DNA from: Terriglobia bacterium
GTDB taxonomy: Bacteria; Acidobacteriota; Terriglobia; JAJPHL01
Reading direction: 5' to 3'
Assembly (NCBI GenBank): GCA_021325275.1
Contig: JAJPHL010000040.1
Location: 1-37,019 of the forward strand
Length of the DNA stretch: 37,019 nucleotides
Shown here: positions 1 through 37,019 of the stretch, piece by piece
How positions within the stretch are numbered: the stretch's first letter is position 1
How the letters are laid out: every line of letters begins with the position of its first letter
The notes under the pieces: generated by a model
The model's database searches: none
Seen by the model: the letters and a program-made list of their open reading frames with translations, nothing else
What the model was told of the DNA's origin: nothing
Program-made: the position numbers and the translations under genes

Positions 1-42
1 ATACATTCCATAGCGGCATATCTCAATCAACAGGGAGCCATC

Positions 43-801
43 ATGAGTGCGAGTCTTACGGGGAAAACGGCGTTAGTGACCGGCGGCGGACGCGGCATCG
101 GCAAAGCCATTGCGTTTCGACTGGCGGAAGCGGGCGCGAACGTGGTGATCGCCAGCCGCAAGATGGAGAATCTCGAGGCCACGGCGAAAGAATTCGCGTC
201 GCTGAAAGGAAAAACGATGCCGATCGTGTGTCACGTGGGACGCAAGGAAGAGTTGGAGAAACTTGTCGCCGCCACGGAATCACTTTTCGGTCCCGTGGAT
301 ATTTTGGTCAACAACAGCGCGACGAATTTGGGACAAGGTCCGTGCCTCGACGTGACTGACGAGCAGTTGATGAAGACCATCGAGATCAACGTGCTTTCCG
401 CGCTGCGTTTGATTCGCCTGACGGTGCCGAAAATGATGGAACGCGGCGGAGGCAGCGTGATCAACATCGCCTCGATCGCGGGATTGCGCCCGCAGTCCGG
501 CGGCTTGGTGTACAGCTTCACGAAAGCGGGACTGATCATGATGACGCGCAACTGGGCCGCGGAGTTCGGCGCGAAGGGCGTGCGCGTGAACGCGATTTGT
601 CCCGGCCTGATCCAAACGGATTTCAGCGAGTATTTCTGGAAGAATCCCGAGCACGTGAAAAAACTTCACGACACGCAGCCGATTCCGCGCGTGGGCACAC
701 CTGAAGAGATCGGCGGCATGGCCCTGTATCTGGCGAGCGACGAATCGTCGTTTGTGACCGGTCAAACCTTTGTGGTCGACGGCGGCGCGACGGCGAAATG
801 A
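43..801 (+). CDS. SDR family NAD(P)-dependent oxidoreductase
   Basis: Classical short-chain dehydrogenase/reductase of 252 residues, the usual length. The Rossmann glycine motif TGGGRGIG is at residues 13-20, the NNSA structural motif at 90-93, the catalytic Asn at 116, Ser at 144 and the YSFTK active site at 157-161 (Tyr157, Lys161). It ends in the typical VVDGG segment near 244-248. These residues indicate an intact enzyme that reduces or oxidises a carbonyl/alcohol with NAD(P). The substrate cannot be read from sequence; FabG-like and glucose-dehydrogenase-like members share this layout. The ATG is preceded by GGGAG at a good distance. The gene converges on the next gene, and a short inverted repeat lies between them. 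Probably cytoplasmic, since no signal peptide is present. Confidence 0.93.
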
Positions 802-803
802 GA

Positions 804-850
804 AGTCCTGAGTGCCAGCACTCAGCACTCAGGACTCAGCACTCAGGACT
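804..850. repeat. 7-nt (14-nt period) intergenic repeat with inverted copy
   Basis: GCACTCAGGACT occurs at 825-836 and 839-850 (14-nt period, made of CAGCACT and CAGGACT heptamers). Its exact reverse complement AGTCCTGAGTGC is at 804-815, so the left copy can pair with either right copy. It sits between convergent genes and may act as a bidirectional transcription end. The same element recurs between rpoB and rpoC. Confidence 0.85.
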
Positions 851-859
851 CAGGCAGCC

Positions 860-3382
860 TTACCCCTTGTAGTCGAGCACGCAAGCCCAGGATGCGATCG
901 TGCTGCCCAGGCTCGTCCAGTAGCCGTATTGATCGTAGATGTCGGTGGAAAGTCCGCCATCTTTGGTCGGCATCTGCGGATCGCTGGCGTTGCGGATCGC
1001 CAGCCATTTCACATCCGACTTCATTTCGTCCACGGCTAATCCCAAAATCGCGTCATCCATTTCCACCATCGCACCCATTTTTTGCAGGCCGAAGGAGTTC
1101 TGCGCGGTATCGAACTCGAATGCATCGGTCGTGACGATCACCGCCGGGCCGCCAATCTGCGCGGCCGTGTTCGCCGCGGTAAAGACGCCGGGATTGCGCG
1201 TGAACGTTTTCACGGCCTGTCCGTAGGCGGCGTGCGCGGCTTTCACCTGCGCCACGTTCGGCGCGGTGAGTCTCGAGAATTGCGTCAGTTGCCCGTTGGT
1301 AGGAACGGTGTACCCGCTGCTGAACGACTTGTGATTGAACGCCGCGCTCTTGAAATTCTTATCTAGCTTGAAGACCGCGGTATTCGCGACGATGACATCG
1401 CCTAGCTCAAGCTTCGCGCCGATCGCCCCGGCCGTCCCGGAGGTGATCGCGAGTTTGGGTTGGGCCTGCTGGATGACTTGCTTGAACATGTCCTTCACCG
1501 GCATCGACGCGTTGTCGCGCGCCAAGTGGAAGTTCGATTTGAAGAGCAGCACCTTGCGGCCGCCGATCAGAATCGGCATGAACTTGCCGATGTAGTGGGC
1601 TTCGGCCGCGGGCGCGCGCCCGGTGGAACGGCCGGCGAATTTGGAATCCCACTGATTGGTGTATTCATACCAACCGCTGGTGGCGCCTTTCGCCGGCATC
1701 GCCCAAGTCCCGGGAGTCAGAGCCGCCGCCATCGCGTTCGCTTCGGCCGACGTCCAGGTGAAGATGACGAAATCGGCCTGCGGCAACTCCGCGTCGGAGC
1801 TCTTGAACTTGAACGACGAATCCGGCTGCGGCGACAGATTGGCAGGCCACGGAATCGGCGCGATCGAATGTTGGTTGACCACCGTCACACCGAAGCCGAG
1901 ACCCGGGGCCGCCATTGCGTCTTGATCGAGCGGGTTGAAGTCGATGACCTTCGCAGCGAGCGGATCCACCTGGATCTCCGGATTCTTGTGAAGCCGGCGC
2001 ACCGGTTTGACGATCATCATGTCCTTCGATCCCGTGCCCCAGATCGGATCGTTGGCGAAGCTGCCGTCCAAAGCTGCGCTGATCAGTGTGGTGAACGCCG
2101 CATATTGCGCGGGCTGTTGCGCCACAGCCAATGTGAATCCCGCCAGAAGCTGCGCATCGTCGCCGTTTCCAACGACGGGGAAGCCGTTCTGCAGCCGTCC
2201 AGCGATGGAAAGCGTGGTGTTCTCATCGCCGTCGTCCCACGTTTCGATGTCCTGCACGGAGTGGCCGCCCAGCGCGGCCAGTTGCGCCGTGGCGATCATC
2301 GCGCCGACTTTGCGCGCGCTGTCCTGCATATCGGCGATCGGATATTCTTGTTGGAAGTTGACGGTCTGTCCGTTGATTCCCGTCGCCGTACCCATCAGTT
2401 CGATGGTGGTGGCGCCGGTTCCCAGGAAGGCGCCAAGCGCGGTCAACTCGTCGATGTATGAATTGCGCGTGCTCTGATTGAGTCCACTGAGCGTCTCGAC
2501 CGCACCCTGAATGAGCCCCAGACGCAGCAGGTCGGTGGGGTGCACGTCGAAATCGCCGTTTTCGTCGGTGCCCGAGGCGTTCCGTAGTGCCGGCGTCTTG
2601 GCTTTAGGCTTGGCGAACTGGCCGATGAAGACCGCCAACAGCATCGCGAGGTTGTAGCCGAAGGATGGTCCCATGTTGAGAACGCCGTAAATGTCGGCTG
2701 CGGCTTCATCCATCCAATAATCCCAGAGCACGGCTTTCCATTGATCGGCGGAAGCCGGGAAGACCGAGTAAACCTGTTGCCGCAGTTCCTGCATCAGACC
2801 ATGGTCGGCGTGGATCACGTCGTGGCCGCCGGTCTCGTGGGCCAGGCTGCCGAACAGGAACGGATGGTCCATGAACGTCGACGGCATGCTGACCACGCCG
2901 ATATTTCCTCCCGTCAGGTTCGCGATGTCGTCGCAGGGCACGGTAAACGGTCCCTGGCTGGGGTCCGACTGATACACGGCCAACGGTGGCAACTGCTCGC
3001 TCAATTTGATTCCCAGGTTGCGGCGCGTGCTCTTATTCAAGAACGACACGTATAAGTCGGATATCACCGCTAAAAAGCGATTCATTTCCGGGGCGATCGT
3101 TTTATCGGAGTGTTGGTAGACGCAGCCCGTAAGCGTCTCGACGTAAGAAACGTCGCCCGGCGCGATCCGCGCGAAAATACTGGCGGCGCGGTCGAGCAGG
3201 GGCGTCACGTAACCGGCCTGGAACGGCGCCGGGAGTAACGGCGCGGATTTCGATACCATGCCCGTTACCTTGCTGGAAGTGGGTTTCGCTCCGAAGGCCG
3301 GCGTACTGGCGGCCAGAAAGTTGGTCTTCATGAGCAGGGAATACAGAGAGTTGAAGTTGGTTTCGAGTCCCGCAGTAGCCAT
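860..3382 (-). CDS. Zincin-like metallopeptidase / nucleoside-phosphorylase-like fusion protein
   Basis: An 840-residue protein with no signal peptide and no clear membrane segment. The first half holds HETGGHD at 182-188, a HExxxH variant of the zinc-peptidase HExxH motif, followed by more His residues (191, 194) and DEAAAD at 225-230, which looks like the downstream Glu ligand region of gluzincins. The last third (about 535-835) resembles the PNP/MTA-nucleosidase fold: a strand-rich start near 536, TSGTAGAIG at 648-655 followed by LGDVIVAN, VEMDDA near 773-778 and IRNASDP near 796-802, which correspond to the GTAGG, VEME and R-x-SD elements of that family. The ATG follows GGAG. It stands alone, convergent with the SDR gene. 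The domain calls are by eye; the biological role is unknown. Possible roles include nucleotide/nucleoside cleavage coupled to proteolysis, as in defence or signalling effectors, but nothing in the context proves this. Confidence 0.7.
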   Translation of the reverse strand: MATAGLETNFNSLYSLLMKTNFLAASTPAFGAKPTSSKVTGMVSKSAPLLPAPFQAGYVTPLLDRAASIFARIAPGDVSYVETLTGCVYQHSDKTIAPEMNRFLAVISDLYVSFLNKSTRRNLGIKLSEQLPPLAVYQSDPSQGPFTVPCDDIANLTGGNIGVVSMPSTFMDHPFLFGSLAHETGGHDVIHADHGLMQELRQQVYSVFPASADQWKAVLWDYWMDEAAADIYGVLNMGPSFGYNLAMLLAVFIGQFAKPKAKTPALRNASGTDENGDFDVHPTDLLRLGLIQGAVETLSGLNQSTRNSYIDELTALGAFLGTGATTIELMGTATGINGQTVNFQQEYPIADMQDSARKVGAMIATAQLAALGGHSVQDIETWDDGDENTTLSIAGRLQNGFPVVGNGDDAQLLAGFTLAVAQQPAQYAAFTTLISAALDGSFANDPIWGTGSKDMMIVKPVRRLHKNPEIQVDPLAAKVIDFNPLDQDAMAAPGLGFGVTVVNQHSIAPIPWPANLSPQPDSSFKFKSSDAELPQADFVIFTWTSAEANAMAAALTPGTWAMPAKGATSGWYEYTNQWDSKFAGRSTGRAPAAEAHYIGKFMPILIGGRKVLLFKSNFHLARDNASMPVKDMFKQVIQQAQPKLAITSGTAGAIGAKLELGDVIVANTAVFKLDKNFKSAAFNHKSFSSGYTVPTNGQLTQFSRLTAPNVAQVKAAHAAYGQAVKTFTRNPGVFTAANTAAQIGGPAVIVTTDAFEFDTAQNSFGLQKMGAMVEMDDAILGLAVDEMKSDVKWLAIRNASDPQMPTKDGGLSTDIYDQYGYWTSLGSTIASWACVLDYKG

Positions 3383-3408
3383 GTGGCACGCTCCTCGGCG
3401 TTTTTTGT

Positions 3409-3431
3409 AATCGGATTTAGTTTTTCCGATT
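3409..3431. promoter_or_regulatory. Inverted repeat upstream of the zincin/phosphorylase gene
   Basis: AATCGGA (3409-3415) and TCCGATT (3425-3431) form a perfect 7-bp inverted repeat with a 9-nt spacer, about 27 bp upstream of the start codon at 3382. It could be an operator or a 5'-UTR hairpin. It is not followed by a T-run on the minus strand, so it is unlikely to be a terminator for upstream genes. Confidence 0.35.
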
Positions 3432-3561
3432 TCGAATATTGCGCGTTCGCATTATTCGGCGACACACAATATCACGAAAAACGACTCGGAATATAAAACG
3501 AGCTTTAATGCCACCTCCCTTTTCTTCCTGGGTCGCTCGACGTACCCGCGCCTGTTAAGCA

Positions 3562-3664
3562 TTGCACTGCGATGGTTACAGTGTTCGAGGTGACGCCGTT
3601 TACGGCCATGCTGAGTGTAACGGCGCTGCCTCGGCCCAACGCTTTGTGGCACCTGCGCGTTCAC
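3562..3664 (-). pseudogene. Frameshifted remnant of a TIGR03437-type C-terminal domain
   Basis: Reading the minus strand from 3664 gives [11 protein letters not shown]. After a single extra base the next frame gives GSAVTLSMAVNG and then VTIAVQ. This is the exact end of the C-terminal domain seen intact in the two genes further right (VNAQIPQSV...GSAV...VNGV...VTIAVQ). Only the last 35 or so residues remain, and they begin about 20 nt after the stop codon of the neighbouring gene. It is a decayed fragment, not a gene. The 301-bp gap 3383-3683 otherwise holds only the promoter region of the 860-3382 gene. Confidence 0.8.
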
Positions 3665-3683
3665 TTGTTTGCCGGAGTTGCCC

Positions 3684-5045
3684 CTAGTTGCAGTTACCGG
3701 TACTGAAATACGTCGTGCACCTTGCGTTGAATGCATAGACGGCGGCGACGCCGGCTAGCAGCAGCGCGGCCACCATCGCCGACACCCACACCAAGGGTAC
3801 AGTGGCCACTCCGAAGATAGCCAAGACCAGAATCAATAGCGCCGCCAGGAGGCTGGAATAGAACAGGCACATTGCGTATCGGCAATCCCAGCATGGGTTA
3901 CAAGGTGGGCACAGCTGGTAACACAGAAGAGCAATGAGGATCATCAGGGTCGCGAAGATAGCTCCAAATGGTCCAAAAAAATGTCCTCCGATAAACGGAA
4001 GGACGATTGAATGAGTAGCAAGCGGAAAGGTTGAGCAGGCCCACATCGCAAAGAAAACCAGGACAACAAGGAACACCAGGAGGCAGCACCAGCAGAAAAA
4101 CGACGGCTTGCTTGAATTTGAGTTCCCGCCGTTCGAGGTGGGGCAGGACGGGAGGTTCACCGTGATCGACTCATCCCCGCACCCCGCCGGTGTGTTGGTG
4201 GTTACCGTGAACTGCTGCGCGCTGCCACCGGCGTAAGAATATGGGCCCAACACCAGATTGACGGTTCCTCCTGTGCTCGAGGTCGTTCCTCCCGTCTGGA
4301 CATGGCCGAACGCATCGCTGAACTGTACCGAGAAAGGAGCGGAGCCGGTCACCACGGCTGTCACGCTAACACTCACGTTTCCGTTGGAGTCGCACTGCCC
4401 AACGGTAGGTGTCAGGTTGGAACTGGGACACGGCGGACAAAGATCCAAAGTCTCCGGAAAACTTACCAAATTTGCGCAGGTCAGCGGCGGACTCCCGGTA
4501 CTCGTGACCTGTACTGAAAACGTCACCGGTCCCGGCGTCAGAAACTTACCTGTCACCGTGTATGTTCCATTGGCCGTGATTGTGGCGTACGTGCTGCCGT
4601 TGTATTGCGCTAGCGCACTGAACGAATTGCCGCCGGAGACTTGGATGGTTGTCGCGATTGTGACGAAACCGCCGGGCCAGCACGGGCCGATGGTCTGGCC
4701 AGTGATTGTAATGGTCGGGCACGCCGGCGGGCAATTAACGACGAACGTTCCTTCCGCCACTGTGCACCCACCGGTCGTACAAGAAGCTTTAACGAGAATC
4801 CCGGGCTCCGCTCCGCATTCTGCACAGGCAGGGAGGGCCGCGCCAGGAGCCGGAAAGTCCTTGGTCCATTGACCGCTGGAAGCGACGGTTGCCGTCAAAG
4901 TTTCCGTCAACGCGTCTCCGCATCCGATCTGGACGGACACGGTCTTGCAGCCACCGACCGTGGCCGTTCCATTTACCGTCAAACCAGTTAACTTACCGCC
5001 GGTGAGAATCCCCTGAACATCGGTGATGCCAATACTACAGGCCAT
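3684..5045 (-). CDS. Cys-rich surface-type protein with C-terminal four-helix membrane anchor
   Basis: I do not recognise this family. The 453-residue product starts at the ATG at 5045, which follows GAGGT with 7-8 nt spacing; an upstream extension is out of character. Residues 1-310 are rich in Thr, Ser, Gly and Val with many Cys-Pro-x-Cys pairs and look like two or three beta-sandwich (Ig-like) modules. The C-terminus has about four membrane helices (near 317-335, 358-378, 393-412 and 418-440), with Cys clusters (CWCC, CPPCNPCWDC) in or between them. There is no N-terminal signal peptide, so how the beta domain would be exported is unclear; it may be cytoplasmic or use the C-terminal helices. 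It lies 22 nt downstream of a small membrane-protein gene and is visibly poorer in GC than its neighbours. Confidence 0.7.
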   Translation of the reverse strand: MACSIGITDVQGILTGGKLTGLTVNGTATVGGCKTVSVQIGCGDALTETLTATVASSGQWTKDFPAPGAALPACAECGAEPGILVKASCTTGGCTVAEGTFVVNCPPACPTITITGQTIGPCWPGGFVTIATTIQVSGGNSFSALAQYNGSTYATITANGTYTVTGKFLTPGPVTFSVQVTSTGSPPLTCANLVSFPETLDLCPPCPSSNLTPTVGQCDSNGNVSVSVTAVVTGSAPFSVQFSDAFGHVQTGGTTSSTGGTVNLVLGPYSYAGGSAQQFTVTTNTPAGCGDESITVNLPSCPTSNGGNSNSSKPSFFCWCCLLVFLVVLVFFAMWACSTFPLATHSIVLPFIGGHFFGPFGAIFATLMILIALLCYQLCPPCNPCWDCRYAMCLFYSSLLAALLILVLAIFGVATVPLVWVSAMVAALLLAGVAAVYAFNARCTTYFSTGNCN

Positions 5046-5067
5046 TGGGTGTACCTCGTCTTTGCGG

Positions 5068-5385
5068 TCAACTGTGTTCCGGTTCGTGGAACCCAATTTG
5101 TGGGCCCCAAATCTTGCGCAACAAGATCGCTCCCATGTGCGCGGAGAACAGGAGCGTACTGGGGACTGCAACCGCCAGATACCAGAAGGCAGCGATCTCC
5201 AAACCCTCGACGTGCCGGAAGAAAAGGTAGGCGGTCCAGCCCGCCACGGAAAGCGCGAAACTCGAACCAATGCAGTAGATGCACGTCCCCAGTTTGGAAT
5301 GTAGCGGACGCGGTGCAGGGGGATCTTCTGGTCCAGTTACCACGACGAATCGTGTTCCACGCCCGCAATTGCAGTCGCTCACGGT
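5068..5385 (-). CDS. Small two-helix membrane protein
   Basis: About 105 residues. The best start is GTG at 5385, which has GAGG five nt upstream; a TTG at 5400 in the same frame is an alternative (110 residues). A stop codon at 5406-5404 limits any further extension. The N-terminal part is soluble and Cys-containing (CNCG). Two hydrophobic helices follow, roughly residues 36-56 and 65-90, and a short charged tail ends the protein. No family is recognised. It is the first gene of a two-gene unit with the Cys-rich membrane protein 22 nt downstream, so the two probably act together in the membrane. Base composition is lower in GC than the flanking genes. Confidence 0.6.
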   Translation of the reverse strand, partial: TVSDCNCGRGTRFVVVTGPEDPPAPRPLHSKLGTCIYCIGSSFALSVAGWTAYLFFRHVEGLEIAAFWYLAVAVPSTLLFSAHMGAILLRKIWGPQIGFHEPEHS

Positions 5386-5489
5386 AACCTCGACCCGCAA
5401 TTCTCAAGAGACGATTCGCGAAAAGCACAAATCGGCCATCATTGAGTTTCTCTTCACGGGTTGCTCAGCCAGTTCCTGACCCGCCACCT

Positions 5490-5517
5490 ATTATCACTAA
5501 ATTATTTAAGTTTGCAA
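5490..5517 (-). promoter_or_regulatory. Sigma70-like promoter for the two-gene membrane cassette
   Basis: On the minus strand TTGCAA (5517-5512) and GATAAT (5495-5490) are separated by 16 bp within an AT-rich stretch. Transcription would start near 5483, about 100 nt before the proposed GTG start. The rest of 5401-5639 holds no gene that I can support. Confidence 0.5.
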
Positions 5518-5639
5518 CATTTATTATTGAAATGCCTTCTATTTCATCCACAGTTTTCCCGTGTCATTTTCCATTCTAGCCGGGACGGATCGTGAGCGGA
5601 CCGAGCAAGCAGTTCAGGTGGTAGGGCCACGTGTCGCGG

Positions 5640-7550
5640 CTACTGCACTGCGATCGTTACGGAGTTCGACGCGACTCCATTAACCGTGATCGTGAGTGCG
5701 ACCGCGCTTCCCGTCGCGACGCTCTGCGGAATCTGCGCGTTCACTTGATACAAGCCGACGAATCCCGGCGCGAGTCCCGAAAAACTCGGTGTCACCGCGA
5801 CTCCGCCAATCGTCATCGACACGCTCGCCGTTGTGGTTTGTCCCGACGCCGCCGCGCCGTCGGCCGGAGGATTCGCGACGGCGCCCAGTCCGCTGCAATA
5901 CACGGTGATGAATTGTCCGCGTGCCACCGGTTGCGCGCTGACGCCTGGAATCGATCCCGCCGGCGCGGCGAACGTCGCGGTGTTGGCGATTTGAATCGCG
6001 CCCTGACCCGATCCCGATGCGTTGATCGTGAAAATTCCCGGACCCGCTGAGCCGAGCGTCATCGTGTACGTATTGCTCGCTTGTCCGTTCACGGTCACTA
6101 CAACGGATGCGGATGCCCCTGTCGCTTCCCAAGGAATCTGGAAATTGATTTGTCCAGCAGAAACGAAAAACAGCGGCGCGGCGACGCCGTTCACCGTGAC
6201 GCTCACGCCTCCGAGCGACGTCGGCAGCGGCAGCGACGATGCCGCAACGGTTGACGCAGCGAGATTCGTGCCGAACAACGACACAATCGCGCCGGCTGCA
6301 GGCGCCAGCGTCTTCGAGAAACTCGCGCCGTTCACGATTCCGCCCGCGGGAATCGCGGGCGCGGGTCCGCTCGCGCCGAGCCCCGGCACTTCCCGGACGC
6401 GGTTATCATTCGGGTAGGCGACGCCGTTCACCGTACCGGGATAAATGTACTCGGCGATGAACAGATTGCCGCTGGAGTCGAAAGCGATTCCGAGAGGAGT
6501 GATGACGGCCTTCGTCGCGGGCCCACCGTCGCCCAACGGCGGTTGGGGAACTTGCGTCAAGCTGTCTCCCGTTCCGGCAACGGAGCTGATCGTCCCGGCC
6601 GGAGTTATTTTTCGTATCCGGCGGTGGAGGGTATCGGCCACAAAGAGATTGCCCACCGAATCGATGGCCAATCCAACGGGATCCAAGATCGCATTGGTGG
6701 CCGCACCGCCGTCTCCGCCTGGACAAATCGGGAAGGTAGAGCAAACGTCGAAGTTTTGGCCATTGCCGGCGATCGTCGAAATCACGCCGGACGGCGTGAC
6801 TTTGCGAACGCGATAGTTGAACAGATCTCCGATATAGAGATTCCCCGCGGAGTCGAGCGCCAACGCGGTTGGACTATGGAGTTGTGCTTTCGTGGCGGGG
6901 CCTCCATCGCCGGAAAAGCCGGCGGTTCCGGTTCCCGCGATCGTGGTGATGATTCCCGCGGCGGAAACTTTGCGAACGCTTTGGAATAGCGCATCGGCGA
7001 TGTATAGATTGCCCGCGGCGTCGATCGCCAGGGCCTGGGGATTCACCACGCCGCTGGTCGCCGGTCCACCGTCGCCGTTGGTGCCGGTGACCACTTGACT
7101 TTGGCCGTTGCCGGCATACGTTGTGATCGTGCCGTCGGGTGTGATTTTGCGGACGCGGTTGTCTCCTTCCGCGATGTACAGATTCCCGGCGGAGTCCAAC
7201 TTCACATCGCGCGGGCTGAGAATGTTGGCGCCGGTAGCGGGACCGCCATCGCCAAGAATGGGATTTAATTGTCCAGCCGCGGGCCCGCCGTTGCCGGCGA
7301 ACGTTGTGATCGTGCCGTCGGGCGTGACTTTGCGGATGCGGTTGTTGGCGAGATCCGCAATGTAGATGTTGCCCGCGGCGTCCACGACCACGGCGGACGG
7401 CTGGTTGAGTTCCGCGGCCGTAGCCGGTCCGCCGTCACCGGAAAACCCCACCGAACTTCCTCCCGCGACAGTGGAGATGTTCTGAGCGGCGGTCAAAGAG
7501 GAAACCACCAGCAGCGCGGCTCCGAGAAAAGCTTGTGTTTTGGAATTCAT
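5640..7550 (-). CDS. Secreted NHL-repeat beta-propeller protein with TIGR03437 C-terminal domain
   Basis: 636 residues from the ATG at 7550, which begins a clean signal peptide (basic start, hydrophobic core, TAAQ cleavage region) and follows GAAGGG. Six NHL blades follow, each with a core like [10 protein letters not shown] then RKVTPDG, most preceded by the loop GDGGPAT; together they should form a six-bladed propeller. The last 230 or so residues are the Solibacter-type C-terminal domain ([40 protein letters not shown], final VTIAVQ). It is an exported protein that probably binds a ligand or cell-surface component; the function of the C-terminal domain is not known. It is the last gene of a three-gene operon, starting 14 nt after the previous stop. 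Confidence 0.9.
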
Positions 7551-7564
7551 TCTTTGGTTTCCCT

Positions 7565-9346
7565 TCACTGGACGGCGATCGTCACTGAATTCGACGCGAC
7601 CCCGTTCACCGAAATCGACAGCGACACTGCGGAACCCGGCGTGACACTCTGCGGAACTTGCGCGTTCACTTGATACAAGCCCACGAAGCCCGGCGCGAGT
7701 CCCGCGAAGCTCACGGGCGCGCTTTGACCACCGATCGTAGCCGTTACGTTTCCCGATGCCATCGAGAGTGTGCTGCCACTGGCCGCGGCGCCGGTGGCAG
7801 GTTGGTTCGACACCGCGCCTAAGCCGCTGCAATAAATCGTGAGGTAACTACCTCGCGACACCGGTTGCGCGCTCGCGCCGGGGATCGATCCGGCCGGCGC
7901 GGCGAACGTGCTGGAGTTGGCCAGTTGGATCGCGCCCTGCCCCTTCCCCGACGAGTCGATGGAAAAGATTCCGGGCGCTACACCGCTGAGCGAAACAATC
8001 AACGGAGTGCTGGTGCCGGCCGCATTCGTCACTGTCAACGTCGCAGTGGTTTGGCCGAGCACTTCCCAAGGCATCTCAAAATTGATTTGGCCTGCACCCA
8101 CGAAAAACAGCGGCGCGGCGACGCCGTTCAATTTCACGGTCACTCCGCCCAGCGTGGTCGGCAGCGGCAGCGTGGTTGCCACGTTGTTGCCGCTCGCAAA
8201 GTTCGTCCCGAAGATCGAGGTGATTCCCGCGGCCGTCAACGACGCTGTGTAACTCGCGCCGCCTACCACACCCGTGGAGGGAACCGTCGGCGTGTTGCCG
8301 CCGCTCGTCGACGCCAACGCCGGGGGCAAGCAGAATTTCCAGATTTGCCCGCTGCTGGTGCTGGGCCGCACCGAAGCGTACATCGCTACGTTGTCGACGG
8401 TAAAAAACGACGCGCAGTTGGACGTCTTGTATAACGTCGAGCCGCCGCCGGTCGCGCTCACGTAGCTGAATTGCGCGCCCACACCTACGCCGGTGCCGCA
8501 GTTGTTGTCAGTGGAATAGAGCGCGTAGCCATTCACCGGCAACGCCTCCACCGACCCGAACTGCACACCGCTGGCCAGCGTCGTCAACGCGCCGCTGGAC
8601 AAGTTGGCCTTGTACACGCCCTGTTCCGCGCCGCTGGTGAAGAAAATGTTGCCGGCGAAATCGAGCGCCACGTAGTAGGCGGGCTTCGACGAATTGATGA
8701 CCGAAACAGATCCGCCGGTTTTGGCGACGCGAGCCACGCCTCCTGTGCCACCCAGAATCGGATACTGACCGAAGTAGACGTTGGTGCTGTCTACGTCGAG
8801 CGAGATCGGCGTCACCAGTCCTTGCGCCAAAATCTGTTTCGATTGCGACGCCTTGTTGAAGCTCAGGATTTGACCATCCGCCTGAATGCCCGTGCCGGCC
8901 ACGGCCACGTAGACGTTCGTGGCATCGCCCTTGATCTGAGTCACGGTGCTGAGTCCGCTGGCCAAGCTCACGGCCGTCCCGCCGGTCAGAGGAACCACCC
9001 ACACCGAACCCGTACCTGGATTCGGGTTGGCGGCCGGTCCAGGTTTTCCGTTCGTTGCAAAGTAGGCGTTGCTCGAATCCACATAGATGCCGCTCACTCC
9101 GATCGTCCCGCTTCCCGGAATCGTGGCCAGCACTTGGACGTTGCCACCGGCCAGCGGCACGCGCAGCAGCCGGCCGGTTTCGTCGCCGAAATAGATGTAC
9201 GTGCCATCGTCCAAAACCTGGCTGTCGGTGATCGCACCGATGCTGGCCAGCATGGTGTCGGTGCAGGATTGCGCCGCCGCGGGCTGGGCCGCCGTCACGG
9301 CGAACAGAAATGTGAGGGGAGCGAGAATTCGGAGCGTATTTTTCAT
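7565..9346 (-). CDS. Secreted propeller-like protein with TIGR03437 C-terminal domain
   Basis: 593 residues with a signal peptide (hydrophobic core near 9-20, AAAQ before Ser-Cys). Residues of about 30-345 form repeated units with patterns such as [19 protein letters not shown] and VYFGQYP, which suggests a beta-propeller of the quinoprotein/DUF5050 type. The last 235 or so residues are a full TIGR03437 domain, closely matching that of the next gene ([27 protein letters not shown]). It starts 4 nt after the stop of the 212-residue gene and ends 14 nt before the NHL gene; its TGA overlaps the ribosome-binding region of that gene, so coupled translation is likely. Confidence 0.87.
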
Positions 9347-9350
9347 TTCT

Positions 9351-9989
9351 CTAGTTCCTTCCTGAATATTTTTCGAGTGCTTTCTGAATGCCTTCGTCGG
9401 TGGCCGCGTTGATGTCCGGGACGGGTTGCTTCGGATCGCTGAGGGTCCGGGCGTCTCCGCGAGACTCGCCGCGGAAAATGTACTCGCCCGATGGAGCGAT
9501 CACCGCGACCTGAATCGTTTGGTAGAGCCGGGCGCGTTCGATTCCCGGCGCGATGGTCAGCAGTACCGCGCCGTCGGCGCCCATCTCGCGCGCCAACTTG
9601 CCGGCGGTCCGGCGGAAGGCCACGGTCGCCGGCGGAGTCGTGCGCGGATTCGCCAGTAGCGAAGTGTTGCGGCTCGCGCTTTGATCCTCGCCGGCGTGCG
9701 GCTGCGCATCGTCGCGCAGCGTGTTGGAATACGCCGCCGACCAGTTGGAAGCAGTGAACGCCTTGCTGTCGGGCAGCGAGACCACCGTAAGTCCCTTGGC
9801 GCGCAAGGCGCGCACGAGGCTGGTCTCGGCATAGTCGAGCGCCGGTTGCAGATTGGTCTTCCGCCCTTGCGCTTGCAGGAACGCCGGGCCGGAGACGCTG
9901 AGTACGGCGACCTTTCGCACGGCGGGGTCGGTCGCACCGGCGCCGATCGCCATCAAAACGAGCAGAGCCGATGCGGTGATTCCTTTCAT
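9351..9989 (-). CDS. Exported protein of unknown function
   Basis: 212 residues beginning with a signal peptide that ends near residue 19. The mature part alternates strands and helices: KVAVLSVSGPAF, a helix ALDYAETSLVRALRAKGLTV, then REMGADGAVLLTIAP and a final YQTIQVAVIAPSGEYIFRG. This pattern resembles the alpha/beta fold of LpoB/TolB-N-like periplasmic proteins, but that is only a structural guess. It is the first gene of the three-gene secreted operon, ending 4 nt before the next start. Its promoter should lie in the 9990-10133 intergenic region shared with the divergent regulator pair. Confidence 0.65.
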   Translation of the reverse strand: MKGITASALLVLMAIGAGATDPAVRKVAVLSVSGPAFLQAQGRKTNLQPALDYAETSLVRALRAKGLTVVSLPDSKAFTASNWSAAYSNTLRDDAQPHAGEDQSASRNTSLLANPRTTPPATVAFRRTAGKLAREMGADGAVLLTIAPGIERARLYQTIQVAVIAPSGEYIFRGESRGDARTLSDPKQPVPDINAATDEGIQKALEKYSGRN

Positions 9990-10080
9990 GACGCGACAGC
10001 ATGCGGGAATCGCCCGGCCAGGTCAATGCAGAGCGGCTGAACCCGAGGTGAAGAAGCGGTGAACAAGCGGATGTCTTTTG

Positions 10081-10095
10081 CTACCAATGTGGTAG
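10081..10095. promoter_or_regulatory. Palindromic putative operator between divergent operons
   Basis: CTACCA-ATG-TGGTAG is a perfect 6-bp inverted repeat with a 3-nt spacer. It lies 39 bp before the ATG of the first regulator and about 90 bp upstream of the divergent exported-protein gene. This placement suits a regulator binding site; the identity of the regulator is unknown. Confidence 0.45.
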
Positions 10096-10133
10096 GCTTA
10101 CGCAATCGAGTACGTAACAAAGAGCAAGGCCTC

Positions 10134-12119
10134 ATGCAGTGGCGTTTCGAAAACTTTGAATTGGACAACTCCGAGCACCGCTTGACGCGCGAGGGCGCGC
10201 CGGTTCATCTCGAAAAACTGCCCCTCAGCCTTCTGATCCTGTTGCTGGAACGCCAACCGGCCGTGGTCCCGCATGCCGAAATCGCCGAAGCGCTGTGGCC
10301 GGGTGTCGCGGCCGATGCCGCCGACGATCGCATCCGCACGGCGATGAAGAAAATCCGCGTGGCGTTAGGCGACGATCACGCGAATCCGACATTTGTTGAA
10401 GCGGTGCAGCGGCGAGGGTATCGCTTCAAAGCTCCGGTGACGGAAGTTGCGCCGGTTGCGTCTCCGATCCGCCACACGCGGCTCCGTCAAGCGTGGTGGG
10501 TCGCGGCGTTGGCCACCGGCGCGCTTTTGGCGTTGGGAAGCGCGCGCTTCCAGGAACGCAGCGCCGGCCGCGGCCTCCTGCGCTGGCACGCGGTCAGGGG
10601 AAATATTCACTTGGCCGGAAAAATCGTCAGCGACGGTGCGAATGTCTACTGGACCGAGACCGACGGCAATCATTGCCGTGCGTCATTTGCTCCGCTCGGT
10701 GGTGGCCCGCCACTCGCCGTGCCGATGGCGCCGCAGCCATCCGAAGTTCTCGATGTCACGCGCGACCGCCGGCTTTTGATCGTTGCGCGAGAGACGTGCC
10801 CCGGCGTCGATCCACAAGGCGAGTTGTGGGAACTGGCGCTGGCCGGTGGCGGGTCGCGAAAACTGAACCTGCGCGCGAGCGACGCCGCGTACTCGCGCGA
10901 CGGCGCGCGGATCGCTTTCGTCAGAGGCCAGGAGCTTTGGGTAGCACCGCGCGCGAGCGCTGCCAGGCGGCTCGCCGTGCTGCCGGCCATGATCAGTGGA
11001 GTGCAATGGTCGCCGGACGACGCCGCGCTTCGCGTGATCGCGGGCGATGTGTTCGAATTGGCGTTGGCCGATCCGGCCGCGATCCGCGCGATCGGCAATC
11101 GCGCGGCCATTCAGGCGTCGGCTTGGGACGCTCGCGGCGACTTTTGGTTCGTTGCCGGAGCCGAGCGTCGTGGGAATCTCTGGAAACTTTCGTCGCGCAA
11201 ACCGGAACAAGTGACCGACGGCCCGATCGACGTTTCGGGCGTTGCGGAAGTGCCCGGCACAGTGGATTTGGCGGTCGCCGGGACGCGGCGGCAAGGTGCG
11301 CTCGAGCGGTACGATTCCGCAGCCCACGCGTTCGCTCCGTACTGGAATGGCGCGTCGGCGCAGATGCTCGATTTTTCGCGCGACGGCCGCTATGTCGCCT
11401 ACGTCAGCTATCCCGACGGCGTGTTGTGGCGCGCGCGTCCCGATGGCAGCGAGCGAGTCGCGCTGACGCACGAGCCCTTGCGCGTGGGATTGCCGCGCAT
11501 CTCGCCCGATGGCACGCGGATCGCATTCAGCGCTGCGCTACCGGCGTTGCCGTTGCGCTTGTACACCATCCCCATCGACGGCGGCGAGCCGAAACTCGTG
11601 ATGCCGGACGCCGTCGCGCCGACCTGGTCGCCGGACGGCGCGCGCTTGCTCTATCGCCGCGATAACTCGCCGGTATTGTCCAGCAACATGCTGCAAATTG
11701 TCGACCTCGCCACGGGAAACACCGCCGACGTGCCCGGGTCGCAAGGTAAGTTCAATCAACGCTGGTCGCCCAACGGAAAATGGATTGTGGCGACGCCGAG
11801 CGATAGCGGCCGGCTCGAGCTTTTCGAAATCGCCACGGGGCGCTGGCGAACGCTGGCACGAATCCACGCCACGTATCCGGCTTGGTCGCCCGACAGCCGC
11901 TTCGTTTCTTTCGAGAATTTCGGGACGCACGATCCGCAAATCGATCGGGTCGAGATCTCCAGTGGCCGCGTTGAATCGTTGGCCCGGCTCTGGGACGGCG
12001 GCAATCTCGCCGTGGATTTCACTTGGGGCGCGTGGACCGGCGTGACGCCCAGCGGCGATCCGCTGATCTTGCGCAACGCGGACCTGCAGCAGATTTTTCT
12101 ATTGAGCCGTACACCATGA
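10134..12119 (+). CDS. CadC/ToxR-like transmembrane regulator with PD40 propeller
   Basis: 661 residues from the ATG at 10134, chosen because MQWRFENFELD begins the conserved domain and AAGG lies just upstream; a longer reading frame to 10059 adds unrelated residues. Residues 3-100 are an OmpR/PhoB-type winged helix (LEKLP, HAEIAEALWPGV, RTAMKKIRVALGDD, QRRGYRF). One membrane helix is at about 119-137. The remainder is a TolB-like PD40 propeller with blade signatures such as SPDDAALRV, SRDGRYVAYVSYPDG, ISPDGTRIAF, WSPDGARLLY and WSPNGKWIVA. The architecture suggests a one-component system: the propeller outside the membrane senses, the winged helix inside binds DNA. Its stop overlaps the next start (ATGA), and the next gene is a paralogue. 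Confidence 0.9.
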   Translation: MQWRFENFELDNSEHRLTREGAPVHLEKLPLSLLILLLERQPAVVPHAEIAEALWPGVAADAADDRIRTAMKKIRVALGDDHANPTFVEAVQRRGYRFKAPVTEVAPVASPIRHTRLRQAWWVAALATGALLALGSARFQERSAGRGLLRWHAVRGNIHLAGKIVSDGANVYWTETDGNHCRASFAPLGGGPPLAVPMAPQPSEVLDVTRDRRLLIVARETCPGVDPQGELWELALAGGGSRKLNLRASDAAYSRDGARIAFVRGQELWVAPRASAARRLAVLPAMISGVQWSPDDAALRVIAGDVFELALADPAAIRAIGNRAAIQASAWDARGDFWFVAGAERRGNLWKLSSRKPEQVTDGPIDVSGVAEVPGTVDLAVAGTRRQGALERYDSAAHAFAPYWNGASAQMLDFSRDGRYVAYVSYPDGVLWRARPDGSERVALTHEPLRVGLPRISPDGTRIAFSAALPALPLRLYTIPIDGGEPKLVMPDAVAPTWSPDGARLLYRRDNSPVLSSNMLQIVDLATGNTADVPGSQGKFNQRWSPNGKWIVATPSDSGRLELFEIATGRWRTLARIHATYPAWSPDSRFVSFENFGTHDPQIDRVEISSGRVESLARLWDGGNLAVDFTWGAWTGVTPSGDPLILRNADLQQIFLLSRTP

Positions 12120-14278
12120 TTAGCCGCTTCGACGATTTCGAACTCGACACCGGCGCCTGCCATCTGCTCCGTGCCGGCCAGGAGATTCGCCTCGAGAAAT
12201 TGCCGTTCGACTTGCTGGCGCTGCTGGTTTCGCGCCGCGGGGAACTCGTTTCGCGCGAGGAAATCTCGTCGTCCCTGTGGGCGGAGACGTTTGTGGACTC
12301 CGAGCACGGCATCAACACGGCGATCCGCAAGATTCGCAATGCGCTCGACGACGATCCGGCGAATCCGCGCTATGTGCAGACGGTGGTGCGCCGCGGATAT
12401 CGCTTCACCGGAGACGTGCACGTGGACGCGCCGGCCGCCGCGCCCGCCCTCGCCGTTGCGGCCGTGAATCCACCACGCCGCTGGCGTTGGTGGATTGCGG
12501 CGTTGCCCGCGGCGTTGGCCGCCGCGAGTCTGGCGGCGATCGTTTCGAGCGGCGCGCAAACGTCCGCGCCGCCGGTCCTGCATTGGACACCGCTCACCAA
12601 GGAAGTCCACACATTTTCGCGGCTCGCCTCCGACGGCAAGCACGTTTTCTGGACGGAATACGGCGAAGCCGGCGAATCGAAAGCCGGCCTGCCGCTGGAT
12701 GTCGCCGGCTGCCATCCGTACCAAGTTCCGCTGAGCGGCGGCGCGGCGATGCCGGTGCCCATCGGTTTTCGCTCCGCGTCGCTGCTCGACGTGAGCGCCG
12801 ACGGGCACATGCTGGTGAATCCGCGCGAAAACTGCAAAGACACCGTGATTCAAGGACCGCTGTGGGACGTGGCGCTCGATTCCGGCGTCGCGCGCCGCGC
12901 CGGCGATTTGTACGGGCAAGACGCCGCTTTTTCTCCCGACGAAACGCAAATCGCCGTAGCCAAGGGCAACGAGTTGTGGCTCGCGAATCGCGACGGCGGC
13001 GCCGCGCGGCGGATCGCCGTGCTGCCGGCTCTCGTGTGGACCATGCATTGGTCGCCGGACGGCGAGCGTCTGCGTTTTTCGCTCTACGACGGCGAGCAGA
13101 GCCGCTTTCGCCTGTGGGAAGTGCACGCCGACGGAACGCATCCGCAGGCGCTGGTGCAAGATTGGCGAGACAGTTCCGAAAAACTCTCCGGCGTTTGGAT
13201 CGACGCCGACGATTTTCTTTTTTCCGCGCTGCGCGGCGGCGCCAACGACTTGTGGTTGATGCGCGAATCGCACGGCTGGCGCCATCCCGCCGCACTCCGG
13301 CCTTTGTTTCAATGGCGGCCACGCGATTCGGTGGAGCGCGTCACCGCGGGTCCGCTCGACTTCGAAGGGCCCGCCACGATCCCCGGGCGCCGGGAAATCG
13401 CGGTGATCGGCACGCATCGGCGCGGCGAGTTGCAGCGCTACGACGCGAAGTCGCGGCAATTTGTGCCATTCGTTACCGGGCCCTCGGCGGGACTTTCGGC
13501 GGAAATGGCCGATTTTTCGCGCGACGGCCAATGGATGGCGTACGTTTCATATCCCGAAGGCGCGCTGTGGCGCAGCCGCGCCGACGGCAGCGAGGCGCTG
13601 CAGCTTACGCACGAGTCGATGCGCGTGGGCATGCCGCGCATTTCGCCCGACCGCACGCAAATCGCGTTCACCGGCGAGCGCCCCGGCGAACCGCTGCGAA
13701 CTTACGTGATCCCATTCGACGGCGGAACGCCGCGCCCGGCCACGGGCACGCGCGCGATGTCGGAAGTTTCGCCCACCTGGTCGCCCGACGGCCAGCGCTT
13801 GCTGATTCGCAGCGATCGCAAGGGTCTCGGCAAAGATTCGATCTTCCAGGACAACGAACTGGAAATTGTCGAGCTGGCGTCGGGACGCATCGCCGCCGTC
13901 CCGAACTCCGGCAAAAAGTTCAATCAACGGTGGTCGCCCGACGGCAAATGGATCGTCGCCACGCCGAATGACGGCGCGCGCTTGGAATTGTTCGACGTGG
14001 CGGCGCAACGCTGGTCGGTGTTGGCGGAAATGTCCGGCGGCGTTCCCAGTTGGTCGGCGGACAGCAAGAGCGTATTTTTCGTTCACGACGAAGCGGGCGT
14101 TTATCGTGTGCCGCTGGCGACGCGGCGGCCGGAGCTGGTGGCGAGTCTCGCGAATGTGCCGCGCGCCATGAACGATGTGTACAGCGAATGGTGCGGCCTG
14201 GCGCCCGACGGCTCGCCTTTGATCTTGCGGAACGCGGACGTGCAACAAATCTTCTCGCTGTCCTTCGAGCGTCCCTGA
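12116..14278 (+). CDS. CadC/ToxR-like transmembrane regulator with PD40 propeller (paralogue)
   Basis: 720 residues from the ATG at 12116, which overlaps the upstream stop as ATGA. It has the same order of parts as the preceding protein: winged helix at 3-100 (FDDFELD, LEKLPFDLLALL, SREEISSSLWAE, NTAIRKIRNALDDD, VRRGYRF), membrane helix near 124-144, then PD40 blades (WSPDGERLRF, FSRDGQWMAYVSYPEGALW, ISPDRTQIAF, WSPDGQRLLIRSD, WSPDGKWIVATP). Both proteins end in a matching segment (PLILRNAD-x-QQIF), so this is a tandem duplication that has diverged. Two coupled copies may form a heteromeric sensor. Targets are unknown; the divergent secreted operon is the nearest candidate. Confidence 0.9.
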   Translation: MISRFDDFELDTGACHLLRAGQEIRLEKLPFDLLALLVSRRGELVSREEISSSLWAETFVDSEHGINTAIRKIRNALDDDPANPRYVQTVVRRGYRFTGDVHVDAPAAAPALAVAAVNPPRRWRWWIAALPAALAAASLAAIVSSGAQTSAPPVLHWTPLTKEVHTFSRLASDGKHVFWTEYGEAGESKAGLPLDVAGCHPYQVPLSGGAAMPVPIGFRSASLLDVSADGHMLVNPRENCKDTVIQGPLWDVALDSGVARRAGDLYGQDAAFSPDETQIAVAKGNELWLANRDGGAARRIAVLPALVWTMHWSPDGERLRFSLYDGEQSRFRLWEVHADGTHPQALVQDWRDSSEKLSGVWIDADDFLFSALRGGANDLWLMRESHGWRHPAALRPLFQWRPRDSVERVTAGPLDFEGPATIPGRREIAVIGTHRRGELQRYDAKSRQFVPFVTGPSAGLSAEMADFSRDGQWMAYVSYPEGALWRSRADGSEALQLTHESMRVGMPRISPDRTQIAFTGERPGEPLRTYVIPFDGGTPRPATGTRAMSEVSPTWSPDGQRLLIRSDRKGLGKDSIFQDNELEIVELASGRIAAVPNSGKKFNQRWSPDGKWIVATPNDGARLELFDVAAQRWSVLAEMSGGVPSWSADSKSVFFVHDEAGVYRVPLATRRPELVASLANVPRAMNDVYSEWCGLAPDGSPLILRNADVQQIFSLSFERP

Positions 14279-14280
14279 GG

Positions 14281-14391
14281 CAGGATTAGAATTTAACAGG
14301 ATATTCCGGATGAACACGATAAGAAGCGCAAGAAGTTTTCGACACCGCGCGGCCTCGCGATCCTAGATTTTCATCCTGTGGATCCTGTCCA
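14281..14391. repeat. Intergenic 9-nt CAGGATNNA repeat with inverted half
   Basis: Left part: CAGGAT at 14281 and 14297, then degenerate units CCGGAT and CACGAT at 9-nt steps. Right part, near 14371-14389: the reverse complement, ATCCTG units 9 nt apart. The halves can pair imperfectly. The element fills the gap between the regulator pair and the nucleotidyltransferase, so it could end transcription of the former. Confidence 0.65.
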
Positions 14392-14504
14392 CGTTGTCGG
14401 ATTCTTTCGGGCGTATCGACCGGGAGTGCGGAGTCATGCTGTCGATTTCGAGATACAATCAATCCGTGTTCGGCGACGCATCACTGACATTTCAGGAGTT
14501 CATC

Positions 14505-15098
14505 GTGCACGAGCCCCTGCCGCTGGCCGTGATCCAGGAAGCCGTGCTCGAGTTCCTGCGCGATCGCCAGGACGCCGCGCTTTTCGGCGCGCAAGCCGTG
14601 AACGCCTACGCGGACGTGTCGCGGCTCACCGAGGACGTGGATATTCTGTCCACGCGCGGCGCGGACTTAGCCGAGGACATACGCGAATTCCTGGCGTCGC
14701 GCTTTCACATCGCGATGCGAGTGCTCGAGATCGGCGCGGGGAAGGGCTTTCGCGTTTATCAGGTTCGCCAACCGAAGAATCGCCACTTGGCCGATGTGCG
14801 TCCCGTCGCGCAGCTACCTGCAACGCGGCGCGTAGCAGGAATTCTGGTGGTGACACCAGAAGAACTCATCGCCGGCAAAGTGGTCGCGTACCATGCGCGG
14901 CGGGGACAGCCAAAATCCTTTAGCGATCGCCGAGATCTTGCGGTGCTGCTGCTCGCTTTTCCGGAGCTCAAGGAAGAATCGGGTCCCGTTCGTGAGTGCT
15001 TGCTGCGGAGCGGCGCCGGCGGTGATTTTCTCGCCACGTGGAGTGAAATCGCTGCGCAACCGATCGCCGCTGAAAACGACGAGGACGAGTTCGCTTGA
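14505..15098 (+). CDS. Nucleotidyltransferase, AbiEii/DUF6036 type
   Basis: About 197 residues from GTG 14505, chosen because AGGAG lies six nt upstream and the conserved part begins at once; an in-frame ATG at 14436 (weaker GGAG) is the alternative. The nucleotidyltransferase core is visible: LFGAQAVNAYA at 27-36 (equivalent to the GG-x-A-x-x-x-HG motif but with Gly-Ala), TEDVDIL at 42-48 giving the metal-binding Asp44/Asp46, a likely third Asp at 97, and the family's later KVVAYHARRG and SDRRDLAVLLL segment. Relatives are toxins of type IV toxin-antitoxin systems. No AbiEi-like or other antitoxin gene lies next to it, so it may be solitary or have another role. Its TGA overlaps the next start (TTGA). 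Confidence 0.75.
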   Translation: MHEPLPLAVIQEAVLEFLRDRQDAALFGAQAVNAYADVSRLTEDVDILSTRGADLAEDIREFLASRFHIAMRVLEIGAGKGFRVYQVRQPKNRHLADVRPVAQLPATRRVAGILVVTPEELIAGKVVAYHARRGQPKSFSDRRDLAVLLLAFPELKEESGPVRECLLRSGAGGDFLATWSEIAAQPIAAENDEDEFA

Positions 15099-15529
15099 AA
15101 TCCGCCGGAAAGCCAGCGTCAAAACAAAAACGCATGAGCATCGCCGGCCTCAACCAGGTGGTGAAGCGCATGCATTTCAATCAACTGCTTGGCATTCGCG
15201 TGACGCGCACGCATTCCGACGGCGTGACCATCGAATGTCCTTTGCGCCAAGAGTTGATGAACGCGATGGGCGTGCTGCACGGCGGCGTCACTGCCACGAT
15301 GGCCGACGCCGCGGTGGGAATTTCCCTGTGGCGGCACAACAATGGGTCGCGGCCGCACACCACCGTCGAGATGAAGCTGAATTATTTAGCGCCCGTGGTG
15401 AAGGATCGCATCGTAGCGCGGGCGCGATTGGTGCGCGTGGGGCAGCATTTGTGCGTCGGTCACGTGGATTTGTTCGAAGGACGCACGAAGCGCGTAGGTA
15501 TCGCGATCGTCACGTACATGATGTTGTAA
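15095..15529 (+). CDS. PaaI-type hotdog-fold thioesterase
   Basis: 144 residues if translation starts at TTG 15095, which overlaps the upstream stop and has GAGGA in front; ATG 15134 would give 131 residues with a more typical N-terminus. The hotdog signature is present: MGVLHGG at 58-64, an active-site Asp at 71 in MADAAVG, then VEMKLNYLAPV. It probably hydrolyses acyl- or aryl-CoA esters in the cytoplasm as a homotetramer. The coupling to a nucleotidyltransferase gene is unusual and probably reflects chance assembly of the operon. The product ends next to a convergent gene. Confidence 0.88.
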   Translation: MKSAGKPASKQKRMSIAGLNQVVKRMHFNQLLGIRVTRTHSDGVTIECPLRQELMNAMGVLHGGVTATMADAAVGISLWRHNNGSRPHTTVEMKLNYLAPVVKDRIVARARLVRVGQHLCVGHVDLFEGRTKRVGIAIVTYMML

Positions 15530-15531
15530 AA

Positions 15532-15598
15532 ACGGTTGAACGTTGCTGGAGTCTTTCCTAGGTTTTTCCAGAACCAGCAACCAGCCACTAGCAACCGT
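15532..15598. repeat. CAGCAAC-type intergenic repeat forming an inverted repeat
   Basis: ACGGTTG (15532-15538) and TTGCTGG (15543-15549) are mirrored by CCAGCAA (15574-15580) and CAACCGT (15592-15598). The RNA from either strand can fold, and a T-rich stretch follows on the plus strand, so this is a plausible bidirectional terminator between the convergent thioesterase and FecR-like genes. Confidence 0.6.
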
Positions 15599-15600
15599 CT

Positions 15601-17385
15601 TTAGGGTTTCTTTTCCCCGCCCGGTCTCCCCTTCGGCTCGTTCTTCGGAGGAGTCCGCTGCTGCACGGGCGCCGGTCTTGAGGCCTGATGCTGCGGTTGC
15701 AACGTGGGACGCTGGGGCGGACGCTGCTGTTGCGGCGTGGTCAGATTCGCGGGACGCTGCGGCTGCGGTTGCGTTGCCGGTGTCGTGTTCGCGGGACGAT
15801 TCGGCATCATCGAATTGGACGGCTGCCCGCCCGTGCTTCCGCCACCGCGCGCCGCGGGTGGACGATCGTTGATCGCCGGACGATTGAATCCATTTCCGCC
15901 GCCTGCTCCAGTAGGAGCGTTGGTGACCAGGCGCGTTTGCCCCGCCGATTGCGATCCCGAAGGTAGCGGCGTACGCGCCACAATCCCGCGACTCGCCACC
16001 GACGCCGGCGGCGCCGATACGCGCGCGCCCGCCGCGATCGTGGTTCCCGCCATCGCTTCGCGCGACGGCCTTAGGTTGTTCACCGCAGTCGGCTGCATTC
16101 GTCCAATCGCTTCCGGAGGCACGCGCACCGCCGACGCAGCCACGGGCCGCGCGCCGGTGAACGTCGCCGCAGGAACGGCGGTCACGAAGCTGCGATTCAC
16201 ATAAGTCACGTTGGTCACGTTGATGTTGGTGACGTGCGCCACGTTCACGTTGGTCACGTATACGGCGCTTACGCGATACGCGGGATGAAATACTTCAAAA
16301 GGACCCAGCGGAATCCACGCCGCAAATCCCATACCGCCTAATCCGATTCCCACGCCGAAGCCCGGACCGCCGACGAATGCCACCAGCGCCGGTGCGTACA
16401 CCGGATGTACGATGCGTCCCGGCACCCACGCCCACGTGCCCGCCACGATCACCCAGCGCCCGTAGTGGAACGGCGCGAATCCCCACGGAGCGTCGTCGAT
16501 CCACGTCCAGCCCCACGGCGGAATGTACGCCCAATGTCCGAAGCGATACGGCGCCCATCCCGGCGCGACCGCTGTGGGAACCCACATGTTTCCATACATC
16601 GGATCGCTGCGCCAATTTCCGTAGCCGCCGAGATCCGCCGCGCCGTTCATGTCGGGAGGAACGTAGCGCGCCGAGGCCTGCACCGCGCGATCGTCGTTCG
16701 TATCGCGTCCGCTGCACCACTGATCCCACGGATCGGGCGCCGGCGCGGCGACGACATCGGGCGTCTCTTGATCGCCGGAGTAATGCACGCGCTGATTCGC
16801 GTTCACTTCCACGGATTGCCCGCCGGTGGCCACCGAGGCGGCGCCGGCGCGCACGGTCAGCACGCTCATCGTGCCGTCATTGTTCACATCAAATCGATAC
16901 GCGCCGGCGCGTTCGATGGTCACCGCACCGTTGGGCGAATCCACTTCCAGGGTTTCGCCGGGATTCAGCGACGCCACGCGCACGTTCAACGCGCCTTGCG
17001 TCAAACTCAATTGCGTCACGCGATCGTCGAGGTTCAGGATCGCCAGCGCCGTCTCATCGGCCAGACGAATCGCCGTGGTTCCGATATGCAATTCAGCGTG
17101 CGAACCTTGATCGGTCCAGAGATGATAGCCGGTGGTGAGCGGAAAATTCAGCGAGGCGGGCGCCCAATCCGGAACGTTGTCGGCGCGCAGCGAGACGTTG
17201 CCGTTGGTGTAATTCAAACGCGCCACGCGGCCCGGAGGATCCATGGCCGGCGCGCCATTGGCGGGCGGATAGCCCGCCGGATCGCCGGCAGCGGCCTGCG
17301 GCGGATCTTGCGCGACCAGCGCGCCTGCGACCAGAAAAATCGCGACACAAAACGTCCCCTGCTTGATGAACTCTTGCAACTTCAT
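15601..17385 (-). CDS. Secreted FecR-domain, Trp-rich protein (DUF6600-like)
   Basis: 594 residues from ATG 17385, preceded by GGAG; it opens a signal peptide ending at LVAQ. After a Pro/Ala linker, residues 53-205 look like a FecR domain (RVARLNYTNGNVSLR, ...LTVRAGAASV, VNANQRV). Residues 220-340 are rich in Trp, Tyr and Pro (WAPYRFGHWAYIPPWGWTW, APWGFAPFHYGRW), as in proteins annotated DUF6600. A short Asn-Val repeat (VTNVNV, VTNINV, VTNVTYV) comes next, and the last 150 residues are Pro/Gln/Arg-rich and disordered. It is probably an outer-surface or periplasmic structural protein. No FecI/sigma partner is nearby, so it is not evidence for iron regulation. A TATACT box lies about 60 nt upstream of the start. 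Confidence 0.8.
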   Translation of the reverse strand: MKLQEFIKQGTFCVAIFLVAGALVAQDPPQAAAGDPAGYPPANGAPAMDPPGRVARLNYTNGNVSLRADNVPDWAPASLNFPLTTGYHLWTDQGSHAELHIGTTAIRLADETALAILNLDDRVTQLSLTQGALNVRVASLNPGETLEVDSPNGAVTIERAGAYRFDVNNDGTMSVLTVRAGAASVATGGQSVEVNANQRVHYSGDQETPDVVAAPAPDPWDQWCSGRDTNDDRAVQASARYVPPDMNGAADLGGYGNWRSDPMYGNMWVPTAVAPGWAPYRFGHWAYIPPWGWTWIDDAPWGFAPFHYGRWVIVAGTWAWVPGRIVHPVYAPALVAFVGGPGFGVGIGLGGMGFAAWIPLGPFEVFHPAYRVSAVYVTNVNVAHVTNINVTNVTYVNRSFVTAVPAATFTGARPVAASAVRVPPEAIGRMQPTAVNNLRPSREAMAGTTIAAGARVSAPPASVASRGIVARTPLPSGSQSAGQTRLVTNAPTGAGGGNGFNRPAINDRPPAARGGGSTGGQPSNSMMPNRPANTTPATQPQPQRPANLTTPQQQRPPQRPTLQPQHQASRPAPVQQRTPPKNEPKGRPGGEKKP

Positions 17386-17476
17386 AGTGGCGTCTCCAAC
17401 CTTTGAGCAGCACCAATGGCTTACAGCCCTGCTCGCATTGCCTCTAGTATAGAGTACGCGCCGGATGACGCGGGGG

Positions 17477-19177
17477 TTACCGCCCTTTGCTCTCGATTTT
17501 GGCCCATGTATCGCGGAGGCCCACCGTGCGGTTGAACACCGGCTTTTCCCCGGTGGAATCGCGATCCATGCAGAAGTACCCCAGGCGCTCGAACTGAAAA
17601 CGATCGAGCGGTTTGGCGCCGCGCACGCTCGGTTCGATCTTGCCGGAGCGCACTTCAAGCGATTTCGGATTGAGATTCGCCGTGAAATCCTTGTTCGGAT
17701 CTTCTTCGGTGTCGGGATTCTCTTCATTGAAGAGCTGTTCGTAAAGCCGCGCCTCGAAATCCACCGAGTGCTTCGCCGACACCCAATGAATCGTCGACTT
17801 CACCTTGCGTCCGTCGGGCGTGTTGCCGCCGCGCGTCGCGGGATCGTAGGTGCAGTGAATCACCGTGATCTCGCCGCTCGCGTCCTTCTCGACGCTCGTG
17901 CAGGTGATGAGATACGCGTAGCGCAAACGCACTTCACGTCCGATGGTCAGGCGGTGATACTGCTTCGGCGGATTCTCGCGGAAGTCCTCGCGCTCGATGT
18001 ACAGCGTTTTCGAGAACGGAACGTGGCGCGTCCCCGCCGCCGGATCTTCGGGATTGTTCACGGCGTCCATTTCCTCGACAAGATCGTCGGGATAATTGTC
18101 GACGACCACCTTCACCGGATCCATCACCGCCATGATGCGCGCCGAACTGCGGTTCAATTCCTCGCGCAAACTGTGCTCCAACAAGCCCAGCTCGATCAGG
18201 CCGTTCGTTTTCGACACGCCGATGCGGCTGCAAAACAAACGGATCGCTTCGGGACTATAGCCGCGGCGGCGAAATCCGCTGAGCGTGGGCATGCGTGGAT
18301 CGTCCCAGCCGGAGACGTAGCCGCGCTGCACCAAATGCAACAGTTTCCGCTTGCTCAGCATCGTGTTCGAAAGATGCAGGCGGTCGAACTCGATCTGCTG
18401 CGGATGATGAATGCCGAGATTTTCCAGATACCAGTCGTAGAGCGGACGGTGATCCTCGAACTCCAGCGTACAAATCGAGTGCGTGATTCCCTCGATGGAA
18501 TCCGATTCGCCGTGCGTGTAATCGTACGTCGGGTAGATGCACCATTTGTCGCCGGTGCGATGATGGCTCGCGTGCAAAATGCGATACATCACCGGATCGC
18601 GCATGTTAAAGTTCGGCGACGCCATGTCGATCTTGGCGCGCAGCGTCCGCGCGCCGTCGGGAAATTCGCCGGCCTTCATGCGCGTGAACAAGTCGAGATT
18701 TTCTTCCACCGTGCGATCGCGATACGGGCTGTTACGCCCGGGCTGTCCCGGGATGCCGCGATATTCGCGGATCTGGTCGGCGCTCAAGTCGCAGACGAAC
18801 GCTTTGCCCGCTTTGATCAGTTGAACGGCCCACTCGTAGAGCTGGTCGAAATAATCGGACGCGTAGTAACAGCGATCTTCCCAATCGAAGCCCAGCCACC
18901 GCACGTCTTCCATGATGGAATCGACGTACTCCACTTCTTCCTTCGTGGGATTGGTATCGTCGAAACGCAGATTGCACTGGCCGCCGAATTCCTGCGCGAG
19001 TCCAAAGTTCAAGCAGATCGCTTTGGCGTGCCCGATGTGCAGATATCCGTTGGGCTCGGGAGGAAAACGGGTATGCACGCGCGCCTGGTTCTTGCCGTTG
19101 CGCACGTCTTCCACGATGATGTCGCGGACGAAATTGGAGCGCGGCAGTTCCGGCGCGTCTTCGACTGGGTTCGACAT
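17477..19177 (-). CDS. glnS: Glutaminyl-tRNA synthetase
   Basis: 566 residues, close to the bacterial GlnRS length. It attaches glutamine to tRNA-Gln in the cytosol. Class I motifs are present: [14 protein letters not shown] with HIGH at 47-50, and NTMLSKRKL in place of KMSKS, exactly the GlnRS form. The region after it holds the two beta-barrel anticodon-binding domains. RFDDTNP and the [19 protein letters not shown]-like segment are also diagnostic (the latter reads [18 protein letters not shown] here). TATAAT lies only six nt before the ATG and there is no Shine-Dalgarno sequence, so the mRNA may be leaderless. The gene is divergent from the GH3 gene. Confidence 0.97.
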
Positions 19178-19183
19178 CTAATT

Positions 19184-19189
19184 ATTATA
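19184..19189 (-). promoter_or_regulatory. -10 box of glnS, leaderless start likely
   Basis: The minus strand carries a perfect TATAAT at 19189-19184, six nt (AATTAG) before the ATG at 19177, so transcription should begin at or next to the start codon. The -35 region is poor (CGGAAG at 17-bp spacing). Confidence 0.55.
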
Positions 19190-19241
19190 CCGTGGCAAGT
19201 TCGGCCCTTCCGCCGGGGCCGATGAGCTAATATTCAGAGCT

Positions 19242-21086
19242 ATGCGCACTTGTATGATTCTCTTGGCAGCCGGGCTACTGGCCTGGGCCTTCGCTGCTCC
19301 TCCTCCTGGCGCCGGATCTTTCGCGCCCTACGATTCTCGCGCCAAGGCGATTCTCGCCAAGATGTCGCTGGACGAGAAAATCGGCCAGATGACCCAAGCC
19401 GACAGCGCCTCGCTCAAAGATCCATCCGACATCGGGACTTACGCATTGGGCTCGGTGTTGAGCGGCGGCAACTCCGATCCTCCCGAGGGCAATTCGCTGA
19501 AGAATTGGTCGGACCTCTACGAGCGTTTGCAGGCCCGCACGCGCAACACGCGCCTGCGCATCCCGCTGCTGTATGGCGTCGACGCCGTGCATGGTCACAA
19601 CAACGTGCTGGGCGCTGTGGTTTTTCCGCACAACATCGGCTTGGGATGCACGCGCAACCCAAACCTTGTGGAAAAAGCCGCGCGCGTGACGGCCGAGGAA
19701 GTTCGCGCCACGGGGATCCAGTGGGCGTTTGCGCCGTGCGTCACCGTGCCCCAGGACGAGCGCTGGGGACGCACCTACGAAGGCTTTTCCGAGGACCCGC
19801 AGATCGTCGCGCAACTCGGCGAGGCCGCGGTGCGTGGACTGCAAGGGTCGAGTCTCGCCAATCCTACGGCGGTCGTCGCCTGCGCCAAACATTTCATCGC
19901 CGACGGCGGCACGGCGTGGGGAACAAAGCACGGCGGCCCCGGTCCAGGTCCCGGTCTCGACCAAGGCGATGCACAAGTCGACGAAGCCACGCTGCGATTG
20001 ATCCATCTACCCGGCTATGTTTCCACGCTGCGTGCGGGCGTGGCCACGATCATGCCCTCTTACAACAGTTGGAACGGCCAGAAGGTGTCGGGCAACAAGC
20101 ATTTGCTCACCGAAGTCCTGAAAAACGAACTGGGCTTCGATGGTTTTCTGATTTCCGATTACGACGCCATCGACCAAGTGAATCCCGACTACAAGAAAGC
20201 CGTCGAGCAATCGGTCAACGCCGGCATGGACATGGCCATGGCGCCGGATACTTACAAAAAATTCTTTCTGACGCTGCGGGAACTGGCGCTGGAGGGCCGC
20301 GTGCCGATGTCGCGCATCGATGATGCCGTGACGCGCATCCTGCGCGTGAAGATTGCCGCGGGACTTCTTGACGCAAACTATCAGGGTAAAGCGGACACCA
20401 CACTGCAAGCCAAATTTGGGTCGAAGGAGCATCGTCAAATTGCCAGACAAGCGGTGCGCGAGTCGCTGGTGCTTCTGAAAAACGACGGCAAGATCTTGCC
20501 GCTTGCAAAAACGGCGGCGCGCATCCACGTGGGCGGCAAGAGCGCCGACGACATCGCCAACCAATGCGGCGGCTGGACCGTCGATTGGCAGGGACTCAAC
20601 GGCGGCAAAGGCGGAGTTTTGTTTCCCGGCGGCGTCACGGTGCTTTCGGCGATCCGGCAAACGGCGTCGAGCTCGACGCAAATCACATACGCGAAAGACG
20701 GCACGGGCGGCGAAGGCGCGACCGTGGGCGTCGTAGTGATCGGCGAACGTCCCTACGCCGAGGGTTTCGGCGATCGCGCGGACTTGGCGCTCGACGCCGC
20801 GGACGTGGCGGCGGTGAAAAACATGAAATCGGCACGCATTCCGGTGGTGGTCATCGTGATGTCGGGGCGTCCGGTGATTTTAGGCGACGTGCTCGACAAG
20901 GCCGACGCCGTTATCGCCGCGTGGCTGCCGGGCACCGAAGGGGCGGGGATCACCGACGTTTTGTTCGGCGACTTCGCGCCCACTGGAAAACTGTCGTTCT
21001 CGTGGCCGCGGTCGATGGATCAAGTGCCATTGCGCACGCGCTCCGGGGCTCCGTTGTTTCCGCTGGGCTACGGGCTTTCTTACTGA
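19242..21086 (+). CDS. Glycoside hydrolase family 3 beta-glucosidase, secreted
   Basis: 614 residues with a signal peptide (about 1-19, AFAA end). The GH3 N-terminal barrel has DEKIGQM at 44-50, the substrate-binding [10 protein letters not shown] at 111-120, KHFIADGGT at 216-224 and the nucleophile Asp306 in [10 protein letters not shown]. The second alpha/beta domain begins near 400 ([16 protein letters not shown]) and runs to the end; the C-terminal fibronectin-like domain of longer GH3 enzymes is missing. The layout matches exo-acting enzymes such as barley ExoI, so the substrate is probably cello- or laminari-oligosaccharide released outside the cytoplasm. No Shine-Dalgarno is seen; TAATAT at 19228-19233 lies eight nt before the ATG. 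Confidence 0.94.
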
Positions 21087-21109
21087 TGTTTCTGCTAGAA
21101 TGCATGCCC

Positions 21110-21394
21110 ATGAGCAAAACACGTGTTGCGATCTTCGTTGCTGCCACCCTAGTGCTTGCGATTTGCATCGCCGTCGCGCAACCCGCGCGCAACGTTTCTG
21201 CCGGCAAACATCCCAATCTCGCCGCCGCGCAGAAGTTCAGCCAGCAAGCGTATGACAAGATCATTGCCGCACAAAAGGCCAACGAGTGGGACATGAATGG
21301 TCATGCCGCCAAGGCCAAGGAGCTGCTCGATCAAGTAAACAACGAGCTGAAGCAAGCGGCCCAGGCGGCGAACGCAAACAAGGGCAAGAAGTAA
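21110..21394 (+). CDS. Small secreted helical protein
   Basis: 94 residues from ATG 21110; in-frame ATGs at 21086 and 21104 are alternatives, the first overlapping the GH3 stop. A signal peptide spans about 1-25 (hydrophobic core VAIFVAATLVLAICIAV, AVAQ end). The mature part of about 70 residues is Ala/Lys/Gln-rich and helical, ending in NANKGKK. It lies 23 nt after the GH3 gene and is probably co-transcribed with it. No function can be assigned. Its end is 10 nt from the convergent YeiH-type gene, and GC-rich inverted segments near 21395-21421 could form a terminator hairpin. Confidence 0.7.
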   Translation: MSKTRVAIFVAATLVLAICIAVAQPARNVSAGKHPNLAAAQKFSQQAYDKIIAAQKANEWDMNGHAAKAKELLDQVNNELKQAAQAANANKGKK

Positions 21395-21404
21395 CGCGCG
21401 TCCC

Positions 21405-22442
21405 TTACGCGAGGGCGCGCGAGAACGCGACGATCATCCCCAACGTCAGGCCGGCGATCGCGAACTCGCCGAGCGCTCCAACGGCGAGCGGACGCCATCC
21501 TTGTCGCCCGAGCTCACGCAGATTGGTGCGAAGTCCCACACCCGCGAAGGTCAGCAAGAACGCCCAGCGCGAAAGATTCGCGAGATCGGCGACTTGCGGT
21601 TTGCTGAATACGCCTGCAGTGGCGAGCGCGGAGATCAGCAAGAATCCAAGAACGAATTTCGGAAACTTCTGCCAGAGGAACGCGGCGCGATTTTCGATTT
21701 TTGCGGACGCGCCTTTTCCGGCCCAGTAAATCGCGTACGCCAGCACCACAAATCCGATGGTGGCGTTGCGCGCGGTCTTCGCGAGCACCGCAAACTTCGC
21801 CGCGGCGTCGGAATAAAGCGCGCCGGCGGCGGTAGCCTCGGCGGTGTTGTCGACGGCTAGTCCGGCCCACAGCCCGTAAGCGCGATCGCTCATGTGCAAC
21901 GCGTGGCCGATCAAAGGAAACGCTGCGAGACTGAACGCTCCGAGCGCGAGAATGGCGGCGATCGCGTAGGACGCGTCTTCGTCGTCGGCGTCAATGGCTC
22001 CTTTCGCCGCGATAATCGCGGAGACGCCGCAAATCGACGATCCGATGGCCAACAGGCTCGTGAGTTTCGGTGAAAGTTTGAACGCACGTCCGAGCCAGGT
22101 CATCAGCGCGATCGACACGGCGAGTTCCACCGCGACCAGCGCGAGACTGAGTCCGCCGAGTTTCAGAACATCGCCGAGAAGGAAGCGAATTCCCAGGAGC
22201 ACGATGCCGGCCTTCAGCCAAAACTCATAGGTCGCGACGCCAGGCTGAAAGATCCACGAGACACCGAGAGTGTTCGAGATGATCAACCCGAAGAGAATCG
22301 CCCACAGGACGTATTCGATATTCGGCAGCGCGAGATGATGCGCCTTGCCGTACGCGGCGATCGATTGCTCGGTGAACTTGCCGGCGTATCCGATAGCGGC
22401 GAGGAGCAAAACGCCGGGGATGAGTCGTAGTATTTTTACCAT
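21405..22442 (-). CDS. YeiH-type putative sulfate/anion exporter family membrane protein (UPF0324)
   Basis: 345 residues from the ATG at 22442, which begins MVKILRLIPG; longer readings upstream are in the wrong frame for a membrane protein. About ten membrane helices, with the family features LWAILFGLIISNT, AGIVLLGIRFLLG, GSSICGVSAI and GLAVDNTAEATAAG. Members are annotated as putative sulfate exporters in the inner membrane, but transport has hardly been tested. There is no clear Shine-Dalgarno. The start lies inside the end of a 34-codon membrane-peptide ORF (overlap 22436-22442), so it is probably translated by coupling. Confidence 0.9.
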   Translation of the reverse strand: MVKILRLIPGVLLLAAIGYAGKFTEQSIAAYGKAHHLALPNIEYVLWAILFGLIISNTLGVSWIFQPGVATYEFWLKAGIVLLGIRFLLGDVLKLGGLSLALVAVELAVSIALMTWLGRAFKLSPKLTSLLAIGSSICGVSAIIAAKGAIDADDEDASYAIAAILALGAFSLAAFPLIGHALHMSDRAYGLWAGLAVDNTAEATAAGALYSDAAAKFAVLAKTARNATIGFVVLAYAIYWAGKGASAKIENRAAFLWQKFPKFVLGFLLISALATAGVFSKPQVADLANLSRWAFLLTFAGVGLRTNLRELGRQGWRPLAVGALGEFAIAGLTLGMIVAFSRALA

Positions 22443-22540
22443 GGGATATGCGGCAGCACGCCCGTCTTGACCAGCACCGCGGCCACGAGCGCGAGAATGA
22501 CGGCCCACCAATCGAGAGAAAGACTGAATCTGGAGTTCAT
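22436..22540 (-). CDS. 34-residue single-helix membrane microprotein overlapping the YeiH-type gene
   Basis: An ATG at 22540 with TGAGG six nt upstream opens a 34-codon frame ending TAA at 22436-22438. The product begins MNSRFSLSLDWW, continues with one hydrophobic helix (AVILALVAAVLV), then KTGVLPHIPW. Its final codons contain the start codon of the transporter (CC-ATG-G-TAA). The good ribosome-binding site, the helix and the exact overlap together suggest a real gene, comparable in layout to small partner peptides such as KdpF. The role is inferred only from position. Confidence 0.7.
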   Translation of the reverse strand: MNSRFSLSLDWWAVILALVAAVLVKTGVLPHIPW

Positions 22541-22692
22541 GAAAACCTCAAACGGAAAACAGAATGACGGGACGATTGCCTAGCGGCTACAACAATAGCA
22601 GAGCGAGTCGGGGAAAGACTGCATAAGTCGATTGTATCTGACCGGTCGCGCACCGATTGCGACATAACGATTCTATTCTGCGATAGGGAACA

Positions 22693-22944
22693 TTAAGAAT
22701 CGTCATCCTCGTTCTTTGAGTCGGCCTCGAGGAATTTGCTAACAGGATGGTCAGGATACACAGGATGCGGACCGCAGAACCGCGTTCTACGGTTGCTTCC
22801 AGAGAGTCGCTTTTCTGCCGAGAGCAGGTCTTCAAGGGGTCTCGTGAGTCCTTGCCGATCGTCTTCGCGGGCCTTTGCCGCCATGCGCGCGAACTCCTCA
22901 CGCTTCGACTCAAAAAATTCTTCCCATTCCTTTTCATCGTTCAT
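22693..22944 (-). CDS. Small acidic helical protein downstream of brnA
   Basis: 83 residues starting 12 nt after the brnA stop with AGGA upstream. The first 45 or so residues are a strongly charged helix (WEEFFESKREEFARMAAKAR, then RPLEDLLSAEK). The C-terminal part reads HPVYPDHPV and is encoded by three 9-nt CAGGATNNN repeat units at 22743-22769, plus a hairpin at 22771-22793, so the original C-terminus seems to have been replaced by intergenic repeat. No family is recognised; it may be an accessory of the BrnT/BrnA unit or a chance third gene. Confidence 0.5.
   Translation of the reverse strand: MNDEKEWEEFFESKREEFARMAAKAREDDRQGLTRPLEDLLSAEKRLSGSNRRTRFCGPHPVYPDHPVSKFLEADSKNEDDDS
22743..22793. 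repeat. 9-nt CAGGATNNN tandem repeat plus hairpin inside a small ORF
   Basis: CAGGAT occurs at 22743, 22752 and 22761, an exact 9-nt period, and is followed by a near-perfect hairpin (ACCGCAGAAC, 3-nt loop, GTTCTACGGT; one mismatch) at 22771-22793. The same 9-nt family lies in the intergenic space at 14281-14391. Confidence 0.7.
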
Positions 22945-22956
22945 ACGATCGAGTTC

Positions 22957-23319
22957 CTACCTAAGCCGCAGACGGCGGCTAGCCAAGCGTCTCGCAACTG
23001 CGGTTATGAAGCGATCATCCTCAACGAGCCGCTCGTAGCCGATCTGGACAGGATCGGTCTCCAACGATGACCGCAAAGCCGAGTTGATCTGTGTCTGGTA
23101 GGCTGCGGCGTCGGGCCGCGCGGCTCGCGCCTTGAAGTGTTCGACGATATCGGCGTCCAAGTACATCGTCACGCGAACTTTGCAGTTGCGCGGTGAAGTT
23201 TCGGCAAGGTTCGCTCGATGCCGGCGCAGTATCATCCGGATCGTTTCGCGCCGGACCGCGAACTCCGGCTCAACCTTCCTTCCCCTAGAGGAGCTAGATC
23301 CTTTTTCTTTGTTTTTCAT
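22957..23319 (-). CDS. brnA: BrnA-type antitoxin
   Basis: 120 residues from ATG 23319, preceded by a strong GGAGGA. The C-terminal half carries the BrnA ribbon-helix-helix signature KVRVTMYLDADIVEHFKARA followed by YQTQINSALRS. The N-terminal half is basic. In characterised systems BrnA neutralises the BrnT ribonuclease and represses the operon. The start overlaps the end of brnT by 26 nt, the usual toxin-first order of this family. The tail after residue 100 (VARRLASRRLRLR) is very basic. The antitoxin looks intact although the toxin N-terminus is damaged. Confidence 0.85.
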   Translation of the reverse strand: MKNKEKGSSSSRGRKVEPEFAVRRETIRMILRRHRANLAETSPRNCKVRVTMYLDADIVEHFKARAARPDAAAYQTQINSALRSSLETDPVQIGYERLVEDDRFITAVARRLASRRLRLR

Positions 23320-23584
23320 ATTCCTCCACCATCCAAGGCTCTGCACGCCGGGCATGAATGATTCGCACTCGATCGTCCGGCCGCTCCGTGAAGCAGACAT
23401 AGACCATGCCGAGCGGGACCAGACCGATGATCCCATAGCGGACTTCCGACTCCGTCGAGTGCGCCTCGTCCACGAACTCGACGGCGTGGGGATCGGCGAA
23501 AACGCCGGCTGCCTCGGTAAATCGGACGCCGTGGCGGTTCTCGTTCCGGTCGGCCTTTCCTGTCGTCCCAACTCGAAGAACCAA
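23294..23584 (-). CDS. brnT: BrnT-type toxin, N-terminus damaged
   Basis: The body of BrnT is clear: RHGVRFTEAAGVFADPHAVEF, then YGIIGL, VYVCFTERPDDRVRIIHARRAEP. The expected start (F-E-W-D-x-R-K-A-x-x-N) is present but split across three frames. F-F-E lies in the frame beginning GTG 23592, W-D-D-R-K in another, and A-D-R-N onward in the frame given here. Two single extra bases, one in a T/G run (GTTGGG) and one in AAAGGCC, account for this. The coordinates give the 96-codon open part from TTG 23584. It is either a decaying toxin or a sequencing error at two homopolymers. BrnT is a RelE-fold ribonuclease when intact. Confidence 0.65.
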   Translation of the reverse strand: MVLRVGTTGKADRNENRHGVRFTEAAGVFADPHAVEFVDEAHSTESEVRYGIIGLVPLGMVYVCFTERPDDRVRIIHARRAEPWMVEEYEKQRKRI

Positions 23585-23592
23585 TAGGTCAC

Positions 23593-23620
23593 TATATCCG
23601 CATATATATGTATTTGTCCA
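23593..23620 (-). promoter_or_regulatory. brnTA promoter with palindromic operator
   Basis: On the minus strand TGGACA (23620-23615) and GATATA (23598-23593) are 16 bp apart. Between them lies the perfect palindrome CATATATATG (23601-23610), a good candidate binding site for the ribbon-helix-helix BrnA protein. Confidence 0.5.
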
Positions 23621-23678
23621 GATAGGCAGCCGCCGCTCGTCTCGAAGCGCGGAAAGTCACGGTATCAGATCGCGAAAG

Positions 23679-24155
23679 CTACTCTTCTTGGGCTTCGAGC
23701 AGGCTCTCGAGTTCCGGGAGCACGCGAAGATCTTTATCTCGTCCTGCGGCACGTTTGGCGGCAATCAGGCTTCGCAAACTGAGGGTGCGAACTTTCCGAC
23801 CGTAGAGTTCCACTTCCGGTGACTCCTCCCAGACTTGCTCGAATGGCCCCAAGCCACTCACTTCGGCGAGTAGGTCGATCCTGCCCAGGTCCGTGTCCAA
23901 CGTCAGCAACGTTGTGTTGCGCAGCGTGGATTCGTCCCAAAGAAACGGAAGACCCGTTGGCAGGTCCACTGGGCGTGGATGAAAAGGGCCGAGCGCGCGC
24001 GTCAAGTGAGTTATGTTCTCGCGGAGTCGCGGATAGAAAATATCAATGTCGTTGGTGGTATGAACACTACCGTGAATGATCGCGCTGACTCCACCTATGA
24101 TGATGAACTGCACATCGGCGGCGACGAGCGCGTGAACCAGCTTTTCGACGCTCAT
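23679..24155 (-). CDS. Nucleotidyltransferase (toxin-antitoxin-like)
   Basis: 158 residues with the minimal nucleotidyltransferase core: FIIIGGVSAIIHGSVHTTNDIDI at about 17-39, giving the GG motif and metal-binding Asp37/Asp39, and a third acidic site near LGRIDLLAEV. The C-terminal LSLRSLIAAKRAAGRDKDLRVLPELE segment is shared with many DUF1814-like enzymes. Such proteins often act as toxins or partners of HEPN or small antitoxins by modifying tRNA or protein with nucleotides. Its ATGA start overlaps the stop of the 79-residue gene by 4 nt, so the two are translated together. Confidence 0.8.
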   Translation of the reverse strand: MSVEKLVHALVAADVQFIIIGGVSAIIHGSVHTTNDIDIFYPRLRENITHLTRALGPFHPRPVDLPTGLPFLWDESTLRNTTLLTLDTDLGRIDLLAEVSGLGPFEQVWEESPEVELYGRKVRTLSLRSLIAAKRAAGRDKDLRVLPELESLLEAQEE

Positions 24156-24391
24156 GAATCGGTTCGGCGGCTAGTTTTGCGCGCCGCGCCGCGAATGGCC
24201 GCCATCTCTCGCGAGAATGCCTCTATTCGGCTGACGCGCTCACTTGGCGGAAGACGAAGCTGTACGATCAGCGATCCAAGATCAACGCCAGATCTCTTCG
24301 CCGCCTCGATCCGGCTTCCCGCAGCCGGATAACGCAGTCGCGCCTCGGCGCGAGCTAGTTGCTCCGGAGTGAGGGATCGCAACTCGATCAT
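24152..24391 (-). CDS. Small partner of the nucleotidyltransferase, putative antitoxin
   Basis: 79 residues, largely helical: LTPEQLARAEARLRYP, GSRIEAAKRSGVDLGSLI, then LPPSERVSRIEAF. It precedes the nucleotidyltransferase with a 4-nt ATGA overlap, the arrangement of antitoxin-toxin pairs. The middle part looks like a short helix-turn-helix-like stretch, but no clear DNA-binding family is recognised. No Shine-Dalgarno is evident; TAGACT lies six nt before the ATG. The antitoxin role is inferred from position only. Confidence 0.6.
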   Translation of the reverse strand: MIELRSLTPEQLARAEARLRYPAAGSRIEAAKRSGVDLGSLIVQLRLPPSERVSRIEAFSREMAAIRGAARKTSRRTDS

Positions 24392-24440
24392 GAATACAGT
24401 CTAGCGCGGTTTCGCCGGAAGTATTTCGGCATCGCAGTTT

Positions 24441-24472
24441 CAAACAAAAAGGCCGCCCGGAAAGGGCGGCCT
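24441..24472 (-). terminator. Intrinsic terminator of the rpoB-rpoC operon
   Basis: Perfect 9-bp stem AGGCCGCCC / GGGCGGCCT (24450-24458 and 24464-24472) with a 5-nt loop. On the minus strand it is followed by TTTTTGTTTG, 23 nt after the rpoC stop. Confidence 0.92.
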
Positions 24473-24495
24473 CTTGAGTTTGTCTCGCGAAACGC

Positions 24496-28722
<4,227 letters not shown>

Positions 28723-28744
28723 GCTTTCCTCCCGTTAAACCTAA

Positions 28745-28830
28745 AGTGCTGAGTCCTGAGTCCAGAGTGCTGAGTCGGGAGCGCGAGCCGTATTCCGGCA
28801 CTCAGCACTCAGGACTCAGCACTCAGGACT
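28745..28830. repeat. Heptamer inverted repeat in the rpoB-rpoC spacer
   Basis: AGTGCTGAGTCCTGAGT (28745-28761) is the exact reverse complement of 28807-28823, giving a 17-bp perfect stem around a 45-nt loop that itself contains further heptamer copies. Right arm units are CAGCACT and CAGGACT with 14-nt period up to 28830. It is the same family as at 804-850. Confidence 0.9.
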
Positions 28831-28833
28831 TGT

Positions 28834-33150
<4,317 letters not shown>

Positions 33151-33292
33151 GAGTCCGCTCTCCTCTTTTTTTCCGCTCGTTGAATCCGGTCATTCGCGGT
33201 TACGACCGCGCGATTCTGAAGAAAAGACACTCGTGCGCCGGCTTCCGAAGCTCCTCGCCGCTCATCTTATGAAACCAAAAGAAGCGCGACTG

Positions 33293-33318
33293 AAAAAGGA
33301 GCCGGAAGACCCGGCGCT
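33293..33318 (-). terminator. Hairpin with T-run in the rplL-rpoB spacer, possible attenuator
   Basis: On the minus strand GAGCGCCGG-GTCTT-CCGGCTC forms about seven pairs with a 2-nt bulge and is followed by CTTTTT, 38 nt after the rplL stop. A partial terminator here is known in other bacteria; this one is weak. The rest of the 205-nt spacer shows only the rpoB ribosome-binding site. Confidence 0.4.
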
Positions 33319-33355
33319 CGAAATGGCGTTGCTTTTTCGTTGATGCCTTGAACTA

Positions 33356-33745
33356 CTATTTTACCTCGACCGTGGCGCCCGCATCGACGAACTTCTTCTT
33401 GATGGCTTCGGCCTCGTCCTTGTTGACGCCTTCCTTGATCGGTTTCGGAGCGGCGTCCACCAAGTCTTTGGCTTCCTTCAAGCCCAAGCTCGTCACTTCG
33501 CGTACCACTTTGATCACGTTGATTTTGTTGGCGCCCGCCGCGGTCAGAACCACCGAGAACTCGGTTTGTTCTTCCGCCGCTGCCGCCGGAGCCGCGCCGC
33601 CGCCACCACCATGCGCCGCGGGCGCCGCCACAGCCGCCGCCGCCGACACTCCGAAAACCTCTTCCAGCTTCTTCACAAGCTGCGACGCTTCCAGAAGCGT
33701 GAGGCCCTTGATTTGTTCAACAATCGTTTCGATTTTCTCCGACAT
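33356..33745 (-). CDS. rplL: 50S ribosomal protein L7/L12
   Basis: 129 residues. It binds L10 as dimers to form the ribosomal stalk that recruits translation factors. The N-terminal dimerisation helix ([23 protein letters not shown]), an Ala/Gly-rich hinge ([19 protein letters not shown]) and the C-terminal globular domain ([43 protein letters not shown]) are all present. The ATG follows GAGGAGAAGG. It lies 63 nt after rplJ in the usual order. Confidence 0.98.
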
Positions 33746-33808
33746 TTCCTTCTCCTCAGTTCATTTGTAGCGCGGCAACCCGCGCGGATTTAACTGCACG
33801 GGCAACTA

Positions 33809-34336
33809 CTACTCGGCAAACTTCTTCTCCTTGACCGCTTGATCCACCACCACGGCCAAGTTACGGGCGACCGCGCCCGTCACCGTCACCAACCGCTGCG
33901 CCGGCGCGTTCAGCAGGAACAGCAGTTTGGAAATCAATTCTTCCTTCGAGGGCAGCGTCGCCAGCTGACCAATCTCAGCGATGTTCACGACGCGGCCTTC
34001 CACGAAGCCGGCCTTGAACTTAAACGTTTCCGCGTTGTTCTTGGCGTACGTCGTGAGCGCTTTCGCCAGCGCCACTGGATCGCCGTCGGTGAAGGAAATC
34101 GCCGTGGGACCCGCCAATCCCTTGAGCGCGCCCTCGGCGGGTGTGCCTTCGGCCGCCAGTTCGGCGAGATTGTTTTTCACCACGCGATATTTTCCGCCGA
34201 CTGCGCGAACTTGCTTGCGCAATTCGTAATCCTGCTCGACGGTCATGCCGGTGAATCCGGTAATGATCAAGCCTTTGGACTTCGCCAGCTTGTCTTTGAG
34301 TTCGTCGAATTGTTTTTTCTTTTCGTTCTTATGCAT
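33809..34336 (-). CDS. rplJ: 50S ribosomal protein L10
   Basis: 175 residues. L10 anchors the L7/L12 stalk to 23S rRNA. Family segments include [42 protein letters not shown] and the C-terminal L12-binding helix. It starts only 15 nt after rplA, so the long leader used for L10 feedback in E. coli is missing. Confidence 0.98.
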
Positions 34337-34351
34337 GATTTGCCTCAGGCC

Positions 34352-35053
34352 TTACAGCGCCGCCTCCATAGCCGCCGTGTCGATGGAAATTCCAGGACTC
34401 ATCGTCGACGCCAGCGTGACACTGCGCAGATACTTGCCCTTCGCCGTGGTCGGTTTCGCCTTCATCACGGCGTTGAGCAGCGTGCTGGCGTTTTCTACCA
34501 GCTTCGGCGCGGTGAAACTGATTTTTCCCACCGGCACGTGCACGATGCCCGTTTTGTCGGTGCGAAATTCCACTTTGCCCGCTTTTTCTTCTTTCACGGC
34601 CTTGGCGATATCGAACGTCACCGTACCCGTCTTGGGATTCGGCATCAGTCCGCGCGGACCCAGCACTTTACCCAAGCGTCCCGCCGACTTCATCATGTCG
34701 GGCGTGGCGATCACTGCGTCGAAATCCACCCAGCCGCCTTGAATCTTCGCGACCATGTCTTCGCCGCCCACAAAATCGGCGCCCGCGTCGGTGGCCTCGC
34801 GCTGCTTTTCGCCGTTGGCGATCACCAGCACGCGCTTGTCTTTGCCCAAACCGTGCGGCAACACCACTGTGCCGCGAACCATTTGGTCGGCGTGTTTGGG
34901 ATCGACGCCCAGGCGGACGGCCAATTCGACGGTCTCGTCGAACTTGGCGTACTTGATTCGTTGCAGCAACGGCACGGCCTCGTCCAACTTATAAGGACGG
35001 TGTTCCACTTGCTGTTTGGCTTTCGCTTGATTCTTGCCTTCTCGTTGACCCAT
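34352..35053 (-). CDS. rplA: 50S ribosomal protein L1
   Basis: 233 residues. L1 forms the mobile stalk near the ribosomal E site. The signature [19 protein letters not shown] is present, with [22 protein letters not shown] at the N-terminus. It follows rplK by 8 nt and precedes rplJ by 15 nt. Confidence 0.98.
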
Positions 35054-35061
35054 AGCTTCCC

Positions 35062-35493
35062 CTATGCCACCACTTCCAGGCCCATGCTGCGAGCCGTTCC
35101 GCGGATCGAATTCATCGCCGTTTCCAGCGACGCCGCGTTGAGGTCCGCCATCTTGGCCTTGGCGATTTCCTGTACTTGCTTCTCGGTGACTTTGCCGACT
35201 TTGTTTTTGTTCGGCTCACCCGATCCCTTGGCAATGCCCGCCGCTTTCTTCAGCAGCACCGAGGCCGGCGGCGTCTTGGTGATGAAGGTGAACGAACGGT
35301 CCGAGTAGACCGTAATCACCGCCGGAATCACCATGCCTTCCAGATCTTTGCTGTTGGTCTTGGCGTTGAATTGCTTGCAAAACTCCATGATCGCGATGCC
35401 GTGCTGACCGAGCGCCGGACCCACCGGCGGCGCGGGCGTAGCTTTTCCCGCTACGCACTGCACGCGCACCATTGCTTGTACTTTCTTAGCCAT
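35062..35493 (-). CDS. rplK: 50S ribosomal protein L11
   Basis: 143 residues. L11 binds the GTPase-associated centre of 23S rRNA. The N-terminal [14 protein letters not shown] motif and the C-terminal rRNA-binding domain ([39 protein letters not shown]) are present. Its ATG directly abuts the nusG stop (TAAATG), so the two genes are translationally linked. Confidence 0.98.
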
Positions 35494-36198
35494 TTAAGTC
35501 TTCTCCACTTGTAGGAAATCCAATTCCACCGGCGTGGCGCGACCGAAAATCGTGACCAGCACACGCAGCGTCCCGCGATCCGGATTCACTTCGTCGACAA
35601 CTCCCGTGAACGTGTTGAACGGTCCATCGACGATCTTCACCGTTTCGTTCTTCTCGAAGGTCATCTTGGCCTTCGGTTTTTCCGCCGACACGATCGCGCG
35701 GTTCAAAATCTGATCGACTTCTTGCGCCGACAACGGCGTGGGCGTTTGTCCGGTGCCGACAAAGCCCGTCACGCGGGGCGTCGACTTCACCAGATGCCAC
35801 AAGTCATCCGCGATTTTTCCGGTGTTCTGCTCGGCGTCCATTTCCACCAGCACGTAGCCGGGATAAAACAAGCGCTGCGTCTCGATGGTCTTGCCGGCGC
35901 GGCGCTCGGCGACGGTCTCCGTGGGAATTTCGATGCGGCCGAAGCTGGCATCCATGCCGAATGCCGTCACGCGGCTGCGCAGACTCTCCGCCACTTTCCG
36001 CTCGAAACCGGAATAAGTGTGGATGATGTACCACTGCTTCGACACCGCGGGGCCCGAGGGCGCCGATGCGGCCGGCGGCGGCGCTTCTTCCGCGTGGGGA
36101 GCCTGCGCGTGCGCCTGTTCGGCGGGCGCGGCACTCTCCGCGTGCTCGGTGTGCTCAGCGGTTTCGTTCGGCGAATTCGGTGTCGTCTCGTCGGACAT
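35494..36198 (-). CDS. nusG: Transcription termination/antitermination factor NusG
   Basis: 234 residues from the ATG at 36198 ([10 protein letters not shown]). An upstream ATG at 36243 would overlap secE and is less likely. Residues 1-53 are an extra acidic, Ala/Pro/Glu-rich tail of low complexity not found in E. coli NusG. The NGN domain runs from 54 ([20 protein letters not shown]) to about 165 with [10 protein letters not shown], and the KOW domain from about 175 ([21 protein letters not shown]). NusG binds RNA polymerase and links it to Rho or to the ribosome. It abuts rplK. Confidence 0.98.
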
Positions 36199-36209
36199 AC
36201 GATTCTTTT

Positions 36210-36497
36210 TTACGATCCTTGCGCCAGCTTGGCGAACAGCCACTTAATGGCCGGTCCCATAATGAGCGTATCGGCCACGTAGAAAAACGCTCCGAAGAAA
36301 AACACGGTGAGAACCACCACAATCGTGGTGGATTGCACCTGATCGCGTGTGGGCCACGTGACGCGCTGCATCTCATAGCGAGTTTCGTTGTAGAACTCCC
36401 GAAACTCCTCGATCTTGTCGGAGAACCATCCGTGCGTCCGCGCGACTGCGGATTCGCCGTTCGTTACGCGTTTGTCTCTATCGGCCATGGTTTTCAT
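36210..36497 (-). CDS. secE: Preprotein translocase subunit SecE
   Basis: 95 residues (92 if translation starts at the ATG at 36488). It stabilises SecY in the inner-membrane translocon. The short, single-helix type has the conserved amphipathic segment [20 protein letters not shown] near 30-50 followed by one membrane helix ([20 protein letters not shown]). It lies between tRNA-Trp and nusG, the standard order. Confidence 0.96.
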
Positions 36498-36532
36498 ACA
36501 ACTCGTTTCTTCCGATCACACACTTCAAAATC

Positions 36533-36607
36533 TGGCAGGGGCGCCCGGATTCGAACCGAGAAAATCGGTTTTGGAGACCGACGGTTTACCGTTGAGCCTA
36601 CACCCCT
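36533..36607 (-). tRNA. trnW: tRNA-Trp (anticodon CCA)
   Basis: 75 nt including an encoded CCA end. Acceptor stem AGGGGTG pairs with CGCCCCT, the anticodon loop is CTCCAAA with anticodon CCA, and the T-arm holds GGTTCGAATCC. It sits between rpmG and secE, as in many bacteria. Confidence 0.97.
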
Positions 36608-36619
36608 TGAAACCGTTGG

Positions 36620-36687
36620 GTTGCTGGTTGCCGGTTGCTGGTGGCTGGTTTTGTTTTTTCCAGCACCGGCAACCAGAAACCAGCAAC
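36620..36687. repeat. CAGCAAC-type inverted repeat between rpmG and tRNA-Trp
   Basis: GGTTGCCGGTTGCTGG (about 36626-36641) pairs with CCAGCACCGGCAACC (36660-36674), and outer GTTGCTGG pairs with CCAGCAAC (36680-36687). A T-rich loop lies between. It touches the rpmG stop codon. Confidence 0.75.
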
Positions 36688-36839
36688 TATTTCACTTCCT
36701 TATGACCCGTGTGCTTCCGGCAAGTGTTGCAGAACTTCTTCAGCTCGAGACGCTCGGTCATGGTCTTGCGATTCTTCGTCGTCGAGTAGTTGCGGTTCTT
36801 GCATTCCTCGCACTGCATCGTAATGATCTCTCGCGGCAT
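36687..36839 (-). CDS. rpmG: 50S ribosomal protein L33
   Basis: 50 residues, starting at ATG 36839 after AGAGG. L33 is a small large-subunit protein. It begins [18 protein letters not shown] and contains [18 protein letters not shown] and [11 protein letters not shown]. It keeps two Cys pairs (C10/C13 and C38/C41), so it is the zinc-binding form. A longer overlapping frame on the same strand is not a gene. Confidence 0.97.
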
Positions 36840-36878
36840 TCTTTAACCTCTCAATTTTCGTCGCCAGTTTTGCCTTTT

Positions 36879-36908
36879 CCAGCAACCAGCACCAGCAACC
36901 AGCAACCG
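36879..36908. repeat. CAGCAAC heptamer repeat between tuf and rpmG
   Basis: Four near-identical units (CAGCAAC, CAGCAC, CAGCAAC, CAGCAAC) lie just after the tuf stop. They are the same family as at 15532-15598 and 36620-36687. Confidence 0.75.
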
Positions 36909-36911
36909 TTC

Positions 36912-37019
36912 TTACGCGATGATCTCGGCCACCGTACCCGCGCCGACCGTGCGTCCGCCCTCGCGAATGGCGAAGCGCATTTCCTTCTCCACGCCCACCG
37001 GCGTGATCAGTTCCACTTC
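36912..37019 (-). CDS. tuf: Elongation factor Tu, C-terminal end (partial)
   Basis: The last 35 codons of EF-Tu are within the window; the gene continues past the right edge. The C-terminal domain III end reads [25 protein letters not shown], then TVAEIIA and stop, as in all bacterial EF-Tu. EF-Tu delivers aminoacyl-tRNA to the ribosome. It heads the tuf-rpmG-trnW-secE-nusG block. Confidence 0.95.

Follow-up and report, generated by a model that had tools for sequence, protein, structure and literature searches.

Organization of the locus

We have analysed a window of 37,019 bases, which is the whole of one contig within a genome of 6.86 Mb and 75 contigs. The window carries a cassette of two minus-strand genes, B and A, separated by 22 nt (Table 1). 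Two start codons were considered for gene B, and from the sequence the GTG at 5382 is more likely to be used than the TTG at 5400, because a GAGG lies upstream of it with 5-nt spacing. A GAGG is likewise found 8 nt upstream of the ATG of gene A. When the six reading frames were compared by means of a codon model, for which 12 genes from the surroundings served as training set, the own frame of each gene received the highest score, and at gene A its own frame alone is stop-free across 453 codons.

The 22-nt gap and the common strand are compatible with an operon, and we infer that A and B are co-transcribed. A promoter shared by the two genes had been claimed in a preliminary description of this DNA. 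This claim was not confirmed, as the consensus match at 5517-5490 does not exceed chance (two sites in the region, against 1.2 +/- 1.2 in shuffled sequences). A scan for RNA features returned nothing but one tRNA, far from the cassette.

On the minus strand, the cassette is flanked on one side by two genes with TIGR03437 domains (5640-7550 and 7565-9346) and on the other by a gene for an 840-aa protein (860-3382). The presence of TIGR03437 (Soli_cterm) genes in the window would suit a member of the Acidobacteriota. The N-terminal half of the 840-aa protein belongs to no family but contains an HETGGH motif, and its C-terminal part has a PNP_UDP_1 (nucleoside-phosphorylase) domain. When 200 class members were searched, this protein had, beyond its own genome, one full-length relative (44%) and five that match the C-terminal part only. 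This gene was considered as a third member of the cassette and was left out: the full-length relative, in genome G016, has no such neighbours, the codon use of the gene is normal and the wrecked TIGR03437 piece intervenes. Elsewhere in the window, a BrnA-type antitoxin domain (PF14384, E 9.8e-10) occupies the C-terminal half of the ORF at 22957-23592 (-), and an AbiEii-type nucleotidyltransferase domain (PF08843, E 4.8e-7) is encoded at 14394-15098 (+).

Table 1. Features of the cassette and its surroundings, with the two related ORFs on the Rhizobium plasmid
Feature	Position (strand)	Description
Gene B	5068..5400 (-)	DUF3624 hairpin protein; 110 aa from TTG 5400, 104 aa from GTG 5382
C-x-x-C of B	5272..5283 (-)	C40 and C43 (numbered from TTG 5400), start of helix 1; invariant in five proteins
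H88 of B	5137..5139 (-)	Invariant His in helix 2; putatively level with C-x-x-C, from the helix boundaries of the predicted hairpin
Gene A	3684..5045 (-)	Orphan of 453 aa, ATG start; three predicted beta-sandwich domains, four C-terminal helices, 28 Cys
A domain 1	4722..5045 (-)	Residues about 1-108, beta-rich in the AlphaFold model
A domain 2	4431..4721 (-)	Residues about 109-205; forms an internal duplication with domain 3, Cys aligned
A domain 3	4140..4430 (-)	Residues about 206-302
A four-helix membrane part	3702..4109 (-)	Helices 313-343, 349-378, 384-411 and 418-448
A Cys cluster CYQLCPPCNPCWDCRYAMC	3867..3923 (-)	Residues 375-393, six Cys; end of helix 2, loop, start of helix 3
Decayed TIGR03437 (Soli_cterm) C-terminal fragment	3563..3667 (-)	Insertion of one base; stop codon missing
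AT-rich gap upstream of B	5401..5639	GC 0.473; separates B from the NHL/TIGR03437 gene
Rhizobium ORFs	NZ_CP013558.1 (L083) 20140-20616 (-) and 20781-21254 (+)	Divergent, back-to-back; 42% identical to each other

Composition of the cassette and the adjoining gene fragment

The GC contents of A and B are 0.576 and 0.583, compared with 0.604 for the window, and their GC3 values of 0.661 and 0.658 stand at percentiles 3.3 and 2.5 among 121 genes. The synonymous-codon scores of both genes are lower than those of all 121 comparison genes, a sample from the window and from nine other regions of this genome, each of 20 kb, that was picked by a codon model and is thus biased to typical genes. In a sample selected by length only (n = 106 ORFs), 10 ORFs score under A and 10 under B, and several of these ten low scorers resemble antisense shadows by eye. 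The composition of A and B is accordingly atypical, at the low end, yet not extreme, and it is in this form that the deviant base composition noted in the preliminary description can be retained.

The broken domain fragment that had been reported beside the pair was also recovered. The stretch at 3563-3667 is the tail of a TIGR03437 domain, with one inserted base and a lost stop codon, and it aligns with the TIGR03437 tail of the neighbouring gene at 5644-5747 (76%). Four further places in the genome match the fragment, namely this neighbour's tail and three others. Three of the four alignments, including the neighbour's, stop at 3667, which is 16 nt past the stop codon of A, and the fourth, a match of 36 bases, ends earlier. 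Because the tail fragment carries an insertion, has lost its stop codon and loses its homology at this point, we consider that a TIGR03437 gene was truncated beside A. Acquisition of the cassette beside this decayed gene is plausible, and the cassette probably replaced the decaying gene or landed next to it. No clear two-sided insertion boundary was seen at the cassette, and no empty site turned up in the genomes compared, which were the own one in the family search and one of another family in the gene-order search. The repeated TIGR03437 domains could be recombination points.

Three TIGR03437 tails stand in a row in the same orientation (3563-3667, 5640-7550 and 7565-9346, all minus strand), one of them wrecked.

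Protein B and the DUF3624 family

Protein B matches PF12292 (DUF3624) over residues 34-97 with 30.4 bits (E 5.3e-7), and with 30.6 bits in the genome search. B thus resembles the family as a short two-helix protein that scores above the gathering cut-off of 27 bits. The function of the family is unknown, and a search of one paper library found no paper naming DUF3624 and likewise none for TIGR03437. The cassette differs from the family model in that B adjoins a Cys-rich multi-helix protein, and the Cys-rich segments of the relatives of B described below lie outside the 76-position model. The pair had been taken to represent an unknown family. This view no longer applies to B as a DUF3624 member, and it remains valid for A, which is an orphan in all collections searched.

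An AlphaFold model of B, computed with a three-row alignment, predicts a hairpin of two helices (41-62 and 68-97) with a pLDDT of about 87-96 over most of its length, in which the Cys pair precedes helix 1. Because the C40/C43 pair and H88 are about equidistant from the turn of the hairpin in this model, they should be neighbours near the cytoplasmic face, as judged from the helix ends. According to the positive-inside rule, the charged residues that flank the hairpin N- and C-terminally would place this face of B in the cytoplasm. The Cys pair is regarded here as a mark of DUF3624 on the basis of the five sequences compared in this study, not of the Pfam entry. A fold search with B gave no match under E 2.6, and thus no structural match to a redox or metal protein.

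Architecture and topology of protein A

The single-sequence AlphaFold model of A is of low confidence (pLDDT 59.9, pTM 0.32). It places beta strands at residues 4-101, 111-195 and 208-297 and helices after them, and the beta-rich head with four C-terminal helices that had been described is seen in this model. In Foldseek, the model matched tandem fibronectin type III (FnIII)/Ig chains as well as bacterial adhesins, SiiE among them (best E 5.6e-6, query-normalised TM-scores of just 0.15-0.25), and in VIA-align, Z reached 9.1 at an rmsd of 11.6, mostly over residues 1-306. Unlike these proteins, A has C-terminal helices and no evident signal peptide, and it matches no Ig or FnIII family in Pfam or NCBIfam at E <= 1. 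The fold matches of the predicted head show layout, not kinship.

Domains 2 and 3 of A align with a score of 82, compared with 38 +/- 7.5 for shuffled sequences, and none of 1000 shuffles reaches this score. Support for the duplication comes from the shuffles only, because BLASTP of the two domains alone is not significant (E 0.45). Domain 1 was rejected as a third copy, since its scores lie within the shuffles (238 and 150 of 1000 reach them).

In terms of amino acid content, A is unusual in two respects. On the one hand, it contains up to 21 Cys per 310-residue stretch, the highest value among 96 ORFs of at least 310 aa sampled from its own genome, and the next ORFs have 17 (CxxCH-type by eye) and 16 (by eye an Fe-S protein). 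On the other hand, its K+R content is the second lowest of these 96 ORFs; the head, rich in T, G, S and V, contains 5 Lys over its 310 residues and is devoid of Arg. The Cys richness and the unusual architecture noted in the preliminary description are supported by these numbers. Several other K+R-poor ORFs open with an apparent signal peptide (by eye). No signal peptide is evident in A, where the highest 12-residue hydropathy near the N terminus is 1.22; the absence that had been claimed can be upheld as far as hydropathy and inspection go.

These features raise the question of the side on which the head of A is located. Around the helices, basic residues are limited to K313, R389 and R442. 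All three are on the head side, and by the positive-inside rule the head would thus be cytoplasmic, as would the Cys loop. The composition of the head is of the exported type, so that the evidence on its location is conflicting. We considered that A may be an envelope or surface protein whose Ig/FnIII-like head leaves the cytoplasm with no cleavable signal, by N-tail translocation or otherwise, for adhesion or surface contact, with B aiding its insertion or stability. The export-like make-up of the head and the Foldseek matches to tandem FnIII/Ig chains and adhesins speak for this reading, and two kinds of relatives of B have a Cys-rich tail behind a signal-like helix. It is opposed by the lack of an evident signal peptide and by the charges just mentioned, and the N-terminal tail of 310 residues is longer than the tails known to us to be translocated in this manner. 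A surface role of A is somewhat unlikely in our view. In any case, with an export-like head, no evident signal and few charges that point inward, A offers a clean topology question.

Searches for relatives of A and of the pair

In its own genome, A gave one other row (E 0.28). The family search returned the own genome only, which is the sole genome covered there, and the own genome was also the only result among 399 genomes of the class at E <= 0.001. In 297 genomes of the phylum, 11 other rows were obtained at E <= 0.1 (E 0.005-0.084), none of them convincing; the ORFs were read in four of the 11 (L028, L032, L033 and L035) and are unrelated proteins. An 8-mer scan of 84,980 species genomes for A and the pair produced 17 stretches, none of which was confirmed. 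Nothing convincing for A was found in plasmids, phages and viral contigs, and no sequence match exists in the PDB. As far as these searches reach, A is an orphan by sequence comparison.

The combination of A and B was found nowhere else in the class and phylum genomes, the 84,980 species genomes, plasmids, phages and viral contigs; the gene-order search covered one other genome, of another family. Accordingly, the occurrence of the pair at different loci elsewhere, which would have favoured a mobile unit, was not seen in these collections. The opposite outcome, ordinary codon use with the pair at one locus in all relatives, was not observed either. Of the "mobile functional unit" suggested earlier, the pair itself thus provides no second example, and indirect support comes from two relatives of the B module on a mobilizable Rhizobium plasmid.

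Distant relatives of protein B

PF12292 was detected in 2 of 399 genomes of the class and in 7 of 396 of the phylum, and the three-row profile in 7 of 297 phylum genomes, the own genome being included each time. The 12 other phylum rows lacked LGxCxxC...W...H when read. With B as query, no relatives were found in plasmids or viral contigs, and none were found with the Rubrivivax protein in phages or with the group-2 protein in plasmids. When B was compared by phmmer with the loci collected, the single row (L014, E 0.0071) was an unrelated Arg-rich frame.

Four distant relatives were collected, which are 24-27% identical to B. Across B and these four, only L, G, C, C, W and H are invariant (L-G-x-C-x-x-C...W...H), and all four relatives have a Cys-rich segment within the same polypeptide. 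The first, of 296 aa, was found by HMM in a metagenome-assembled genome of group-2 acidobacteria (G063; L053/L027 5763-6653) on a contig judged to be QHZD01000002.1, and its 21.7-24.4 bits are below the PF12292 cut-off. It resembles B and A in having the DUF3624 hairpin, at its C terminus, no evident signal peptide and a very high Cys content, but its Cys part is a row of YPCGIxWC-like repeats ahead of the hairpin instead of the predicted beta-sandwich domains of A. The next gene (L027 6803-8728) encodes a phosphoesterase (PF04185) with a Cys- and Lys-rich membrane leader, not a signal peptide, at its N terminus. A phage-type integrase gene is located near the DUF3624-like gene in this genome.

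The second relative, a Rubrivivax gelatinosus protein of 155 aa (L059 3285-3752), was found through a DNA pattern and matches PF12292 below the cut-off (E 0.0012). The pattern had preset SKLG[ST]CxxC...W for the Rubrivivax protein alone, and the His was in no collection pattern. Genome-wide, the DNA pattern gave 22 stretches, two of which continue as a hairpin (the known group-2 contig and Rubrivivax), and the other 20 look like chance. At the Rubrivivax locus (L059 3285-7985), CHAT-TPR and phage-lysozyme-like proteins are encoded upstream of the DUF3624 protein on the same strand.

The remaining two relatives are ORFs of the mobilizable plasmid pRphaN841a of Rhizobium phaseoli (Table 1). One was reached by tblastn from the Rubrivivax protein (E 5e-11), the other is a second copy adjoining it, and the gene table consulted for the plasmid lists neither. 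The ORF at 20781-21254 has no PF12292 match at E <= 1, and it was filed as DUF3624-like through the Rubrivivax protein only. By sequence comparison, the chain of kinship to the Rhizobium ORFs thus runs through one Rubrivivax protein. B itself matches the second Rhizobium copy with E 0.006, in a search space of one 82-kb plasmid. The Rubrivivax protein and both Rhizobium proteins share with B the LGxCxxC...W...H hairpin and differ from it by an invariant RR leading a third helix that ends in AFA, and by an exported-looking Cys-rich tail in the same chain. The RR and third helix resemble a twin-arginine signal.

Discussion

Considering these relatives, we asked how the two genes of the cassette may be connected. 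One explanation regards A and B as an accessory unit carried as cargo by mobile DNA, e.g., a membrane effector with a partner or immunity protein, and not as a housekeeping unit. In line with such cargo, A and B have atypical codon use, lie beside the wreck of a TIGR03437 gene and are absent from the relatives searched, and genes resembling B occur on a mobilizable plasmid and, in the group-2 genome, close to an integrase gene. However, no integrase or other mobility gene adjoins the cassette in the window, A and B have no PADLOC match, PHROGs gave just one chance-level row for B, and there is no relative on a viral contig. We consider this explanation unlikely.

It is also conceivable that A and B are neighbours that share no function, B being an ordinary DUF3624 protein and A a fast-evolving, lineage-specific one. 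The pair was found in one genome only and A has no relatives, which fits this picture, and the neighbourhood could indeed be accidental. On the other hand, the two genes lie 22 nt apart on the same strand, their GC3 values and codon scores are nearly equal, and both products are Cys-bearing membrane proteins. An accidental neighbourhood of this kind appears improbable to us.

The explanation that we prefer, and put forward tentatively as a possible rather than a probable one, is that B and A form a membrane metal or thiol site serving a Cys-rich partner. In this proposal, A and B would be two parts of a small inner-membrane complex. The C-x-x-C at the cytoplasmic end of helix 1 of the DUF3624 hairpin and the His of helix 2 would constitute a metal-binding or thiol-redox site, and this site would load metal into the Cys-rich partner or set its thiol state. 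In the relatives, the partner would be part of the same chain, as an N-terminal head of Cys repeats in the group-2 protein and as a tail behind the twin-arginine-like third helix in the Rubrivivax and Rhizobium proteins. In the window, it would be supplied in trans by A, with its three predicted Cys-edged beta-sandwich domains and the six-Cys stretch between helices 2 and 3. The contact between A and B and the metal or redox activity are putative elements of this proposal.

A function of the hairpin in the handling of Cys-rich partners is suggested because four relatives carry a Cys-rich segment in cis and B has a Cys-rich neighbour. The twin-arginine (Tat) pathway is a route for folded proteins, and a Tat-like exit of the tails would fit loading before export. 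A C-x-x-C plus a His is a weak signature, and among the neighbours scanned no metal-handling or Dsb-like gene adjoins the cassette.

In a wider sense, DUF3624-like hairpins may be a widespread membrane module for Cys-rich partners in cis or in trans, whose cytoplasm-facing Cys-Cys-His site metallates the partner or sets its redox state, either before the partner takes its place in the envelope or while it does so; we regard this generalisation as rather doubtful. What was known is that B falls in an uncharacterised family, and we know of no description of the combination of A and B or of the association of the hairpin with Cys-rich segments. No function has been assigned to the curated family DUF3624, and our findings suggest a purpose for the hairpin and the residues that could be mutated. 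If the proposal is true, it would give the first mechanistic handle on DUF3624.

Follow-up and report, generated by a model that had tools for sequence, protein, structure and literature searches.

A one-helix microprotein encoded beside PF03601 transporters of Acidobacteriota is probably a detached N-terminal scaffold helix

The minus strand of the window, by which we mean the whole 37,019-nucleotide stretch of contig JAJPHL010000040.1 from a Terriglobia bacterium analysed here, carries a very short ORF whose end overlaps the start of a putative transporter gene. A first-pass annotation of this DNA had described the ORF as coding for 34 residues with one membrane helix, preceded by TGAGG and ending inside the first codons of a transporter gene that has no Shine-Dalgarno of its own, and had proposed that it encodes a small partner subunit and also provides coupled translation. 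Inspection of the sequence confirmed the description of the small gene, and no Shine-Dalgarno was detectable 5′ of the transporter ATG, as had been stated. The features are as follows.

22436 to 22540, minus strand (read 22540 to 22436): 34-codon ORF (including stop) for a predicted one-helix microprotein, ATG start, TAA stop, MNSRFSLSLDWWAVILALVAAVLVKTGVLPHIPW
22546 to 22550, minus strand: Shine-Dalgarno TGAGG of the microprotein ORF (GAGG at 22546 to 22549), 5 nt from the ATG, located by reading and by script
22436 to 22442, minus strand: 7-nt overlap ATGGTAA, made of the transporter start codon and the microprotein stop codon, read from the sequence
21405 to 22442, minus strand: transporter gene of family PF03601 (Cons_hypoth698), 345 aa, ATG at 22442, 256 bits

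The window microprotein contains a single hydrophobic stretch (residues 11-29, mean Kyte-Doolittle 2.16), and its last 28 residues (LSLDWWAVILALVAAVLVKTGVLPHIPW) form the core that is conserved among its homologues. It matched no family among the Pfam and NCBIfam models, and a promoter scan upstream did not find a sigma-70-like site. Besides the transporter gene, no other PF03601 copy was found in this genome. Residues 9-321 of the transporter align with positions 1-303 of the 304-position PF03601 profile at 256.3 bits (gathering cut-off 24.5), while the YeiH model TIGR00698 gives 112.2 bits against a cut-off of 232.6, a score that rules out identity with the YeiH equivalog or subfamily. Judged by these profile scores, the protein is a PF03601 relative outside the YeiH subfamily. 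It shares its Pfam family and a similar core length with YeiH/PSE_1 of E. coli and Salmonella, but scores well under the YeiH cut-off and, unlike the other short PF03601 genes that we sampled, has a microprotein-like ORF adjoining it upstream. A PDB sequence search with the transporter as query returned no match. Just upstream of the microprotein gene, also on the minus strand, lie a BrnA antitoxin gene (22960-23319) and a BrnT toxin gene (23297-23584), followed by a nucleotidyltransferase-like ORF (23682-24155) and a large ORF (24496-28722) that looks rpoC-like by eye.

Homologues of the transporter were taken from one-per-species genomes, and short ORFs were found with a profile built from 16 DWW-type ORFs. 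All 85 subfamily loci having upstream DNA contained a homologous short ORF in the orientation of the transporter, almost always immediately 5′ of it; L055 and L108, in which contig ends truncate the upstream DNA, were left out of this count, a few of the 85 loci represent one genome present in two collections, and some of the relatives belong to bins with the label Pseudomonadota or Opitutia and may be mis-binned. Such an ORF upstream of homologous transporters is what the first-pass annotation had proposed to look for, and none of these loci lacks it. The homologues are 30-56 residues long (median 38), and the 28-residue core is free of indels throughout. An Asp lies exactly 25 residues from the end (position −25) in 85/85 homologues; Ser at −27 (77 homologues), Trp at −23 (71) and Ala at −22 (78) are nearly as constant, and the final residue is always Trp or Phe (Trp in 82/85). 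Position −10 holds Arg or Lys in 80/85 and position −5 Lys in 46/85, with acidic residues almost absent there. The family-wide motif is [LI]SLDxWAV...LL[VI]RxG...[VI]PW. The D-W-W signature and the P-H-x-P-W end predicted from the window sequence are thus only partly general: the Asp is invariant and the second Trp is Trp or Tyr in most members, but the first Trp occurs in 17/85; at the other end, the final Trp and, in 61/85, the Pro recur, but the His is found in 26/85.

The substitution pattern indicates that it is the protein that is conserved. Pairwise in-frame dN/dS of the microprotein gene, computed for three identity bands, was 0.225, 0.134 and 0.121. The two remaining forward frames gave 1.3 and 4.7 and the reverse frames 0.29, 1.07 and 4.9; the single low reverse-frame value (0.29) is taken as a mirror of the codon-position pattern. 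With in-frame values of 0.12-0.22, the absence of protein-level selection that the first-pass annotation had named as evidence against its proposal is not what we observe. On this pattern, the ORF is a real protein-coding gene under protein-level purifying selection, far beyond chance.

The arrangement of the two start sites is much less constant. The gap between the small ORF and the transporter has a median of 30 nt and ranges from −7 to 261 nt, although individual values may be wrong because start codons were picked by a script that favoured ATG and the best Shine-Dalgarno. The 7-nt stop/start overlap occurs in 4/85 loci (the window, L035, L045 and L066), and SD-like motifs were located upstream of the small ORF in 78/85 loci and upstream of the transporter in 73/85. 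Coupling by stop/start overlap is therefore rejected as a family-wide feature; coupled translation may hold for the window and at most three relatives.

Co-occurrence was examined in 297 Acidobacteriota genomes. All 20 genomes carrying the transporter also carry the small ORF, with 21 copies of each, one genome (G039) having two copies of both; these copies (L005 and L029) are two paralogous pairs in which every microprotein gene adjoins its own transporter gene. The 277 genomes without a close transporter gave microprotein matches in three cases, of which one (G200) was convincing: a stand-alone ORF of the same kind, NEDWWAVMVGWLLVILVMVGWIQQIPW, lies directly 5′ of a divergent PF03601 gene. 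The other two matches (G135 and G076) were rejected as chance matches within long unrelated frames, and apart from these every match in the 297 genomes lay next to a PF03601 gene. This gene content shows the microprotein gene to be inseparable from this transporter subfamily. The genetic linkage and co-occurrence expected of a transporter small subunit are thus found in 85/85 loci and 20/20 genomes.

PF03601 transporters (the PSE family) are described in a 9-TM form and in an 11-TM form, the latter bearing two additional scaffold helices at the N terminus; in both forms the N terminus lies inside, and the differences among subfamilies consist in gain or loss of N-terminal scaffold helices (PMC8396727). 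We assembled by motif search 31 PF03601 proteins with a fused N-terminal [E/G]DW[WL]-type helix, to which L210 was added on inspection. Profile-profile comparison aligned the microprotein almost over its full length with the fused N-terminal helix of the 31 long (PSE_2) proteins, the match starting ahead of the Asp and reaching the terminal Pro-Trp (score 31.0, E 4e-5 to 7e-5). None of 200 column permutations reached this score (best 18.8, mean 11.6), and the same microprotein profile gave E 0.27 against its own transporter and E 0.04 against short PF03601 proteins without the fused helix. The fused helix carries the motif EDWWAVWIG...P..W. In 31/32 fused proteins, a simple hydropathy scan revealed one more hydrophobic segment, placed after the DWW helix and ahead of the core, whereas the split transporters begin directly at the core and lack this second extra helix. 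The protein L210 (from G156) has approximately 100 extra residues between its DWW helix and its second helix, apparently a soluble insert.

A tree of the transporter core (120 rows, with the N-terminal stretch cut from the fused rows) united the split with the fused forms in a single clade (SH-aLRT 87, and 99 after adding three long-branch divergent short rows), with 58 other short PF03601 rows outside it. The G200 pair, comprising the NEDWWAVMVG... ORF and a core that lacks the second helix, branches off basally among the fused proteins, although its exact place is unsure because it sits on a long branch. This EDWWAV-type stand-alone ORF (L129) may have arisen by a second splitting event or may preserve a split condition that was ancestral. 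The alignment supports correspondence of the microprotein helix to the first member of the extra N-terminal helix pair of PSE_2; a likeness confined to one membrane helix may arise convergently, although here position, motif and tree are in agreement. Compared with PSE_2, the window system thus has the DWWAV-type helix of the same family as a separate protein, of a type 30-56 residues long, and is without the second helix; two extra helices fused in one chain, as in PSE_2, are absent.

AlphaFold2 models of close relatives of the transporter show a core with the CPA/AT elevator-type fold, resembling NapA (Z 16.2) and CitS. We also modelled natural in-frame read-through joins of the two genes at L071 and L043, with the stops read as Gly. 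Their cores reached mean pLDDT of 80 and 86, and the microprotein part was modelled as a 17-residue helix of moderate confidence (pLDDT ~55-71), the placement of which is unreadable. For most chains the VIA structure matches begin with the core (model residue ~57); the CitS and ASBT rows alone begin close to the helix, and we attach no meaning to this. Also among the structures resembling the core is NHA2 (PDB 7p1i, Z 12.5), a CPA-type antiporter that has one additional helix at its N terminus; in NHA2 the helix is fused in the chain, whereas the microprotein is a separate product.

Together, these observations make it probable that the microprotein is a separately encoded N-terminal scaffold helix, i.e., a small subunit, of the adjoining PF03601 transporter, which itself probably exports sulfite or a related anion of sulfur. 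The small partner subunit proposed by the first-pass annotation is in this respect well supported by comparative data: universal linkage, co-occurrence, purifying selection and likeness to the fused helix. The microprotein would insert as a small integral membrane protein and replace helix 1 of PSE_2 as a separate chain. It would pack on the scaffold domain of a 9-TM, PSE_1-like core, at the site that elevator transporters of this kind use for their additional N-terminal helices, and could stabilise or tune the transporter dimer. We infer that topology keeps the chain separate: a core with its N terminus inside could not take one fused helix without a second that restores the orientation, and fusion of a single helix would thus require a second one. 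This parity fits the fused forms, which have two extra helices, and the split forms, which have one. With the conserved C-terminal Lys/Arg residues of the microprotein, the N-in orientation expected from PSE_2 is not clearly favoured. We consider it somewhat better than an even bet that Acidobacteriota harbour a third PF03601 architecture, in which the PSE_2 scaffold helix is a stand-alone microprotein of ~30-56 residues and topology parity explains why some forms are split and others fused. Among the papers searched, none describes a small PF03601 subunit. The split form would be a new architecture within a known transporter family, not a new kind of system. It adds a real microprotein family that has a clear partner and has probably gone largely unannotated, and the natural split/fused pair shows which part of the PF03601 transporter the small protein would replace. 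A topology rule this simple could be sought in other microprotein-transporter pairs.

Small subunits with a single helix are familiar from other transporters, such as KdpF of KdpFABC, AcrZ of AcrAB-TolC and MetS beside MetP. The microprotein resembles these tiny membrane proteins, which are encoded with a transporter and act on it, but its partner family differs and no Pfam or NCBIfam model of them matched any scanned member. The microprotein might be a small membrane protein with a regulatory role that associates with the transporter occasionally, in the manner of AcrZ on AcrB, its likeness to the PSE_2 helix being convergent. We regard this as unlikely, even though size, single helix and linkage all fit and the microprotein appears to change more quickly than the transporter (mean column identity 38% (A1) compared to 51% (A2, including linkers)). 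It accompanies every transporter copy, as a structural part would, the helix it matches occupies the corresponding end of related transporters, and the split and fused forms make up one clade.

Less probable still is that the ORF is a leader that works through its translation, by coupling, attenuation or ribosome arrest at Pro-Trp-stop, and not through its product. The Pro-Trp conserved right before the stop at a fixed distance from the Asp, together with the 7-nt overlap in the window and three relatives, would suit a leader, but the variable gap (−7 to 261 nt) and the SD-like motifs of most transporters would not, the entire helix is under protein-level selection, and the same motif with its Pro/Trp end is fused inside PSE_2 proteins, where a leader role is impossible. 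That the ORF encodes a conserved protein with its own function, e.g., a general membrane or stress protein merely located in the operon, appears very improbable: some members match the YohP model weakly (25-31 bits, cut-off 58), but none was found away from PF03601 genes in the 297 genomes save the two matches in unrelated long frames. Short ORFs are frequent in this GC-rich DNA, but conservation, selection and co-occurrence already refute a chance ORF, to which we give next to no credence. The reading as a detached scaffold helix is therefore the one we prefer.

YohP itself (NF011345) was rejected as an identity, with a best score of 31.2 bits (L074) and no match for the window protein. The microproteins at L074:2792-2920, L093 and L042 resemble the 27-residue E. 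coli YohP (WAVLxxFLxxLLVxTGVFK), a likeness that is probably convergence. Other weak matches comprised NDH_I_M (one member, NCBIfam, E 0.029) and Smim3 (one member, Pfam, E 0.0019). In E. coli MG1655 (L244, 2226000-2240000), YohP is encoded 1.6 kb from yohJK, with dusC in between; yohJK is of the LrgA/LrgB type, which belongs to the same RHR fold class (PMC8396727).

Gene neighbourhoods offer a clue to the substrate. In 24/85 loci the pair is preceded, on its own strand, by a nitrite/sulfite reductase gene; 21 of these loci also contain a TP_methylase (siroheme-type methyltransferase) gene and 14 a gene with the precorrin-2 dehydrogenase/siroheme-synthase N-domain. In Salmonella, YeiH confers sulfite resistance (PMC12880088). 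Because of this resistance and the sulfite reductase neighbours, a sulfite-type anion is the likely cargo of the transporter, as judged from gene context and analogy, and the sulfite reductase/siroheme operons point to a function for a poorly characterised transporter family. The window pair stands alone and not beside sulfite genes, the sulfite/nitrite reductase genes of this genome being located elsewhere. Clusters that end in the small ORF and the transporter can be seen, among other loci, at L047:13-2897, L073:91-2920, L042 and L046. Where present, the methylase gene ends ~20 to 325 nt from the microprotein start, and at one further locus (L077) it is the methylase gene alone that lies within the stretch examined.
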